Shown here: positions 1 to 64,000 of the stretch, piece after piece
Layout of the letters: the number at the start of each line of letters is the position of its first letter
Position numbering within the stretch: the stretch's first letter is position 1
NCBI RefSeq assembly: GCF_003633755.1
Contig: NZ_RBIL01000001.1
Span: 2,403,426-2,467,425 of the forward strand
Length of the DNA: 64,000 nucleotides
Reading direction: 5' to 3'
Origin: Solirubrobacter pauli
GTDB taxonomy: Bacteria; Actinomycetota; Thermoleophilia; Solirubrobacterales; Solirubrobacteraceae
The notes under the pieces: generated by a model
Databases searched by the model: none
What the model saw: only the letters and a program-made list of their open reading frames with translations
What the model was told of the DNA's origin: nothing
Program-made: the position numbers and the translations under genes

Positions 1-1
1 C

Positions 2-733
2 CGCGACGGACGCGACTTCATCGCCAGCACGTTCGACGGCCTGTACTTCCCGCCGAGCGACCACGCGTTCCTCGACAGCGCGTGGTCGCACATCGACGAG
101 CTGGAGGGCGCGAAGCGCGCGCTGGCCCTGAGCGCGCTCTGCCTCGCGGCCGCGCAGAAGCAGCCGCGCGGCGTGTTCACGGTGACGACGCCCCGCTACG
201 ACGACGGGCGCCGGCAGCTGCGCATGAGCCTGCAGGAGCTGTTCGTCGAGGCCGTCGGGCGTTGCAACGCCGCCGTGATCCCCGGCCGGGCCCGCGCGCG
301 CTGCGGCGACGTGTTCGACGTGAACGAGCCCGCCGCCGTCGCCTACCTGGACCCGCCGTACGCGCCGCCCCGCGACGACACGTGCTACGTCAAGCGCTAC
401 CACTTCCTCGAAGGCCTGGCGACCTACTGGCGCGGGCAGGAGATCATGTGGGAGACCCGCACGCGCAAGCTGGCCAAGCGCCACACGCCGTTCGCCTCCA
501 AGCGCACCGCACCCGACGCGCTGGACCGGCTGTTCGACCACTTCCGCGCCGCCGACGCGCTCGTCGTCTCCTACGGCTCGAACGCCGCGATCTCCGGCGA
601 CGAGCTGGAGGCGCTGATCGGCCGGCATCGCCGCTCCGTCGAGCGGATCGAGCTCGAGCACCGGTACGCGTTCGGGACCCACGCGACCGCGCAGCGGCGG
701 GCCGCGACCGAGTACGTCTTCGTCGGCCGCTGA
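2..733 (+). CDS. D12-class N6-adenine DNA methyltransferase, 5' end cut by window
   Basis: The reading frame is open from base 2 to the TGA at 731-733, giving 243 visible residues; the start lies outside the window. The DPPY motif at visible residues 117-120 is motif IV of N6-adenine methyltransferases, which binds the flipped adenine. The N-terminal SAM-binding FxGxG motif would be upstream and cannot be checked. The C-terminal part fits the D12 (Dam-like) class, which transfers a methyl group from SAM to adenine in DNA. No restriction enzyme is visible downstream, so it could be an orphan methylase or the end of a restriction-modification cluster lying to the left. Confidence 0.85.
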   Translation, partial: RDGRDFIASTFDGLYFPPSDHAFLDSAWSHIDELEGAKRALALSALCLAAAQKQPRGVFTVTTPRYDDGRRQLRMSLQELFVEAVGRCNAAVIPGRARARCGDVFDVNEPAAVAYLDPPYAPPRDDTCYVKRYHFLEGLATYWRGQEIMWETRTRKLAKRHTPFASKRTAPDALDRLFDHFRAADALVVSYGSNAAISGDELEALIGRHRRSVERIELEHRYAFGTHATAQRRAATEYVFVGR

Positions 734-756
734 GCCGGCGGGGTAGACTCACGCAG

Positions 757-1248
757 GTGCAGGAGATGGTGATCTACGGCGTGAGCTTCGACATGGTCGG
801 CAAGCAGCCGATCGTGCTTTTGAAGGCCGTCGACACGAACAAGTTCCTTCCGATCTGGATCGGGCATCCAGAGGCGGCGGCGATTTTGATGAAGCTCCAG
901 GGGGCGTCGACGCCGCGGCCGATGACGCACGATCTCCTGTTCGACATGCTCGGGGAGCTCGAGGTCACGTGCACGCGCGTCTCGGTCACCGAGCTGCGCG
1001 AGAACACGTTCTACGCGTCGATCACGCTGTCAGTGAACGGACGCGAGGTCGAGATCGACTCGCGGCCCAGCGATGCGCTGGCGCTCGCCGTGCGCTCCGG
1101 CGCGCCGATCTTCGCCGCCGAGGACGTCATCGCCGAGTCCGCGATCGAGTTCGAGCACGAGGTCGAGGACACCGAAGAGGTCGTCGACAAGTTCAAGGAG
1201 TTCCTGGACCGCGTGACGCCGGAGGACTTCGCCGGCGGCGATACGTAG
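757..1248 (+). CDS. Bifunctional nuclease (BFN/DUF151) domain protein
   Basis: This 163-residue protein has the BFN (DUF151) architecture. An N-terminal strand-rich region carries a PIWIGHPEAAAI-type segment, the middle holds SRPSDALALAVR, the family hallmark, and the acidic C-terminus ends with FKEFLDRVTPEDF. Family members have been reported to have DNase and RNase activity, but the role in actinobacteria is not settled. GTG at 757 is chosen as the start because the family usually has a few residues before the VIYGV strand; ATG at 766 is also possible. It follows the methyltransferase by 23 bp and may be cotranscribed with it. The longer frame that opens at 82 is only a shadow of the methyltransferase gene. 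Confidence 0.85.
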   Translation: MQEMVIYGVSFDMVGKQPIVLLKAVDTNKFLPIWIGHPEAAAILMKLQGASTPRPMTHDLLFDMLGELEVTCTRVSVTELRENTFYASITLSVNGREVEIDSRPSDALALAVRSGAPIFAAEDVIAESAIEFEHEVEDTEEVVDKFKEFLDRVTPEDFAGGDT

Positions 1249-1267
1249 GTAGGCCGCGACCTCAGGC

Positions 1268-2215
1268 TCAGGGCGCGAGCGAGCGCGCGACCGCGAGGTC
1301 CAGCACGCGGGCCACGAAGTCGTCGAAGCCGATCCCGGCCGCGTCGGCGGCCAGCGGCAGCAGCGACGTGTCCGTCAGACCCGGGATCGCGTTCGCCTCG
1401 AGCACGGTGAGGTCGTCGCCGTCGGTCATCAGGTCCACACGGGCGAAGCCGGAGCAGCCCAGCACGCGCCACGTCGCCAGCGCGAGCGCCTGCGCGCGGG
1501 CGGCCAGCTCCTCCGACAGGTCCGCCGGGCAGACGAACCGCGTGCGCCCGATCTCGTAGCGCGACTCGAAGTCGTAGAAGTCCTCCTCCGTCGGGATCGC
1601 CTCCACGACGGGGAGTGCCTGCGGCCCGTCCGGCCCGTCGATGATCGAGACGGCGAGGTCACGCCCGGGCACGTAGCGCTCGAGCAGGATCTTCGAGTCG
1701 TACGAGAAGGCCGACACGAGCGCGTTGGGCACGTCGGCGGCGCTGCTGGCGAACTTGATGCCCAGCGCCGAGCCCTGGCCCGCGGGCTTGACGACGATCG
1801 GGAAGTCCAGCCGCTCCTCGATCACCGGCAGCGCCTTGGCTGCGCCGAGCTCGCCGAACGCGGCCTGGGAGAACGCGTAGAAGTCGGGCGTGGGGATGCC
1901 GGCGTCGCGCAGCGCGTGCTTGGCCACGACCTTGTCCATGCAGCGGATGCAGGCGCCGGGGCGGGAGGCCGTGTAGGGGACGCCGACGAGCTCCAGGAGC
2001 TCCTGGACCGTGCCGTCCTCGCCGCCGCGGCCGTGCAGCGCGACGAACGCCACGTCCGGGCGCTCGGCCTGCAGGCGCGTGACCAGGTCGGCGCCGACGT
2101 CGATCGGCAGCACCTCGTGCCCAAGCCGCGCAAGGGCGTCCTCCACGCGGGCGCCCGAGCGCAGCGACACGGTGCGCTCCAGCGAGGAGCCGCCCTTGAG
2201 GACCGCGACCTTCAC
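1268..2215 (-). CDS. ddl: D-alanine--D-alanine ligase
   Basis: This 315-residue ATP-grasp enzyme would join two D-alanines for peptidoglycan precursors in the cytoplasm. Visible features are the N-terminal KGGSSLERTVSLRSG loop, the ALHGRGGEDG motif, the VKPAGQGSALG ATP-grasp loop, and the C-terminal EANAIPGLTDTSLLP segment that holds Mg2+ ligands and binds substrate. The length is normal for the family. The start is GTG at 2213-2215, and the stop of the upstream aminotransferase overlaps it as GTGA, so translation is probably coupled. The VTARPEVISL aminotransferase upstream may feed amino-acid supply, but no direct pathway link is evident. Confidence 0.93.
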   Translation of the reverse strand: MKVAVLKGGSSLERTVSLRSGARVEDALARLGHEVLPIDVGADLVTRLQAERPDVAFVALHGRGGEDGTVQELLELVGVPYTASRPGACIRCMDKVVAKHALRDAGIPTPDFYAFSQAAFGELGAAKALPVIEERLDFPIVVKPAGQGSALGIKFASSAADVPNALVSAFSYDSKILLERYVPGRDLAVSIIDGPDGPQALPVVEAIPTEEDFYDFESRYEIGRTRFVCPADLSEELAARAQALALATWRVLGCSGFARVDLMTDGDDLTVLEANAIPGLTDTSLLPLAADAAGIGFDDFVARVLDLAVARSLAP

Positions 2216-3549
2216 GACGCTTCCCGCCGCCGGAACTCGACCACGTCGGCGCCGCGCTTCGGCGCGGGCTTGTGGCCGGTCAACGTGCCGTAGAGGCTGA
2301 CCTGCTCGGCCACGACCTTGCCGATCCGGCGCACGCCCTCGCGGATCTCGTCCTCGTTGACGCCGCTGAAGTTCAGCCGCATCTCCGAGCCGCCGCGGCC
2401 GTCCAGGTAGGCCGCCCGGCCCGGGACGAACGCCACGTGCTCGCGCAGCGCGCGCGCCAGCAGGTCGGTCGTGTCGATGTAGTCGGGCAGCTTCGCCCAC
2501 AGGAACAGGCCGCCCTGGGGGCGCGTGAACGTCGCCTCGGCGGGCAGGTGCTCCTCCAGCGCCTCCAGCATCACGTCACGCCGGCGGCGGTAGATCTGCC
2601 GCAGCTGCGCGAGGTAGGTGCGCCAGTCACGGTGCTGGAAGTAGGCCGCGACGAAGTACTGGTTCAGCGGCGAGGAGCACAGGTCGGCGGCCTGCTTGCC
2701 GAGGTTCAGCCGCTCCAGGATCGGCTTCGGCGCGGCCGCCCAGCCCAGCCGCAGGCCCGCGGAGAGGATCTTCGAGAACGTGCCGAGGTAGATCACGTAG
2801 CGGCCGCCGTCGAGCGAGTAGAGCGTCGGCAGCGGCTCGCCCTCGTAGCGCAGCAGCCCGTACGGGTTGTCCTCGAGGATCACGAGCTCCTGCTCGGCGG
2901 CGATCGTGACCAGCGCGCGCCGGCGCTCCAGCGACATCGTCACGCCGCCCGGGTTCTGGAAGTTCGGGATCGTGTAGATGAACTTGGGCCGGCGCCCCTC
3001 GCTCTTCAGGCGCGCGAGCGTCTCCTCGAGCACGTCCATGCGCATGCCGTGCTCGTCCATCGCGATCTGCACGACGTCGGCCTGGAAGGAGTTGAAGCAC
3101 GGCACCGCGCCGGGATACGTCGGCGCCTCGGCGACCACGACGTCGCCCGGATCGAGGAAGGCGCGGCAGACGAGGTCGATCACCTGCTGGCCGCCGGTCG
3201 TGACCATGACGTCGTCGACCTCGGCCTCGGAGCCCTCGGCCGCCATCACCTCGACGATGCACCGGCGCACGTCGTCCAGGCCGTCCGTCGGGCCGTACTG
3301 GAGCGCCGCGGCGCTGGAGTCGACGGCCACGCGGGACATCAGCCACGCGAAGTCCTCGGCCGGGAACGTGGTGGTGTCCGGCAGGCCGGTGGCGAGCGAG
3401 ATCACCTCGGGCCGCGCGGTCACGGCCATCATGTCCCGCATCGCGGAAGACGTCATCCCACGCGTGCGCTTGGCGAACAGGCCGCCGTAGCGCTCGATCT
3501 CGTGCGCGCTGGACGGGGGCCGGTTCGGGGGTGTCTCGTCTATCGTCAT
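2212..3549 (-). CDS. PLP-dependent class I/II aminotransferase (LysN/MocR-like fold)
   Basis: This 445-residue protein is a fold-type I PLP aminotransferase. Visible are the ISLATGLPD substrate-binding segment, the TTGGQQVIDLV cofactor-phosphate region, APTYPGAV, the IPNFQNPGGVTM motif typical of LysN/2-aminoadipate and MocR-type aminotransferases, DNPYGLLRYEG, and the Schiff-base lysine in GTFSKILSAGLRLGW. There is no N-terminal GntR helix-turn-helix, so this is a stand-alone enzyme. The substrate cannot be fixed; aromatic, branched-chain or 2-aminoadipate transamination is typical of the family. ATG at 3547-3549 is the start. The apparent open frame further upstream runs antisense to the phosphodiesterase gene and is not part of it. 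Confidence 0.88.
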   Translation of the reverse strand: MTIDETPPNRPPSSAHEIERYGGLFAKRTRGMTSSAMRDMMAVTARPEVISLATGLPDTTTFPAEDFAWLMSRVAVDSSAAALQYGPTDGLDDVRRCIVEVMAAEGSEAEVDDVMVTTGGQQVIDLVCRAFLDPGDVVVAEAPTYPGAVPCFNSFQADVVQIAMDEHGMRMDVLEETLARLKSEGRRPKFIYTIPNFQNPGGVTMSLERRRALVTIAAEQELVILEDNPYGLLRYEGEPLPTLYSLDGGRYVIYLGTFSKILSAGLRLGWAAAPKPILERLNLGKQAADLCSSPLNQYFVAAYFQHRDWRTYLAQLRQIYRRRRDVMLEALEEHLPAEATFTRPQGGLFLWAKLPDYIDTTDLLARALREHVAFVPGRAAYLDGRGGSEMRLNFSGVNEDEIREGVRRIGKVVAEQVSLYGTLTGHKPAPKRGADVVEFRRREAS

Positions 3550-3573
3550 CGGCCGCGACTGAACGCTAGCGCC

Positions 3574-4164
3574 ATGGACTATCTCTTTGCTCTCTTGCAG
3601 GGTCTCGGCATCGCTGCGGCGATCGGGATCCGACCCTTCCTCCCGGTGCTGCTCGCAGGAGCACTCGCCGCTGCCGACCTCGGGATCGACTTCGAGGACA
3701 CGGCTTTCTCTTTCCTGGAGTCGACCGGATTCCTGCTCGCGATGCTCGCTTTGGTCGCGCTGTTCGGGTTCGTGGAGCGTCGCCGCGTCGCCGAGGCGAG
3801 CGAGCGCAGCCCGATGGTGATCGCGCTGCTCGTGCTGGCGCTCGCGCTCGGCGCCATGGAGGCCGCGGGCTCGATCGACGACGTCTCGGCCGACTGGTGG
3901 CCCGGCATCCCGCTCGGCCTCGCCGGCGCCGCACTCGGCTTCGCGGCCGCCCGCTCGCTGTTCGGCCGCGTGCGAGCGCGCCTCGACCAGGAGGCCCAAG
4001 GCGCGCTGCCCGTCTACGCGGAGGGCGCCGCGCTGCTCACGGCCGGGCTCTCGATCCTGTTCCCGCCGCTCGCGATCCTCCTCGTCGCCGGCCTTGCCTG
4101 GCTGATGCTCGGTGGTCGCCGCCGGCAGGGCGAGAAGTACGCGGGCCTGCGGATCCTGCGCTAG
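3574..4164 (+). CDS. DUF4126-like integral membrane protein
   Basis: This is a 196-residue hydrophobic protein. Transmembrane segments lie at about residues 5-35, 53-68, 81-98, 110-127 and 150-175, and the GIRPFLPVLLAG segment near the N-terminus resembles the DUF4126 family. No catalytic motif is visible and no function is known. It is divergent from the aminotransferase, with 24 bp between the two start codons. Its stop directly abuts the ATG of the phosphodiesterase (TAG then ATG with no gap), so the two are probably one transcript. Family assignment is by recognition of the N-terminal motif and is moderate only. Confidence 0.65.
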   Translation: MDYLFALLQGLGIAAAIGIRPFLPVLLAGALAAADLGIDFEDTAFSFLESTGFLLAMLALVALFGFVERRRVAEASERSPMVIALLVLALALGAMEAAGSIDDVSADWWPGIPLGLAGAALGFAAARSLFGRVRARLDQEAQGALPVYAEGAALLTAGLSILFPPLAILLVAGLAWLMLGGRRRQGEKYAGLRILR

Positions 4165-5640
4165 ATGCCCAAGAAGCTCGTCCTCGCGGTCATCGACGCG
4201 ATGAAGCCCGCGATGTTGGAGCGGGCGATCGCGACGGGCCGCGCGCCGACGCTGCAGCTGCTGATCGAGCGCGGCCAGTACACGGACGAGTGCGTGGCCG
4301 CGTTCCCGTCGGTGACGCCCGTGTGCGCCGCGTCGATCGCGACGGGCACCGGCCCGAGCGAGCACGAGATCCCCGCCATGAACTGGTGGCACCGGGGCGA
4401 GGACCGCTACGTCGAGTACGGGACCAGCTTCGGCGCCAGCCGCGCCTTCGGCATCCGCCAGTCGCTGACGGACACGATCTACAACATGAACCTCGAGCAC
4501 CTCTCGCGGGACGTGAAGACCGTGTTCGAGCACCTGGACGACGCGGACATCCGCACGGCCGGGACGACGTACCTGATGTACCGTGGCCGCCACCGCCACG
4601 AGCCGTCGGTGAGCACCGCGCTCTCGCGTCTGGCCCACACGGCGTTCGGCCTGCCCACGTGGGGCCCGAAGGAGCTCTTCTACGCGGACATGTTCGCGTC
4701 CCGCAAGACGTCCTGCCGCTCGCAGCTGGGCCTGCCGGGCGTGCGCGACCAGCACTCGGGCTGCGTGTCGGAGTTCATGGTCCAGCAGGACCTGTTCGAC
4801 TTCCTGCTGCTGTCGCTGCCCGACAACGACACGCACTCGCACAAGTACGGGCCGTTCGCCCAGGTCGACTCGATCGCCGCCGCCGACAAGCAGATCGCCC
4901 GCGTGATGGATGCCGCCGGCGGTCCGGACCGCTTCCTCGAGGACCACGCGGTGATCGTCTGCAGCGACCACTCGCAGTCCAAGGTCGAGGGCGAGATCGA
5001 CCTGTTCCGCGCGTTCGACGGCTTCGGCCTGCGCGCCGCCCAGCGGCCGCGCGAGGACGACGAGATCGCCGTCTGCCCGAACTCCCGCGCCGCGCAGGTC
5101 TACGTGCTCGACCGCGACCGGCGCCGCCAGCTGATCCCGCGCATCGAGCGCACGCTGCTGGCGCTCGAGGGCGTGGACCTGACGATGCGGATGGGCGACC
5201 ACCCCGACGGGGAGGCGATCGTCCGCGGCGAGCGCTCACGCGGCGTGAAGGAGCTGCGCTTCGCCCCGCGCGGCGAGCTCAGCGACGCCCGCGGGGAGCG
5301 CTGGAGCGTCGAAGGGGACCTGGACCTGCTCGGCCTCAAGGTCGAGGACGACCAGATCCGCTCGGCCACCTATCCGGACGCGCTGAGCCGCGTCTGGAGC
5401 GCCCTGCGCTGCCACACGACGGGCGAGGTCCTCGCCTCGGCCCGCCCGGGCTACGAGTTCCTCGACTGGGGCGGCGCGCACCACGTCGGCGGCGGCTCCC
5501 ACGGCTCGCTGCACGCCAACGACTCCAACGCCGTCCTGATCTGGACCGGCACCGGTCCGGAGAAGGCCTCCAAGGAGCAGTGGGCACTGCGGGACATCAC
5601 GCCGATGGCGCTGCAGCACTTCGGAGTATCTGCCGGATAG
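4165..5640 (+). CDS. Alkaline phosphatase superfamily (type I phosphodiesterase/pyrophosphatase) protein
   Basis: This 491-residue protein carries the metal-binding set of the nucleotide pyrophosphatase/phosphodiesterase branch. The first Asp is in AVIDAM, the Thr nucleophile lies in FPSVTPVCAASIATG, and further ligands are in LPDNDTHSHK, in CSDHSQS and in the C-terminal HHVGGGSHGSL. Such enzymes use two Zn2+ ions to cleave phosphoesters. The natural substrate is unknown. No signal peptide is visible, so it may be cytoplasmic, although many relatives act outside the cell. It starts immediately after the upstream membrane-protein gene. Its last 44 nt overlap the convergent ymdB-like gene. Confidence 0.85.
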   Translation: MPKKLVLAVIDAMKPAMLERAIATGRAPTLQLLIERGQYTDECVAAFPSVTPVCAASIATGTGPSEHEIPAMNWWHRGEDRYVEYGTSFGASRAFGIRQSLTDTIYNMNLEHLSRDVKTVFEHLDDADIRTAGTTYLMYRGRHRHEPSVSTALSRLAHTAFGLPTWGPKELFYADMFASRKTSCRSQLGLPGVRDQHSGCVSEFMVQQDLFDFLLLSLPDNDTHSHKYGPFAQVDSIAAADKQIARVMDAAGGPDRFLEDHAVIVCSDHSQSKVEGEIDLFRAFDGFGLRAAQRPREDDEIAVCPNSRAAQVYVLDRDRRRQLIPRIERTLLALEGVDLTMRMGDHPDGEAIVRGERSRGVKELRFAPRGELSDARGERWSVEGDLDLLGLKVEDDQIRSATYPDALSRVWSALRCHTTGEVLASARPGYEFLDWGGAHHVGGGSHGSLHANDSNAVLIWTGTGPEKASKEQWALRDITPMALQHFGVSAG

Positions 5641-6385
5641 CCGCCGCCTTGCGCGGCCCGGCGCTCTCGACGAAGACCCCCATCAGCCACGGGTCGACCT
5701 CGCTCGGCTCGTAGCGCATCGGCATGTGCGTGCGCATGACCGCGATCGACTGCTCCTTCTTCATGCCGATCACGCCGCCGCGCGCGCCGGTCATGCCGAC
5801 GTCGGTGATGTAGGCCGTCCCGCCCGGCAGGACGCGGAAGTCCGCGGTCGGCACGTGCGTGTGCGTCCCGACGACCGCCGTCACCTTGCCGTCCAGGTAC
5901 CAGCCAAGCGCGACCTTCTCGCTCGTGACCTCCGCGTGCATGTCGACGAGGATCTGGTCGCAGTGCGCCACCTCGCGCAGCGCGGCGTCGACGGCCACGA
6001 GCGGCGGGGAGCCGGCCTGCAGGTGCACGATCCCTGACAGGTTGACCACGCCGAGCGTCGTCCCGCCCGCTTCGACGATCGTCGTCCCGCGGCCGGGCTG
6101 GGTCGGCAGGTAGTTGTACGGCCGGACGATCCGCCGCTCGTCGGCCAGGTAGGGCCAGATCTCACGGTGGCGGAAGGTGTGGTTGCCGAGCGTGATCGCG
6201 TCCACGCCGAGCTTGAGCAGCTCGTCGGCTTCCTTGGGCGTGATGCCGATCCCGCCCGCGGCGTTCTCGCCGTTGACGACCACGAAGTCGGGCGCGAGCT
6301 CCTCGCGCAGGCCCGGCAGCAGCTCGCGCAGCACGCGCCGTCCGGCGCGGCCGACGACGTCGCCGATGAAGAGGATGGAGGTGAT
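5597..6385 (-). CDS. YmdB-like (TIGR00282 family) metallophosphoesterase, apparent ATC start
   Basis: This calcineurin-like phosphoesterase would be 262 residues and belongs to the YmdB family (2',3'-cyclic-nucleotide phosphodiesterase in Bacillus). Metal-binding motifs are ILFIGDVVGR at the N-terminus, VNGENAAGG, LGNHTFRH, DMHAEVTSEK and VVGTHTHVPTAD. The first in-frame GTG (in RRVLREL) lies after the essential GDVVGR motif. Upstream of that motif the frame has only ATC, ACC, TCC, ATC before an in-frame TAG at about 6396. ATC at 6383-6385 puts the N-terminus exactly where the family has Met, so a rare ATC start or a base error is inferred. Confidence 0.85.
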   Translation of the reverse strand: MTSILFIGDVVGRAGRRVLRELLPGLREELAPDFVVVNGENAAGGIGITPKEADELLKLGVDAITLGNHTFRHREIWPYLADERRIVRPYNYLPTQPGRGTTIVEAGGTTLGVVNLSGIVHLQAGSPPLVAVDAALREVAHCDQILVDMHAEVTSEKVALGWYLDGKVTAVVGTHTHVPTADFRVLPGGTAYITDVGMTGARGGVIGMKKEQSIAVMRTHMPMRYEPSEVDPWLMGVFVESAGPRKAAAIRQILRSAAAPSA

Positions 6386-6407
6386 CCCTAGAAGCTATCG
6401 TCGCGGC

Positions 6408-7724
6408 ATGGCCGCGGATGCGCGCGAAGAGGCGCCGGAGGGCGCGGAGCCGACCGAGCCGCCGCCGCCCGTCCCGCCCGCGCGGGTCGAGCCGGTGCTC
6501 GTGCCGCGCTGGGTCCAGCTCGTGCTGCTGCCGCTCGCGGTCGTCGGGGCCTTCATGCTGCTCAAAGCCGCCGGCCACGTCCTGCTGCTGTTCACGATCG
6601 CCGGGCTGATCGCGCTGCTGCTGAACCCGCTCGTCGCGCTCGTGCAGCGCGCCCGGATCCCGCGCGGGCCGTCCGTCGCGATCGTGATGGTGGGCGTCGT
6701 CGCGTTCATCACCGGCGTCGGCTTCCTGCTGGCGGACCCCGTGTCCGACCAGGTGTCCGCGCTTCAGCGCGAGATCCCCGGCTACGTCGACGACGCCAAC
6801 GGCGCGCTCGCCGACCTCCAGGACTGGCTGGACCGGCGCGGGGTCGAGGTCGAGATCAAGCAGGAGGGCGAGACCGCCCTGCAGACGATCGGCGAGCGGC
6901 TCACCGGCGGCGCCGGCGAGGTCGTCGGCTTCACCCGCGACGCGGTCCAGCGGCTCGTCGAGGCGAGCATCGCGCTGATCCTGATCATCGTCCTCTCGAT
7001 CTACATGCTCATCTACGGCGAGCGGATCGGCTCGATGACCCGTGCGCTGTTCCCGCCGGGCGACGGCACGCCCGAGGACGACTTCCCGACCCGCGTCCAG
7101 GGCGCGCTGTTCGGCTACGTCCGCGGCCAGTTCCTGTTCAGCCTGATCATGGGCACGAGCGCCGGGTTGATGCTCTACGTGCTCGGCTCGTTCGGGATCT
7201 TCCCCGAGGGCAAGACCTATGCGGTCGCGTTCGGCGCGTGGTTCGGGATCGCGGAGCTGATCCCGTACATCGGCCCGGCGATCGGCGGCTTCCCGCCCGT
7301 GCTGATCGCCGCGCTCAGCGACGACCCGCTCGACGCGGTCTGGCTGATCATCGCCTTCACCGCGCTGCAGCAGCTGGAGGGACACGTCGTCGCGCCCAAC
7401 GTGTTCGGCTCGGCGCTGCAGCTCAACCCGCTGCTGGTGATCTTCGCGCTGCTGCTGGGCGGCGAGATCGCGGGGTTCATCGGCGCCTTCATCGCGCTTC
7501 CCCTGGCCGCGATCGTGCGTGAGACCGTGGTCTACACCCACCGCCACATCCGCTTCCAGCGTTGGGACCTGCCGGCCGCCGAGGCGCCCCCGCCGCCGGC
7601 CGGTGAGCCGTGTCCCGAATGTGGTGAGCCGATCCCGCGCGGTGCCGCGGAATGTCCCGCGTGCGGGACCGAGCTGGGTGATTCCGAGCACGCAGTGTCA
7701 GCTTCGGCTACAGCCCCGGGATAA
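6408..7724 (+). CDS. AI-2E family transporter-like membrane protein with C-terminal zinc ribbon
   Basis: This 438-residue protein belongs to the AI-2E/PerM family. A proline-rich N-terminus is followed by paired hydrophobic helices (about residues 38-78 and 87-108), an amphipathic extracytoplasmic region (about 115-180), and a conserved C-terminal membrane block containing AELIPYIGPAIGGFPP and LEGHVVAPNVFG. Family roles include quorum-signal export and Na+/H+ exchange, so the substrate here is open. An unusual cytoplasmic tail carries CPECGEP and CPACGTE, a four-cysteine zinc ribbon. ATG 6408 is chosen; in-frame starts at 6366 and 6375 would extend it into the region of the divergent ymdB-like start. 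Confidence 0.85.
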   Translation: MAADAREEAPEGAEPTEPPPPVPPARVEPVLVPRWVQLVLLPLAVVGAFMLLKAAGHVLLLFTIAGLIALLLNPLVALVQRARIPRGPSVAIVMVGVVAFITGVGFLLADPVSDQVSALQREIPGYVDDANGALADLQDWLDRRGVEVEIKQEGETALQTIGERLTGGAGEVVGFTRDAVQRLVEASIALILIIVLSIYMLIYGERIGSMTRALFPPGDGTPEDDFPTRVQGALFGYVRGQFLFSLIMGTSAGLMLYVLGSFGIFPEGKTYAVAFGAWFGIAELIPYIGPAIGGFPPVLIAALSDDPLDAVWLIIAFTALQQLEGHVVAPNVFGSALQLNPLLVIFALLLGGEIAGFIGAFIALPLAAIVRETVVYTHRHIRFQRWDLPAAEAPPPPAGEPCPECGEPIPRGAAECPACGTELGDSEHAVSASATAPG

Positions 7725-7737
7725 CCTGGGGTTCCGT

Positions 7738-8715
7738 ATGGCCTTTCCCGCCACCCGGCTCCGCCGCCTGCGGCAGACGAGCGTGTTGCGCGACCTCGTG
7801 CGTGAGACCGAGCTGCGCGTCTCCCAGCTCGTCTATCCGATGTTCGTCGTGGCGAACGGACCCAAGCGCACGCCGATCCCGGAGCTGCCGGGCATCGACC
7901 ACCTCAGCATCGACGGTGCCGTCGAGGAGGCGGGCATCGTCCAGTCGCTGGGCATCCCGGCCGTGCTGCTGTTCGGCTTGCCCGCCTCCAAGGACGAGGA
8001 AGGTTCGGGGGCGTGGGACGAGGAAGGCGTCATCCAGCTCGCCACGCGGGCGATTAAGTCCGCGTATCCGGACCTCTTGGTCATCACCGACCTCTGCCTG
8101 TGCGAATACACGTCGCACGGGCACTGCGGCGTGCTGCGCGCGGACGGCGTCGTCGACAACGACCTGACGCTGGACCTGCTGGCCCGGACCGCCGTGGCGC
8201 AGGCGGAGGCCGGCGCCGATGCCGTCGCTCCGAGCGACATGATGGACGGACGGGTCGGCGCCCTGCGCGCCGCGCTCGACGGGCACGGCCTGTCCGAGAC
8301 GCCGATCATCGCCTACAGCGCCAAGTTCGCCTCGGCGTTCTACGGCCCGTTCCGCGTCGCGGCGGACTCCACGCCGCAGTCGGGCGACCGCAAGGGCTAC
8401 CAGATGGATCCGGCCAACGCGCTAGAAGCGGTGCGTGAGGCCAAGCTCGACGTCGAGGAAGGCGCCGACATCGTGATGGTCAAGCCCGCGTTGCCGTACC
8501 TGGACATCATCCGGCGGGTCAAGGATGAGACGAACATGCCCGTCGCCGCGTACAACGTGAGCGGCGAGTACGCGATGCTCAAGGCGGCCGCCGCGCAGGG
8601 CCTGCTCGACGAGAAGGCGGCGGTCCTGGAGGCGCTCACCGGGATCCGGCGCGCCGGTGCGGACATCGTGATCACCTACCACGCGAAGGACGTCGCGAAG
8701 TGGCTAACCCAGTAG
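7738..8715 (+). CDS. hemB: Delta-aminolevulinic acid dehydratase (porphobilinogen synthase)
   Basis: This 325-residue protein would condense two 5-aminolevulinate molecules to porphobilinogen. The zinc-type active site is visible as C120, C122 and C130 in CLCEYTSHGHC. The Schiff-base lysines are K196 in IAYSAKFASAFYGPFR and K249 in VMVKPALPYLDIIR. The length and the R(R)LRQTSVLRDL N-terminus are normal for the family. It opens a cluster with a siroheme-decarboxylase-like fusion and hemL, so supply of heme to the bc complex encoded further downstream is the probable context. The next gene starts at 8700, inside its 3' end. Confidence 0.96.
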   Translation: MAFPATRLRRLRQTSVLRDLVRETELRVSQLVYPMFVVANGPKRTPIPELPGIDHLSIDGAVEEAGIVQSLGIPAVLLFGLPASKDEEGSGAWDEEGVIQLATRAIKSAYPDLLVITDLCLCEYTSHGHCGVLRADGVVDNDLTLDLLARTAVAQAEAGADAVAPSDMMDGRVGALRAALDGHGLSETPIIAYSAKFASAFYGPFRVAADSTPQSGDRKGYQMDPANALEAVREAKLDVEEGADIVMVKPALPYLDIIRRVKDETNMPVAAYNVSGEYAMLKAAAAQGLLDEKAAVLEALTGIRRAGADIVITYHAKDVAKWLTQ

Positions 8716-9779
8716 CTCGGTCCAAGGTCCGGTCCCGCAAGGACGGCTCGGCCGTGCCGCTGGACGAGACCGACAAGAAGCTCCTCAACCTCATGCAGGG
8801 CTCGTTCGCGCTCCGGCCCGACCCGTTCGCGGGCGTGGCCGAGAAGGCGGGCATCCCGGAGGCGGAGGTCCTCGAGCGCGTCCAGTACCTGCTCGACAAG
8901 CGGATCATCCGGGAGATCACGCCGATCTTCGACACCCGGGCGCTCGGCTACGAGTCGATGCTGGTCGCGGCGAAGGTCGACGCGGAGCACCCGCACCGCG
9001 CGGCGCAGTTCATCAACTCGCACCCCGGCGTCACGCACAACTACCTGCGCAACCACGAGTTCAACCTGTGGTTCACGCTCGCCGTCGAGCCCGACTCCAC
9101 GCTCGGCCTGCAGGGCACGCTCGACGTGATGGCGGCCAAGACCGGCGCCGAGTCGATCCGCCAGCTGCCGACGCTCAAGCTCTTCAAGATCCGCATGGAC
9201 CTGGAGATGGAGGGCGGTACCGACGCGCTCAAGACGGCCGGCGAGGCGGTCGAGCCGCTGGAGCTGGACCCGATCGAGCTCAACGAGCTCGACATCGCGG
9301 TCATCAAGGCCAGCCAGGGTCCGATGGAAGTGCGCAGCGACGCCTTCGCGCCGGCCGCCGAGAAGCTCGGCCTGCCGGTCGAGCACGTGCTCGCGCGCCT
9401 CGAGTCGCTGCAGGAGCGCGGCGGGCTGCGCCGCGTCGCAGCGATCCTCTACCACCGCCGCGCCGGCTTCAGCGCCAACGGGATGGGCGTGTGGGCGGTC
9501 CCCGAGGGCGAGATCCTCGACACGGGCCGGCAGATGGCGGCGTTCCGCGGCATCTCGCACTGCTACCAGCGCCCGACCTACGCCGACTGGCCCTACTCCG
9601 TCTTCACGATGGCCCACGGCCGCTCGAAGGAGGAGTGCGACGCGATCCTCGACAAGATCGCCGAGGACACCGGGATCACCGAGCGCGCGACGCTCTACTC
9701 GAGCACCGAGTTTAAGAAGGTCCGGATGCTGTATTTCACGGACGCCTTCAAGCGCTGGGAACAGGAGAACGGGTCATAA
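8700..9779 (+). CDS. Fused siroheme decarboxylase-like protein (AhbA-AhbB type, Lrp/AsnC fold)
   Basis: The 359 residues consist of two homologous halves, each with an AsnC-like winged helix and a ferredoxin-like domain. The first half (about 20-170) holds VTHNYLRNHEFNLWF with H113 and Y115, as in AhbA; the second (about 190-350) holds SHCYQRPTYADWPYSVFTM with H287 and Y289, as in AhbB. AhbA and AhbB together decarboxylate siroheme to didecarboxysiroheme in the alternative heme pathway, and NirDLGH proteins act similarly in heme d1 synthesis. Automated tools often call such proteins AsnC regulators. The GTG start lies 16 nt inside hemB, and hemL follows, which supports a tetrapyrrole role. 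Enzyme activity is inferred. Confidence 0.82.
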   Translation: MANPVARSKVRSRKDGSAVPLDETDKKLLNLMQGSFALRPDPFAGVAEKAGIPEAEVLERVQYLLDKRIIREITPIFDTRALGYESMLVAAKVDAEHPHRAAQFINSHPGVTHNYLRNHEFNLWFTLAVEPDSTLGLQGTLDVMAAKTGAESIRQLPTLKLFKIRMDLEMEGGTDALKTAGEAVEPLELDPIELNELDIAVIKASQGPMEVRSDAFAPAAEKLGLPVEHVLARLESLQERGGLRRVAAILYHRRAGFSANGMGVWAVPEGEILDTGRQMAAFRGISHCYQRPTYADWPYSVFTMAHGRSKEECDAILDKIAEDTGITERATLYSSTEFKKVRMLYFTDAFKRWEQENGS

Positions 9780-9790
9780 GCGCCTCGTCT

Positions 9791-11062
9791 TTGTCCGACA
9801 CGCGCTCGTCCGAGCTCTATCGGCGGGCGTTGCACGTCCTTCCCGGCGGGGTCAACTCGCCGGTGCGGGCGATGCGTGCGATCGGACGCGACCCGATCTT
9901 CGTCGAGCGCGCCTCCGGCGCCGAGCTCACCGACGTCGACGGCAACGTCTACGTCGACTACGTGTGCTCCTGGGGCCCGCTCATCCACGGCCACGCGCAC
10001 CCCGAGATCCTCGAGGCGGTCATCACCGCCGCCGCCAACGGCACGTCCTACGGCGCTCCGACCGCGGGTGAGGTCGAGCTCGCGGAGGCCGTCAGCGCGC
10101 GCATGCCGGCCGTCGACATGCTGCGCATGACGTCGTCGGGCACCGAGGCCTCGATGAGCGCGATCCGTCTCGCCCGCGCCGCCACCGGCCGCGAGAAGGT
10201 GCTCAAGTTCGCCGGCGCCTACCACGGGCATGTGGACGGCCTCCTGGCGGCCGCCGGCTCCGGCCTGGCCACCCAGGGCATCCCCTCCTCGCCCGGCGTG
10301 CCCGCGGGCGCGGCCGCGGCGACCGTCGTGGTGCCCTGGAACGACGAGGAGGCGGTCAAGGTCGCGTTCGCCGAGCACGAGCTGGCGGCGGTGCTGGTCG
10401 AGCCCTATCCGGCCAACATGGGCCTGATCCCGCCCGCGCCCGGGTTCCTGGAGCTGCTGCGCGACCTCTGCACGGGCTACGAGTCCCTGCTCGTCTTCGA
10501 CGAGGTCATCACCGGCTTCCGGGTCGCCCCGGGCGGCGCGCAGGAGCTCACGGGCGTCCTGCCGGACCTGACCGTGATGGGCAAGATCATCGGCGGTGGC
10601 CTCCCGGCCGCGGCGTTCGGTGGTCCCGCCGCGCTGATGGAGCGGATCGCTCCGGCCGGCGACGTCTACCAGGCCGGCACGCTGAGTGGGAACCCGCTCG
10701 CGGTCGCCGCGGGTCGCGCCACGCTCGCGCTGCTCGACGAGCAGGCCTACATGTCGCTGAGCACGACCACCCGCGCGCTCGCCGACGGCCTGCGCGAGGC
10801 CGCGGGCGACCATCCGATCTCGGTGACCTCGACCACGGGCCTCGTGACCGTCTTCTTCGCGGCGGAGCCGCCCACGGACTACGCGAGCGCCGCCGCCTGC
10901 GACCTCGAGACCTACGGGGCCTGGTGCCGCGCGCTGCTGGCGCGCGGCGTCTACCCGCCGGCCTCGCAGTTCGAGGCGTGGTTCCCCTCCACCGCCCACA
11001 CCGCCGACCACATCGCCCGCACCGTCGAGGCGGCCGCGGCGGCGTTCGCCGAGGTCCTATGA
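9791..11062 (+). CDS. hemL: Glutamate-1-semialdehyde 2,1-aminomutase
   Basis: This 423-residue class III PLP aminotransferase would convert glutamate-1-semialdehyde to 5-aminolevulinate, the first tetrapyrrole precursor of the C5 pathway. It shows the LPGGVNSPVRA N-terminus, SSGTEASMSAIRLARA, AYHGHVDGLL, D237 in LLVFDEVITGFR and the PLP lysine K265 in VMGKIIGGGLP. TTG at 9791 is taken as start since no ATG or GTG in frame fits between the preceding stop at 9779 and the conserved N-terminus. The product is the substrate of HemB two genes upstream. The stop overlaps the next ATG (ATGA). Confidence 0.95.
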   Translation: MSDTRSSELYRRALHVLPGGVNSPVRAMRAIGRDPIFVERASGAELTDVDGNVYVDYVCSWGPLIHGHAHPEILEAVITAAANGTSYGAPTAGEVELAEAVSARMPAVDMLRMTSSGTEASMSAIRLARAATGREKVLKFAGAYHGHVDGLLAAAGSGLATQGIPSSPGVPAGAAAATVVVPWNDEEAVKVAFAEHELAAVLVEPYPANMGLIPPAPGFLELLRDLCTGYESLLVFDEVITGFRVAPGGAQELTGVLPDLTVMGKIIGGGLPAAAFGGPAALMERIAPAGDVYQAGTLSGNPLAVAAGRATLALLDEQAYMSLSTTTRALADGLREAAGDHPISVTSTTGLVTVFFAAEPPTDYASAAACDLETYGAWCRALLARGVYPPASQFEAWFPSTAHTADHIARTVEAAAAAFAEVL

Positions 11063-11499
11063 CCGCCCTCCACCGGCTGGCCGCGGAGCTGCGCGACGAA
11101 GGCGGGATCCTCGCCGAGACCGTCGTCGAGTCGGACGCGGCGACACCGCACGGCGACGTCGTGGCGGCCAAGGGCGACAGCTACCCGCTGCTCGTCGAGG
11201 CGATCCGCGAGGGCTACCTGCAGCACTACGGCGCGGGCCGCGTCGTCCAGCCGGACGACGCCGACCTCGCGCTGCTCGCCGGTGATCGCCTGTACGCGCT
11301 CGGCCTCGAGCGCCTCGCGGCGACCGGAGACCTCGAAGCCGTGGCCGAGCTGGCCGACGTCATCGCGCTCTGCGCGCAGGCGCACGCCGAAGGCGACCCG
11401 GCCCGTGCCGAGGCCGTCTGGACCGCTGGCGCAGCCGCGGTTGCAGGAGGTCCGTCACCTGACCACGAAGCCACGAAACGCCAGTGGCGGGGCGCCTGA
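11059..11499 (+). CDS. Hypothetical protein between hemL and qcrA
   Basis: This is a 146-residue soluble, alanine-rich, mostly helical protein with no recognised domain, signal peptide or metal motif. The segments YPLLVEAIREGYLQHY and LALLAGDRLYALGLERLA look like helical pairs, and the C-terminus is polar. Its ATG overlaps the hemL stop as ATGA, so it is very probably translated with hemL, and the qcr operon begins 50 bp further on. The position between heme synthesis and a heme enzyme complex suggests a link with heme handling or bc-complex assembly, but nothing in the sequence demonstrates this. Confidence 0.8.
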   Translation: MTALHRLAAELRDEGGILAETVVESDAATPHGDVVAAKGDSYPLLVEAIREGYLQHYGAGRVVQPDDADLALLAGDRLYALGLERLAATGDLEAVAELADVIALCAQAHAEGDPARAEAVWTAGAAAVAGGPSPDHEATKRQWRGA

Positions 11500-11549
11500 A
11501 GCTCCCGTCCAACCGTCCTTAACCCATCGAGCGATATCGTTCCAGCCCC

Positions 11550-12239
11550 TTGCCTGAGAGTCGCAAAGAGCCGAAGTCGAAGTACACGGCCGACCGCAAT
11601 ATCCCCGGCGCCTTTGAAGGCGAGACGGTCACGCGGCGCCGCTTCATGACGCTGACCACGCACGCCGCGGGTGGAATCGCCACCGCGGCGGTGCTCCTGC
11701 CCGCCCTCGGCTTCGCCGCCGGCTCGGCCCTCTTCGACCGCGCGCCGGTGCTGTGGACGCCAGTCGGCAAGCCCGAGGACTTCCCGGACGACAACTACCT
11801 GCCGCGGGTCGTGACGCTCACGCAGGGCATCGGCGAAGTCGGCAAGGCCACGGTCTACGTCCGGCGCTTCAACCCGGAGTTCGACGCCCAGGAGGGCATG
11901 CCGGCGCCGCCGGAGACCGACGCCCCGGTGATCGTGCTCTCCAGCCGTTGCATGCACCTCGGCTGCCCGATCCGCTGGACGGCGGCCGCCGAGCGCTTCA
12001 TCTGCCCGTGCCACGGCGGTGTGTACGGCTTCAACGGCGAGGTCGTCGGCGGCCCGCCGGTCCGCCCGCTCGATCGCTTCTACACCCGCCTGCGCAACGG
12101 CCAGGTCGAGGTCGGTCCGCGCTACTCGGTCAACTCGGAGTTCAGGCGCTTCCCGAGCTACCGCGACCCGGGTCAGCCGCTGGACGGCATCGGCCAGTAC
12201 CTCTACCCGGGGCGTTTCTCGACGCCGAAGAACCCATGA
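11550..12239 (+). CDS. qcrA: Menaquinol-cytochrome c reductase Rieske iron-sulfur subunit
   Basis: This 229-residue protein carries the [2Fe-2S] ligands C134 and H136 (CMHLGC) and C152 and H155 (CPCHGG); C139 and C154 would form the stabilising disulfide. A twin-arginine-like segment TRRRFMT at residues 29-35 precedes a hydrophobic anchor (about 37-60), so export by the Tat system is likely, and tatA and tatC are encoded about 4 kb downstream. The start is TTG at 11550; no closer ATG precedes the Tat motif. The stop overlaps the qcrB ATG. The protein would pass electrons from menaquinol to the c-type heme of QcrC. Confidence 0.93.
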   Translation: MPESRKEPKSKYTADRNIPGAFEGETVTRRRFMTLTTHAAGGIATAAVLLPALGFAAGSALFDRAPVLWTPVGKPEDFPDDNYLPRVVTLTQGIGEVGKATVYVRRFNPEFDAQEGMPAPPETDAPVIVLSSRCMHLGCPIRWTAAAERFICPCHGGVYGFNGEVVGGPPVRPLDRFYTRLRNGQVEVGPRYSVNSEFRRFPSYRDPGQPLDGIGQYLYPGRFSTPKNP

Positions 12240-13036
12240 AGCTGACCCTTCCCAAGCCACCGCTCCCGAAGCGCTTCCAGGAGAAGCCGGATCGTCCCGG
12301 CGCCGCGCCCAAGCTCACGAAGCTCGAGCAGCTGCGCGAGGGCGGCATCACCGCCGCCGACTTCGTGGACGAGCGCGCGTCGCTGTCGGGTGGCCTGCGC
12401 TGGATGATGTTCCGGAAGGTCCCGAAGGGCACCAACTGGTTCTACACGCTGGGCTCGGCGACGATGTTCGCCTTCGTCTCCCAGGCCATCACGGGCGTCT
12501 TCCTGGCGATGTACTACACGCCTTCGGCGACGCAGGCCTACGAGTCCGCGCGCCACATCACCAACGACGTCTTCCTCGGCGAGTTCGTGCGCGGCATGCA
12601 CAAGTGGGGCTCGACGGTCATGGTGATCCTGATCTTCTTGCACATGGCGAGGACGTTCTTCTTCGGCGCGTACAAGTACCCACGCGAGCTGCAGTGGATC
12701 ATCGGCGTCGTGCTCGTGATCCTCACGTTCGTGATGTCGCTGACGGGCTACCTGCTGCCGTTCGACCAGCGCTCCTACTGGGCGACGATCGTGGCCGCGA
12801 ACATCAACGGCACGGGTCCCTTCGTGGGTCCGTTCCTGTCGGACTTCCTCCGAGGCGGTGGTGACTTCGGCGCCACGACCTTGTCGAGGTTCTACGCCAT
12901 CCACATGATGCTCGTGCCCGGGTTGATCGCGGCGCTGATCGGTGCGCACCTCTACCTCGTCGCCCGCCTCGGGACCACGGCACCACCGTGGATCCGCGCG
13001 GACGTCGACGAGAAGCTCCGCGAGGAGCAGGTCTGA
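12236..13036 (+). CDS. qcrB: Cytochrome b6-type subunit of the bc complex
   Basis: This 266-residue integral membrane protein has four hydrophobic helices in its second half and a polar N-terminus of about 65 residues. Helix B shows MHKWGSTVMVILIFLHM with 13 residues between the heme histidines. Helix D shows IHMMLVPGLIAALIGAHL with 14 residues between them, the spacing of b6-type rather than mitochondrial-type cytochrome b. The short, split architecture matches Bacillus QcrB and plastid PetB. Subunit IV and the c-heme are supplied by the next gene. Overlaps with qcrA (ATGA) and a 1-bp gap before qcrC indicate an operon. Confidence 0.93.
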   Translation: MKLTLPKPPLPKRFQEKPDRPGAAPKLTKLEQLREGGITAADFVDERASLSGGLRWMMFRKVPKGTNWFYTLGSATMFAFVSQAITGVFLAMYYTPSATQAYESARHITNDVFLGEFVRGMHKWGSTVMVILIFLHMARTFFFGAYKYPRELQWIIGVVLVILTFVMSLTGYLLPFDQRSYWATIVAANINGTGPFVGPFLSDFLRGGGDFGATTLSRFYAIHMMLVPGLIAALIGAHLYLVARLGTTAPPWIRADVDEKLREEQV

Positions 13037-13037
13037 C

Positions 13038-13787
13038 ATGAATCAGCGTGAGAAGGAGGAATACCTCCGCGAATACGCGCTCCTGAAGGCGAAGGGGAAG
13101 CCGTTCTTCCCGTACGCCGTCGCCAAGGACGCGGTGATGATGGTCTTCGTGATGGTCGTGATCATCACGATGTCGATCGTCCTCGGCGCTGAGCTGGGGC
13201 CGAAGGCCGACCCGACGACGACGACGTACGTGCCGCGTCCGGAGTGGTACTTCTTCTTCCTCTTCGAGCTGCTGCGCGTGATCAAGCCGCCGGAGCTCGT
13301 GCCGTTCGCGACCATCGGCGTGCCGACGGTCTGCATGATCCTGCTCTTCCTGCTGCCGTTCATCGACCGCGGGCCGGAGCGTCGTCCGGAGCGCCGGCCG
13401 ATCGCGACGATCGCGGGCATCCTGGTGATCTTCTCGATGGGCTACCTGACCTACCTCGGTGCGGCGGCCGGTTCGCCGAACTCGATCGAGATGGAGGTCG
13501 CGCCCGAGTACGAGAAGGGCAAGGTCGTCGTGGCCCAGTCCGGCTGCCTCGCCTGTCACAAGATCGGCGAGAACGGCGGCGACCTCGGTCCGCACCTGAC
13601 GACGATCGGCGCGGTGCTCGACAAGGGCGCGATCCGGCGCACGCTGGACAACCCCACGGCGCCGATGCCGTCCTTCGCGGGCCTGCCCGAGGAGAAGAAG
13701 GCGGCGATGGTCGACTTCCTCGCCTCGCTCAAGGGCGACGAGCCGACGAAGGGCACCCAGAAGCGCGAAGACGCAGAGGCGGGGTAG
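13038..13787 (+). CDS. qcrC: Subunit IV-cytochrome c fusion of the bc complex
   Basis: The 249 residues combine a PetD-like N-terminal membrane part with a C-terminal cytochrome c domain. The membrane part has three helices at about 31-50, 88-109 and 123-143 and the Qo-site PEWY motif at residues 68-71. The c domain has CLACH at 170-174 and a likely distal Met in PMPSF. This fusion is the arrangement of the Bacillus menaquinol:cytochrome c reductase, and differs from the usual actinobacterial QcrC with two c-hemes. It would accept electrons from the Rieske protein on the outer face of the membrane. The start is ATG after the qcrB stop. Confidence 0.92.
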   Translation: MNQREKEEYLREYALLKAKGKPFFPYAVAKDAVMMVFVMVVIITMSIVLGAELGPKADPTTTTYVPRPEWYFFFLFELLRVIKPPELVPFATIGVPTVCMILLFLLPFIDRGPERRPERRPIATIAGILVIFSMGYLTYLGAAAGSPNSIEMEVAPEYEKGKVVVAQSGCLACHKIGENGGDLGPHLTTIGAVLDKGAIRRTLDNPTAPMPSFAGLPEEKKAAMVDFLASLKGDEPTKGTQKREDAEAG

Positions 13788-13796
13788 CGGCGGCAT

Positions 13797-14477
13797 ATGG
13801 CCGCCGGGCCCGGCACGCTCCCCGCAGACTCCGTGCGGGCGATGTTCGATCGCATCGCCGGGGTCTACGACGTCATGAACACCGTCATGACGGCGGGGCT
13901 GCACCACCGTTGGCGGTCGCGCGCGGTTGACCTCGCGCGCGTCGGCCCCGGAACGCGCGCGCTGGACGTGGCCGCTGGCACGGGCGACCTCGCGATCGAG
14001 ATCGCCTCCCGCGGCGGCGACGTGGTCGGCTCGGACTTCTCCGAGGGGATGCTCGACCGTGCGCGCGTGAAGGCGCCGGGGCTCACCTGGGAGCAGGCCG
14101 ACGCGACCGCGCTCCAGTACGCCGACGACACGTTCGACGCCGCGACCGTCGGCTTCGGCGCCCGCAACTTCAGCGACCTGCCGCAGGGACTGCGGGAGAT
14201 GGTCCGCGTCGTCAAGCCGGGCGGGCGCGTCGTGATCCTGGAGATCACGACGCCGCAGAAGCCGCCCTTGTCAACCTTCTTCTCGCTGTGGTTCGATCGC
14301 ATCGTGCCGCTGATGGGTCGCTTCGATGACGCCTACACGTACCTCCCGGCGTCCGTGAAGCGCTTCCCGGGCCCGGAGGCGCTCGCGGGCGAGCTCGTGG
14401 CCGCGGGGTGCAAGGACGTCGGCTGGATCCTCACGGCCGGCGGGATCATCGCCATCCATCACGGAACGGTTGGTTAG
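13797..14477 (+). CDS. menG: Demethylmenaquinone methyltransferase (UbiE/MenG family)
   Basis: This 226-residue class I SAM methyltransferase has the UbiE/COQ5 family signatures: FDRIAGVYDVMNTVMTAGLHHRWR at the N-terminus, the SAM-binding LDVAAGTGDLAIE, VVGSDFSEGML, GFGARNFSDL and VVILEITTP. It would carry out the last step of menaquinone synthesis, the C-methylation of demethylmenaquinone. The location directly after the bc-complex genes and before a polyprenyl synthase fits quinone supply for that complex. ATG 13797 is used, 9 bp after the qcrC stop. Its stop TAG shares one base with the next GTG start. Confidence 0.93.
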   Translation: MAAGPGTLPADSVRAMFDRIAGVYDVMNTVMTAGLHHRWRSRAVDLARVGPGTRALDVAAGTGDLAIEIASRGGDVVGSDFSEGMLDRARVKAPGLTWEQADATALQYADDTFDAATVGFGARNFSDLPQGLREMVRVVKPGGRVVILEITTPQKPPLSTFFSLWFDRIVPLMGRFDDAYTYLPASVKRFPGPEALAGELVAAGCKDVGWILTAGGIIAIHHGTVG

Positions 14478-15451
14478 TGGCTTCCGCTGAGGCGGTCGCC
14501 GCGGTGGTGGAAGCCGGGGGCGCGCACGTCCCTGGGCTGATGGACGCGCTGGAGGCGCGGCTGCGGGTCGTCGCCAAGTCCCACGGCGCCACGCTCGGCG
14601 AGCACGCCTGCGCGACGATCGAAGCCGGCGGCAAGCGCCTGCGCCCGCTGCTCGTGTTCGTCGCCGCCGGTCCGTCCGCGTCCGGTCACGACGCGGCGCT
14701 GCGGGCCGCCGTGGCCGTGGAGCTCGTGCACAGCGCGACGCTCGTCCACGACGACGTGCTCGACGCCGCGGTCCTGCGCCGCGGCCGCCCGACCGTCGTC
14801 GCGTCCGCGGGCCGGTCGATCGCGACCGCCACGGGCGACCTGCTGTTCTCGCGCGCGTTCGCCGAGCTGGCGGGCGGCGGGTCCGCGCAGGCCGTCCGCG
14901 TGTTGTCGGACGCCTCCTCCGCTCTGGTCCAGGGTGAGCTGCTGCAGCGCGAGGACGCCTGGCAGCTGCAGACCACGCGTGAGCGCTACCTGCGCCGGTG
15001 TGACCTCAAGACCGCCCGGCTGTTCCGCGCGGCGTGCGAGCTCGGCGCCCTGGCGGGCGGCGGCAACGCGCCGCTGCTGGGGGAGTTCGGCGAGCGGATC
15101 GGCATCGCGTTCCAGCTCCTGGACGACGTGCTCGACGTCAGCGGGCCGGCGGAGCGGACGGGCAAGCACCGTGGCACCGATCTGCTCGACGGCACCGTGA
15201 CGCTGCCGCTGATCCTCGCGCGCGAGCGGGATCCGGAGCTCGCGAAGCTGGACCTGCGGGCCGTGCGCACGCCGGAGCAGGCCGAGAGCGTGTGCGACGC
15301 GATCGCGGCCACCGGAGCCTTGGAAGAGGCGCGCCGGAGCGCGCTGGCGATGGTCGCCGAGGCGAAGGCGGAGTTGGCGGCGCTGCCCGAGGCGTCGCAG
15401 CAGGCGGCGCTCGAGCTCGTGGCCGACGGCGTCGTCGACCGCTACCGCTAG
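14477..15451 (+). CDS. Polyprenyl diphosphate synthase (probable menaquinone side-chain synthase)
   Basis: This 324-residue trans-prenyltransferase has both aspartate-rich motifs: DDVLD at residues 92-96, with small residues (S86, A87) upstream as in long-chain enzymes, and DDVLD at 216-220. GGKRLRP (51-57), for isopentenyl diphosphate binding, is also visible. It would build the isoprenoid tail of menaquinone, in keeping with the methyltransferase it follows. The exact chain length cannot be read. GTG at 14477 overlaps the upstream stop by one base, and the stop overlaps the convergent zinc-ribbon gene by 4 nt. Confidence 0.9.
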   Translation: MASAEAVAAVVEAGGAHVPGLMDALEARLRVVAKSHGATLGEHACATIEAGGKRLRPLLVFVAAGPSASGHDAALRAAVAVELVHSATLVHDDVLDAAVLRRGRPTVVASAGRSIATATGDLLFSRAFAELAGGGSAQAVRVLSDASSALVQGELLQREDAWQLQTTRERYLRRCDLKTARLFRAACELGALAGGGNAPLLGEFGERIGIAFQLLDDVLDVSGPAERTGKHRGTDLLDGTVTLPLILARERDPELAKLDLRAVRTPEQAESVCDAIAATGALEEARRSALAMVAEAKAELAALPEASQQAALELVADGVVDRYR

Positions 15452-15879
15452 AAGTCTTCGGGCAGGATCGCGCCGGCCTCGAGCGCGGCTCCGAAGCGGT
15501 CGGCCTCGGCCTCCATGTTCGCCTGCACGAGGCGACGGAGGTCCTTGACGAGCGCGTCGGTGCCGACGTCCAGGTGCTCGTCGAAGCGGTCGACGGTGGC
15601 CTGGTCGTACGTGCCGATCTCGTTCCACTCGCAGTTCGGGCAGCGGAGCTCGACCTCCCAGTGCGTCGGGGAGGCCTCCTCCCAGTCCACCGGGTACACC
15701 AGATCGCGATCGCACTCGGGGCAGACGCTGAGGTCCACCGGCGGCTGCGGAGCGGGCCCGGCGGCCGGGGCGGGGGCCTCGGCGGCGAGCGGCTCGAAGT
15801 AGACGACCTCGATCTGCCGCCCCGAAGGCAGCGTGACGCGTCGGACGTACTGGCCGTTGGAGTTCGTGGGCTGGCTCAT
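15448..15879 (-). CDS. Hypothetical protein with zinc ribbon
   Basis: This is a 143-residue soluble protein with a proline/alanine-rich linker (about residues 34-47) and a four-cysteine zinc ribbon, VCPECDRD and RCPNCEWN, about 27 residues apart. A helical C-terminal region (about 90-143) follows. The N-terminal LPSGRQIEVVYFEP strand pair precedes the linker. No family is recognised. It runs opposite to the respiratory genes and overlaps the end of the polyprenyl synthase by 4 nt. A role in nucleic-acid or protein binding is possible from the ribbon alone but not shown. Confidence 0.8.
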   Translation of the reverse strand: MSQPTNSNGQYVRRVTLPSGRQIEVVYFEPLAAEAPAPAAGPAPQPPVDLSVCPECDRDLVYPVDWEEASPTHWEVELRCPNCEWNEIGTYDQATVDRFDEHLDVGTDALVKDLRRLVQANMEAEADRFGAALEAGAILPEDF

Positions 15880-16039
15880 GGGTCTGGTCGCTTCAGAAGG
15901 GTGTGTGGGCAGAACCGACTTGCTCCCACGGTGATCGGCGTCGTGTTCACGAACTTGACCGAACCGCGACGCCTGATGCCGCTAGCCTTTGACCAAGGGA
16001 CGCCAGTCCATCCCGAAGCGACCTGCGGAGAGAAGCACG

Positions 16040-16312
16040 ATGCCTAACATCGGACCCCTGGAGCTCGCGATCGTGTTCGTGATCGTGCTCCTGATCTTCG
16101 GGCCGAAGCGTCTGCCCGGTCTCGGCCGTCAGCTCGGCACCGGCATGCGCGAGTTCAAGGACTCGATCACCGGGAGCGGCAAGAACGACCGCGACGACGA
16201 TGACGAGGACTACCGCGACGACCGCGCGAAGGTCGAGAGCGCGCTCGGTCGCCCGGAGGGCGAGAAGGCGCCGCTGGCCGATGAGCCGGCGCGCGAGCAC
16301 ACGCCCCGATAG
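16040..16312 (+). CDS. tatA: Sec-independent translocase subunit TatA
   Basis: This is a 90-residue protein with the TatA/B layout: a short N-terminus, one transmembrane helix (LELAIVFVIVLLIFGPKRLP), the conserved FGPKRLP hinge, an amphipathic helix (GLGRQLGTGMREFKDSI) and a highly charged tail rich in D, E and R. It would form the pore-like oligomer that moves folded proteins, probably including the Rieske protein QcrA encoded upstream. GGAGAGAAG just before the ATG at 16040 is a good ribosome binding site. tatC follows 66 bp downstream. Confidence 0.92.
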   Translation: MPNIGPLELAIVFVIVLLIFGPKRLPGLGRQLGTGMREFKDSITGSGKNDRDDDDEDYRDDRAKVESALGRPEGEKAPLADEPAREHTPR

Positions 16313-16378
16313 CGAAGGCGTACATCCCCTCCGCCCCACCCCGATCATCCGTCCTTAACTGCGCGGTGTCGGTCCTCC

Positions 16379-17377
16379 ATGGCTAGTGCGCTGCGATCCG
16401 TCGCGCACGACGATCGCCTGAGCCTCGTCGAGCACCTCACGGAGCTCCGCGTCCGGATCGTCGTCTGCCTCGTGGCCTTCATCGCCGCGACGGTGGTCTG
16501 CTTCGTCTTCAACCAGACCGTCCTCGACGTGCTCAACGACCCGTTGACGTCGACGGTCGACCAGGGCAACCGCGACCCGATCCAGCAGGGCGCCGGCTTC
16601 GACCAGGAGATCTCCAAGGTCCTGGCCAGCAACGCTGCGGTCTTCCGCGCGCTCGCGGCGCGCGAGGACGACACCGGCGCCAAGACCGCGCTGATCGACG
16701 CCGCCGAGGAGAACGAGCGGGTCGCGAAGCTCGCGCCGGAGGTCACCGCCCGCAAGCCGGTCACCCTGGGCGTGTCCGAGCCGTTCATGCAGACGCTCAA
16801 GGTCGCCGCCTACGCCGGCCTGCTGATCTCGCTGCCACTGATCCTCTACCAGGTGTACGCGTTCGTCCTGCCCGCGTTCTCCCCCCGCGAGAAGCAGGTG
16901 GCGCTCCCCGCCATGTTGGCAGTGCCGTTCCTGTTCATTGGGGGAGTCGTCTTCGGCTACTTCACGGTCGTGCCGAGGGCGATCGAGTTCCTCCAGAACT
17001 TCAACACGGACCAGTTCGACGTGCTGATCCAGGCACAGCCGTACTACAAGTTCGTGCTCATGCTCCTGATCGCGATGGGGCTGCTTTTCCAGATCCCCGT
17101 TGCGATCGTGGCCGTCACGCGGGTCGGGATCGTCTCCACCAGCCAGCTCGCGCACAACCGGCGCTACGCGATCCTGGCCATCGCCGTGGCGGCGATGCTC
17201 CTCCCCGGACAGGACCCGATCACGATGGGGCTGATGATGGCCCCTATGTACGTTTTATTTGAGGCCTCTATTCTGTTCTCCTGGCTGCTAGACCGGCGCG
17301 CGGGTCGTGCCGCCCCGGAGGACCTCGAAGATCTTGAGGACTCTGAGCCAGAGCACCTCACCATCGATCGGGACTAG
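16379..17377 (+). CDS. tatC: Sec-independent translocase subunit TatC
   Basis: This 332-residue polytopic protein is the Tat substrate receptor. The N-terminal LSLVEHLTELRVRI motif, the LYQVYAFVLPAFSPREK region, the VPRAIEFLQNF loop and the C-terminal PITMGLMMAPMYVLFE helix are characteristic. It is longer than the roughly 250-residue E. coli protein. Between the first two helices there is a polar insertion (about residues 47-135), rich in charged residues, that would face the outside. It partners with the TatA protein just upstream. No tatB-like gene is visible, so a two-component TatAC system is possible. Confidence 0.93.
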   Translation: MASALRSVAHDDRLSLVEHLTELRVRIVVCLVAFIAATVVCFVFNQTVLDVLNDPLTSTVDQGNRDPIQQGAGFDQEISKVLASNAAVFRALAAREDDTGAKTALIDAAEENERVAKLAPEVTARKPVTLGVSEPFMQTLKVAAYAGLLISLPLILYQVYAFVLPAFSPREKQVALPAMLAVPFLFIGGVVFGYFTVVPRAIEFLQNFNTDQFDVLIQAQPYYKFVLMLLIAMGLLFQIPVAIVAVTRVGIVSTSQLAHNRRYAILAIAVAAMLLPGQDPITMGLMMAPMYVLFEASILFSWLLDRRAGRAAPEDLEDLEDSEPEHLTIDRD

Positions 17378-17390
17378 TCCGCAACACGCC

Positions 17391-18104
17391 ATGCTGTTCG
17401 ACCTGAGAACCGGCGCTCGCCGCCGCACCGTCAAAGTTGTCTACCTCGGCCTCGCGCTGCTCATGTTCGTGGGCTTCGTCGGGTTCGGCATCGGCTCCAG
17501 CGGCCTGTCCGGCAGCATCGGCGACCTGCTCCGAGACCAGGGCTCCACGACCGACGGCAGCAAGGACGCGGTCGAACGTGTCTCCACCCAGGTCCGCGCG
17601 GCCGACGCGAAGACCAAGGCCAACGCCAGCGACCCGGCCGCCTGGGCCGAGCTCGCCCAGGCCCGCTACCGCCTCGCCCAGCTCGGCGACAACATCGACC
17701 AGGCGACCAGCAACTACTCCGCCGAGGGCCGCCGCCAGCTCACCGCCGCCGGCGCCGCCTTCGACAAGTACGTCGCGCTCAACCCGCCCAAGCCCGATGA
17801 GCGCCTCGTCCGCAACATGACGCAGGCCTACATCGCGGTCGAGCAGCCCGCCAAGGCCGTCACGGCCCAGGAGATGCTCACCGAGATCGAGCCGGCCGCG
17901 AACACCTTCTCCAACCTGGCCATCCTCTCGTACCAGGCCGGCCAGACCCGCAAGGGCGACCTCGCGGCCGCCAAGGCCGTCGAGCTCACCGAGGGCGCCG
18001 ACGAGAAGAAGCAGCTCAAGGAGCAGCTCGACCAGGCGAAGACCTCCTCGCTCGGCCAGCAGATCCAGGAAGCGCTCACTCCGACGCCCACGCCCAAGAA
18101 GTAG
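17391..18104 (+). CDS. Hypothetical membrane-anchored protein with TPR-like helices
   Basis: This 237-residue protein has one N-terminal transmembrane segment (about 16-36) and an extracytoplasmic or cytoplasmic helical domain. The helices WAELAQARYRLAQLGD, NMTQAYIAVEQPAKAV and FSNLAILSYQAGQTRKGDL are spaced like tetratricopeptide repeats, which normally mediate protein-protein contacts. The tail is T/P/K-rich. It begins 13 bp after tatC and may be cotranscribed. No enzyme motif is present, so an adaptor or assembly role is only inference. Confidence 0.8.
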   Translation: MLFDLRTGARRRTVKVVYLGLALLMFVGFVGFGIGSSGLSGSIGDLLRDQGSTTDGSKDAVERVSTQVRAADAKTKANASDPAAWAELAQARYRLAQLGDNIDQATSNYSAEGRRQLTAAGAAFDKYVALNPPKPDERLVRNMTQAYIAVEQPAKAVTAQEMLTEIEPAANTFSNLAILSYQAGQTRKGDLAAAKAVELTEGADEKKQLKEQLDQAKTSSLGQQIQEALTPTPTPKK

Positions 18105-18140
18105 CGCCCAAGCCTCGCCGCTATCATTGGCGGCCAGCCC

Positions 18141-18213
18141 GCCCTTGTAGCTCAATTGGCAGAGCAGCGGACTCTTAATCCGAAGGTTGAAGGTTCGATT
18201 CCTTCCGGGGGCA
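18141..18213 (+). tRNA. tRNA-Lys (CTT)
   Basis: The 73 nt fold as a cloverleaf. The acceptor arm GCCCTTG pairs with CGGGGGC using two G-T pairs, followed by discriminator A. The D arm is GCTC/GAGC, the anticodon loop is CTCTTAA with anticodon CTT (Lys, codon AAG), and the T arm is GAAGG-TTCGATT-CCTTC. CCA is not encoded. Position 27-43 is a G-A mismatch. The 3' half from 18170 onward is the left end of an 82-bp repeat, so this gene is the attachment site of the adjacent mobile element and has been kept functional. Confidence 0.95.
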
Positions 18214-18251
18214 CTCACGAAACCGCGCGAAAGCGCGGTTTCGTCGTTTAA
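18170..18251. repeat. attL: left 82-bp direct repeat in tRNA-Lys
   Basis: This copy covers the 3' half of tRNA-Lys, from just before the anticodon triplet through the T arm, the acceptor end and the terminator hairpin. It matches 26392-26473 in the same orientation at 81 of 82 positions; the only difference is A at 18222 versus G at 26444. It marks the integration boundary of the mobile element, on the side where the tRNA is intact. Confidence 0.93.
18219..18242 (+). terminator. tRNA-Lys terminator hairpin
   Basis: A perfect 10-bp stem (GAAACCGCGC / GCGCGGTTTC) closed by a GAAA tetraloop and followed by GTCGTTT lies 5 nt after the tRNA. It is part of the att repeat; the right copy at 26441-26464 has one A-to-G change that turns an A-T pair into a G-T pair. 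Confidence 0.8.
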
Positions 18252-18274
18252 GCGGTCGCGTCGGTCCGCGGACT

Positions 18275-18297
18275 GTGTCCCAATCGTGTCCCGAACT
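18275..18297 (+). promoter_or_regulatory. Candidate integrase arm-type sites, left end
   Basis: Two direct copies of GTGTCCC followed by AA or GAA start at 18275 and 18286, 11 bp apart, 24 bp inside the left repeat. The same heptamer occurs twice, in the same orientation, near the right end. Paired short repeats inside both ends of an element are typical binding sites for the N-terminal domain of tyrosine integrases. Confidence 0.5.
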
Positions 18298-18321
18298 ACG
18301 GCTGCTTCTCAGTCGTTCCGG

Positions 18322-19692
18322 TCATTCCAAGGCACTGGGGAACGCCGATCGAAGCGTTGCCAGGGTTTCGTCTTCGAAGCCCACCTCTCCGAAGACGGAA
18401 ACCATCGTTGTGTCCCACTGTCGTCGCCCCCGGCGGGGCGGAGTCAGCACGACCGCGACAGTCCGGAGTTCGTCGCATGCCGCGCCGGCCTGCAGGACGT
18501 CGTAGTGGCGCAGTTGCGCCCACAGACCGAACATGTGCTGGATCTTCTCGTCATGCGGGCGGGAACACACGCCGTAGCCAAGATGGGTGCGACGATCTAG
18601 CCCACGAACGCTCCTCATCCGCCAAGCGATGGCCTCCTCGTCCGCCTGTACGGCGACTGCGGACATCGCATCCAAGAGGAACTCGCCGAGGGATGCCCGC
18701 TGACCCACAGGAAGTCGGTCGAGCTGCGCGAGAACGAGAAGCCGGTCGACCTCGGTCGCCTGCGTGAGCCGCGTCGTGGCGATGTCTTCGAAGATCATGC
18801 GAACGAGTGAGTGCGCCTTGCGATCGCTGGCTGCAACCGGAGCGAGCGGCAGGAGAGGGGTCGACACGACCTCCACACCCGCGACCATCATCTCCTCGGG
18901 GAACGGTGATGGCGGCGTCGCAGCGTCTTCTTGGGCCAGGTCGTAGTAGCGCAGCGGCTCATCACCGAGCCCGACCGCTTCGCCGGCCACGCGCTCGAAG
19001 TACTCCACAACGGCGTGCGTTGACTTCAGCTGCTCGAACAGAAACTCCCAGTCCCGTCGGAGCAGGACTACGGTCGGATGCTTGGCCTCTTCGAGCGACG
19101 GCACGGTTTCGCCGGGTGGCGCATCGTGATCGAGAACGACGACAACGAGCCAACGATGTGCGTTCCCGTCGATCTCGACGGAGCGACCGCGGAGGTTCGT
19201 AAGAAGACGGGGCTGCGCTTTGAGGAATCGGACGGTTCCGTTCCCCTGCTTGATCGCATCGCTGGCCTTCTTCTTGAGCCAGCTGCGCTCTCTCTCGGGG
19301 TCTGAGCCGGGGTTCTCCCGGCTCTTCACCTGCACGACCACGCCCAGGTCTCCGACGATCAACAGCCCGTCGCCGAGTTCGCGGGTTCCCGAGCCGACAG
19401 CCGCGCTTTCCGGGAGGTACACGAAGTCAGGGAGCCCCCACACCGCCGCCGCGTCCTGAGTCGCGGCCTCCGCAGCCGGCCCGGTCCGCACGCCATCGGC
19501 CAAGGGCGAAGCACTGGGCACAGTACGGACCATCACGCCGCCGGGCGTCTCGACCAACAGCTGCAGCTCGCCTCGGGGCGGTGGAAGGAGAACCCGGTTC
19601 GAATCGCCCGTGCGGCGATCGATGCAGCAGCGCTTGTACTTCTTGCCGCTGCCGCACGGACAGGGATCGTTACGACCAGCAGTCGCAGTCAT
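18322..19692 (-). CDS. SEC-C motif protein with QxK nuclease-like motif (element cargo)
   Basis: This 456-residue soluble protein starts with a SEC-C zinc-binding motif, GRNDPCPCGSGKKYKRCC, using C11, C13, C22 and C23. A strand-rich segment follows with D108 and VVVQVKSRE (Q121, K123). This D-x12-QxK pattern resembles the Mrr-type variant of the PD-(D/E)xK nuclease fold. The C-terminal half (about 200-456) is helical with no recognised domain. ATG 19692 is preferred; TTG 19698 in frame is possible. It lies between the left end and the integrase, divergent from the latter, as cargo genes often do. A defence-related nuclease is a reasonable inference, not a demonstrated function. Confidence 0.75.
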   Translation of the reverse strand: MTATAGRNDPCPCGSGKKYKRCCIDRRTGDSNRVLLPPPRGELQLLVETPGGVMVRTVPSASPLADGVRTGPAAEAATQDAAAVWGLPDFVYLPESAAVGSGTRELGDGLLIVGDLGVVVQVKSRENPGSDPERERSWLKKKASDAIKQGNGTVRFLKAQPRLLTNLRGRSVEIDGNAHRWLVVVVLDHDAPPGETVPSLEEAKHPTVVLLRRDWEFLFEQLKSTHAVVEYFERVAGEAVGLGDEPLRYYDLAQEDAATPPSPFPEEMMVAGVEVVSTPLLPLAPVAASDRKAHSLVRMIFEDIATTRLTQATEVDRLLVLAQLDRLPVGQRASLGEFLLDAMSAVAVQADEEAIAWRMRSVRGLDRRTHLGYGVCSRPHDEKIQHMFGLWAQLRHYDVLQAGAACDELRTVAVVLTPPRRGRRQWDTTMVSVFGEVGFEDETLATLRSAFPSALE

Positions 19693-19785
19693 TCGCAAGC
19701 CAGCGTCCCAGGCGGAACGGCGTGCTGACCTGACCGAAGGGTTCGATTCTCAACGTGGGGGACCGAGCTTTTCGCGGAGCGCCCT

Positions 19786-20976
19786 ATGGAGGACATGGCG
19801 CAGCCGATCTCCGGACACGTCTATCGCCACGAAGGAGCCCGCGGTCCGGTGTGGCGAGCGAAGTACCGGTTGCCCGACGGGCGCCAAGTTCACAAGACGA
19901 TCGGGCCGGTATGGACGGAGCGGGGGAGACCGCGGGCCGGCTTCTACACGAAGCGCGGCGCTGAAGCCTGGCTTCGTGAGGTCATCGAGCAGGCGCGCGC
20001 CGGAGTGCTGCCCGGGATGGTCCGTACGGGCGTGACCTTCGCTGACGCCTGCAGCGAGTACCTGCGATACGTCGAGCACGATCTGGACCTCAAGCCTTCG
20101 ACGTTAGGTGACTACCGCTCGGTGATCCGGGCGCACCTGCTCCCCGCGTTCGGCTCGCTGCGGATCGAGGACGTGACGGCCGACCGCATCGAGGCGTGGA
20201 AGGGCACGCTGCGAATGAGCAACCGCACCAAGGTCAAACTGCTCACGGTCCTGAACGGAATCATGGCCCGGGCCCGTCGGCTCCATCGGCTGCCCGTCAA
20301 CCCGATGGCCGACGTCGAGAAGCCGCGGCATCGTCGCTCGACGGCCATCGAGGTGTTCTCGCCCGAGGAGGTGCTCGCGCTGGTTCGGAACGCGGACTCC
20401 GAGCAGGACGCTGCGATCTACCTGACCGCGGCCTTCACGGGCCTCCGCCGTGGCGAGCTCGTGGCCCTTCGCTGGCGCGACGTCGACTTCCCGGCCCAGC
20501 GCATCCGCGTCTCCGGCTCCTACGCAGGAGGGCGACTCACAACGCCCAAGAGCGGCAAGGTCCGTTCGGTGCCGTTGGCGCCGGCCGCCGCCGAAGCGCT
20601 CGCCCGGCTCGGCCAGCGGGAGTTCTGGACGAGCGAGGACGCTCTCGTCTTCCCGGACGTCGTCGGTGGGTACCTCGACGCTTCGGCACTGGCCCGCCGC
20701 TACCGCGCGGCGCTCAAGCGCGCGGACCTGCGGCCGCTCCGGTTCCACGACCTGCGCCACACGTTCGGCACGCGGATGATCGCCAAGGCCGACATCAGGA
20801 GAGTGCAGGAGTGGATGGGCCACGCCGACGTCGCGACGACGATGAAGTACCTCCACTACGTCGAGCGCCCCGACGAAGCGCGCCTGGTCGCCGAGGCCTT
20901 CGAGCTCCAAGAACACGAAAACCGCCTCGGCGGGCGGTCTAATCCATATGTCGGCAGGTCGCCCGAGAACCTTTAG
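19786..20976 (+). CDS. Tyrosine site-specific integrase
   Basis: This 396-residue phage-type integrase has an N-terminal arm-binding-like domain (about 7-75) with VWRAKYRLPDG, a SAM-like core-binding domain (about 82-178) and a catalytic domain. Catalytic residues are visible: R221 in TGLRRGEL, K255 in TPKSGKVR, H321 and R324 in HDLRHTFG, H346 in MGHADV, and the nucleophile Y355 in TTMKYLHY. It would recombine the tRNA-Lys 3' end with the element's attP. The set is complete, so it may still be active. An ATG at 19786 is used; another in-frame ATG lies 9 bp downstream. The first 93 bp upstream, shared with the divergent SEC-C gene, should hold the promoter. Confidence 0.95.
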   Translation: MEDMAQPISGHVYRHEGARGPVWRAKYRLPDGRQVHKTIGPVWTERGRPRAGFYTKRGAEAWLREVIEQARAGVLPGMVRTGVTFADACSEYLRYVEHDLDLKPSTLGDYRSVIRAHLLPAFGSLRIEDVTADRIEAWKGTLRMSNRTKVKLLTVLNGIMARARRLHRLPVNPMADVEKPRHRRSTAIEVFSPEEVLALVRNADSEQDAAIYLTAAFTGLRRGELVALRWRDVDFPAQRIRVSGSYAGGRLTTPKSGKVRSVPLAPAAAEALARLGQREFWTSEDALVFPDVVGGYLDASALARRYRAALKRADLRPLRFHDLRHTFGTRMIAKADIRRVQEWMGHADVATTMKYLHYVERPDEARLVAEAFELQEHENRLGGRSNPYVGRSPENL

Positions 20977-21008
20977 CCCTATTTCGCGTGCTGGCGCGTT
21001 GCCGCTCA

Positions 21009-23543
21009 TCAACGCTCGATGACATGCCCGCGCCATCGTTGCGCGGTGGCGACCTCGTGCGCCGCTGATCGCGTCAGCCCGTCACGCAAGGCGTCGGCCG
21101 GCCGCCACGTCCCGTCGACGTTGGGCATGAACTCCGCGCTCTCCCGCGCCTCCCGAGTCACGTACAAACGGTTCGACTCCCGTCCGCGGCTCAGCGCGAC
21201 GTACGCCCACTCCTTCGACAGCCCGTCCGTGGCGAGCACGAACGTCTGCCCGCAGGTCATCCCCTGCGCCGCGTGCCCGGTGATCGCGTACCCGAGCGAC
21301 ACCGAGTCCTCGACGTACTCAGGATCGAGCCGCACACGCTGTCCGCGAATCTCCACGTCGAGTCCACCGCCCTCGGCGCCGACGACGGTCCCGCGCTCGC
21401 CGTTCACGACCCCGAGCCGCAGCTCATTGCGTCGCATCACGACGCGGTCGCCCACAGCGATGCCGGCATCGCCTTCCACTCCTAGGACCCCAGCGGCGCG
21501 CATCAGGGCGTGCGCGCGACCGTTCAGGTCGGCCACGTCTCGCCGTCGGTGGGCGATCATAACGGCGTCGTCGGGATCGCCGGTCTTCCACCAGTCTTCG
21601 ACGAGGCGCGTCCGCACCGCGTCGTCGTCCTGCCCGGAGACGATCCGCCCTCGCTCCGAGTACCGACGGACCGCGCCGTCGGCATCGCCGTCCCGCAATA
21701 GCGAGAGCGCCTCCCGCTCCCACAGCGCGCTCTGCCGTCGATTCTCGCGCAGCCCGATGGCCGGCAGTCGCCGCGCCAGGGCCCCGAACGTTCCGCCCGC
21801 CCCGATCTCGGGCAGCTGCCGGTCGTCGCCGACCAGGACCAGCTTCGCGCCGGCCCGCTCGACGTGGTCCACAAGCTCGGCCAGCGCGCGCGTCGGAACC
21901 ATTCCGGCCTCATCGATCACCAGCACCGATCGCCGCTGCAGCACGCGTGATGGCCGCTTCCGTAGCTCTTCCAGCAGCCCGGCGATGCTCTCGCTCTCGA
22001 TCCCGGCACCGTCCTCGAGCTCGATGGCCGCCCGCCGAGCAAGCGCAGCCCCGACCACGCGGAACCCGCTGCCCTCCCACGCCTCACGCGCCGTGGCGAG
22101 CGCGAACGTCTTCCCGGTCCCAGCCTGCCCGATCACCACGGCGACACCGTCGCCATCGAGCGCCAGGCGCCGCACCATCTCCGCTTGCTCGCCGGCGATC
22201 GTCGGCCGCCGCCGCAACGCCCGCTCCACGGCGTTCTCGCGACCGACCCCGCACCTCTGGCCTCTCGTCCTGTCGGCGTAGTCGAGCACCCGCCGCTCGC
22301 GCTCCAGCAGTTCGGACGTGGAGTACCGCCGTTCGGTCGCCAGCCCGGTCACGAGCTGCCCCTCGACCCCGATGACCTCGCTGCGACGATCGCCATCAGC
22401 GAGCACGACCACGCGCTCTGACCGGAGGAACCGATCGGCAAGCCGCTCCAACTCCCCGAGCCCGACGTCGACGCCGCCCGGCAGACCTTCGGCGATCGCC
22501 TGCAGCACCTCCCGACGCCTGAAGGTCGACCGCTCCTTCGTCAGCCCGTCGTGTCCGCCGAGGCGAGCAAATAGCTCGTCGACCTCGCCGCCCTCGACTC
22601 CGCGCGTCCTGGCTTGGCCGACGACCTCGCGTATCGCAGGCATATCGAGCCCGAGCGCGGCAGCCCGCGCACGCCACTCCGGAACGAGCGCCTCGGGAGC
22701 AACCCGGTAGTCCTTCGCCCGCCGAGTCGCAAGCGCCGCGACCTGAGCCGCGCCAGGGGTCGTCGTCCCGCGTCGAGCCATCTCGGCTTCGATCTCCGCC
22801 CGCCGCCGACTGAACGCCCGCCGCACCTCGGGAGCGACACCGGCGACGTCAGCGATTCCGTTCCGCACCGGTTCCCACTCGAACCCGAGCTCGCGCGTCA
22901 ACAGCGCCCGCAGCCGGTGCTCGTACAGATACCCAGCGGTCTTCGCGTGCGCGTAGATCCGCCGTCCGTCGAGCGTCCCCCACCGTCCGTCGGCTCCGAG
23001 CACCAGGTTCGCGACGAGGACGTGCGTGTGCAGCTGCGGATCACCGGCCCGCGACGTGCGGTGCCGGAACGCCGCCCAGATCAGACCGCGCCCGGCGATC
23101 GGGACCGTTCCGCCGGCGCCGCGCCGCGTGACACCAGCCTCCCGCTCGACATACGCGAGCGCCTCGCGCACCGCCTGATCGTGCGCGCCTCGTATGACGC
23201 CGCGCATAGCGTCGTCCCCGATCCCGAACAACACGCTCACGCTCTTCGGAGCCGAGAACGTCAGATCGAACCCGGGCACCCGCCGCGGCACAACCCGCCC
23301 GAGCGGATCTCCGCTCGCGGGGACGCACCCGCTGAGCACCCGATCGAGCCGCAGTGCATCGACAACGCCGCCGAGCCCGAGCGCCCGCGTCCCGTCCCCG
23401 ACCCAGGTCCCGGCAGCTTCGCCCACGTGCAGGTAGTAGTCCTCCACGCCCGACGCGACGGCGCCGGCCCGCGTCACACTCCCCTGCGCCTGCTCCAGGT
23501 AGTAGTCGGCCTGACCGACAGCGAGCTTCCCGATCGACAACAC
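21009..23543 (-). CDS. MobF-family conjugative relaxase with helicase domain
   Basis: This 844-residue protein has the TrwC/TraI layout. The N-terminal relaxase holds tyrosines at DYY (13-15) and DYY (35-37) and the HUH metal triad H161, H172 and H174 in FRHRTSRAGDPQLHTHV. A RecD-like SF1 helicase follows with Walker A GQAGTGKT at 472-479 and Walker B VLVIDEAGM (D544, E545). The C-terminal UvrD-like segment YAITGHAAQGMTCGQTFVL is also present. It would nick at oriT, stay bound to the 5' end and unwind the transferred strand. The start is GTG at 23543. Transfer genes are absent, so it depends on another element's type IV secretion system. Confidence 0.95.
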   Translation of the reverse strand: MLSIGKLAVGQADYYLEQAQGSVTRAGAVASGVEDYYLHVGEAAGTWVGDGTRALGLGGVVDALRLDRVLSGCVPASGDPLGRVVPRRVPGFDLTFSAPKSVSVLFGIGDDAMRGVIRGAHDQAVREALAYVEREAGVTRRGAGGTVPIAGRGLIWAAFRHRTSRAGDPQLHTHVLVANLVLGADGRWGTLDGRRIYAHAKTAGYLYEHRLRALLTRELGFEWEPVRNGIADVAGVAPEVRRAFSRRRAEIEAEMARRGTTTPGAAQVAALATRRAKDYRVAPEALVPEWRARAAALGLDMPAIREVVGQARTRGVEGGEVDELFARLGGHDGLTKERSTFRRREVLQAIAEGLPGGVDVGLGELERLADRFLRSERVVVLADGDRRSEVIGVEGQLVTGLATERRYSTSELLERERRVLDYADRTRGQRCGVGRENAVERALRRRPTIAGEQAEMVRRLALDGDGVAVVIGQAGTGKTFALATAREAWEGSGFRVVGAALARRAAIELEDGAGIESESIAGLLEELRKRPSRVLQRRSVLVIDEAGMVPTRALAELVDHVERAGAKLVLVGDDRQLPEIGAGGTFGALARRLPAIGLRENRRQSALWEREALSLLRDGDADGAVRRYSERGRIVSGQDDDAVRTRLVEDWWKTGDPDDAVMIAHRRRDVADLNGRAHALMRAAGVLGVEGDAGIAVGDRVVMRRNELRLGVVNGERGTVVGAEGGGLDVEIRGQRVRLDPEYVEDSVSLGYAITGHAAQGMTCGQTFVLATDGLSKEWAYVALSRGRESNRLYVTREARESAEFMPNVDGTWRPADALRDGLTRSAAHEVATAQRWRGHVIER

Positions 23544-23759
23544 GCCTCAGTCCAAGCCGCCAACCGAGTCGACCGGGCAATCGACTTCATGCGCATGACC
23601 GGCAAGAGGCATCGACCTCTCAGCCAGTGGAAGGTGGCCGACGGCCACCGAGCCGGCCTACTTCAGCGAGGGACGACGTCTGGGTCGAGGGACGACTTCA
23701 AGAGCGGCACGCACTTGCACCCTCTGGGATGCACAACTCCGAACGGCGGCCGCAGCTTG
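23544..23759. other. Candidate origin of transfer upstream of the relaxase gene
   Basis: This 216-bp gap lies directly upstream of the relaxase start and holds no credible gene. It contains a perfect 7-bp inverted repeat GGTGGCC-GAC-GGCCACC at 23633-23649, a smaller AGAGG/CCTCT stem just before it, and two copies of the 11-mer CGAGGGACGAC at 23667 and 23686 with 19-bp spacing. oriT regions of MobF systems sit next to the relaxase gene and combine inverted repeats with direct repeats. The nic site cannot be assigned from sequence alone. Confidence 0.45.
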
Positions 23760-24107
23760 TCAGTCGGGATCGTCCACGTCCGCGGCGGCCGCGTCGCGAA
23801 GTCGTTGAGCTCGCTCGGCAGCCATCCGAGCTCGGTCGGCTTGGATCTCGGCGGCTAGCGACGCGCCGTCCCGCAGCACGAGTGCAAGCTCAGGTCGATA
23901 CCGCAGCACGTACGTCTCATCGTCTCGACGGACCAGGCCGGCCTCGATCATCCGTGCGAGCGACTTGGTCAGGGTGCCTCTCGACGCCCCCGTGTCCTTG
24001 ATCCCGTGCCAAATCTCGGACCACGTGAGTGGTTCGTCAGACGCCTGCAAATGCTCGGCAATGGCCGCTCCGTGGCCCAAACCAAGCGCTGCGAATACGT
24101 CTTCCAT
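23760..24107 (-). CDS. Winged helix-turn-helix protein of the mobile element
   Basis: This 115-residue protein has a MarR/ArsR-like winged-helix layout: helix AIAEHLQASDEPLTWSEI, recognition region SRGTLTKSLARMIEAGLV and wing RRDDETYVLRYRP. A charged coiled-coil-like tail with LAAEIQADRARMAAERAQRLRD could mediate dimerisation. It lies upstream of the relaxase on the same strand, with the candidate oriT between them. A perfect 18-bp palindrome lies 21-38 bp upstream of its start, which suggests autoregulation and perhaps control of the relaxase and of the small gene on the other side. It could also act as an excision or mobilisation accessory factor. Confidence 0.78.
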   Translation of the reverse strand: MEDVFAALGLGHGAAIAEHLQASDEPLTWSEIWHGIKDTGASRGTLTKSLARMIEAGLVRRDDETYVLRYRPELALVLRDGASLAAEIQADRARMAAERAQRLRDAAAADVDDPD

Positions 24108-24127
24108 CCGACATGGTCCCTAACCTG

Positions 24128-24145
24128 AGTTTCCAAGTGGAAACT
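24128..24145. promoter_or_regulatory. Palindromic operator upstream of the winged-helix gene
   Basis: AGTTTCCA-AG-TGGAAACT is a perfect 8-bp inverted repeat with a 2-bp centre, in the intergenic region between the divergent winged-helix gene and the small gene at 24316. The size and position fit a dimeric repressor site. Confidence 0.6.
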
Positions 24146-24315
24146 GTAGTGGAGGGGGGCGAACTTCGCCCGTTCAGGGCTCTGTCGCCTGAAGGCCGCG
24201 CGCTACGATTGGCGGAGCCCATAGCAGCTCTTCCGGACGGATGCGAGTGGCGACAAGTGCGGGCTCGGCCCTTTACTGGGTCCGCCTCAGTCCGACCGGA
24301 AGGTAGGAGATCCAC

Positions 24316-24564
24316 ATGTCTGGCCGCTACAAGCGACACGTTCCCTTCCATCATCAGACAACGCTCAGCACGCACCACGTTGGTCGCCTCAACTGGTTCA
24401 TCGGAGCCGCAGAGCAGCCAGCGGTCCCGCGAGACCCACAGTTGGACGAGGTTACGCGGGTGAGGGAAGAACTCGAGAAGTTCGCGAAGCCCAGGCCGGC
24501 AAATCCGATCGCGCCGCCCTCTGACAAGGACGCTGAGGCGGTTCCCTCCAAGTCCCGTCGCTAG
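24316..24564 (+). CDS. Small hypothetical protein of the mobile element
   Basis: This is an 82-residue polar protein, basic at the N-terminus (SGRYKRHVPFHHQTT) and with a helical, charged middle (DEVTRVREELEKFAKP) and a K/S/R-rich tail. GGTAGGAGAT placed 5-8 bp before the ATG is a strong ribosome binding site and the main support that this is a gene. No family is recognised. It points at the convergent membrane-protein gene and overlaps it by 4 nt. The 170 bp between the palindrome and this gene show no other feature. Confidence 0.65.
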   Translation: MSGRYKRHVPFHHQTTLSTHHVGRLNWFIGAAEQPAVPRDPQLDEVTRVREELEKFAKPRPANPIAPPSDKDAEAVPSKSRR

Positions 24565-26201
24565 TCGCTCCTGTTCCACGACCGTCGGGGAACGACGAGA
24601 GGTAGCGCTGAAGTCACCGCAGCGATCCATGCTCCGTAGAACAGCCAGTCAATGAGCGCGAACGCATCGCTCGTGGCGTTTGCTGCCTCGTGAAGAAGCA
24701 CTCCCGCGGCGACTACCGGCAGCATGATCGCGAAGATGCTCAGAGCGCGCGTGCCAGACAGTACGCGCTGAAGAAACGCGTTCTCGGGTTCTCGGGCGAG
24801 CGTGTAGGCCAAGAACGCGGGGGTGAGTAGCAGGAAGGCGACGGCGCCGTCCAGCACTCCCCCTGCGTCCGAGGCCACGATGCTCGGCGCAAGATCTCGG
24901 TAGGCGGTCAATATGCAGGCCACAAGACCTGTCACCAGCGCACCTGCGAGGAGTCTGCGACGTTCGGGTAACAGCAGCACGGTCGCGACACCCGTGCTAC
25001 GTCGTCGGGGCCCGCTGATGTAGTAATGAACCCGGCCGGTGAGAAGCTGGACGTCGCGCCGCTGCAGATGAAGCACGGGACGCGGGTCGCGACGCCCGAG
25101 AGTGATAGCCAGCCGGTCCTCCAAGATGGACAGGATCCGCGCTGCTCGCTGCCGGACGCGTGAAGGCAACCCGGGTGGCGCGGGGTCCGAGTCCAGAACA
25201 AGCGCCCCCGCCACGACCTCGAGCCCTGGCGGAGCGTTCATCTCAAGGTGGTAGCTCCCGGCGTCCGAGACATGCGGAACGTCGATGCCCACCAGAACGC
25301 TGCGAAGCCCGAGTGTCGTCAGGAGGCTGCGCAGCGGTGCGAGCCGCGCCTTGACCGGTACGTCGTACGCCACCTTGACCACGCGGCGAGTCCCGGATTG
25401 CCCGCGAACATCAATCCACAGCAACGTGCTGTCCACGAAGATCGTTGCCAGATCGATCAGCCGACGAAACGGCTCAGGATCAATCGGTTCCTCCCGAGCT
25501 GCCAGATACTCCTGGAGGGCGAGCGACAGGACGCGAAGGGCATGTCGAGATGTGTCGCCCTCGCCATGGACGATGCTGTGGAGCAATTCGGCGACGTGCT
25601 CATGAACCTCGGCTCCGAGCGCGTACTCAGCGACGCCCGTGAGAACGCGCTCGTCCAGGAGGTTCGTTGTCCCCTTCGAAAGAAGAGGGACGACGGCGCC
25701 CCACTCGTCCCGCAGATCAAACGCGAGAACTGGGGGCCAGTTGCGCAGAACCGACAGCGGGAGGTATGAGAGCTCTTCGCCGTCCTCGGCGCCGAAATCC
25801 GGTACCTCGAAATCGACGCTGATCCGGCGGCGGGCGATATTGAAGTCGAGCAACTCCAACTGCTCGACGCGTCTGCGAACGAAAGTCTCGCGATCCCAGA
25901 AAAGGGGTGCTGCAGCCGCTGCGAGTTCGCGAACGCCCCCAACCTCTCTGAACGCTTCTGCCTCCGCAGCTTCGAGGGCGGCTTCCTCTGAGGGTGGTGG
26001 CTCCGCGGTCAGAGCCCTCCACAAGACGATGAGCCCCAGGGTCACCACTGTCCCGACTACGACCGCGATCAGGGACACCAGCAGGACGCTCAACCAGCCG
26101 GGACCTGGGATCACTGGATCACTCACGAGGGCGAAAGCGACAATTGCCGCGCCGGCGACCAAGCCAAGAATGAAGATCGTGATTCGCGCTAGGGCAGTCA
26201 T
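24561..26201 (-). CDS. Multi-pass membrane protein of the mobile element
   Basis: This 546-residue protein has two N-terminal transmembrane helices (about 4-25 and 36-58). A large soluble region (about 65-415) contains the motif-like stretch FNIARRRISVDFEVPDF and NWPPVLAFDLRDEWGAVVPLL, and four C-terminal hydrophobic helices follow (about 418-436, 450-470, 488-508 and 520-540). No enzyme motif is recognised and no function can be assigned. ATG 26201 is used; GTG 26240 would add 13 residues. It is the last gene before the right end and is probably cargo. Its codon use looks less biased than that of the chromosomal neighbours by eye, in line with transfer. Confidence 0.75.
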   Translation of the reverse strand: MTALARITIFILGLVAGAAIVAFALVSDPVIPGPGWLSVLLVSLIAVVVGTVVTLGLIVLWRALTAEPPPSEEAALEAAEAEAFREVGGVRELAAAAAPLFWDRETFVRRRVEQLELLDFNIARRRISVDFEVPDFGAEDGEELSYLPLSVLRNWPPVLAFDLRDEWGAVVPLLSKGTTNLLDERVLTGVAEYALGAEVHEHVAELLHSIVHGEGDTSRHALRVLSLALQEYLAAREEPIDPEPFRRLIDLATIFVDSTLLWIDVRGQSGTRRVVKVAYDVPVKARLAPLRSLLTTLGLRSVLVGIDVPHVSDAGSYHLEMNAPPGLEVVAGALVLDSDPAPPGLPSRVRQRAARILSILEDRLAITLGRRDPRPVLHLQRRDVQLLTGRVHYYISGPRRRSTGVATVLLLPERRRLLAGALVTGLVACILTAYRDLAPSIVASDAGGVLDGAVAFLLLTPAFLAYTLAREPENAFLQRVLSGTRALSIFAIMLPVVAAGVLLHEAANATSDAFALIDWLFYGAWIAAVTSALPLVVPRRSWNRSD

Positions 26202-26288
26202 TGACCGCGGCCAGTATGTACCGGGCTGCGGACGTTCCACGCAAGCACTCTGGAACGATCAGGTGGTACGAGTAGCCGGGGGCGGTTT

Positions 26289-26310
26289 GTGTCCCGAACT
26301 GTGTCCCGAA
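26289..26310 (+). promoter_or_regulatory. Candidate integrase arm-type sites, right end
   Basis: Two copies of GTGTCCCGAA start at 26289 and 26301, 12 bp apart, 82 bp inside the right repeat. They match the pair at 18275 and 18286 near the left end. Confidence 0.5.
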
Positions 26311-26391
26311 GTCAGCAGAACTGACCCCTCCCAACGGGATCAAGCGCGCCTCAAAACGGCTCTACAGAGCCAAAGGGAACTCGCTCGCCCA

Positions 26392-26473
26392 GACTCTTAA
26401 TCCGAAGGTTGAAGGTTCGATTCCTTCCGGGGGCACTCACGAAGCCGCGCGAAAGCGCGGTTTCGTCGTTTAA
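26392..26473. repeat. attR: right 82-bp direct repeat (tRNA-Lys 3' fragment)
   Basis: This is a displaced copy of the tRNA-Lys 3' half and terminator, 8222 bp from the left copy. There is no matching 5' half upstream of it, so it is not a second tRNA gene. The stop codon of the neighbouring HxlR gene (26470-26472, minus strand) lies inside it. Confidence 0.93.
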
Positions 26474-26943
26474 CGGCTGCGGTGCAGCTCGAGGTCCGAG
26501 ACCTCGACCGGGTGGTCGTGCTCGCACCGCAGCTCGGCGTGGACGCGGGCGCCGCAGCCGGCGTGCTCGAGGTGGACGTAGCCGCCGTCGTTCGTCCAGC
26601 GGTCGCCCCACTGCATGAGGGCGACGAGCGCGGGGAACAGGTCGCGGCCCATCTCGGTGAGGACGTAGCGCTGGCGGGTGCGCTGGCCGGGTTCCTTGTA
26701 GGGCTGCTTGGCGAGCAGGCCCGCGTCGACCAGCTCGCGCAGGCGGGAGGCGGTGACGGGTTCGCTCGCTCCGACGCGCTCGGCGAAGTCGTCGAAGCGG
26801 GTGGTGCCGTAGAAGGCCTCGCGGAGGAGCAGGAACGCGGTGCGCGTGCTGACGACGTCGAGCGCCTTGGCGATCGAGCAGTGCGTGGCGGTCCAGCCGC
26901 TGCGTGGGTCGAGGGTGCCCGCCATCCGGACGACGTCGCTCAT
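26470..26943 (-). CDS. HxlR-family transcriptional regulator
   Basis: This 157-residue protein has the HxlR winged-helix layout: CSIAKALDVVSTRTAFLLLREAFYGTTRFDDFAERVGASEPVTASRLRELVDAGLL followed by a wing YKEPGQRTRQRYVLTEMGRDLFPALVALMQWGDRW, each part recognisable by its family pattern. A short C-terminal region has C/H-rich GCGARVHAELRCEHDH that could bind a metal. It is divergent from the MFS transporter with 56 bp between starts, the usual layout for an efflux pump and its regulator. The stop codon lies inside the attR repeat, so the right junction of the mobile element falls at the end of this gene. Confidence 0.88.
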   Translation of the reverse strand: MSDVVRMAGTLDPRSGWTATHCSIAKALDVVSTRTAFLLLREAFYGTTRFDDFAERVGASEPVTASRLRELVDAGLLAKQPYKEPGQRTRQRYVLTEMGRDLFPALVALMQWGDRWTNDGGYVHLEHAGCGARVHAELRCEHDHPVEVSDLELHRSR

Positions 26944-26999
26944 GAGGGTGATGGTATCTGGCTTCTGTTCGCAGCAGTCAGCCTGGTACGGTGCTGGCT

Positions 27000-28418
27000 A
27001 TGAATTGGCTAAGTCAGCTGCGGCGCGCGGATGCGTCGTCCGGGGTCGTCCTCGTCGTGGTGTGCGCGGCCGTCGTGCTGGCGAGCCTTGACCTGTTCAT
27101 CGTCAACGTCGCGCTGCCGGACATGGCGGAGGACTTCGGGGCGCCGGGGCTGGCGGAGCTGTCGTGGGTGCTGAACGGGTACGCGATCGTGTACGCCGCG
27201 CTGTTGCTGCTGTTCGGGCGGATGGCCGAGCGGCGCCGGCGCGACCTGGGCTTCCTCGTCGGGGTGCTGGTGTTCACGGCGGCGTCCGCGGCCTGCGCCG
27301 CGGCGACCTCGCTCGAGGCGCTGGTGGTCTTCCGCCTGGTGCAGGCGGCGGGTGCGGCGCTGCTCACGCCGACGTCGCTGAGCCTCATCCTCGTGACGAC
27401 GGAGCCGTCCCGGCGGCCGTCGGCGGTGCGCATCTGGACGGCGGTCGGCGGGGCGGCGGCGGCGCTGGGGCCGGTGGTCGGCGGGCTGCTCGTGTCGGCG
27501 TCGTGGCGTTGGGTCTTCTTGGTGAACGTGCCGATCGGTCTGGCGGCGCTGGTCGTCGGGTGGCGGCGGCTGCCGCGCGTGGCGGGGCATGAGGTGCCGC
27601 ATCCCGATGCGCTCGGGGCGGCGCTCGGCACCGGCGGGATCGCCGCGTTGACGCTCGGTCTCGTGAAGGCCGAGGATTGGGGGTGGGCGAGCGGGGCGAC
27701 CATCGGCGTGCTCGCGGTCGCGGTGGCGGCGCTCGTCCTGTTCGTGCTGCACACGGTGCGGGCGCAGAACCCGCTCGTGGACCCGGCGCTGTTCCGCGGG
27801 CGGCCGTTCCGCGGGGCGGGCATCGCGATGATCCTGTTCTCGATGGCGTTCGGCGCGATGCTGCTCGCGGCCGTGCTGTGGGCGCAGACGGCGTGGGGCT
27901 GGTCGGCCCTGCAGACGGGGCTCGCGATCGCCCCTGGGCCGCTGATGGTGCCGCTGTTCGGCGTCCTGCTCGCCGGGCGGCTGATCGCGCGCTACGGACC
28001 CGGCGTGGTGGCCGGCGTCGGCACGGCGGTGTTCGGCCTCGGGTTGGCCTGGTTCGCGCTGGAGATCGAGATCGAGCCGGACTACGTCGGCGCGATGCTG
28101 CCCGGGATGCTGGCGACGGGGATCGGCGTCGGCCTCACCCTGCCGACGCTGATGGCGACCGCCGCGGGCTCGCTTCCGCCGCACGCGTTCGCGACCGGCT
28201 CGGCGGTCGTCAACACGCTGCGCCAGGTCGGGCTGGCGATCGGCGTCGCGATCCTGGTCGCCATCCTCGGCACGCAGCCGGACCTCAGCGCCTTCCAGCA
28301 GGGGTGGTGGGTGCTGGCGGGCCTGTCGTGGGTCGCCTCGCTCGCGGCGTTCACGCTGCTCGGCCACACGCGCGCCAGGTCATCGACGACGACCGATCGG
28401 GGTAGCGTTGCCGCATGA
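27000..28418 (+). CDS. MFS drug efflux transporter, DHA2 (EmrB/QacA) family
   Basis: This 472-residue polytopic protein has about 14 hydrophobic helices, as in the DHA2 drug:H+ antiporter group. Motif-like segments include LDLFIVNVALPDMAEDF in helix 1, the loop GRMAERRRRDLGF after helix 2, and LTPTSLSLIL and ALGPVVGGLLVSASWRWVFLVNVPIG in helices 4-6, the latter being the family's antiporter motif region. The substrate is unknown. ATG 27000 is used; GTG 26991 is possible. It is divergent from the HxlR regulator, which probably controls it. The stop overlaps the next ATG (ATGA). Confidence 0.9.
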   Translation: MNWLSQLRRADASSGVVLVVVCAAVVLASLDLFIVNVALPDMAEDFGAPGLAELSWVLNGYAIVYAALLLLFGRMAERRRRDLGFLVGVLVFTAASAACAAATSLEALVVFRLVQAAGAALLTPTSLSLILVTTEPSRRPSAVRIWTAVGGAAAALGPVVGGLLVSASWRWVFLVNVPIGLAALVVGWRRLPRVAGHEVPHPDALGAALGTGGIAALTLGLVKAEDWGWASGATIGVLAVAVAALVLFVLHTVRAQNPLVDPALFRGRPFRGAGIAMILFSMAFGAMLLAAVLWAQTAWGWSALQTGLAIAPGPLMVPLFGVLLAGRLIARYGPGVVAGVGTAVFGLGLAWFALEIEIEPDYVGAMLPGMLATGIGVGLTLPTLMATAAGSLPPHAFATGSAVVNTLRQVGLAIGVAILVAILGTQPDLSAFQQGWWVLAGLSWVASLAAFTLLGHTRARSSTTTDRGSVAA

Positions 28419-28753
28419 CCGGCGGCTTTCCCCATGTGCATCTCGGCCCGCACGCCGACGCGGAGCCTGACTCGGTTCCACGGTCCTACCGGCTGACGGT
28501 GCTGCTGGAGCGGCTCACCGAGCTCGAGGCGCTCGCGGTCGGGCGGGCCGTGGCGGACCTGCTCGCGGCCGAGGGGATCGCGATCCGCGACGAGGACGAG
28601 ACCGTGCGCTCGATCGTCGGGATCGAGCGGCACCCGTGGCCGATGACCGTGGAAGCGGCCACCGCGGAGGTGCTCGGGAACGCCGACCACATCCTCGTGC
28701 CGAAATCCGTGCCGCAGGCGCCCGATCTTGTGCAGGATTACAACCCCAACTGA
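28415..28753 (+). CDS. Hypothetical protein
   Basis: This is a 112-residue soluble acidic protein. The segments VLLERLTELEALAVGRAVADLLAAEGI and VRSIVGIERHPWPMTVEAATAEVLGNADHI look like two alpha-helical units, but no family is recognised. It overlaps the MFS gene by ATGA and precedes an ABC exporter by 14 bp, so it may be cotranscribed with either. No signal peptide or membrane segment is visible. Confidence 0.72.
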   Translation: MTGGFPHVHLGPHADAEPDSVPRSYRLTVLLERLTELEALAVGRAVADLLAAEGIAIRDEDETVRSIVGIERHPWPMTVEAATAEVLGNADHILVPKSVPQAPDLVQDYNPN

Positions 28754-28767
28754 CTAGCCTCGGCGGC

Positions 28768-29607
28768 GTGGATGCCGTCGTCGTCGAGGAGCTGACCAAG
28801 CGCTACGGGCGCACGGCGGCCGTCGACGGGCTCAGTTTCGCGGTTCCCCAGGGGAGCGTGTGCGGGTTCCTGGGGCCGAACGGCGCGGGCAAGACGACCA
28901 CGCTGCGCGTGCTGTTCGGGCTCACGCGCGCGACGAGCGGGCGTGCGGAGGCGGCCGGTCGCGTCGGGGGTGTGCTCGACCGGGACGGGTTCCACCCGGC
29001 GCGCAGCGTGTGGAACGAGCTCTCGCTGGCCGCCGCGCGGGCGGGCCGGCAGGACGCGGACATCGACGCCGCGCTCGCGGCCGCCGACCTCGAGCACGCC
29101 GCGGACAAGCTCGTCGGCCAGTGCTCGCACGGCACGCGGCGCCGGCTGAGCCTGGCCGCCGCGCTGATCGCGGCTCCCGACGTGCTGCTGCTCGACGAGC
29201 CCGCCAGCGGGCTGGACCCGCATGCGCTGCGGACGCTGCGTGAGCGGCTGCGGGCGCACGCCGCCGCGGGCGGCACGGTGCTGCTGTCCAGCCACGTGCT
29301 CGAGGACGTGGCGGCCACGTGCGATCGGGTCGTCGTGGTCAACCGCGGGCGGCGCGTGGCGGAGGGGGAGCTGGCGGCGTTGCTCGCGCAGCGGATCCGG
29401 CTTCGCTCGCCCGAGCCCGAGAAGCTGCTGGCGGCGCTGGACGGGCTCGATGCGACGTCTGACGGCCCGGGCACGATCATCGTCGCGGGCGCGGACCCCG
29501 ACACGGTCGGGCGCGCGGTCCGGGACAGCGGTGCGGTGCTGCACGAGATGAGCACGCAGGGCGCGCTCGAGGCCCTCTACGTCGGCCTGACGGAGGCTTC
29601 GCGGTGA
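28768..29607 (+). CDS. ABC transporter ATP-binding protein
   Basis: This 279-residue ABC ATPase shows Walker A GPNGAGKTT near residue 35, Walker B VLLLDEPASGLDP, and the H-loop in LLSSHVLED. The signature motif reads CSHGTRRRLSL instead of the usual LSGGQ type, so it is degenerate at its start. A C-terminal extension of about 65 residues with strand-helix pattern follows, as in NatA/CcmA-type exporters. GTG at 28768 is the start. It is coupled by GTGA to the permease gene, and the pair probably exports a hydrophobic compound or peptide. Confidence 0.9.
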   Translation: MDAVVVEELTKRYGRTAAVDGLSFAVPQGSVCGFLGPNGAGKTTTLRVLFGLTRATSGRAEAAGRVGGVLDRDGFHPARSVWNELSLAAARAGRQDADIDAALAAADLEHAADKLVGQCSHGTRRRLSLAAALIAAPDVLLLDEPASGLDPHALRTLRERLRAHAAAGGTVLLSSHVLEDVAATCDRVVVVNRGRRVAEGELAALLAQRIRLRSPEPEKLLAALDGLDATSDGPGTIIVAGADPDTVGRAVRDSGAVLHEMSTQGALEALYVGLTEASR

Positions 29608-30320
29608 ACGTGGAGCTGGCCGCGCTGCGCAGCGTGCCGGGCTTCCGTCGGGCGCTGGCGCTGGCGCTCGCGTTCAGCGGCTTCCTGGCGATCTCCTACC
29701 TCGGCCTCAAGGACCTGGACACGACCACGCTCACCGACGCGCGCAGCGCGCTGTCCTCCGGTGCGATCTCCGGCCTCGTCGCGATCGTGTACGGCGCGGC
29801 GACCGCCGGCGGCGAGGTGGCTCGCGGTGGGCTCGGGCTGGCGCTGATCGCCCGCCACGACCGCCGTGCGGCCGTGCAGGACCGCCTGCTGGCGTACGCG
29901 GCCGCGGGTGCGCTGCTCGGCCTCGGAGGCGCGGCGATGGCCGGCGTGCTCACGTACGTGCTGCTCGGCTTCGGCGGCTCGAAGCTGCCCGCGGTCGACG
30001 ACCTCGCCACGCGCGTGCTCGGCACCGTCGTCTACACGGCGCTGATGGCCGCCACGGGCGCCGCGCTCGGCCTCGCCGCACGGTCGGCGGCACCGCCCGT
30101 GATCGCGACCCTCGCGGTGCTGCTGTTCCTCGAGCCGCTGTTCTCCGGCCTGTCGGACCCGATCGCCCGGTGGGGCCCGGGCGGCGCCGGTGCCGCGCTC
30201 ACGCGCAGCGCGACCGAGGACCTTCCGCCGGCCTGGGCGGGTGGGCTCGCGATGCTCGCCTACATGGGGCTCGCCGGGGTCGTCGCGTACGCCCTCACCG
30301 CCCGCCGAGACGTGCCCTAA
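29604..30320 (+). CDS. ABC transporter permease
   Basis: This 238-residue membrane protein has six hydrophobic segments (about 15-37, 52-70, 90-115, 138-157, 163-182 and 210-230), the layout of ABC-2 type permeases. It starts with GTG, which overlaps the ATPase stop, so it is the membrane partner of that ATPase. The segment GGEVARGGLGLALIARHDRR resembles the coupling region of ABC-2 proteins. The substrate is not evident. The gene ends 14 bp before the aminotransferase start. Confidence 0.83.
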   Translation: MNVELAALRSVPGFRRALALALAFSGFLAISYLGLKDLDTTTLTDARSALSSGAISGLVAIVYGAATAGGEVARGGLGLALIARHDRRAAVQDRLLAYAAAGALLGLGGAAMAGVLTYVLLGFGGSKLPAVDDLATRVLGTVVYTALMAATGAALGLAARSAAPPVIATLAVLLFLEPLFSGLSDPIARWGPGGAGAALTRSATEDLPPAWAGGLAMLAYMGLAGVVAYALTARRDVP

Positions 30321-30334
30321 TACCCTCCATCGGC

Positions 30335-31108
30335 ATGCTCGCCAGCGTGGACGGCGCCATCGGGCCCGCCGAGCAGGCACGGGTCCCGATCACGGACGAA
30401 GGGCTGTTGCGCGGCGACGGCGCCTTCGAAGGGCTGCGGCTGTACTCCGGCCGGCCGTTCGGCCTCGGCGAGCACCTCGAGCGCCTGCGGAGCACGACGG
30501 CCGGGCTCCGGCTCGAGTACGACGAGTCCGCGCTCAGCCACGAGATCTCCCGGCTGCTCGAGGCTGCCGGCCCCGTGGACGGCGTGCTGCGCATCGTCCT
30601 CACCCGCGGTGGCCGCCGGATCCTGTTCGTGGAGCCGCTCCCGCACCGGCCACGGATCGCGCGCGTCGGCACGGTGCGCTACGCGCCCAACCGGATCACG
30701 GAGGGCCTCAAGACGATCTCCTACGCCGCGAACGACCTCGCCCGGCGCCTCGCGCACGAGCAGGGCTTCGACGACGCGCTCCTGGTCACCCCGCACGGCC
30801 GCGTGCTGGAGGGGGCGACGTCCGCGTTCTTCTGGGTGCGTGACGGCCGCCTGCGGACGCCACCGCTCGAGGACCGGATCCTCGAGTCGGTCACCCGCGC
30901 GAAGCTGATCGCGGTGGCGGGCGCCGACGAGGAGGTCTGCACGCTGGACACGCTCCACGGCGCGGAGGAGGCGTTCCTCGCGTCCTCGGTGCGCGAGGTG
31001 CAGCCGGTCGCCGCGATCGACGACCTTCAGCTGCCGGCGGCTCCTGGGCCGGTGACCCTCCGCGCGCACGAGGCGCTGCGGCAGGCGATCGAGGCCGAGA
31101 TTGGCTAG
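30335..31108 (+). CDS. Class IV PLP aminotransferase (IlvE/PabC family)
   Basis: This 257-residue fold-type IV PLP enzyme carries the family marks: DEGLLRGDGAFEGLRLYSGRP-type N-terminus, the PLP lysine at K126 in LKTISYAANDLARR, and the cofactor-binding EGATSAFFWV segment followed by ILESVTR. The family includes branched-chain aminotransferase, D-amino-acid transaminase and aminodeoxychorismate lyase (PabC). The short length favours PabC or a D-amino-acid transaminase, but the substrate cannot be decided. ATG at 30335 precedes the first conserved strand. The operon context with the ABC exporter is probably incidental. Confidence 0.86.
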   Translation: MLASVDGAIGPAEQARVPITDEGLLRGDGAFEGLRLYSGRPFGLGEHLERLRSTTAGLRLEYDESALSHEISRLLEAAGPVDGVLRIVLTRGGRRILFVEPLPHRPRIARVGTVRYAPNRITEGLKTISYAANDLARRLAHEQGFDDALLVTPHGRVLEGATSAFFWVRDGRLRTPPLEDRILESVTRAKLIAVAGADEEVCTLDTLHGAEEAFLASSVREVQPVAAIDDLQLPAAPGPVTLRAHEALRQAIEAEIG

Positions 31109-31218
31109 CTCAACGAGCGCGGCTTGCCGCCGCACTGGTAGTCCACGTACCAAGCCACGTGCCGTGAGGCGTGGACGATGCCCCGGAGAAGACCCATGTC
31201 TACGCAGTACCCACTCAT

Positions 31219-33536
<2,318 letters not shown>

Positions 33537-33550
33537 TCAGTCTACGGGGC

Positions 33551-34351
33551 TCAGCGCGAGCGGCCGTATCCCGAGGGCCGCTCGTCCCACTGCGAGTCGT
33601 CGAACGGGTCCGGAGTGGTGGAGGTCGGCACCGGTTCGGGAAGGTTGAACTGGGCCTCGAGCCGGCGGTCGGCGCCGAACATCGGCAGCGGGTCGCCGCA
33701 CATCTCGTACAGGCGCGAGACCGTGCGGTCCCCGATCTGCTCGCGCAGCTCCTGGTCGGGCTGCTCGGCGGCGATGTCGATCAGGTTCGTGGTGACGATG
33801 ATCGACCGCTGCTCCTCGTAGCGGGTGTTGACGACCGTGTAGAGCTGCTCGAGCACCCACGGCGAGGTCTGCTCGGCGCCGACGTCGTCGATGTGCAGCA
33901 GGTCCACCGAGCAGAGCATGTCGATCAGCTGGCTGAGGCTGTGCGTGGCGTCGTCGCGGAACGTCTCCCGCAGCATCGCCAGCAGCCGCGGCAGCGAGTA
34001 GATCGCGACCGTGCGGTCGGCCTCCATAGCGCGCTTGGAGATGAGCATCGCGAGCGTCGTCTTGCCGGTGCCGGGCGGGCCCGTGAACCACATCCCGCGG
34101 CCGGCCTGGGTGCGCTCGGTGATCGTGTCGCAGTAGCGGCGGACCGCGCGCACGACGTGCGGGTGCGACCGCTCCAGCGACGGCAGCGGCTCACGCTCGA
34201 ACGAGACGCCCCGGTACGCCTTGGGGATCCGGCCCGCGACCGCGGCGGCCCGCTTGCGCGCCAGCCGGGCCGGCCGGCACTCGCACGGGTACGCCTTGCG
34301 CGCCTCCTCGTCGAAGATGAACCCCGACCCGTCGCACTTGTCGCAGTCCAT
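33551..34351 (-). CDS. DnaC/IstB-like AAA+ ATPase with N-terminal zinc ribbon
   Basis: This 266-residue protein has an N-terminal four-cysteine ribbon (CDKCDGSG and PCECRP), a linker, and an AAA+ module with Walker A GPPGTGKTTLAM, Walker B LLHIDDVGAE, sensor 1 TTN and an arginine-finger-like REQIGDRTVSRL. The family includes the DnaC and DnaI helicase loaders. Its ATG overlaps the dnaB stop (TGATG), which strongly suggests that it acts on DnaB as loader or remodeller. Many actinobacteria are thought to use DciA instead, so an extra DnaC-type loader is notable. Role is inferred from family and location. Confidence 0.85.
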   Translation of the reverse strand: MDCDKCDGSGFIFDEEARKAYPCECRPARLARKRAAAVAGRIPKAYRGVSFEREPLPSLERSHPHVVRAVRRYCDTITERTQAGRGMWFTGPPGTGKTTLAMLISKRAMEADRTVAIYSLPRLLAMLRETFRDDATHSLSQLIDMLCSVDLLHIDDVGAEQTSPWVLEQLYTVVNTRYEEQRSIIVTTNLIDIAAEQPDQELREQIGDRTVSRLYEMCGDPLPMFGADRRLEAQFNLPEPVPTSTTPDPFDDSQWDERPSGYGRSR

Positions 34352-35730
34352 CAGTACCGGTCGTCCCCGGCGTAGGACATGAAGCGCGGGAAGTCGCGCT
34401 GGAACGTCAGCTCGATCGTGCCCAGGCCGCCGTTGCGGTGCTTGGCGATGATCAGGTCGGCGATGCCCTCGCGCTCGGACTCCTTGTCGTAGTAGTCCTC
34501 GCGGTAGATGAACATCACCAGGTCGGCGTCCTGCTCGATCGCGCCCGACTCGCGGAGGTCCGACAGCATCGGCGTCGGCGGCTTGCGCTGCTCGACGCCA
34601 CGGTTGAGCTGCGAGAGCGCGATCACCGGCACCGACAGCTCGCGCGCGAGCGTCTTCAGGCCACGCGAGATCTGGCCGATCTGCTCGACGCGGTTGTCGC
34701 CGCCACCGCCGCCGCCCGCGTGCATCAGCTGCAGGTAGTCGATTACGATCAGGCCCAGGCCCTGCGGGTTCTGCTGGAGCAGGCGGCGGGCCTTCGCGCG
34801 CACGTCCAGCACCGACAGGTCCGACGAGTCGTCGATGTAGAGCTTGGACTCGGCCAGCCGCGACGACGCGGCCATGATCTTGCCCCAGCGCGACTGCGGG
34901 ACGCGGCCCTTGCGCAGGTCGTCGCCCTTGATCGACGCCTGGGACGCGATGAAGCGCTGCGCGAGCTCGGAGTCGGACATCTCGAGCGAGAACAGCAGCA
35001 CGGCCTTGTCGCCGTTGAGCGCCGCGTTCTCGCAGAAGTTCGCCATCAGCGCCGACTTGCCCATCGACGGACGCGCGGCGAGGATGATCAGGTTGCCGGG
35101 CTGGAAGCCGCCGGTGAGTACGTCCAGGTCCTCGAACCCGGAGCGCGTGCCGGTGATCGCCGTGCCCTCCTGCGAGAGCTTCTGGAGCTTGTCCAGCTCC
35201 TCGTCGAGCACGTTCTCGATCGACTTGAAGTCCTTGCTCGAGTCCTCATGCGCGACCTCGAGGATGAGCCGCTCCGCCTGATCCACGAGCTCACGCGGGA
35301 GCGCCTCGTGCCCGTGCACGCGCTCCTGGATCTCGTACGAGGCGTGCAGCAGCCGCCGCAGCATCGCGTTCTCGCGCACGATCCGCGCGTACTGGCGCAC
35401 GTTGCCCAGCGCCGGGACCGACCCCGCGAGCAGCTCGACCGCGGCCGCGCCGCCCACCGACTCCAGGTCACCGGCCTGCTTGAGGTGCTCGACGACCGTC
35501 AACGCGTCGATCGGGCTGCCGGAGTTGTTGAGGTCCAGCATGGCCTCGTAGATGCGGCCGTGGCTGGCGCGGTAGAAGTCCTTCGCCGTCAGCCGCTCGT
35601 CGATGATCAGGGCCGGCAGGACCGACTCCGACATCAGCACCGCGCCCAGCACGGACTGCTCCGCCTCGAGGTTCTGCGGGGGCGCCAGCGGGGCGCCGTT
35701 GAACTCGGATGTGCCGTTCGTCGCCGTCAT
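34351..35730 (-). CDS. dnaB: Replicative DNA helicase DnaB
   Basis: This 459-residue protein has the N-terminal DnaB domain (LEAEQSVLGAVLMSESVLPAL...YRASHGRIYEAM, residues about 20-125), a linker, and the RecA-like C-terminal domain with Walker A ARPSMGKSAL, motif LLFSLEMSDSELAQR, Walker B LIVIDYLQLM, and SQLNRGVEQR. It would unwind DNA 5'-3' at the replication fork as a hexamer. No intein is seen; the Walker region is continuous. The next gene in the operon is a DnaC-like ATPase, overlapping by one base. Confidence 0.97.
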   Translation of the reverse strand: MTATNGTSEFNGAPLAPPQNLEAEQSVLGAVLMSESVLPALIIDERLTAKDFYRASHGRIYEAMLDLNNSGSPIDALTVVEHLKQAGDLESVGGAAAVELLAGSVPALGNVRQYARIVRENAMLRRLLHASYEIQERVHGHEALPRELVDQAERLILEVAHEDSSKDFKSIENVLDEELDKLQKLSQEGTAITGTRSGFEDLDVLTGGFQPGNLIILAARPSMGKSALMANFCENAALNGDKAVLLFSLEMSDSELAQRFIASQASIKGDDLRKGRVPQSRWGKIMAASSRLAESKLYIDDSSDLSVLDVRAKARRLLQQNPQGLGLIVIDYLQLMHAGGGGGGDNRVEQIGQISRGLKTLARELSVPVIALSQLNRGVEQRKPPTPMLSDLRESGAIEQDADLVMFIYREDYYDKESEREGIADLIIAKHRNGGLGTIELTFQRDFPRFMSYAGDDRY

Positions 35731-35805
35731 CGCAGAGCAGCGAGTCTAGGCCCGGCATCGGACGAACACACGTTCGCACTTCGCAAACTGCAAGGATCTG
35801 CGGCG

Positions 35806-38517
35806 GTGACCATTCTCGATCCCGTCGTCGCGCCGAGTCCGGCGGGACTGCTGCTGGAGCGCGAGCAGCATCTCGGCGCGTTCGCCGATGCCCTGCAGGA
35901 CGTGAGCGCCGGCGCGGGGACCACGATCCTCGTCGTGGGGGAGGCGGGCGTCGGCAAGTCGATGCTGCTGCGCGAGCTCACGCGTGCGGCCGCAAGCGCC
36001 ACCGTCCTGCGCGCTCGCGGCGACGAGCTCGAGCAGGAGTTCCCCTACGGCGTCGTCCGCCAGCTGCTCGAGCCGCTCACACGCACGCTTGACGACGTCT
36101 GGCAAGGGCCCGCCGAGCTCGCGCGCTCGGTCTTCGATCCGTCGCCGCAGGCGGGCGACGACGCGTCGTTCGCACGCCAGCAGGGGTTGTACTGGCTCGT
36201 GGTCAACCTCGCGGAGCGGCTCGGGCCGATCGTCCTCGCCGTCGACGACGCCCACCGCGCCGACGAGCCCAGCCTGCGCTTCCTGCGCTTCCTCGGGCAC
36301 CGGCTCGACGGGCTGCCCGTCGCGCAGCTGCTCGCCAGCCGCCCGCTCACGGAGGTCGAGCACCGGCAGGCGCTGGCCGACATGCTCGACGACCCGCTCG
36401 TGCACACGCTCGCGGTCGACCGGCTCTCGGCCGAGGCGACCGGCCGCTACCTCGAGCAGGCCTGGCCCGAGGGCACGCATCTCGCCGGCGTCTGTCACGA
36501 GCTGACGGCCGGCAACCCGCTGATGCTCCGCGCGCTCGTGGCCGAGGCGCGCGGGACCGTGGACAGCGCCGAGGCCCTGCGGGCGCTGGGCGTGCGGCCG
36601 ATCGGCCAGCGCGTGCGCCGGTCGCTGAGCGGCTCACCGGCGGCGCTGGCGCTCGCGCAGGCGATCGCCGTCCTCGGCGACGACACGCCGGCGGCGGAGG
36701 CGCTCGCCTTCGCGGCCGTGGAGCCGGAGGCGGTCGAGGCGCTGCTGCGCGCGAACATCCTCGAGGAGGGCACGAACGGGCTGCGGTTCGTCCACCCGCT
36801 CGTGCGCACGTCGGTCTACCGGCTGCTGTCGCCGGTCGAGCGCACCGCTCAGCACGCGCGGGCGGCGGCCGCGTTGCACGCCCGCGGCGTGGCGGGCGAG
36901 CAGGTCGCGGCGCACCTGCTGCACACGGGTCCGGTCGGGGAGCCGTGGGCGGCGGAGGAGCTCGAGGCGGCGGCCGAGCGCGCGCTGTCGGCGGGCGCGC
37001 CCGACACGGCGGCCGCGCTCCTGGGGCGCGCGCTGGAGGAGCCGGGCGCGACCGGCGAGCGTCGCGCACGTACGCTCGCCCGCCTGGCCGACGCGCAGTC
37101 GTCCGCCGGCCTGCCCGACGCGATCGCCAACTACGAGCGCGCGCTGACCCTGGCGCCGGGGGACGCGAGGATCACGCTCCAGTACTCCGGCGCGCTCGCG
37201 ATGTCCGGCCGGACCGCGGACGCCTTCGCGGTGCTCGACCAGGCGACGCTCCCGGAGGAGCCGACGATCCGCGCGGCGTTGCACGCGGCGGCGCTGTTCA
37301 CGGAGTCCGCCCCGGCGCTCGCGCACCGCGACGTCGTGGCCGCCGGCACGCCGGACGGCGGTCTGCTCGCCGCCACGACGGCCTACGAGCTGTCGATGCG
37401 CAACGTCCCGGCCGCGCAGGTGGCGGCGCTCGCCGTGCCCGTCTTCACGCACGGGACCCCGCCGCTCGACCTCTCGACGACGATGGCCTACGGCTACGGC
37501 ATCTGGGCGCTGATGCTGAGCGACCAGCTCGAGCTCGCACGCACGGAGCTCGACCGTGCCGTGGAGGTCGGCCGGCGTACCGGCGCGCTCGTCATCCACG
37601 CGCTGGCGCTGGTGCTGCGCGCGGGCACGCACCTGCGGCTGGGGGCGCTGCAGGCCGCCGAGGCGGACGCGCAGCAGTCGCTCGAGCTGTCCGAGCACCC
37701 GTCGTGGCGGTTCGGGAACGCGGGCGCGATGCAGTTCCTGGCCGAGATCCTGCTCGAGCAGGGGCGGGTGGAGGAGGCCGCGGCGGCGGTCGCGGCGATC
37801 GACACCCAGACGGTCCAGCCGCTACCGGTCGTGCTGCTCGCCGAGCAGGCGCGCGGGCGGGTGCTGCTCGCCCAGCGGCGCCCGGACGCGGCTCTGGCGG
37901 CCGCCGAGGCGCTCGGCCGTCGCGCGCAGGCCGCGCTGTGCGACAACCCGGTGTTCTTGCCCTGGCGGCGGACCGCCGCGCTCAGCGCCGCGGCGGCGGG
38001 GCAGCCGGAGCGGGCCGCGGCGCTGGCGGCCGAGCACCTGGCGCTCGCCCGCGCCTACGGGATCGACTCCGAGGCGCTGCTCACGCACGCGCTGGTGACG
38101 CGGGACATCGATGCGCTCGAAGTGGTGGCGGCCGCCGGGGCGCCGCTCGTGCGGGCCCGTGCGCTGCTCGCGCTCGGGCGCGCCCGGCGCGTCGCCGGCG
38201 GCCCCGCCGCGGCGCGGGAGCCGTTGCGGGAGGCGATGGAGCTCGCGTCGGCGTGCGCGGCCAAGGGGCTGGTCGACGAGGCGCTCGACGAGCTCGCCGC
38301 CGCGGGCGCGAAGCCGCGCCGTCGCGGTGGGCACGGGGCGCTCGGCCTGACGGCGGCGGAGGCGCGCGTCGCGCGGCTGGCGGCCGACGGCGCGAGCAAC
38401 CGCGAGATCGCGCAGGAGCTGTTCGTGACGCTCAAGACGGTGGAGATGCACTTGAGCTCCGCCTACCGCAAGCTGGACATCTCGAGCCGGGCTCAGCTCG
38501 CGTCGAGGCTGGACTGA
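35806..38517 (+). CDS. Large AAA-type LuxR-family transcriptional regulator (LAL/MalT-like)
   Basis: This 903-residue regulator has an N-terminal STAND-like ATPase with Walker A VGEAGVGKSML and Walker B IVLAVDDAHRAD. A long TPR-like helical region (about 340-800) follows, and a C-terminal LuxR helix-turn-helix contains TAAEARVARLAADGASNREIAQELFVTLKTVEMHLSSAYRKL in family order. GTG 35806 is the start, with AAGGAT about 8 bp before it. Such regulators typically respond to a small ligand or a partner protein and activate target genes. The target is unknown here. Its 3' end overlaps the convergent sigma factor gene by 25 nt. Confidence 0.9.
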   Translation: MTILDPVVAPSPAGLLLEREQHLGAFADALQDVSAGAGTTILVVGEAGVGKSMLLRELTRAAASATVLRARGDELEQEFPYGVVRQLLEPLTRTLDDVWQGPAELARSVFDPSPQAGDDASFARQQGLYWLVVNLAERLGPIVLAVDDAHRADEPSLRFLRFLGHRLDGLPVAQLLASRPLTEVEHRQALADMLDDPLVHTLAVDRLSAEATGRYLEQAWPEGTHLAGVCHELTAGNPLMLRALVAEARGTVDSAEALRALGVRPIGQRVRRSLSGSPAALALAQAIAVLGDDTPAAEALAFAAVEPEAVEALLRANILEEGTNGLRFVHPLVRTSVYRLLSPVERTAQHARAAAALHARGVAGEQVAAHLLHTGPVGEPWAAEELEAAAERALSAGAPDTAAALLGRALEEPGATGERRARTLARLADAQSSAGLPDAIANYERALTLAPGDARITLQYSGALAMSGRTADAFAVLDQATLPEEPTIRAALHAAALFTESAPALAHRDVVAAGTPDGGLLAATTAYELSMRNVPAAQVAALAVPVFTHGTPPLDLSTTMAYGYGIWALMLSDQLELARTELDRAVEVGRRTGALVIHALALVLRAGTHLRLGALQAAEADAQQSLELSEHPSWRFGNAGAMQFLAEILLEQGRVEEAAAAVAAIDTQTVQPLPVVLLAEQARGRVLLAQRRPDAALAAAEALGRRAQAALCDNPVFLPWRRTAALSAAAAGQPERAAALAAEHLALARAYGIDSEALLTHALVTRDIDALEVVAAAGAPLVRARALLALGRARRVAGGPAAAREPLREAMELASACAAKGLVDEALDELAAAGAKPRRRGGHGALGLTAAEARVARLAADGASNREIAQELFVTLKTVEMHLSSAYRKLDISSRAQLASRLD

Positions 38518-38951
38518 AGCGAGCGGCGCGCGCGGTGCAGCAGCTGGCCCGCGGCGTTGGCGGTGAGGCCCAGCGCGGCGCCGATCTCGTCGTTGGGGCG
38601 GTCGGCGTAGACCTGCAGGAACATCGCCTGGCGCTGGCGCTCCGGCAGCGCGCTGAGCGCGCCGCGGACGTGGTCGCGCAGGACCACGGCGCTCGCGTGG
38701 TCCTCCTGCGTGCGGTCGATCGGGTCGGCGAGGACGCTGCGCCGACGCAGCGCCGTGCGGCGCGCGACCGTGGTGGCGTAGGCCTCGACGTCGTCGCGGT
38801 CGAGCCGGTCCAGGTGCGCGAAGGTCGCCAGCAGGGCGTCCTGCGCCACGTCCTGCGCCGTGTGCGGGCAGCGCGTGATCGCCTGGGCCCGCCGGCGGAT
38901 CGGGTCGAAGTGCTCGCGGTAGAGCGCGGTGACGAGGTCCTGGTCCTGCAT
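38493..38951 (-). CDS. ECF-type RNA polymerase sigma factor
   Basis: This 152-residue protein has a sigma-2 region (LVTALYREHFDPIRRRAQAITRCPHTAQDVAQDALLATFAHLDRL), in which DVAQDALLATF corresponds to the core-binding helix, and a sigma-4 region with ALPERQRQAMFLQVYADRPNDEIGAALGLTANAAGQLLHRARRSL containing the helix-turn-helix. It would direct RNA polymerase to a small regulon. No anti-sigma gene is adjacent; the next gene, starting 2 bp further on, is an unknown small protein on the same strand upstream. Its stop region overlaps the convergent LuxR gene. Confidence 0.87.
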   Translation of the reverse strand: MQDQDLVTALYREHFDPIRRRAQAITRCPHTAQDVAQDALLATFAHLDRLDRDDVEAYATTVARRTALRRRSVLADPIDRTQEDHASAVVLRDHVRGALSALPERQRQAMFLQVYADRPNDEIGAALGLTANAAGQLLHRARRSLQSSLDAS

Positions 38952-38952
38952 C

Positions 38953-39327
38953 TCAGGCCACCAGCACCGAGGTCGGGTCGGCCGGGTCGACGCGGACGGG
39001 CACGGTCGCGCCGGGCGTGAAGCCGCCGACGGCCAGGCGGTTGATCAGCTGGGTGTGGCTGACGGCGTAGGGCGCGCGGCCGTCGAGGGAGATCTGGAGG
39101 CCGAGCTCCACGAGCGGGTGCTCGTTGATCGTCGTGCCGGTGTCGCGGATGCTCGTGATCGTGGCGCTGCCGACGAGGCCGTTGTGCACGAGGTGCTGGG
39201 CGCGGTGGGCGTCGGCGGTCACCTGGCCGGCGGTGGCGAGGCCGTCACGCAGGGTGGCGCGCAGGCCAGGGCGGGGGGCGGCGTCGGCGAGCTCCTTGAA
39301 GGCGCGCATGTCCTTGAGAAATCCCAT
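38953..39327 (-). CDS. Hypothetical protein upstream of the sigma factor
   Basis: This is a 124-residue soluble protein starting MGFLKDMRAFKELADAA, with a beta-rich second half (GSATITSIRDTGTTINEHPLVEL, then GGFTPGATVPVRVDPADP), a pattern seen in actinobacterial proteins of unknown function. It ends one base before the sigma-factor ATG on the same strand, so the two are probably cotranscribed. It has no membrane segment and no motif that would mark it as an anti-sigma factor. ATG 39327 is chosen over 39363 because the GFLKDM N-terminus is typical. Confidence 0.75.
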   Translation of the reverse strand: MGFLKDMRAFKELADAAPRPGLRATLRDGLATAGQVTADAHRAQHLVHNGLVGSATITSIRDTGTTINEHPLVELGLQISLDGRAPYAVSHTQLINRLAVGGFTPGATVPVRVDPADPTSVLVA

Positions 39328-39385
39328 GGCCGCATGATCCGTCGGCCCGCCCTCCATGACCACGGGGGTCCTACCCCACTCTTTT

Positions 39386-39405
39386 CCCTGCCTTCCCGGG
39401 CAGGG
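39386..39405. other. Hairpin upstream of the collagen-like gene
   Basis: A 7-bp inverted repeat CCCTGCC-TTCCCG-GGCAGGG lies in the 154-bp gap before the collagen-like gene. It could be the end of a transcript or part of a 5' leader. Confidence 0.35.
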
Positions 39406-39481
39406 TCACTCCAGGGGTAACGCGGCGCGGCGCCGGGGCCTTTTCCCGGTGACCTCCCCAAGTCGAAAGGACCCTCCCCAG

Positions 39482-40162
39482 ATGCGTTTCTCCCTCAAGG
39501 TCGCCGCGGCGACGGTGGCCATCGCCGGCGTGGCCGCGGGCGTCGGCCAGGCGGCGATCTCCAACGACGGCGTCGTGACGATGTGCGTGTCGACCACCGG
39601 TGCCGTGCGTGTGGTCGACCCGACCGGCCCGGCCCGGCCGTGCGGGAACACCGAGACGGTGGTGCCCATCAACCAGCAGGGTCCCGTCGGGCCCCAGGGC
39701 GAGGTCGGGCCGCAGGGTCCCGCCGGGCCGGCGGGACCCGCGTCGAAGCCGCACATGCTCGCCAAGTGGAACTCCAAGAACTGGAACGTGGGCACGAGCT
39801 TCAGCACGCTGTCGAAGATCGAGCTCGCGCAGGGCGCCTACCACGTGACCGCCAAGGGCACCGCGTGGCTCACCGAGCAGCCGTACGGCCGCGCGTGGGC
39901 GGCGGTCACGTGCGAGCTGCGCATCCGCCACTACAACGGCGTCTGGGACTCGCTGGACGCGACGACGGTCGAGGTCAGCGACGAAGGGCCGGAGTACGGG
40001 ACGTTCTCGCTGCAGGGCCTGACGCGGGTCGACACGGCCGACACGGAGAGCGTGCGGCTGGACTGCAAGGACGACGGCGGCCCGCAGGGCAAGTACGTGC
40101 TCCTGCGCAACGTGAACCTGCACGTGCTGCCGATCGGCGGCTACACGCAGACGAAGGCCTAG
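39482..40162 (+). CDS. Secreted protein with short collagen-like repeat
   Basis: This 226-residue protein has a signal peptide (about 1-24, ending AAGVGQA). Next comes a short domain with a conserved CVS...GAVRVV...RPCG pair of cysteines, a collagen-like stretch of Gly-X-Y triplets (GPVGPQGEVGPQGPAGPAGPA, about 72-92), and a C-terminal beta-rich domain of about 130 residues. It is probably exported and may bind the cell surface. No sortase motif is seen at the C-terminus. AAAGGACCC precedes the ATG. It ends in a strong bidirectional hairpin shared with rplI. Confidence 0.83.
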   Translation: MRFSLKVAAATVAIAGVAAGVGQAAISNDGVVTMCVSTTGAVRVVDPTGPARPCGNTETVVPINQQGPVGPQGEVGPQGPAGPAGPASKPHMLAKWNSKNWNVGTSFSTLSKIELAQGAYHVTAKGTAWLTEQPYGRAWAAVTCELRIRHYNGVWDSLDATTVEVSDEGPEYGTFSLQGLTRVDTADTESVRLDCKDDGGPQGKYVLLRNVNLHVLPIGGYTQTKA

Positions 40163-40169
40163 GAACGAC

Positions 40170-40198
40170 GAAGCCGCCGGCTTGCGGCCGGCGGCTTC
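40170..40198. terminator. Bidirectional terminator between the collagen-like gene and rplI
   Basis: A perfect 12-bp stem GAAGCCGCCGGC / GCCGGCGGCTTC with a TTGCG loop lies 8 bp after the collagen-like gene stop and 28 bp before the rplI stop. Short T- or A-rich flanks are present on both sides. Confidence 0.8.
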
Positions 40199-40225
40199 AT
40201 CAAACTTCCCGGAGGTGAGTCCGAG

Positions 40226-40678
40226 CTACTTCTGCTCGACCACCATGGTCTTGATGGTCGCGACGACGCCGTCCTCGACCTCGACCTCGATCATGCGCGT
40301 TCCGACGGTGCGGATCGGCTCCTCGAGGGAGACGTTGCGGCGGTCGATGGCGATGCCGCGGGCCTCCTGGATCGCGTCGACGATGTCCTGCGTCGTGACG
40401 GAGCCGAAGAGGCGCCCGTCGTCGCCCGCCTGGTGCGGGATCGTGAGGACCGTCTTGGACAGCAGGGCCGCGGTCTCCTGAGCGGAGGCCAGAGCGGTCG
40501 CGGCGGCCTTCTCGGCCGTCTCGCGGCGCTTCTCGGCGGCGACGATCGCGCCCTTCGTGGCCGGCTGGGCCAGCTTGCGCGGAATCAGGTAGTTGCGCAG
40601 GTAGCCCTTGGAGACGTCGACGACGCTGCCGCGCTCGCCGAGGGTCTCGTGGTCCTGCAGGAGGATGGCCTGGGGCAT
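40226..40678 (-). CDS. rplI: 50S ribosomal protein L9
   Basis: This 150-residue protein begins with the L9 N-terminal domain (MPQAILLQDHETLGERGSVVDVSKGYLRNYLIPRKLA with the GxxGxxVxVxxGYxRNxLxP signature), followed by a long connecting helix rich in A, E and R and a C-terminal domain with LFGSVTTQDIVDAI. It binds 23S rRNA at the base of the L1 stalk. It lies 10 bp downstream of rpsR on the minus strand, as in the usual rpsF-ssb-rpsR-rplI order, except that ssb is inverted here. Confidence 0.97.
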   Translation of the reverse strand: MPQAILLQDHETLGERGSVVDVSKGYLRNYLIPRKLAQPATKGAIVAAEKRRETAEKAAATALASAQETAALLSKTVLTIPHQAGDDGRLFGSVTTQDIVDAIQEARGIAIDRRNVSLEEPIRTVGTRMIEVEVEDGVVATIKTMVVEQK

Positions 40679-40688
40679 CAGTCGCTAC

Positions 40689-41012
40689 CTACCGGTCGCG
40701 CCCGCCGCGGCCACCACGGCCGCCGCGCTCTTCGTCCTTGTCAGAGCCCTCGCCGACGTACGGCAGCAGCGCCAGCTCACGGGCGCGCTTGACCGCGGTC
40801 GCGATCTGGTTCTGGTGGCGACGGCACGCCCCGGTGATGCGACGCGAACGGATCTTGCCGCGGTCGCTCACGAACTTCTTGAGCGCGTTGATGTCCTTGT
40901 AGTCGACGAACTCGACCTTGTCACGGCAGTACTGGCAGGACTTGCGGCGTCCGCCACCCCCGCCGGTCTTACGATCCCTCCGGCGCGTCGGCCGGCTGCG
41001 CTGCTTCGCCAC
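40689..41012 (-). CDS. rpsR: 30S ribosomal protein S18
   Basis: This 107-residue protein has the S18 core: [60 protein letters not shown] in family order, with a CxxC at its start and an unusual basic, glycine-rich tail ([13 protein letters not shown]). GTG 41012 is chosen since AGAGAGG lies about 9 bp before it and the AKQRSRP N-terminus fits; the longer open frame upstream is not conserved in pattern. It is followed by rplI on the same strand. Confidence 0.94.
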
Positions 41013-41256
41013 TGGTTGAAACCTCTCTAGCTGCTGTCTCGCTTCGAATGCGCGCCTCGCGCGCACGAGGCCAGACGCCGTGCGGGCGCCGACGGAACAG
41101 AGTAGCGAAGTGGCCGACCTGCGTTCCGTCCGCCACGCCGTGTAACGACTCTGCATCAATTGTGCGGAGAAAGCGGCGTAGACCGCCGGTCCCTCCGAAC
41201 ACGGCCGTAGACTCGCCTTCAGAGACTACGAAAGTCTGAAAGGAGAGCCGACCACC

Positions 41257-41751
41257 ATGGCGGCAAGCAACATCAATCGCGTCGTCCTCACGGGGAACCT
41301 GACGCGCGATCCGGAGCTTCGGTCGCTGCCGTCGGGCATGTCGGTGTGCAGCCTGCGCATCGCGTCCAACTCGCGCCGCAAGGAGAACGGCGAGTGGGTC
41401 GACAAGCCGAACTACTTCAGCGTGACGGTCTGGGGCGCCCAGGGCGAGAACGCGGCGCGCTTCCTCGCCAAGGGTCGTCCCGTGGCGCTCGACGGCCGCC
41501 TCGAGTGGCGTGAGTGGCAGGACCAGAACGGCAACAAGCGCGAGGCGATCGAGATCGTCGCCGACAGCGTCCAGTTCCTCGGCGGCCGTGAAGACGGCCA
41601 GGGCGGCGGCGGTGGCGGCTACAGCGCCGGCGCGGGCGCCGGCAACGGCTTCACGCCTCACTCGGACGTCCCGGCGGACACGTCGGACTTCTCGCCCGCG
41701 CCCGTGGGCGGCCGGAACTCGGCCCCGGCGGACGACGACATCCCGTTCTAG
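41257..41751 (+). CDS. ssb: Single-stranded DNA-binding protein
   Basis: This 164-residue protein has an N-terminal OB fold (NRVVLTGNLTRDPELRSLPSG...WVDKPNYFSVTVWGAQGENAARFLAKGRPVALDGRLEWREWQDQ), a glycine-rich linker and the acidic C-terminal tip DDDIPF that recruits replication and repair proteins. AAAGGAG 11 bp before the ATG is a good ribosome binding site. It runs opposite to rpsF, rpsR and rplI, which flank it on both sides. It therefore must have its own promoter in the 244-bp divergent gap toward rpsR. Confidence 0.96.
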   Translation: MAASNINRVVLTGNLTRDPELRSLPSGMSVCSLRIASNSRRKENGEWVDKPNYFSVTVWGAQGENAARFLAKGRPVALDGRLEWREWQDQNGNKREAIEIVADSVQFLGGREDGQGGGGGGYSAGAGAGNGFTPHSDVPADTSDFSPAPVGGRNSAPADDDIPF

Positions 41752-41779
41752 GCGTCCACCGCGCCTTCGCGAAGCAGCT

Positions 41780-41803
41780 CGGGCCGTCCTTTGGGGCGGC
41801 CCG
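41780..41803 (+). terminator. ssb terminator hairpin
   Basis: CGGGCCG and CGGCCCG form a 7-bp stem with a 10-nt loop 28 bp after the ssb stop, and CTCCGTTTAA follows. It fits an intrinsic terminator. Confidence 0.65.
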
Positions 41804-42086
41804 CTCCGTTTAAGCGCAACGGCGGATCACACCGTCGGCGTCGCGTCAAGCACCTCGGACGCTGCGCGGGCGAGCCGCTTGACCCGCCGCGCGCCGGCGT
41901 GACGTGGGCGCGTGAGGCGGGGTATGACCGCCAACCGTCTCCACAGGACGGTTTCCAGGCACACCCCCCGCGAAATCGGCCCTCGCCATGCGAACGGGGA
42001 ACGCGCACGCGTTCCACAGTCCGGGGAACAGCGGGTGTGCTCAGCCGTTGCCGTTGCCGTTCACGACCGCGCCGCTTAAACAAGAA
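41804..42086. other. Intergenic region between ssb and rpsF, no gene seen
   Basis: These 283 bases lie between two convergent terminators (368 bp between the coding regions). An open frame on the minus strand runs through but starts inside the rpsF terminator and has no ribosome binding site, so it is not called. A 7-bp hairpin AACCGTC-TCCACAG-GACGGTT lies at 41933-41953. No tRNA or known RNA is recognised. Confidence 0.6.
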
Positions 42087-42108
42087 GGGCCGCCAGATGG
42101 CGGCCCTG
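42087..42108 (-). terminator. rpsF terminator
   Basis: On the minus strand AGGGCCGCC-ATCT-GGCGGCCCT is a perfect 9-bp stem followed by TCTTGTTTAA, 11 bp after the rpsF stop. This is a classical intrinsic terminator. Confidence 0.85.
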
Positions 42109-42119
42109 CAAGGTGTGCT

Positions 42120-42494
42120 CTAAGCCTCTTGGGGCTGGGCTTCCGCGGCCTCCGGCGCCGGCTGGGCCGACGGGCGAAGGTCCGGCGGGTCGGGCGTGCC
42201 CGGCCGCAGCTTGATGATCCGGTGGCGCAGGACGCCGTCCGTGATCTTGAGGTTGTGGTCGAGCTGCTCGAGCAGCTCGTTCCCGCCCCTGAACTGAATC
42301 AGGTGGTAGTCGGCCTCAGCCTTCTTCCGCACCTCGTAGGCAGCCTGGCGAGTACCCCAGTCATGCCGTCCGATGAACTCGCCGGTGCGGTCGATGAGGT
42401 CTGCGACGTCCGCCACGATCTGCTCACGACGCTCGGCCTCGACGGCCGGGTCGAGCAGGAGCGTGAGGTCGTAGATGTGCGTTCCACTCGCCAT
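42120..42494 (-). CDS. rpsF: 30S ribosomal protein S6
   Basis: This 124-residue protein has the S6 core: THIYDLTLLLDP, EQIVADVADLIDRTGEFIGRHDWGTRQAAYEVRKKAEADYHLIQFRGG and LLEQLDHNLKITDGVLRHRIIKL in order, with a P/A-rich tail. ATG 42494 is chosen, since the pattern starts right after it and the open frame upstream is not S6-like. In most bacteria S6 is cotranscribed with ssb and rpsR. Here it has its own terminator and ssb is on the other strand. Confidence 0.95.
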   Translation of the reverse strand: MASGTHIYDLTLLLDPAVEAERREQIVADVADLIDRTGEFIGRHDWGTRQAAYEVRKKAEADYHLIQFRGGNELLEQLDHNLKITDGVLRHRIIKLRPGTPDPPDLRPSAQPAPEAAEAQPQEA

Positions 42495-42554
42495 TGCGGT
42501 GGCAGAGGGTAGCAATGTGGGGCGAACGCTCCCGACCCAAACCCTAAGGGAGGT

Positions 42555-43022
42555 ATGGGACGGAACCTGATGCGGCGTGTGCGCTGGGGCAACGTCGCGC
42601 TGGTCGCGACGGCCTGCGCGGTGCTCGCATTCGGCTCCGCATGGGCGTTCTCGGCGACGACGGGCGCGACGTTGCCGGCCGACGACGCGCGGCCGCTCGT
42701 CCGTGAAGCGCCTACGGCGGATGCCGAGGAGGCAGGTCTCGTTGCGCCGCTCGCTCGGCAGGATCAGGACGCGGAGGCGCGACCGAGGGATCGGGCGCGC
42801 AGGCCGCCGAGCGCCCCCGTCCGGACGCGCACACGGCCCCCGGCCGTTTCGCGAGCGCCACGCCGGCGGGAGCGCCCCGGCGCGGCCGCCACGACGCCGG
42901 TTGCGTCGACGCCCGCCCGGCCCATGCCGGCCGCGGCCGCTCCGCGCGCGGTCGTGCCCGCACGGCGGCCCGCTTCGCCGCCCCGAGCGGGCGGCCACGA
43001 GTTCGGCTTCGAGGGCGGCTAG
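42555..43022 (+). CDS. Hypothetical exported or membrane-anchored proline/arginine-rich protein
   Basis: This 155-residue protein has one N-terminal hydrophobic segment (VALVATACAVLAFGSAWAFS, about 13-32) with basic residues before it, then a low-complexity tail rich in A, R and P. There is no recognised domain. AAGGGAGGT runs right up to the ATG at 42555, so initiation at ATG 42570 may be more natural; the frame is the same. It overlaps the convergent otsA stop. The tail's composition could partly be a high-GC artefact, so confidence is moderate. Confidence 0.55.
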   Translation: MGRNLMRRVRWGNVALVATACAVLAFGSAWAFSATTGATLPADDARPLVREAPTADAEEAGLVAPLARQDQDAEARPRDRARRPPSAPVRTRTRPPAVSRAPRRRERPGAAATTPVASTPARPMPAAAAPRAVVPARRPASPPRAGGHEFGFEGG

Positions 43023-44485
43023 CCCGTGGCGCGGGAGCCGGCGTGCTTGGCGCGGATGTCCGCGATCTGCTCGTCGATCCAGTCGCCCGGGTCGCGCGAG
43101 GTGACGATCTCCTTGAGGCCGCGGGCGCGGCGCTCGCGGGCCTCGGGGGACATGACGAGCGCGGAGTAGATGGCGTCGGCGAGCTCTTGGACGTCGAACG
43201 GGTTCACGGAGATCGCGAACTCGCCGAGCTCCTCGTGGGCGCCGGTGTTCTCGGACAGGATCGAGACGCCGTGGCGCTCGTTGACCAGGGGACCTTCCTT
43301 GGCCACGAGGTTCATGCCGTCGAACATCGCGTTGACCATCATCACGTCGTAGTGCTTGTAGCTGGCGACGGCCTCGTCGAGGTCGTCGCGGAGCTTGAGG
43401 TCGATCGGCATCCAGTCGGGGGTGCCGTGACGGTGGTTGACCACGGCCACCAGCGCCTCGATCTTCTCCAGGTACTCGGCGTACTCGGGGACGTCGGTCC
43501 GGGACGGCATCAGCTGCGCCGTGAAGGTGATGCGCTCGGCGAACTCCGGGTGCTGCTCAAGGAAGATGTCGAAGGCGGTGAAGCCGCGCAGGACGTTCTT
43601 GCTCAGGTCCGCCCGGTCCACGCGCAGGATCGCGAACTCGCGGCGCCGGGCCAGGACGCGCTCCTCGAACTCGCGCACGCGCGGGCGGCGGGAGATCCGG
43701 CGGGTCGACTCGTAGTCGATCGGGAGCGGGTAGTGGCGGACCCACACCTCGCGGTCGCCGCAGTGGACGATGCCCTCGTCGAAGGACACGTCGAGGTCCA
43801 TCAGGTCCCGGCAGCACTGGAGGAAGTTGCGCTGGTAGGACTTGGTGTGGAAGCCGATGATGTCGTTGGCGAGCAGGCCGTTGTAGATCTGCTCGCGGAT
43901 GCCGTTGGGCAGCACGCGCCACGCGTCCGGCTGGGTCCACGGGATGTGGACGAAGTGGTGCAGGAAGACGTCCGGCCGCGCCTCGCGGATCATCCCGGGC
44001 AGCGTGTAGAAGTGGTAGTCGTGGACCATCACGACGGGCTCTTCCTGCCCGTCGATCTCGTCGATCACGGCCTGCGCGAGGTCGTGGTTGACCGCCTGGT
44101 AGCCCTGCTCGAAGGCCTCCACCTCGTGCCGGCGGATGTCCGGCGCGTTGCTCAGGTCCCAGAGGTAGTGCTGGATGAACCAGAGCATCGGGTTGGCGAT
44201 GATGTTGTAGAAGCGGTCGTAGGCCTCGGCGTCGCTCTCGACGAAGCGGATCCGGAACGACCCGCCCTCGGGCGCCTCGACCTCGAACGGCTTGCCGTCG
44301 TGCTCGCGCGCGACTTCGACGTCCTGATCGGTCATCGCCGAGGCGATCCAGATCGCGTCGCGGTGGGAGGCGAGGCCCGTCAGAGCGGTCACGAGGCCAC
44401 CCGTGCCGCGCTTGACCGAGCCGTCCTCCTGGTAGGTGACCGGCCCGCGGTTGGAGACCAGTACGAGTGGCGGCTGCTCGCTCAT
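43019..44485 (-). CDS. otsA: Trehalose-6-phosphate synthase-like GT20 glycosyltransferase
   Basis: This 488-residue GT20 protein shows the glycosyltransferase B-fold: N-terminal LVLVSNRGPVTY, GGLVTALTGL, VMVHDYHFYTLPGMIREARPD, HIPWTQPDAWRVLPNGIREQI, FHTKSYQRNFL and RVDRADLSKNVLRGF, and the C-terminal region with VNAMFDGMNLVAKEGP and LSENTGAHEELGE. It would transfer glucose from a nucleotide sugar to glucose-6-phosphate. No trehalose-phosphatase gene is adjacent. Some GT20 relatives make glucosylglycerol-phosphate instead, so substrate identity is not absolute. ATG 44485. Confidence 0.88.
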   Translation of the reverse strand: MSEQPPLVLVSNRGPVTYQEDGSVKRGTGGLVTALTGLASHRDAIWIASAMTDQDVEVAREHDGKPFEVEAPEGGSFRIRFVESDAEAYDRFYNIIANPMLWFIQHYLWDLSNAPDIRRHEVEAFEQGYQAVNHDLAQAVIDEIDGQEEPVVMVHDYHFYTLPGMIREARPDVFLHHFVHIPWTQPDAWRVLPNGIREQIYNGLLANDIIGFHTKSYQRNFLQCCRDLMDLDVSFDEGIVHCGDREVWVRHYPLPIDYESTRRISRRPRVREFEERVLARRREFAILRVDRADLSKNVLRGFTAFDIFLEQHPEFAERITFTAQLMPSRTDVPEYAEYLEKIEALVAVVNHRHGTPDWMPIDLKLRDDLDEAVASYKHYDVMMVNAMFDGMNLVAKEGPLVNERHGVSILSENTGAHEELGEFAISVNPFDVQELADAIYSALVMSPEARERRARGLKEIVTSRDPGDWIDEQIADIRAKHAGSRATG

Positions 44486-44535
44486 CTGTGCGTGACGATA
44501 TCCAGCTGTCGCGTCAATGAACCATGCGGGGTCCG

Positions 44536-45681
44536 TCAACCGCCGGTGGAGGTCCCGGCGGGGCGCTCGCCGAGCTTGACGTCCAGCGTCTGCGTCTGCC
44601 CGCCGCGGTGGATCTCGAGCTTGACCGTCTCGCCCGGCTTGTACCGGGCGAGCGCGTTCGAGAGGTCGTCCGAGGTCTCGATCGGCTGGTCCGCGAGCTT
44701 CGTGATCACGTCGCCGCCGCGCGCGTACGGCGTGCCCTGGAACAGCTCGCGGCCGCCGCCGGCCTTCACGCCCGCCTCCGCCGCCGGCGAGCCGGGGTTG
44801 AGCAGCTGCACCCACGCGCCCTTGTCGACGTCCAGCCGGAAGTGCTCGACGAGCTGCGGGTAGAGCGGCACGGAGCTTACGCCCAGGTACGCGTACTTGG
44901 CGGTGCCGGACTCGCGCAGCTGGTCCGTGGACCGCTTGACGGTGTCGATCGGCACCGCGAAGCCGACGCCCTCGCCGCCACCGGAGCGCGACTGGATCTG
45001 CTGGTTGATGCCGATCACCTCGCCCGCGGCGTTCACGAGCGGCCCGCCCGAGTTGCCCGGGTTGATCGCGGCGTCCGTCTGGATCGCGCCCGCGATCGCG
45101 AACTCGGTGAGCGAGGCGACCGCGCGGTCCTTCGCCGAGACGATCCCGACGGACAGCGACTGCGCCTGCCCGAACGGCGACCCGATCGCCGCGACCGGCT
45201 CGCCGACCTGCACGTCCTCGCTCGAGCCCAGCGGGAGCGGGTTGAGCTTCAGGCCGTCCGGGTCCACGCGCAGCAGCGCGACGTCCGCGTTCGGGTCCTG
45301 CCCGAGCACCTTGGCCTCGACCCGGTTGCCGTCCGCGAACTCCACGTAGACCTCGTCGGCCCGCCGCAGCGGCTCGCCGTCCTCGCCCGTGGCGACCACG
45401 TGCGCGTTGGTGACGATCTCGCCTTCCTCGTTGAGGACGAAGCCCGAGCCCTCGCCCGCCTCCGACCCGAAGCGGGACACGATCGTGACGACGCCCGGCG
45501 CCTCCTCGTCGTAGATCTTGCGCGCGTCGAAGCCGCCCTCGGCCTGGTTGGCGACGACCTCGTCGCGCGTGGTCGCGGGGGGCGTGGCGGTGGTGCGGGC
45601 AGCCGGATCGTCGCCTCCGTCGTCGCCCCCGCACGCGCCGAGCGCGAGCGCCACGGCGGCGGCGGCGAGCAGGCGCCTCAT
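44536..45681 (-). CDS. HtrA/DegP-like serine protease with PDZ domain, lipoprotein
   Basis: This 381-residue protein has a lipobox LALGACGG with C17, so it is probably lipid-anchored. An S1C trypsin-like domain follows with the triad H94 (TNAHVV), D133 (NADVALLRV) and S211 (NPGNSGGPLVN), and then a C-terminal PDZ domain (about 285-370, LNPGSPAAEAGVKAGG). It would degrade or chaperone misfolded proteins outside the membrane. The 3' end of the adjacent histidine kinase gene overlaps its start by 4 nt, and the kinase and response regulator probably control this envelope-stress protease. Confidence 0.93.
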   Translation of the reverse strand: MRRLLAAAAVALALGACGGDDGGDDPAARTTATPPATTRDEVVANQAEGGFDARKIYDEEAPGVVTIVSRFGSEAGEGSGFVLNEEGEIVTNAHVVATGEDGEPLRRADEVYVEFADGNRVEAKVLGQDPNADVALLRVDPDGLKLNPLPLGSSEDVQVGEPVAAIGSPFGQAQSLSVGIVSAKDRAVASLTEFAIAGAIQTDAAINPGNSGGPLVNAAGEVIGINQQIQSRSGGGEGVGFAVPIDTVKRSTDQLRESGTAKYAYLGVSSVPLYPQLVEHFRLDVDKGAWVQLLNPGSPAAEAGVKAGGGRELFQGTPYARGGDVITKLADQPIETSDDLSNALARYKPGETVKLEIHRGGQTQTLDVKLGERPAGTSTGG

Positions 45682-47129
45682 GCCGGCAGCACCAGGGAGA
45701 ACGTCGTCTTGCCCGGGCTCGAGCGGACGGTCAGGCGGCCCTGCATGCGCTCCGCGAGCTCGCGGGCGATCGCGAGCCCGAGGCCCGCGCCTTGGGCCTG
45801 CTCGGCGGAAGTGAAGAACGGCTCGAAGATGTGCGGCATGTTCTGATCGGTGATCCCCGGGCCGCGGTCCGCGACCTCGAGCCGAACGTGCCCGTTCGCC
45901 CGGGCCGCTGAAACGCGAACCCCCGTGCCGGGCGGCGTGTGGCGCAGCGCGTTGTCGAGCAGGATCCGCAGCACCTGGGCCACGCGCTCGGGGTCGCAGT
46001 CGAGCTCGATCGGCTCCGGCCGCAGGTCCAGCTCCACGTCGGACGCGTGCTGGGAGGCGAGCGGCGTGAACTCCGACGCCACCTCGCGCGCGAGCTGGCC
46101 CACGTCCGTCGGCTCCGGCCGCAGCTCCAGCGCGCCCGCCTCCAGGCGCGAGAGGTCCAGCAGCTCGACCGCCAGGTTGCGCATCCGGTCGACCTGGCCG
46201 CGGATCTGCTCCAGGAACGCGCGCCGCGTCTCCTCGTCGAGGTCCTCGTCGGCCAGCAGCTCGAGGAAGCCGCCGAGCGAGAAGATCGGCGTGCGCAGCT
46301 CGTGCGAGGCCGAGGCGATGAACTGCTTGCGCGCGCGGTCGAGCCGGGCGAGCTGGTCCTGCATGTCGTTGAACGTCCGCGCGAGCTCGCCGAGCTCGTC
46401 GTCGGAGTCCGCGCGGATCGGCTGCGAGAAGTCGCCGGCGGCGACCTTGCGGGCGGCGCGTTCAAGTCGCTTCACGCGCGCCGCGAGCGCTCGCGCGACC
46501 AGGTAGCCGGCCAGGATCGCGATCACCAGCGCGATGCCGCCCGCGAGCAGGATCTGGCGGCGGATCAGCGAGACGTTGGCGGCGACGTCCGACAGCGAGG
46601 CGGCGAAGACGGCGACGAACGGCTGCTCGTTGCGTCGCGTCGAGTTCTCGTCATGGATGAGCCGTGCGGCGATCGCTTCACGGCCGTTGGGCGTGGTGAC
46701 GATCCCGCTCACGAGCCGGTCGGTGCGACGCGCCTGGTTCGCGAGCGTCTCGACGTCGGCCGCGCTGGCACCGCCGTCCGGCGTCGTGTCGGTGAACGCG
46801 AACGGCCCGTCGTCGCCGACGCCCATGACGATGATCTCGGTGCCGATCTTGCCGGCGAGGTCGCGCACCTTGCCGGAGCGGTTGGACTTGATCTTGCCCT
46901 CGTCGGGGCTCTTGTCCTCGAGCCTCGGCAGCGGCTTCGGCGGGACCATCGACAGACCGACGTCGTTCGTGTACTGACGCGCCGCCTGCTCGACCTCCTT
47001 GAGCCGCTGCGACGTGAGCGACGCCTCCAGGCGTGGCGTCACCGACAGGTAGATCGTGCCGATCGCACCGACGATGATCAGCGCGAAGATCAGCGCCAAC
47101 CGGTTCCGCAGCGAGCGCAGACCCGGCAC
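45678..47129 (-). CDS. Sensor histidine kinase
   Basis: This 483-residue two-transmembrane kinase has helices at about 9-30 and 192-213 flanking an extracytoplasmic sensor domain of about 160 residues. HAMP (about 213-265), HisKA with the phosphorylated H276 in SASHELRTPIFSLGG, and HATPase with N, G1 and G2 boxes (DNALRHTPPGTGV, DRGPGI, AQGAGLGLAI) follow. The order is typical for OmpR-linked kinases. It pairs with the response regulator 3 bp upstream and overlaps the protease gene, which fits an envelope-stress sensor. Confidence 0.94.
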   Translation of the reverse strand: MPGLRSLRNRLALIFALIIVGAIGTIYLSVTPRLEASLTSQRLKEVEQAARQYTNDVGLSMVPPKPLPRLEDKSPDEGKIKSNRSGKVRDLAGKIGTEIIVMGVGDDGPFAFTDTTPDGGASAADVETLANQARRTDRLVSGIVTTPNGREAIAARLIHDENSTRRNEQPFVAVFAASLSDVAANVSLIRRQILLAGGIALVIAILAGYLVARALAARVKRLERAARKVAAGDFSQPIRADSDDELGELARTFNDMQDQLARLDRARKQFIASASHELRTPIFSLGGFLELLADEDLDEETRRAFLEQIRGQVDRMRNLAVELLDLSRLEAGALELRPEPTDVGQLAREVASEFTPLASQHASDVELDLRPEPIELDCDPERVAQVLRILLDNALRHTPPGTGVRVSAARANGHVRLEVADRGPGITDQNMPHIFEPFFTSAEQAQGAGLGLAIARELAERMQGRLTVRSSPGKTTFSLVLPA

Positions 47130-47132
47130 GGG

Positions 47133-47843
47133 CTACGCGTCTTCGTCGCGGAAGCGGTATCCGACGCCGCGTACCGTGAACAGGTACTCCGGCTCCTTCG
47201 GATCCGCCTCGATCTTCTCCCGCAGATGGCGGATGTGCACGTCGATGGTGCGCGGGTCGCGGTAGGCGGAGTCGCCCCACACCCGCGCCAGCAGCATGTC
47301 CCGGGTGAACACGCGGCCGGGCGACCGCGCGAGCGCGGCCAGGATCTCGAACTCGACGTAGGTCGTCGAGACGCTGTCGCCGTTGCGCGACACCGTGCGC
47401 TTGCCCGGGTCGATCTTGAGGCCCCGCACCTCGATCGGCCGCTCGTCGTCGGTGTCCGGGCGCGCCATGCCCGAGCGGCGCAGCGCGGCCTTCACGCGCG
47501 AGCGGAACTCGCGCATCGAGAACGGCTTGGTGATGTAGTCGTCCGCGCCCAGCTCGAGCCCGAGGACCTTGTCGATCTCCTCCGACTTGGCCGTGAGCAT
47601 GATGATCGGCACGGTCTCGCCCTTGGCGCGCAGGCGCCGGCAGACCTCGAGGCCGTCCATCCGCGGCAGCATCACGTCCAGCACGACGAGGTCGAACACC
47701 TGCTCGTCGAACCGCTCGAGCGCTTCCGGGCCGTCGGCGGCCTGGACGACCTCGTAGCCGTCCCGCTGCAGCGGGAAGGAGAGCAGCGTCTGAATGGGCT
47801 GCTCGTCGTCCACGAGCAAGATTCTGGGGGCGCGATCGGCCAT
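47133..47843 (-). CDS. OmpR-family response regulator
   Basis: This 236-residue regulator has a receiver domain with the acidic pair D12-D13, the phosphoacceptor D56 in LVVLDVMLP, and the K in TKPFSMREF. A winged-helix DNA-binding domain of the OmpR/PhoB type follows (EFEILAALARSPGRVFTRDMLLARVWGD, then VRGVGYRF). ATG 47843 is chosen over upstream M at 47885, since the MADRAPRILLVDDE start is typical. It faces the M28-like gene divergently; the two starts are 46 bp apart. Confidence 0.95.
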   Translation of the reverse strand: MADRAPRILLVDDEQPIQTLLSFPLQRDGYEVVQAADGPEALERFDEQVFDLVVLDVMLPRMDGLEVCRRLRAKGETVPIIMLTAKSEEIDKVLGLELGADDYITKPFSMREFRSRVKAALRRSGMARPDTDDERPIEVRGLKIDPGKRTVSRNGDSVSTTYVEFEILAALARSPGRVFTRDMLLARVWGDSAYRDPRTIDVHIRHLREKIEADPKEPEYLFTVRGVGYRFRDEDA

Positions 47844-47889
47844 GCCGGAGCAACGCAAGGATAGTTCGGTTGCTACACGAGGCATTAAC

Positions 47890-49719
47890 GTGGATCGCGT
47901 GCTCGACGGCCGCGTCTACCGGACCGCCTTCCTTCCCGCGCTGCTCGCGCTGTTCCTCGCTGCCTTCGCGCTGCAGGACCGGCCGACGCCCGGGCGTGCC
48001 GAGCTGCCGCCCGACGCGTTCAGCCAAGACCGCGCGTTCGGCACCGTGCGGGACAAGGATCCCGGCTCTTTGCAGGGGCTTTACGCCGACTTCCCGGACC
48101 GGTCGCCCGGCTCGCCCGGCGACCAGGCGCTCGCCGACTACGTGGCCGAGGACCTCGCGGCGCCGTGGGCGGAGGGCGAGCGGCCCACCTTCACGGTGCG
48201 CAAGACCACCGACGACGACGGCTACACGACCGTGGTCGCGACACGGCCGGGCAAGTCGGCGCGTCGGATCGTCGTGCTCGCGGACCGCGACTCGCGCGGG
48301 CGCGCGGAGCTGTCCGCCACGGCGGTCCTGCTCGAGCTGGCGCGCGTCTACAAGTCGCGTGACGTGAACAAGACCCTCGTGATCGTCTCCACCACGGGGG
48401 CGAGCAAGGGCTTCCAGGGCGCACGCGAGTGGGCACGCACGGAGGCGGGCGCACCGGTCGACGGCGTGCTCGTCCTCGGCGACCTGGCGTCGAACGACCT
48501 CCGCAAGCCGTGGGTGGTGTCCTGGACGGGGACGCCCCGCGCCGTCCCGCTCGGCCTCGAGCGCACCGTGCAGGCCGCCGTCCGCCGCGAGACGCGCGCG
48601 GACCCCGGTGGGCCGCACGCCCTCGGCCAGTGGGTCCGCCGCGCGCTGCCCGTGACGCTCTCCGAGCAGGGCGCGATCGCCGCCGAGGGCCTGCCCGCGG
48701 TGCTGCTGTCGGCGTCCGGCGAGCTCGGGCCGAAGGAGGGCGCGACCGTGTATCGCAAGCGGCTGCGCGTCTTCGGTCGCTCGGCCGTGCGCGCCGTCGG
48801 GGCGCTGGACGAGGCCGGGCGCCGGGACCAGCCCGCCTTCGCGGACGCGCCGTCCGGCATCTCGACGCTGCGCAACGTCGCCTCCGACTGGAGCGTGCGG
48901 CTCGTGGTGGGCACGCTGCTGCTGCCCGCCCTGCTGGCGGCGCTCGACGCGTTCTTCCGCGCGCGCCGTCGCCACGTGCCGATCGGGCCGTGGGTGGCGT
49001 GGTTGGCCGTCGCCGCCGTGCCGCTGCCCGCCGCCTGGCTGTGGCTGCGGATGCTCGGCGCGACCGGGCTCGTCGACGCGCCCGCGGGGGTCGTGAACCC
49101 AGCGCGCTGGCCGGTCGGCTCGAGTGGGATCATCGCCCTCGTCAGCGCCGCGATCGTCGCCGGCCTGGCGTGGTTCGGCGCCCGCCTGGTCGCGCGCGCG
49201 TTCGCCCGCGCGCCTTCGGCGGAGCAGCCCGTCAACGGCCGCCGCGGGCCCGGAGCGCCCGGCGTCGAGGGCCTCGCGGTGGCGACGGCGCTCTGGCTGA
49301 GCGTGCTGGTGGGGCTGGCGTGGCTGCGCAACCCGTACGCTGCGGGCCTGCTGATCCCCGCGGCGCACCTGTGGCTGTTCGCGGCCGCCGGCTGGCGAGG
49401 GCGCGTGGCCGTGGTCGCGCTGATCGCCGGCCTCGTGGTGCCCGTGCTCGCGGTCGTGCACCTCGCGGGCGCGCTGGACCTCGGCCCGCACGAGCTCGGC
49501 TGGGGCATGGCGATCGCGGCGTTGACGGGCTCCGCGTTCGGCTCCACGCTGCTGTTCGCCGCCCTGCTGGCCGCGTTCGCCGGTGTGTTCCGCGTGCTGA
49601 TCGCGCGCCGCCGGATGGGTGACCGCGGCAAGTCCGGTCCCCAGTTCGCGACGCGCGGCCCGCTCAGCTACGCCGGCCCGGGCTCGCTCGGCGGCACGGA
49701 GTCGGCGCTGCGCCGATGA
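47890..49719 (+). CDS. M28-like membrane protein (zinc-peptidase fold, C-terminal membrane region)
   Basis: This 609-residue protein starts with a membrane anchor (LPALLALFLAAFAL), an extracytoplasmic region of about 300 residues and a C-terminal half with about 7 hydrophobic helices. In the soluble region, YADFPDRSPGSPGDQALADYVAEDLAA and VVLADRDSRGRAELSATAVLLELARV follow M28 aminopeptidase architecture. The usual zinc-ligand histidine/aspartate is changed (ADRDS where HxDS is expected), so activity may be lost. GTG 47890 is used; GTG 47899 is equally possible. Its stop overlaps the sortase ATG (ATGA). Confidence 0.72.
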   Translation: MDRVLDGRVYRTAFLPALLALFLAAFALQDRPTPGRAELPPDAFSQDRAFGTVRDKDPGSLQGLYADFPDRSPGSPGDQALADYVAEDLAAPWAEGERPTFTVRKTTDDDGYTTVVATRPGKSARRIVVLADRDSRGRAELSATAVLLELARVYKSRDVNKTLVIVSTTGASKGFQGAREWARTEAGAPVDGVLVLGDLASNDLRKPWVVSWTGTPRAVPLGLERTVQAAVRRETRADPGGPHALGQWVRRALPVTLSEQGAIAAEGLPAVLLSASGELGPKEGATVYRKRLRVFGRSAVRAVGALDEAGRRDQPAFADAPSGISTLRNVASDWSVRLVVGTLLLPALLAALDAFFRARRRHVPIGPWVAWLAVAAVPLPAAWLWLRMLGATGLVDAPAGVVNPARWPVGSSGIIALVSAAIVAGLAWFGARLVARAFARAPSAEQPVNGRRGPGAPGVEGLAVATALWLSVLVGLAWLRNPYAAGLLIPAAHLWLFAAAGWRGRVAVVALIAGLVVPVLAVVHLAGALDLGPHELGWGMAIAALTGSAFGSTLLFAALLAAFAGVFRVLIARRRMGDRGKSGPQFATRGPLSYAGPGSLGGTESALRR

Positions 49720-50423
49720 CCACCTCCTCGCCCAAGCCGCGCCGTGCGCGCAAGGTCCTGCGCGGGTTCGCGAACGCGCTGATCATCGCCGGCGCGCTGC
49801 TGCTCCTGGACGCCTTCCTCACGCTCGTGTGGGAGGAGCCCGTGTCCTCGACCTACGCCCACTTCCAGCAGAACGAGCTGTCCGGCGAGCTGGACCGGCT
49901 CGAGAAGATCCCGCTCACACCCGTCGAGCGCAAGGCGATCGTGAAGCTGCCCGACCCGAAGAAGAAGCTCGCGTTCGCGGCGCGGTCGCTGAGCCGGCAC
50001 ACGGACGACGGAGACGCCGTCGGGCGCCTGCGCATCGACCGGATCGGGCTCAACACCGTGTTCCTGGAAGGCACCGATGCGAACGACCTGCGGCGCGGCC
50101 CCGGGCACTACCCGTCGACGGTCCTGCCCGGCCAGCGCGGCACGGTCGCGATCGCGGGCCACCGGACCACCTACGGCGCCCCGTTCCGCAAGGTCGACAA
50201 GGTCCGCAGCGGCGACGACATCGTCGTGACCATGCCCTACGGGCGGTTCACCTACCGGGTCGAGCGGACCCGGATCGTCCAGCCGACGGACGTGTGGGTG
50301 GTGGACAACCGCTCGTTCGATCGACTGGTGTTGACGGCGTGTCATCCGTTGTACTCGGCCGCCCAGCGGATCGTCGTGTTCGCGCGGCTGGTGAAGTCCG
50401 ACCCACGTGGATCGGCACGTTGA
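49716..50423 (+). CDS. Class E-type sortase
   Basis: This 235-residue protein has an N-terminal membrane anchor (about 16-38) and a sortase beta-barrel domain with the catalytic His in IAGHRTTYGAPF, Cys in LTACHPLY and the Arg in SAAQRIVVF. Sortases cut a C-terminal motif of surface proteins and join them to peptidoglycan or a pilus. No LPxTG-like substrate protein is seen nearby. Translation is coupled to the M28-like protein upstream. The start is ATG 49716. Confidence 0.9.
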   Translation: MTTSSPKPRRARKVLRGFANALIIAGALLLLDAFLTLVWEEPVSSTYAHFQQNELSGELDRLEKIPLTPVERKAIVKLPDPKKKLAFAARSLSRHTDDGDAVGRLRIDRIGLNTVFLEGTDANDLRRGPGHYPSTVLPGQRGTVAIAGHRTTYGAPFRKVDKVRSGDDIVVTMPYGRFTYRVERTRIVQPTDVWVVDNRSFDRLVLTACHPLYSAAQRIVVFARLVKSDPRGSAR

Positions 50424-50442
50424 GCCTTGGGGTGAGCACCTG

Positions 50443-50730
50443 ATGGACCATTGTCCGGGCGAGGACGATGAGGCTCATATGACGGTGCTGGATACCCGAT
50501 ATGTGTCACGAGCCCGGATGACGGGTCCGGCTCGTGATGGTGGCCGCCGCTTCAACCGATCGGCCCCCATCGCTCCCTCCAAGGACGGTGCGGTGAACAA
50601 AGTGCAGCAACTACGAGAGCGCATCCAGTGCGGGACGTACGCGGTCGACAGCGATGCTGTCGCCGCCGCGATCCTCAAGCGCCTCCTCGGAAACGAGGAG
50701 GAGGGCACTGCCGATGCAAGGCTGGCGTAA
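50443..50730 (+). CDS. FlgM-like anti-sigma factor domain protein
   Basis: This is a protein of about 95 residues whose last 45 resemble the FlgM C-terminal helices: KVQQLRERIQCGTYAVDSDAVAAAILKRLL fits the family pattern of RxxIxxGxYxVDxxxVAxxIL. FlgM proteins bind sigma-28 and hold it inactive. The N-terminal half is polar without pattern. The start is uncertain; ATG 50443 or 50479 are both in frame, and the latter has an AGG close before it. It follows the sortase by 19 bp. No flagellar genes are in the window. Confidence 0.65.
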   Translation: MDHCPGEDDEAHMTVLDTRYVSRARMTGPARDGGRRFNRSAPIAPSKDGAVNKVQQLRERIQCGTYAVDSDAVAAAILKRLLGNEEEGTADARLA

Positions 50731-50742
50731 CTGAAGGCCAAG

Positions 50743-51663
50743 CTAGTGCTCGAAGCCCCGCCAGGCGTCAGCGTCTGGCGGGGCTCCGATCCACTCCACG
50801 CCCTCACCTTCGACGACTTCTCCGATCCAGGTGAGCAGCGGCAGCGAATCGGGTCCGCACACGAGTAGCTCATAGTCCTCGCCACCGGTGGCGGCGAGTG
50901 CGACGGAGTCGACGCCGGGCGCCAGCGGGAGGGCGCCCGCGTCGAGGATGATCTTCACGCCGCTCGCCTCGGCGATGCGGCGCGCGTCCGAGGCCAGGCC
51001 GTCGGACAGGTCCATCATCGCGCTGGCCCCCGCGGCGAGCACGCGGCCCTCGGCCAGGCGCGGCCGTGGCCGCAGGTAGCGCTCCACGAGCGCGGGCGGG
51101 CCTTGGGCGACGCCGTCGAGGATCGCCAGGCCGGCCGCCGACGCGCCGAGCGTCCCGGTCACGCCCACGCGGTCGCCGGGGCGTGCCGTGTCGCGGCGGA
51201 CGAAGGCCTCGGGCGCGTCCGCCCAGCCCATGACGGTCACGGCGACCGTCAACGCGGGCCCGCGCGTGAGGTCACCGCCGGCGATCGTCACGCCGCACTC
51301 GGCCGCGAGCGCCTCGGCGCCGCGGTGCAGCGCGAGCACGTCGTCGTCGCCCATGTCCCGCGGCAGCACGAGCGACAGGTACGCCTCTCCCGCGTCCCCG
51401 CCCATCGCGGCGATGTCCGACAGCGCGCCCGCGAGCGCGCGCCAGCCGACGTCCTCCGGGCTCGCCTGGCCGAGCCGGAAGTGCGTCCCGTCGACCATCA
51501 CGTCGGTCGACACCGCGCATGCGCCCCCCGCGCGGACGATCGCGCAGTCGTCGCCGATCCAGCGGACGACGCGCTCCGAGCGCACCGTGAGCGCGCTGCG
51601 GATGGCGGCTATGAGCTCGAGCTCACCGATGCCGGTAGACGATCCGAGCCCGGTGAAGGTCAT
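50743..51663 (-). CDS. thiL: Thiamine-monophosphate kinase
   Basis: This 306-residue kinase would phosphorylate thiamine monophosphate to the active diphosphate cofactor. It has the ThiL/AIR synthase fold with [20 protein letters not shown], the metal-binding [42 protein letters not shown] and [10 protein letters not shown], and DLSDGLASD. The length is normal. ATG 51663 is used and the gene overlaps the 3' end of infA by 41 nt; the next possible start would remove conserved N-terminal residues, so the overlap seems real. Confidence 0.93.
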
Positions 51664-51841
51664 AAGGCGAGACTTCGACCCGCACCCGGTCCCCGGGCAG
51701 GATGCGGATGCGGAACCGTCGCATCTTCCCTGCCACGTGGCCCAGGACTTCGTGGCCGTTGTCGAGTTGCACCCGGAACATCGCGTTCGGGAGCGCCTCG
51801 ACGACCTCGCCTTCGAACTCGACCTTCTCCTCTTTCGACAA
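51623..51841 (-). CDS. infA: Translation initiation factor IF-1
   Basis: This is a 72-residue OB-fold protein with the IF-1 pattern: [62 protein letters not shown], of the expected length. It binds the ribosomal A site during initiation. It lies three bases after cspA and overlaps thiL by 41 nt. Standard infA genes of actinobacteria sit next to rpmJ and rpsM, so this may be a second or relocated copy. Cold-shock and IF-1 proteins are related in fold and both act on mRNA. Confidence 0.93.
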
Positions 51842-51844
51842 GAG

Positions 51845-52048
51845 CTATATGACCCTGACGTTCGTCGCCTGTGGGCCCTTCGCGCCTTCGCCGAGCTCGT
51901 ACTCGACCTTGGCGCCTTCCGCAAGGGTCCGGAACCCGTCACCCGAGATGGCCGAGAAATGGACGAATGCGTCCTTCCCTCCGTCATCCGGGGTGATGAA
52001 GCCGAAGCCCTTCTCGTCGCTGAACCACTTCACGACACCCGTCGCCAT
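51845..52048 (-). CDS. cspA: Cold shock protein
   Basis: This is a 67-residue CSD protein with the RNP1-like [12 protein letters not shown] and RNP2-like DAFVHFSAI motifs and the N-terminal [14 protein letters not shown]. It binds single-stranded nucleic acid. AACAGGAG lies 7 bp before the ATG at 52048. The gene is 3 bp upstream of infA and 64 bp downstream of the class A PBP. Confidence 0.96.
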
Positions 52049-52112
52049 CTGACAGCACTCCTGTTAGATCCAGCCCTGACGGCGCAAGTTGTACCAGTCA
52101 GGGAAGCGGCTG

Positions 52113-54320
52113 TCAGCCGTCGCCGGGCGCTTGGGTCCCGCCGTTGCCGGGCGGACCCTGTGGCTGGGTCTCGTACGCGCCGGGGTCGAACCCGGTGTCG
52201 TCGTTCCCGTTGCCCCCGTTGTCGTTGCCGCCGCCGTTGTCGGGCGACGTGTCGTTGCTGGGCGGCGTGGTCGTCCCGGGGCCGGGCTGCGTGCCCTGCT
52301 GCTGGTCGCCCTCACCGGAGTCCTCGTCCTTGGCGCCCTCACGCGCGAACTTGCCCTGGAACGGCTGGCTGTTGAACGGCTCGGTGGGCTCCTTCCACTT
52401 GCCACAGCCCTTGGCGACGACCTTCTTCATGTAGTCGCCCCAGATCTGGGCCGGGTAGGTGCCGCCGTCGATGTTGGAGCCGAAGTACATGCCGTTCATC
52501 GAGATCTTCGCCGAGCCCGGGAAGCCGACCCACACCGCGGTGGCGAACTTGGGCGTGAAGCCCACGAACCAGGCGTCGATGTTCTTGTCGGTCGTGCCGG
52601 TCTTGCCGCCCTGGGCCGTGCAGCCCGGGATGATCGACTTGGTGCCGGTGCCGCCCGCGGCGTTGGCCGCGAGGATCTTGACGACCTCGTTGGTCACGCC
52701 GTCGGAGAAGGCCTTGGTGCGCTTGACGCGCCAGCGGGCCGGCAGCTTGACCGGGCCCTCGCGCGTCTCGATCTTCTTGATCACGCGCGGGCGGTTGCGG
52801 TAGCCGCCGTTGACGATCGTCGCGTAGGCGTTGGCCATCTCGAGCGGCGAGACGCCGTCCGTGAGGCCGCCGAGCGACTCGGCGCAGACGCCGAGCAGCT
52901 TGGACTTGATGCCCATCATGCGCGCCGTCTCCTTGACCTTGTCCGGGCCGAGGTCGGACACGAGCTGGGCGTAGACGGAGTTGTCGGACGCGAGCGTCGC
53001 GCGGCGCAGGTCCATCGAGCCGGCGCCCTTGCCGCCGTAGGTCTTGAGCTCCCACGGGGACGTCGGGGACCCGCACGGCGGCTTGGCGATCTTCATCGGC
53101 GAGATCGACGTGTACGTCGTGCTCGGGCTCACGCCTTCGCGGAACGCGGTCAGGAGCGCCATCGTCTTGAACGACGAGCCCGGCTGCCGGTGCCCCTGGG
53201 CGGCGAGGTTGAACGTCGACTTGCCCTTCGAGCGGCCGTACTGCTGCGTTGACGCCATGGTCACGATGTCGCCGTTCTTCGGGTCGATCGTGACGATCGC
53301 CGACGACGGGCCGACGCCGTTGAGCTGGCTCATCGCGGCGCGCGCGTACTGCTGGTACTTGAGGTTGATCGTGGTGTAGACGCGGAAGCCGCCGCGCTTG
53401 GTGGCGTCGGCGCCGTACTCCTTGATCAGCTCGGACTTGACGTAGTCGAGCACGTACCGCTCGCGGGCGCGCTGGAAGTAGCGCTCCATGTTCAGGCCGA
53501 GGCCCTTCTTCATCTCGGCCCGCGCCTTCTCGCGCGTGATGTAGCCGAGCTCAGCCATCTTGCCGAGGACCTCGTTGCGGCGCGCCTTCGTGCCCTCGGG
53601 GTTGTCCACCGGGGAGTACTGGGACGGCGCCTGCGGCATGCCGGCGAGCATCGCGGCCTCGCGGAGCGTCAGGTCCCGGGCCGACTTGTTGAAGTACAGG
53701 CGGGCGGCGGCGCCGACGCCGATCGCGCTCTGGCCGCCGTAGGTGCCGTAGGGCACGGTGTTGAGGTACTTGCCGAGCACCCACTCCTTGGAGTGCTCCT
53801 CCTCGAGCTGCTGGGCGAGGCGCGCCTCACGGATCTTGCGCTTGTAGCCCTCGATGCCGGAGCGCGTGACGTCCTGCGTGTACAGGTTGCGCACGAGCTG
53901 CATCGTCAGCGTCGAGCCGCCCTGCTTGCCGTCCGTCGTGGCGTTCTTGACCGCCGCGCGGATGATGCCCTCGTAGTCGACGCCCGTGTGCTTGTAGAAG
54001 CGCTCGTCCTCGATCGCGACCGTCGCCTGCTTCATGACCTTCGGCAGGGCGCTCGTCGCCATCGGCTGGACGAGGTCGTCGTTCTGGATGAAGCCGAGGC
54101 GCGTGCCGTCGGAGGCGAGCACCTCGGTCAGGGCTCCCGCGTTGCGCGGCGTGTAGGTCGACAGGGCGGGGCCGTCGTTGGCCGTGCGCACCACCCAGCC
54201 GGCTGCGGCGAGGCCGGCGGAAACGCCGATCAGGAGCAGCACGAGGAACGCCAGCAGGAACCACTTGGCGGCTCCGCCACCCTTCTGGCGACGACGTCTG
54301 ATACGCGCGGAATGACTCAC
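52113..54320 (-). CDS. Class A penicillin-binding protein (transglycosylase/transpeptidase)
   Basis: This 735-residue protein has one N-terminal transmembrane helix (about 20-45), a GT51 domain with ATVAIEDERFYKHTGVD, the catalytic Glu and GGSTLTMQLVRNLY, and a transpeptidase with SxxK in GSSFKTMALL, SxN in SDNSVYAQL, and KTGTT in GGKTGTTDKN. A low-complexity G/N/P-rich tail of about 100 residues follows. It would polymerise and crosslink peptidoglycan outside the membrane. ATG 54320. The gene runs against the MscS gene upstream (15 bp). Confidence 0.96.
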   Translation of the reverse strand: MSHSARIRRRRQKGGGAAKWFLLAFLVLLLIGVSAGLAAAGWVVRTANDGPALSTYTPRNAGALTEVLASDGTRLGFIQNDDLVQPMATSALPKVMKQATVAIEDERFYKHTGVDYEGIIRAAVKNATTDGKQGGSTLTMQLVRNLYTQDVTRSGIEGYKRKIREARLAQQLEEEHSKEWVLGKYLNTVPYGTYGGQSAIGVGAAARLYFNKSARDLTLREAAMLAGMPQAPSQYSPVDNPEGTKARRNEVLGKMAELGYITREKARAEMKKGLGLNMERYFQRARERYVLDYVKSELIKEYGADATKRGGFRVYTTINLKYQQYARAAMSQLNGVGPSSAIVTIDPKNGDIVTMASTQQYGRSKGKSTFNLAAQGHRQPGSSFKTMALLTAFREGVSPSTTYTSISPMKIAKPPCGSPTSPWELKTYGGKGAGSMDLRRATLASDNSVYAQLVSDLGPDKVKETARMMGIKSKLLGVCAESLGGLTDGVSPLEMANAYATIVNGGYRNRPRVIKKIETREGPVKLPARWRVKRTKAFSDGVTNEVVKILAANAAGGTGTKSIIPGCTAQGGKTGTTDKNIDAWFVGFTPKFATAVWVGFPGSAKISMNGMYFGSNIDGGTYPAQIWGDYMKKVVAKGCGKWKEPTEPFNSQPFQGKFAREGAKDEDSGEGDQQQGTQPGPGTTTPPSNDTSPDNGGGNDNGGNGNDDTGFDPGAYETQPQGPPGNGGTQAPGDG

Positions 54321-54335
54321 AGGCGAACCCCGAGT

Positions 54336-55097
54336 CTAGTTCGATTGCCCCCGAAGCAACCCTTCTTTACGAAGTCGGGCGAGACATTGCCGGCGCACCT
54401 GCGCCTCGTGCGGCGCCCGATCCGGCGGCGGGACGGGGTCGGAGCCGACGGTCAGCCGCGTGCCCCACGGGACGGCCTCGGCGACCGTGACCTCCTGGTG
54501 CGTCTCGTCCTCGAGCGCGGCGATCGCGGCCTCCACGTCGGCCTCCGGCGGGACCCACACGGACACGTCCGGGCTGACCACCTCGACCACCAGCGTGTCG
54601 TTCTTGAGGATGCCCGCGGCGAGCTTCTCGTTCGGGATCACGATCCGCTGCTGGCTGGCGGTCTTGAGGATCGTGAAGTTCAGGTGCACGTCCTCGACGA
54701 CGCCGTAGTTGCCCTCGAACGTGACCCAGTCGCCGACGCGGATCGGCTGCGTGATCGCGAGCATGATCCCCGCGACGAAGTTGGCGAGCACCTGGCGGGC
54801 GGCGAAGCCGATCACGGCCGCGGCGATCGCGCCGGAGGCCAGCAGGCCACGCGCCAGGTTGGAGACGCCGTCGAACCCGGACAGCGCGATCGCGATCCCG
54901 ATCAGCACGATCACCGCGTACAGCAGCCGGCGCACGAAGCGCAGGCGCGTGGCGCCGCTGCGGGAGAGCCCGGCCTTGGTCGCGACCTCGCGCGCGGCCC
55001 GGCCGCGGAACAGCCGGTCGAGCAGCGTCGCGATCAGGAACGCGACGGCGATCGAGACGCCGGCGTTGATCCAGGTGGCAGTATCGACCGCGAACAT
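54336..55097 (-). CDS. MscS-family small-conductance mechanosensitive channel
   Basis: This 253-residue protein has three hydrophobic helices (about 7-25, 50-70 and 80-105). The pore-lining third helix is ASGAIAAAVIGFAARQVLANFVAGIML, and the beta-domain has RVGDWVTFEGNYGVVEDVHLNFTILKTASQQRIVIPNEKLA, with the conserved FEGN and PN segments. It would open in response to membrane tension. Start ATG 55097 shares CATG with the HAD gene in the opposite direction. The C-terminal tail is charged and may be variable. Confidence 0.9.
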   Translation of the reverse strand: MFAVDTATWINAGVSIAVAFLIATLLDRLFRGRAAREVATKAGLSRSGATRLRFVRRLLYAVIVLIGIAIALSGFDGVSNLARGLLASGAIAAAVIGFAARQVLANFVAGIMLAITQPIRVGDWVTFEGNYGVVEDVHLNFTILKTASQQRIVIPNEKLAAGILKNDTLVVEVVSPDVSVWVPPEADVEAAIAALEDETHQEVTVAEAVPWGTRLTVGSDPVPPPDRAPHEAQVRRQCLARLRKEGLLRGQSN

Positions 55098-55770
55098 GGC
55101 GCCGCAGGTTAAAGCGATTCTCCTCGACGCCCTAGGGACGCTGATCGGCTTCGAGCCACCGGCGCCGCATCTGCAGGCCGAGCTGCGGGTTCGCGGGTAC
55201 GAGGCGACGGCGGAGGCGGCGGAGGCGGCGATCCGCGCCGAGATCACCTACTACCGGGCGCACCTGGACGAGGGCCGCGACGCCGCGTCCCTCGACGACC
55301 TGCGCGGGCGCTGCGCGGGCGCGATGGAGCCCGCGCTGCCGGGGATCCCGCGTGCGGTGATCCTCGACGCGCTGCTCGCGTCGCTGCGCTTCTTCGCCTA
55401 CCCGGACAGCGTCCCCACGCTGCTCGCGCTGCGGGCGGCGGGCATCCGGCTCGTGGTCGTCTCCAACTGGGACTTCTCGCTGCACGAGCGGCTCGCCGAG
55501 ACCGGCCTGACGCCGCTGCTCGACGGCGCGCTGGCGTCGGCCGAGGTGGGCACGGCCAAGCCCGACCCGGCGATCTTCACCGCCGCGCTGCGGCTGGCGG
55601 GCGCGACGCCGGAGCAGGCGTGGCACGTCGGCGACACGCCCGCCGCGGACGTGGAGGGCGCGCGGGCCGCGGGCCTGGAGCCCGTCTACATCGCGCGGGG
55701 CGGCGGGACGCTCGACGGCGTGCGCACGGTCAAAACGCTGCGTGAGCTCATACCCTTGGCCGCGCCTTGA
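55096..55770 (+). CDS. HAD-superfamily hydrolase
   Basis: This 224-residue protein has the HAD core: motif I LLDALGTLIGF (D11 nucleophile), motif II VVVSNWD, motif III K in GTAKPDPAIF, and motif IV HVGDTPAADVEGARAAG. The helical cap lies between motifs I and II. It would be a phosphatase of small phosphoesters; the substrate is unknown. The ATG lies immediately before motif I and is required by it, and it overlaps the mscS start by 2 bp. Its stop overlaps the next TTG start (TTGA). Confidence 0.9.
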   Translation: MAPQVKAILLDALGTLIGFEPPAPHLQAELRVRGYEATAEAAEAAIRAEITYYRAHLDEGRDAASLDDLRGRCAGAMEPALPGIPRAVILDALLASLRFFAYPDSVPTLLALRAAGIRLVVVSNWDFSLHERLAETGLTPLLDGALASAEVGTAKPDPAIFTAALRLAGATPEQAWHVGDTPAADVEGARAAGLEPVYIARGGGTLDGVRTVKTLRELIPLAAP

Positions 55771-56648
55771 GCTCTCCCGATCCGCCCCAGTACAGCGGCT
55801 GGCTGCCGCCCGAGACCGCCGCTCCCGAAGCGCCGCCGACGCCGCCCGAGCCGCCGGAGCGGGTCGTCCCGGTCTGGGCGCCGTTCGCGACGCTGCTCTC
55901 CGCGCTGATCATCCTCAGCATCTTCAGCCTGCCGATCGTCGCGCTCGTCAAGGCGTCCGACCCGGACTTCAGCTCGGACAACTTCCCGGTCGGCCTGCAA
56001 CTCGGGCTCACCGCGCTGCAGTCGGTGCTGTTCGTCTTCGCCGCGTGGATCACGGTCAAGCTCGCGCTGCTCAGCACGCCGAAGGAGCAGTTCGGGCTGC
56101 GGAGGGTGACGAAGGTCTGGCAGGCCGTGGGCTGGTCGGTCGCGGTCTTCGTCGGCTTCTACGTGGTGACCGCGCTGCTCGTCCAGGCGTTCGGCCAGCC
56201 GCCCGAGCAGGACCTGGCGAACGACCTCGAGCGCGAGGAGTCCGCGGCGGCGGTGCTCGCCTACTTCGTCACGATCTGCCTGATCGCGCCGGTGGTGGAG
56301 GAGTTCTTCTTCCGCGGGTTCATGTTCACCGTGCTGATGCAGCGGCTCGGGCCCGTGTGGGCCGCGCTGCTCGTCGGCGGCACGTTCGGCCTCATGCACG
56401 CGGGGGGCACGCCGGCGCTCTCGCTGCTGGCGCTGTCTTTGTTCGGCGTCGGGTTGTGCTTCCTCTACTGGCGCACACAGTCCATAGTTCCGTGCATGGC
56501 TCTCCATGCGCTGAACAACTCGATCAGCTTCGTGACGACCAGGGACCTCGATCCCGCGGTCGGCGCGGCGGTCGTCATAGGCACCGTCGGTGTCATCGCG
56601 GTCGGGTTCCAGGCCTTCTCCGCTCCGCGTCGAACGGCGGCCGCATGA
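55767..56648 (+). CDS. CPBP-family intramembrane glutamic endopeptidase
   Basis: This 293-residue protein has a proline-rich N-terminus and about eight hydrophobic helices. Family motifs are visible: E178 and E179 in VVEEFFFRGF, H211 in FGLMHAGG and HALNN (247-251). CPBP (Rce1-like) proteases cut within the membrane, and many bacterial members are linked to peptide maturation or immunity. TTG at 55767 is the start and overlaps the HAD stop. It is coupled (ATGA) to the L,D-transpeptidase. Confidence 0.88.
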   Translation: MSSPDPPQYSGWLPPETAAPEAPPTPPEPPERVVPVWAPFATLLSALIILSIFSLPIVALVKASDPDFSSDNFPVGLQLGLTALQSVLFVFAAWITVKLALLSTPKEQFGLRRVTKVWQAVGWSVAVFVGFYVVTALLVQAFGQPPEQDLANDLEREESAAAVLAYFVTICLIAPVVEEFFFRGFMFTVLMQRLGPVWAALLVGGTFGLMHAGGTPALSLLALSLFGVGLCFLYWRTQSIVPCMALHALNNSISFVTTRDLDPAVGAAVVIGTVGVIAVGFQAFSAPRRTAAA

Positions 56649-57625
56649 AGCGCACCGGGCTCGCGACGCTCGTCGCGCTCGGCGTCCTTCCCGCCACCGC
56701 CTCCGCTCAGACCCCGCCGCCGGCGCCCACGCCGGCGCCGCCTGCACCCGCTCCCGCGACCGCGACGATGGCCGTGTCCGCGCTGGACACGCTCGACGGC
56801 GCCGCGTTCACGAGCCGCTCCTTCACGGCGCGCGTCGTGATGAAGCCCTACGTCGCGAACGAGACCGCCGTGCTGCGCGTCTACCGCGGCAACAAGAAGA
56901 TCCGCGTCAAGACGCTCACGTTCAAGCCCGTCGCGGGCGGGACGGCGGGCGTGGCGACGCTGAAGGTCAAGTCCGCGAAGGCGGGCACGATCGCGCTCCG
57001 CGCCTCCCACGCCGCCACGCCCGGCCTGGGCACGGTGCGCACGAAGACGACGAAGGTGACCGTCGTACGGCCGTTCGCGACCACCGGCTCGCGTGGCCCG
57101 GCGGTGCGCATCCTGCAGTCCAAGCTCGCGGCGATGAAGTACGTCGTGCCGCGCACCGGCGTCTACGACGGCGGCACCGCCCGCGCCGTGATGGCCTGGC
57201 GCAAGGTCGCCGGCCTCTCGCGCACCTACACGGCGACGTCCGAGGTCTTCAACGGCCTGCTCGCCGGCAAGGGCCAGTTCAAGGTCCGCCACCCGAAGGA
57301 CGGCCGCCACGTCGAGGCGCGCCTGAACTCGCAGGTCCTCGCGCTCGTCAACGGCAGCAAGGTCGAGCGGATCTACCACACGTCCTCGGGCGCGCCGGCC
57401 ACGCCGACGATCCGCGGCAAGTTCCGCGTCTACCGCAAGGACCCGGGCACGAACGCCAAGGGCATGGTCGACTCCGCGTACTTCATCCGCGGCTACGCCA
57501 TCCACGGCTACGCGTCCGTGCCGCCGTACAACGCCAGCCACGGCTGCCTGCGCGTCCCGGTGCCGAACGCGCGGGCGATCTACGACTGGCTGCGGCTCGG
57601 CGACGTCGTCTGGGTCGAGGCGTAG
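56645..57625 (+). CDS. L,D-transpeptidase with peptidoglycan-binding domain
   Basis: This 326-residue secreted protein has a signal peptide (ending ASAQ), a P/A-rich linker, an Ig-like region (about 40-140), a peptidoglycan-binding-1-like segment (VRILQSKLAAMKYVV...GGTARAVMAWRKVAG) and a YkuD domain with IHGYASVPPYNASHGCLRVP. Active-site residues are H287, H299, C301 and R303. It would crosslink peptidoglycan by 3-3 bonds or attach proteins. The ATG overlaps the CPBP stop. Its last 46 nt overlap the convergent YbdK-like gene. Confidence 0.93.
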   Translation: MKRTGLATLVALGVLPATASAQTPPPAPTPAPPAPAPATATMAVSALDTLDGAAFTSRSFTARVVMKPYVANETAVLRVYRGNKKIRVKTLTFKPVAGGTAGVATLKVKSAKAGTIALRASHAATPGLGTVRTKTTKVTVVRPFATTGSRGPAVRILQSKLAAMKYVVPRTGVYDGGTARAVMAWRKVAGLSRTYTATSEVFNGLLAGKGQFKVRHPKDGRHVEARLNSQVLALVNGSKVERIYHTSSGAPATPTIRGKFRVYRKDPGTNAKGMVDSAYFIRGYAIHGYASVPPYNASHGCLRVPVPNARAIYDWLRLGDVVWVEA

Positions 57626-58701
57626 GGCTCGACGGACTCCGCGACGAGGCGCGCGAGCACCTCGTCCATCCCGCCGGTGGCGTGGGCCGCGCGCATGCGG
57701 TCCGCGCCGCCGCCGTCGCGCAGGATGCGCTCGACCTCCTCGAGCGCGTCCTCGCCGTCCAGGTCGCGCGCGTACGGCCGGGCCAGCGCGAGCGCGTCCG
57801 CGCCGACCTCGCGGATCGGCCGGAGCGCGCCCCGCCACCAGATCGTCGCCTCGATCCCGTCGCGCGCCGCGCGGAACGAGGACTCCATGATCCCCTCGGT
57901 CGGCGGCGCGACCTCCTCTTCGCCCAGCGCGCAGCCCACGGCGAGCGCGTGCACGAGCGCCGCGAGCCCGGCGACGGACCCCATGCGGCTCTGCGCGTCC
58001 ATCGCGCGGATCTCCACGGTGCCGAGGTTCGGGCTCGGGCGGATGTCCCACCACAGGTACGTGTAGTCGGGGATGTCCGCGGTCTCGACGGACCAGCGGA
58101 TCACGTCCTGGTAGTGCTCCCAGTCCCGGAACGCCTGCGGGACGATCGAGCGCGGGAAGGAGCGGAAGATCGTCGAGCGCGCGCTCGCCAGGCCTGAGTC
58201 GTGGCCGAACCAGAACGGGGACTGCGCCGCGAGCGCCTGCAGCAGCGGCAGGTGCACGCGCATCCGGTTGCAGGCCACGATGGCCGTCTCCGGGTCCGGC
58301 ATGCCGACGTGCACGTGCAGGGCGGCGGTCGGCGTGCGGCTGACCAGCCCGCGCATCTCGTGGCGGATGTCCTGGTAGCGCTCGGACTCGACGTGGGTCA
58401 CCTCGCCGAACGCGACGTACGGGTGCAGGCCGCCGCCGAAGAACGTCGCGCCCGCGTCGCGCAGCTGGTCGCGCAGGGCGCTCAGCACCCGCACGCCTTC
58501 CGGCGCGTTGTCGACGACGGGCGTCGAGGTCTCGATCAGCGCCTCGTAGAGGTCGTTCATGATCACCCCGCTGCGCGGGGTGAGCGACTGCACCAGCTCG
58601 CTCGCGACGTTCGCCGGGCGCAGCGTCTCACCGTCGACGAGCAGAAGCTCCTCTTCGATGCCCAGTGGGAAACCCGGCCGGTGGCCGAAGCGGTGCTCCA
58701 C
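57580..58701 (-). CDS. Carboxylate-amine ligase of the GCS2/YbdK family
   Basis: This 373-residue protein belongs to the GCS2 family, similar to E. coli YbdK and to actinobacterial glutamate-cysteine ligases. It shows the LGIEEELLLVD ATP/Mg motif at the N-terminus, TPAALHVHVGMPDPETAIVACNRMRVHLPLLQALAAQSPFW, and WWDIRPSPNLGTVEIRAMDAQ. It would ligate glutamate to an amine such as cysteine; the substrate is not certain. ATG 58701 is 42 bp divergent from pyrE. Confidence 0.9.
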   Translation of the reverse strand: MEHRFGHRPGFPLGIEEELLLVDGETLRPANVASELVQSLTPRSGVIMNDLYEALIETSTPVVDNAPEGVRVLSALRDQLRDAGATFFGGGLHPYVAFGEVTHVESERYQDIRHEMRGLVSRTPTAALHVHVGMPDPETAIVACNRMRVHLPLLQALAAQSPFWFGHDSGLASARSTIFRSFPRSIVPQAFRDWEHYQDVIRWSVETADIPDYTYLWWDIRPSPNLGTVEIRAMDAQSRMGSVAGLAALVHALAVGCALGEEEVAPPTEGIMESSFRAARDGIEATIWWRGALRPIREVGADALALARPYARDLDGEDALEEVERILRDGGGADRMRAAHATGGMDEVLARLVAESVEPYASTQTTSPSRSQS

Positions 58702-58743
58702 GCCGCCAGTCTACGGGCGCGGCGGTCAATAGTGTCCTGGGCA

Positions 58744-59295
58744 ATGTCAGCAAAAGAGACGTTGATCGAAGAGCTACGTCGCCACGCGCTCGTCATCGGC
58801 GAGGTCACCCTCACTTCCGGCGCCACCGCGCAGTACTACGTCGACGCCAAGCGCGCCATCCTGCGCCCGGCCGGCTTCGCCGCCCTGGGCGAGCTCGTCG
58901 CGCACTACGCCCGGCAGTGGGAGGCGACGGCGGTCGGCGGGCTCACGATGGGCGCCGACGCGCCCGCCTGCGCCGCGCTCGCCGGTGGGGCGGACGTGAA
59001 GGCCTTCTTCGTCCGCAAGGAGACCAAGGCGCACGGGCTGCAGCGCAAGGTCGAGGGTCCGCCGCTGGAGCCGGGCGAGCGCTGCCTGATCGTCGAGGAC
59101 GTCGTCACCACCGGCGGCTCCACCGTCCAGGCGATCGAGGCCGTGCGCGCCGAGGGCTACGACGTCGTGGGCGTCGTCACCGTGCTCGACCGTCTCGCCG
59201 GCGGGGCGGAGCAGATCAAGCTGGCGAGCGACGACGCGCCCTACGAGGCGCTCGCGACGATCGACGAGGTCTACCCGGAGCGCCCCGACCGGTAG
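58744..59295 (+). CDS. pyrE: Orotate phosphoribosyltransferase
   Basis: This 183-residue type I PRTase carries the PRPP-binding motif LIVEDVVTTGGSTVQAIEAV and the N-terminal SGATAQYYVDAKRAILRP hood segment of OPRTases, and the flexible catalytic loop with KETKAHGLQ. It would make OMP in pyrimidine synthesis. The length is slightly shorter than the usual 200. ATG 58744 follows 42 bp after the divergent YbdK start. Confidence 0.93.
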   Translation: MSAKETLIEELRRHALVIGEVTLTSGATAQYYVDAKRAILRPAGFAALGELVAHYARQWEATAVGGLTMGADAPACAALAGGADVKAFFVRKETKAHGLQRKVEGPPLEPGERCLIVEDVVTTGGSTVQAIEAVRAEGYDVVGVVTVLDRLAGGAEQIKLASDDAPYEALATIDEVYPERPDR

Positions 59296-59312
59296 GTAAC
59301 CCCGAAAAGGAG

Positions 59313-59384
59313 TACCCCCGGCAGGAATCGAACCTGCATCCCGCGCTTAGGAGGCGCGTGCTCTATCCATTGAGCTACGAGGGC
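59313..59384 (-). tRNA. tRNA-Arg (CCT)
   Basis: On the minus strand the 72 nt fold as a cloverleaf. The acceptor GCCCTCG pairs with CGGGGGT, including a G-T at the first pair, with discriminator A. The D arm is GCTC/GAGC, the anticodon stem GCGCC has a loop CTCCTAA with anticodon CCT (Arg, codon AGG), and the T arm is GCAGG-TTCGATT-CCTGC. CCA is not encoded. It lies between pyrE and the ABC transporter, antisense to both. Confidence 0.93.
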
Positions 59385-59486
59385 CTGGGGCCGGAAGGGT
59401 ACTTGCGGCCCAGATGCGGGCAGGTAGTAGCGTGTTCGTCGGTTCGGGGAACTAGGGAGCAAGCCACCCCGAGGGGGCTATCGAAA

Positions 59487-60479
59487 TTGAGTACTGGAAC
59501 GGGCGCCAGCGACCTGCTGCACGCCGAGGACCAAGGCATCGACCAGATCGTCGCCGGGCAGGCGCCGGTGGCGGCGCGCTCGCCGTTGCAGCTGTTCTGG
59601 CGCCGCTTCCGCAGGGACAAAGTCGCGCTCGTCGCGCTCATCTTCATCGCGGGCCTGGTGCTGGTGGCGATCTTCGCCCCGCTCATCCGCGATCTGGTCG
59701 GCGCCCCGCCGCCGGGTCAGACGTCGACGGACGCGCTGGACGACTTCGGTCTGCCGGAAGGACCGAGTAGCGAGCACTTCTTCGGCGTCAACACCATCGG
59801 GCAGGACATCTTCTCCCGCGTGCTCTACGGCGCGCGGACGTCGCTGACGGTCGCCTTCATCGGCACCGGCCTGTCCGTGATCATCGGCGTCTCGCTGGGC
59901 ATGATCGCCGGCTTCTTCCGCGGTTGGGTGGACACGCTGATCGCCCGCGTGATCGACATCCTGCTCGCGTTCCCGGTGCTGCTGCTCGGCCTCGGCCTCG
60001 CGTCGGCGTGCTCGACCAAGGAAGGCTGCCTCGGCGGTGCGCTGCAGCCCGGCCTGACGATCGTGATCTTCATCATCGTGCTCTCGAACTGGCCGTACGT
60101 GGCGCGGATCATCCGCGGCCAGGTGCTCTCGCTGCGGGAGAAGGAGTTCGTCGAGGCCTCACGGTCCCTCGGCGCGGGGAACATGCGGATCATCTTCCGC
60201 GAGATCCTCCCGAACCTCGTCGCGCCGATCATCGTCTACGCGTCGCTGTTCATCCCGGCGAACATCCTGCTGGAGGCGTCGCTGTCGTTCCTCGGCGTGG
60301 GCGTCGTGGACCGGCCGTCGTGGGGCCTGCTGCTGTCCGACGCGACGCAGCAGCTCGAGTCGGCGTGGTGGCTGATGCTGTTCCCCGGCCTGGCGCTGCT
60401 GTTGACCGTGCTCGCCTTCAACCTCGTCGGCGACGGCATGCAGGACGCGCTCAACCCCAAGGGCTCGAGGCAGAAGTAG
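59487..60479 (+). CDS. Dipeptide/oligopeptide ABC transporter permease (DppC type)
   Basis: This 330-residue permease has an N-terminal helix (about 41-64), a periplasmic domain and five C-terminal helices. The inner-loop motif EKEFVEASRSLGAGNMRIIFREILPN is the EAA signature that contacts the ATPases. The TTG at 59487 has GAGGGGG 9 bp before it and no ATG or GTG fits the pattern. It is the first of four ABC genes; the usual order is B before C, so here the order is C-B-D-F. Confidence 0.9.
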   Translation: MSTGTGASDLLHAEDQGIDQIVAGQAPVAARSPLQLFWRRFRRDKVALVALIFIAGLVLVAIFAPLIRDLVGAPPPGQTSTDALDDFGLPEGPSSEHFFGVNTIGQDIFSRVLYGARTSLTVAFIGTGLSVIIGVSLGMIAGFFRGWVDTLIARVIDILLAFPVLLLGLGLASACSTKEGCLGGALQPGLTIVIFIIVLSNWPYVARIIRGQVLSLREKEFVEASRSLGAGNMRIIFREILPNLVAPIIVYASLFIPANILLEASLSFLGVGVVDRPSWGLLLSDATQQLESAWWLMLFPGLALLLTVLAFNLVGDGMQDALNPKGSRQK

Positions 60480-61451
60480 ATGGCCGCCTACATCGCCCGA
60501 CGGCTGCTGTGGGTCGTCTTCCTGCTGTTCACGATCTCGTGCATCACGTTCGTGATCTTCAGCGTGCTGCCGTCCGGCGATCCCGCCGTGGCGCGCGCCG
60601 GCAAGTCGCCGTCGCCGCAGCTCGTCGAGACCATCCGCGTGCAGCTCGGCCTGGACAAGTCCAAGCCTGAGCAGTTCATCAACTACATCGGGGACATCCT
60701 GCCGTTCGTCGGCGGGAACGGCGTCAACTTCGGTTTCAGCTTCCAGAACAACACCGAGGTGCTGCCGGAGATCCTCGAGCGCCTGCCCGTGACGATCTTC
60801 CTCGCCACCGGCGCCGTGCTCCTGTGGCTGGCGATCGGCATCCCGATCGGCGTGCTGTCCGCGATCAAGACCGGCTCGTGGATGGACCGGCTGGCGATGG
60901 GCATCGCGCTGCTGTTCATCTCGGCCCCGGTGTACTTCCTCGGCCTCGTCGCGATCACGCTCTTCTCCGACGACATCGGCGTGTGGCCGATCCTGCCCGG
61001 CAACTCCGCCTACGGGGAGGCGACGACGTTCGCCGGCAAGGCCGAGGCGCTGATCATGCCGTGGTGCGTGCTCGCGGCCGCCTTCGCCGCGATCTACGCG
61101 CGGTTCCTGCGCGGGAACCTGATCGACACGCTCCAGGAGGACTACATCCGCACGGCGCGGGCCAAGGGCCTGTCCGAGCGACGGGTGATCTTCCGCCACG
61201 GCGTGCGCGCCGCGATCACGCCGATCGTGACGCTGCTCGGCCTGGACATCGGCATCCTGCTCGGCGGCGCGATCCTGACCGAGACCGTGTTCAACGTGCC
61301 CGGCATCGGCCGCTACGCCTACAACGCGATCAGCGTGTCGGACCTGCCGGTCATCCAGGGCACGGTGCTCTTCGGCGCCTTCTTCATCGTGATGATGTCG
61401 CTCATCGTCGACATCCTGTACGCGTTCATCGACCCTCGAGTGAGGTACTGA
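60480..61451 (+). CDS. Dipeptide/oligopeptide ABC transporter permease (DppB type)
   Basis: This 323-residue permease has six helices (N-terminal 9-30, then five after residue 100), the EAA motif EDYIRTARAKGLSERRVIFRHGVRAAITP, and the DppB-type C-terminal TETVFNVPGIGRYAYNAI. It directly abuts the DppC stop codon, and the DppD start follows 1 bp after its stop. It forms the channel with DppC. Confidence 0.92.
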   Translation: MAAYIARRLLWVVFLLFTISCITFVIFSVLPSGDPAVARAGKSPSPQLVETIRVQLGLDKSKPEQFINYIGDILPFVGGNGVNFGFSFQNNTEVLPEILERLPVTIFLATGAVLLWLAIGIPIGVLSAIKTGSWMDRLAMGIALLFISAPVYFLGLVAITLFSDDIGVWPILPGNSAYGEATTFAGKAEALIMPWCVLAAAFAAIYARFLRGNLIDTLQEDYIRTARAKGLSERRVIFRHGVRAAITPIVTLLGLDIGILLGGAILTETVFNVPGIGRYAYNAISVSDLPVIQGTVLFGAFFIVMMSLIVDILYAFIDPRVRY

Positions 61452-61452
61452 G

Positions 61453-62517
61453 ATGGCTGCGCCTCTGCTCGAGGTCGAGAACCTCCAGGTGCACTTCGAG
61501 ACCGAGGACGGCCTGGTCAAGGCCGTCGACGGGATCTCCTACACCGTCGACCGCGGGCAGACGCTCGGGATCGTCGGCGAGTCGGGCTCCGGCAAGTCCG
61601 TGTCCTCGCTCACCGTGATGGGCCTGACCCGGTCGCGCAACGCCCGCATCAGCGGCACCGTGCGCTTCGACGGCAAGGACCTGCTCGGCGCGTCCGAGGA
61701 GGACATGCGCCAGATCCGCGGCAACGACATCGCGATGATCTTCCAGGACCCGCTGTCCTCGCTGCACCCCTTCTACAAGGTGGGCACGCAGATCGCCGAG
61801 GGCGTGCGGGCGCACAAGGACGTCTCGAAGGCGCAGGCGTGGGACCGGGCGGTCGAGATGCTCTCGCTCGTCGGCATCCCGGAGCCGCGCAAGCGCGCCG
61901 ACTCCTACCCGCACGAGTTCTCGGGCGGCATGCGTCAGCGCGCGATGATCGCGATGGCGCTCGCGAACGACCCGAAGCTGCTGATCGCGGACGAGCCGAC
62001 GACGGCGCTCGACGTGACCGTGCAGGCGCAGATCCTCGAGCTGATCGAACGGCTGCAGAGCGAGTTCGACACCGCGGTCGTCGTCATCACGCACGACCTC
62101 GGCGTCGTGGCCGAGATGGCCGACGAGATCGCGGTCATGTACGCCGGCCGGGTCGTCGAGAAGGCCGACACCGACACGATCTTCGCCGCGCCGGAGCACC
62201 CGTACACGTGGGGCCTGCTGTCGTCGATCCCGAGGCTGGACGCGCCGCGCGACGAAGAGCTCGTGCCGATCCCCGGCCGGCCGCCGTCGCTGATCACCCT
62301 GCCCGGCGGCTGCTCGTTCCACCCCCGCTGCCCGTACGTGCGCGAGGCGCACAAGAAGGTCGACCCGAAGCTGGAGCCCGTGCCCGGGAACCCGTCGCAC
62401 CAGAGCGCGTGCCTGCTCGACTCGAGCGTGCGCCGCAAGCTGTGGGGTGAGCTGCGGGCCGGCGTCAAGCCGGAGGCGGCGCGCTCCGACGTCATGGAAG
62501 GGGAGACCGCCGCATGA
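61453..62517 (+). CDS. Peptide ABC transporter ATP-binding protein (DppD type)
   Basis: This 354-residue ATPase has Walker A GESGSGKS, signature [12 protein letters not shown], Walker [14 protein letters not shown] and a C-terminal oligopeptide-transporter extension with [16 protein letters not shown], whose cysteines can bind an iron-sulfur cluster or zinc in relatives. It overlaps the DppF start by 4 nt (ATGA). It would power uptake of peptides. Confidence 0.93.
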
Positions 62518-63584
62518 GCGTCGCAGCTTCCGAGGTGACCGGGGACAGCCCCGTCGCCGGCGAGAAGATCATGGAGGTCGACGGCCTCTACAAGCACTTC
62601 CCGATCCACTCCGGGTTCTTCCGGCGCCAGGTCGGGGCCGTCAAGGCCGTCGACGGGATCTCGTTCGACGTGCTGCGGGGCGAGACGCTCGGCCTCGTCG
62701 GCGAGTCCGGCTGCGGCAAGTCGACCACCGCGCGGCTGCTGCTCCGGCTGATGGAGCCCACGGAGGGCTCGATCAAGTTCGAGGGCCGCGAGATCGCCGA
62801 CGCCCAGGGTGCCGAGCTCAAGGCGCTGCGTCGCGAGATGCAGATGATCTTCCAGGACCCCTACTCGTCCCTGAACCCGCGCAAGACCGTGGGCTCGATC
62901 ATCAGCGACCCGTTCGCGATCCACGGCCTCGAGAAGGACGCCAAGGGCCGCAAGAAGGCCGTCCAGGACCTGATGGACCTCGTCGGCCTCAACCCGGAGC
63001 ACTACAACCGCTACCCGCACGAGTTCTCCGGCGGCCAGCGGCAGCGCATCGGCGTCGCCCGCGCGCTGGCGCTCAAGCCGAAGATCATCGTCGCCGACGA
63101 GCCGGTGTCGGCCTTGGACGTGTCGATCCAGGCGCAGGTGCTGAACCTCCTGCGGGATCTCCAGCGGGAGCTGGGGCTGACGCTGATCTTCATCGCGCAC
63201 GACCTGTCGGTCGTCCGCCACATGTGCGACCGCGTGGCCGTCATGTACCTCGGCCGGATCGTCGAGCTCGCCTCGTCCGACCAGCTCTACTCGCACCCGC
63301 GCATGCCCTACACGGGCGCCCTGATGTCGGCGGTGCCGGTGGCCGACCCGCGGCTGGCCGCCGCCAAGAAGCGCCAGGTGCTGACGGGCGACGTGCCGTC
63401 GCCGACCAACCCGCCCCCGGGCTGCCGCTTCCACACCCGCTGCTGGAAGGCGCAGGAGGTCTGCCGCAACGAGGACCCGGCGCTGGAGGCGAAGGCGGGC
63501 GGGAACCTGGCGGCGTGCCACTTCCCGCTGACGGACGCCGAGGTGCTCGAGCGGGTGCCGACGGCGCGCAACGTCGAGGGCTAG
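62514..63584 (+). CDS. Peptide ABC transporter ATP-binding protein (DppF type)
   Basis: This 356-residue ATPase has Walker A GESGCGKS, signature [12 protein letters not shown], Walker [14 protein letters not shown], and a C-terminal [19 protein letters not shown] extension. It is the second ATPase partner of DppD. No substrate-binding lipoprotein gene is found in the window; it could lie elsewhere, since the operon starts with a permease at 59487. Confidence 0.93.
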
Positions 63585-63595
63585 GACGCCGCGTG

Positions 63596-63622
63596 GACGG
63601 CCGGCCCGCGCGGCCGGCCGTC
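63596..63622. terminator. Terminator hairpin between the ABC operon and the Clp-domain gene
   Basis: GACGGCCGGCC-CGCGC-GGCCGGCCGTC is a perfect 11-bp stem. It lies 11 bp after the ABC operon stop and its right arm includes the first bases of the convergent gene's stop codon. No T-run follows. Confidence 0.6.
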
Positions 63623-64000
63623 AGCCCAGGCGCGCGGTGATCGCGTCCGGGTCCGCGCTGAGCGCCGCGAGCGTCCGGCACGCGCCGCCACGCCGGTCGC
63701 GCAGGGCTGCGCGGAGCAGGTCGGCCACGCCGATGACGTGGCCCGGGTCACCCGCGGCCGCCTTCAGCGCCTCGTGGAAGACGAGCCGGGCGTACGCGGT
63801 GATGCCGCCGTTCGGTGGGGCCTCCTCGCCGACCAGCGTCGGCGCGACCGCCAGCCGTGCCGCCTCCAGGGTCACGCCCTCGGCGCGGAGGGCCGCGGCG
63901 GCCACGCCGTCGCCACCGCGGAGGATGCCGAGGAGCAGGTGCTCGGAGCCGAGGCGCACCGCGCCCAGCTCCTTGGCCTCCTCGCCCGCGAGTTGGACGG
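63621..64000 (-). CDS. Clp N-terminal-domain protein, 5' end cut by window
   Basis: The visible 126 residues (stop 63621; the frame stays open to the window end at 64000) carry a Clp N-terminal repeat: EEAKELGAVRLGSEHLLLGILRGGDGVAAAALRAEGVTLEAARLAV, then a second repeat-like part with ITAYARLVFHEALKAAAGDPGHVIGVADLLRAALRD. The EEAxxLGxxxxGSEHLLLGIL pattern is that of the ClpC/ClpB substrate-binding domain. No AAA+ module follows, so it is a stand-alone adaptor-like N-domain protein. An internal ATG-like start (63959) is unlikely, since it cuts the repeat. Confidence 0.8.
   Translation of the reverse strand, partial: VQLAGEEAKELGAVRLGSEHLLLGILRGGDGVAAAALRAEGVTLEAARLAVAPTLVGEEAPPNGGITAYARLVFHEALKAAAGDPGHVIGVADLLRAALRDRRGGACRTLAALSADPDAITARLG

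What the first reader, a model, noticed from the sequence alone, without database searches (positions are those of the whole stretch)
18170..26473. 8.2-kb integrative mobilizable element in tRNA-Lys with exact ends
Two 82-bp direct repeats (81 of 82 identical) start at 18170 and 26392. The left one completes tRNA-Lys; the right one is a fragment. Between them are a full tyrosine integrase and a MobF relaxase, but no transfer channel genes. The gene content fits a small element that borrows another element's conjugation machinery. The remaining four genes have no clear function and may be new cargo.
Basis: partly seen in the sequence, partly recalled or inferred. Interest (0 to 1): 0.75.

Follow-up and report, generated by a model that had tools for sequence, protein, structure and literature searches.

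The report
Small mobilizable element carrying nuclease gene
An 8.2-kb DNA element sits exactly in a lysine tRNA gene of a soil-type actinobacterium; it looks built to hitch a ride on other elements' conjugation machinery, and it carries a little-known predicted DNA-cutting enzyme that may protect its host against foreign DNA.

Summary
Two 82-bp repeats (81/82 identical) flank 8,222 bp; the left completes tRNA-Lys(CTT) and the genome search shows no third copy. None of six congeners carries the element; three keep integrase relics at that tRNA. Integrase and MobF relaxase are intact; no coupling or pore gene was found among the six genes.

New here: (1) a GTGTCCC pair, steps 11-12 bp, at each end and nowhere else in 64 kb: probable integrase arm sites. 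(2) A motif 163 bp upstream of mobF, matched upstream of 14 of 24 other mobF genes, including two near coupling-protein genes in congeners: candidate oriT, though here it points the opposite way. (3) The SEC-C gene is modelled as a PD-(D/E)XK nuclease; its core has no Pfam or PADLOC model. (4) Some sister int-mobF elements carry Shedu, TIR-STAND or AbiE genes; one scanned did not. The strain shows no convincing helper. Excision, transfer and defence are untested.

Verdict: a canonical IME with a relaxase type (MobF) that a 2017 review had not seen in canonical IMEs, possibly with anti-phage cargo.

The parts
18141..18214 (+). tRNA-Lys (CTT), the integration target; completed by the left att copy
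18170..18251 (+). attL: left 82-bp repeat, tRNA 3' half plus a perfect inverted repeat
18275..18292 (+). left GTGTCCC direct pair (11-bp step), putative integrase arm sites
18322..19698 (-). cargo: SEC-C zinc motif plus predicted PD-(D/E)XK nuclease, 458 aa
19786..20976 (+). tyrosine integrase, 396 aa
21009..23543 (-). MobF relaxase (TrwC domain plus RecD-like helicase), 844 aa
23706..23733 (+). candidate oriT: GGCACGCACTTGCAC motif with bulged hairpin; strand opposite to mobF
23760..24107 (-). 115-aa protein, weak winged-helix matches below cut-off; possible regulator
24316..24564 (+). 82-aa ORF of unknown function
24561..26240 (-). 559-aa protein with six hydrophobic segments, unknown function
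26289..26307 (+). right GTGTCCC direct pair (12-bp step), putative integrase arm sites
26392..26473 (+). attR: right 82-bp repeat, tRNA fragment plus inverted repeat

Best explanation
A canonical integrative and mobilizable element. Its tyrosine integrase recombines the two att copies (core near the tRNA anticodon, arm sites at the GTGTCCC pairs) to excise a circle and to reinsert at tRNA-Lys while leaving the tRNA whole. When a conjugative element with a VirD4-type coupling protein is in the cell, the element's MobF relaxase nicks its own oriT (candidate at 23706-23733) and is recruited with the attached strand to the foreign channel. The cargo, at least the SEC-C nuclease, probably acts against foreign DNA such as phage. 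Shown: ends, empty site, uninterrupted genes, no channel gene found among the six, shared motif. Predicted: nuclease fold. Inferred: excision, nicking site, helper type, defence role.
For: Repeats and no third copy. Continuous empty site in G003. Relics of related integrases at the same tRNA in G002, G004 and G005. GTGTCCC pairs only at the two ends. Uninterrupted integrase and relaxase with catalytic-type motifs (their meaning recalled). Motif shared with the mobF genes of G002 and G004 that lie near coupling-protein genes; these relaxases are the closest found, 56% and 55% identical. Other int-mobF elements with att repeats, some with defence genes. Nuclease model pLDDT 87; the top eight VIA-align rows are entries of BspD6I and FokI, Z 8.9-10.2.
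Against: No excision, nicking or transfer data. No convincing helper in the strain: one match to PF02534, over its cut-off (23.6 against 20.1 bits) but covering 80 of 468 positions, E 6.9e-5, not followed up. The oriT-like motif is on the strand opposite to mobF; in the other 14 matching loci it is on the same strand. Its hairpin is imperfect, and 13 of 200 shuffles fold as well. No excisionase gene recognised. In the putative helpers only the coupling protein and one VirB4-like match below its cut-off were seen among the proteins scanned. Foldseek alone gave the nuclease no match at E 0.001.
Confidence: 0.82

Rival explanations
1. A decayed conjugative element (ICE) that lost its coupling protein and channel and is now fixed, or at most able to excise.
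For: The closest relaxases lie near coupling-protein genes. No convincing helper in the strain. Integrase relics at the same tRNA and a broken mobF beside an integrase elsewhere in the genome show that such elements decay.
Against: Integrase and relaxase uninterrupted, att 81/82, both arm pairs kept. Sister elements with repeats of their own have a similar int-mobF plan.
Confidence: 0.13
2. A prophage remnant or phage satellite.
For: A tyrosine integrase at a tRNA is common to these; the integrase matches PHROG integrase families.
Against: Apart from integrase, helicase-domain and SEC-C-motif matches, the six proteins match no PHROG family, and no structural phage protein is among them. A full MobF relaxase is present.
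Confidence: 0.03

Closest known systems
Canonical IMEs (review PMC5704250, passages read)
   Same: Own integrase, att repeats at a tRNA 3' end, own relaxase, no coupling protein or pore gene found
   Different: The 2017 review says known canonical IMEs carry MobP, MobQ, MobV or MobC and none MobF or MobH, and speaks of only one canonical IME in Actinobacteria
MOBF IMEs of Mesorhizobium (PMC8627217, passages read)
   Same: MobF relaxase, integration at tRNA genes, no T4SS of their own
   Different: Proteobacterial; most lie in a Ti-like traACD locus, which is not seen here
Defence-carrying IMEs of E. coli (PMC10121019, passages read)
   Same: Small dependent elements that carry defence genes
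   Different: Other host and genes; the defence role here is only inferred
T4SS-type ICEs of Actinobacteria (PMC3218068, passages read)
   Same: TrwC/MobF relaxase plus integrase
   Different: They encode a coupling protein and a VirB4; none found here
PD-(D/E)XK endonucleases (BspD6I, FokI; Shedu SduA lower in the list)
   Same: Predicted fold of the nuclease domain
   Different: SEC-C zinc motif, QxK in place of (D/E)xK, 8-13% sequence identity

Membership tests
Canonical IME | Own integrase and flanking direct repeats at a specific site | tested here: met
Canonical IME | Own canonical relaxase | tested here: met
   NCBIfam MobF 262 bits against a cut-off of 100
Canonical IME | No coupling protein and no mating-pore protein | tested here: met
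   six genes of 82 aa or more scanned; smaller ORFs not
Canonical IME | oriT cut by the relaxase | tested here: inconclusive
   candidate motif with statistical support, opposite orientation, imperfect hairpin
Canonical IME | Excision and transfer in trans by a helper | not testable with these tools
   sequence only; an empty site exists in G003
ICE (T4SS type) | Coupling protein and VirB4 inside the element | tested here: not met
AICE | FtsK/TraB translocase | tested here: not met
   no such match above a cut-off
AICE | Replication initiator | tested here: inconclusive
   115-aa protein has a weak RP-C match, 17.5 bits against a cut-off of 24.4
Phage or phage satellite | Phage structural or packaging genes | tested here: not met
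PD-(D/E)XK nuclease (SEC-C protein) | Fold | tested here: met
   in a predicted model only: VIA-align Z 8.9-10.2 to BspD6I and FokI; Foldseek alone gave nothing at E 0.001
PD-(D/E)XK nuclease (SEC-C protein) | Catalytic D...(D/E)xK | tested here: inconclusive
   E107, D110, Q123, K125, R127 invariant in 28 rows, a QxK variant; not superposed on a solved active site
Anti-phage defence gene (SEC-C protein) | Protection against phage | not testable with these tools
   PADLOC matches only the SEC-C motif; no conserved neighbour in the 28 loci compared, beyond close kin

The most novel reading that the evidence does not exclude
In this actinobacterial order, lone-MobF IMEs at tRNA genes form a standing fleet of defence carriers, some of them moved by local T4SS elements through a shared oriT (GGCAYRCASTTGCAC plus hairpin), and the SEC-C/PD-(D/E)XK protein is the nuclease of a new single-gene anti-phage system spread across Actinomycetota.
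Probability: 0.35. Interest if true: 0.68.

Novelty: new variant of a known kind. Interest (0 to 1): 0.5.

Why it matters
It gives an exactly delimited MobF IME in a phylum for which a 2017 review spoke of only one canonical IME (PMC5704250, passages), with a candidate oriT to test. A survey of predicted Mycolicibacterium plasmids, whose relaxases were mostly MOBF (63 of 67), found no known oriT in them (PMC8190616, passages), so a testable sequence for actinobacterial MobF relaxases is useful. If the nuclease protects against phage, a family whose core has no model in the libraries searched becomes a new defence gene.

Tried and rejected
Known RNA families in 17000-28000: only the tRNA. Integrase against phage records: 1182 records match, all below 60% identity, the listed rows near 30%. 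Relaxase against plasmids: best rows about 33-35%. MobF scan of genome contigs: no relative (it relies on short exact peptide patterns). Membrane protein: no family match in Pfam, PADLOC, NCBIfam or PHROGs, no meaningful PDB match (best E 0.24), none in viral contigs, and a single-sequence model with pLDDT 42 that I do not use. SEC-C core in viral contigs: none. A tRNA-like stretch before the integrase (about 19741) was considered as a relic att by eye and dropped. The Solirubrobacterales motif was sought in seven corynebacterial mobF plasmid stretches and no close match lies just upstream of mobF; an analogue is seen by eye in six of seven (one weak), with no statistic. Conserved neighbours of the nuclease gene: none beyond close kin in the 28 loci compared. 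Foldseek alone gave no match at E 0.001. Literature searches: (open-access library only).

On the second look at my calls I mended: the coupling-protein match in the own genome does pass its cut-off; defence cargo was scanned in G001 but not in G006; the G008 element is 15.8 kb; G004's coupling protein is near mobF, not adjacent; the nuclease's catalytic-residue row is now inconclusive.

Full report
Observation. The two 82-bp repeats are real, 81/82 identical, 8,222 bp apart. They run from tRNA position 30 through the tRNA 3' end and an inverted repeat that looks like a terminator (read from the sequence; no terminator scan was run). The own genome (7.14 Mb, 4 contigs, 96.5% complete) gives no third copy; the next matches are tRNA-like places at 78-81%.

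Empty site. With the left flank as query, all six congeners (G001-G006) show the tRNA-Lys locus. In G003 the tRNA is followed directly by HxlR and the MFS gene, and the joined window flanks align with it across one att copy. G001 and G006 have about 0.85 kb between the tRNA and the homologue of gene 28415, with no integrase match and no HxlR-MFS. G004 keeps a 105-bp piece of integrase (90% identical), G005 integrase fragments and G002 a truncated integrase. So 0 of 6 congeners have the element in the stretches compared (and 0 of 6 have the SEC-C gene anywhere), 1 of 6 has the exact empty site, and 3 of 6 have integrase relics: the site is a repeated target.

Ends. GTGTCCC occurs as a tandem pair at 18275/18286 and 26289/26301 and nowhere else in the 64 kb, either strand, with spacers of 2-8 bases. 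In 15 related integrase loci the longest direct pair near the integrase start has a step of exactly 11 bp in 10, 12 bp in 4 and 10 bp in 1. A pair of 6 bp or more is found in about 72% of random windows of the same loci, so pair length alone proves little, and I computed no null for the step. I read these as integrase arm sites.

Mobility genes. Integrase relatives (E up to 1e-20) occur in 44 of 61 genomes, own included, MobF relatives (E up to 1e-30) in 48 of 146 family genomes, own included. The closest relaxases found (56% in G002, 55% in G004) lie next to, or within about 2.3 kb of, VirD4-type coupling-protein genes, with a partly shared set of neighbours. Among the neighbouring proteins scanned, Pfam showed only the coupling protein and one VirB4-like match below its cut-off, so a complete channel there is not shown. 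Coupling proteins (PF02534) pass the cut-off in 16 of 61 genomes. The own genome is one of them, but only with 23.6 bits over 80 of 468 positions (E 6.9e-5), which I did not follow up. No convincing helper is therefore seen in this strain; other conjugation types were not searched for.

Candidate oriT. Comparing 12 mobF upstream regions showed 20 identical bases in L095 and L096 and a variant in L101 and L104. With GGCAYRCASTTGCAC, up to 2 mismatches, within 400 bp upstream, 15 of 25 distinct mobF genes match, the window included; one search prints 16 of 26 because L009 repeats the window. Three more were dropped there for short upstream sequence. Shuffled upstreams give 0.18 loci on average, at most 1. 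The pattern was drawn from five of these loci, so the fair count is 10 of the other 20, one of which (L107) I had also seen beforehand. Loci without mobF held 16 matches in 1.29 Mb, one of them (L129) the window's own site by its coordinates. In 11 of 15 the motif's GCAC opens a perfect stem of 4 bp or more, against 1.6 by shuffling. The window is one of the four without; its hairpin has a bulge. By folding energy, of six motif or motif-like sites only one (L096) stands out; in the window 13 of 200 shuffles fold as well. The window's motif points opposite to mobF, while the other 14 point with it. Ten mobF loci do not match, among them the int-mobF elements L056, L097, L098 and L099.

Cargo. 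The SEC-C gene product matches Pfam, PADLOC, NCBIfam and PHROGs only by its zinc motif. Of 232 genomes of the order 12 have a match, but only 4, the own one included, beyond that motif. A scan of named genomes gave 30 loci, 26 of them Actinomycetota by their titles. Of 29 read, only 2 carry a SEC-C motif; others begin differently, several with a longer N-terminal region. The alignment used 27 of the 30 plus the window and keeps E107, D110, Q123, K125 and R127 invariant. AlphaFold2 gives pLDDT 87 and pTM 0.87. VIA-align, a second look at Foldseek's candidates, puts entries of two enzymes, BspD6I and FokI, in its top eight rows (Z 8.9-10.2), then lower down Upx, HindIII, Can2, McrBC and SduA; Foldseek itself had nothing at E 0.001. 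I conclude a PD-(D/E)XK nuclease by fold; a defence role is inferred. The core gene has no conserved neighbour in 28 loci beyond close kin, and integrase-like genes lie in 4 of the loci. Relatives also occur in 9 plasmid records of Streptomyces (8) and Embleya (1). The 559-aa membrane protein has remote relatives in 14 other genomes of 232 and no assigned function.

Sister elements. G001 has an 8.8-kb element at tRNA-Met (19-bp repeats) with int, mobF, Shedu SduA and a TIR-NB-ARC-TPR protein; G006 has the same int-mobF layout and repeats, but its cargo was not scanned. G005 has a 14.7-kb one with AbiEi/AbiEii, and integrase pieces after its far repeat. G008 has a 15.8-kb one (42-bp repeats) followed by another integrase; its cargo was not scanned. 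G013 has a 9.3-kb one with arm-like repeats at both ends; the four of its genes that I scanned gave no defence match, apart from a toxin-like hit below cut-off. In G004 SIR2 and HerA genes stand next to an int-mobF pair whose far end was not found. These are the loci I looked into, not a sample, and no control for defence content was made, so the defence link is suggestive only.

Known or new. A 2017 review says known canonical IMEs carry MobP, Q, V or C relaxases, none MobF or MobH, and speaks of one in Actinobacteria (PMC5704250, passages). A 2021 study delineates 24 putative MOBF IMEs in Mesorhizobium (PMC8627217, passages). IMEs with defence genes are known in E. coli (PMC10121019, passages). 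So the kind is known. The combination of MobF, actinobacterial host, candidate oriT and this nuclease family did not turn up in the searches, of which I saw listings and, for seven papers, passages.

Noticed in passing
L054 (G000:C1:1845932-1850556): A second locus of the same genome with an integrase (39-40% identical) near a mobF broken by stop codons.
   Followed up: partly
window 26470-28418: HxlR and MFS genes sit next to tRNA-Lys in this genome and, without the element, in G003, but were not found in the stretches fetched from the other five congeners, suggesting an earlier acquisition at the same hotspot.
   Followed up: partly
L048, between the MFS gene and the gene-28415 homologue: G003 holds about 8 kb of further DNA here; its content was not examined.
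   Followed up: no
L198-L204, upstream of mobF: Corynebacterial mobF plasmids show a related-looking motif with a small inverted repeat (six of seven by eye, one weak), possibly their oriT.
   Followed up: partly
L166-L190: Several relatives of the nuclease core are longer, with an N-terminal region of some 300 residues; two of them (L167, L187) scanned whole had no Pfam match.
   Followed up: partly
L194/L195 with L095/L096: Two congeners share proteins around mobF and a coupling protein, including one with Ig-like domains, perhaps an uncharacterised actinobacterial conjugation system.
   Followed up: partly
L056/L057 (G008:C23): Two integrase-bearing elements in tandem at tRNA-Met, the second starting at the first one's far att copy.
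   Followed up: partly
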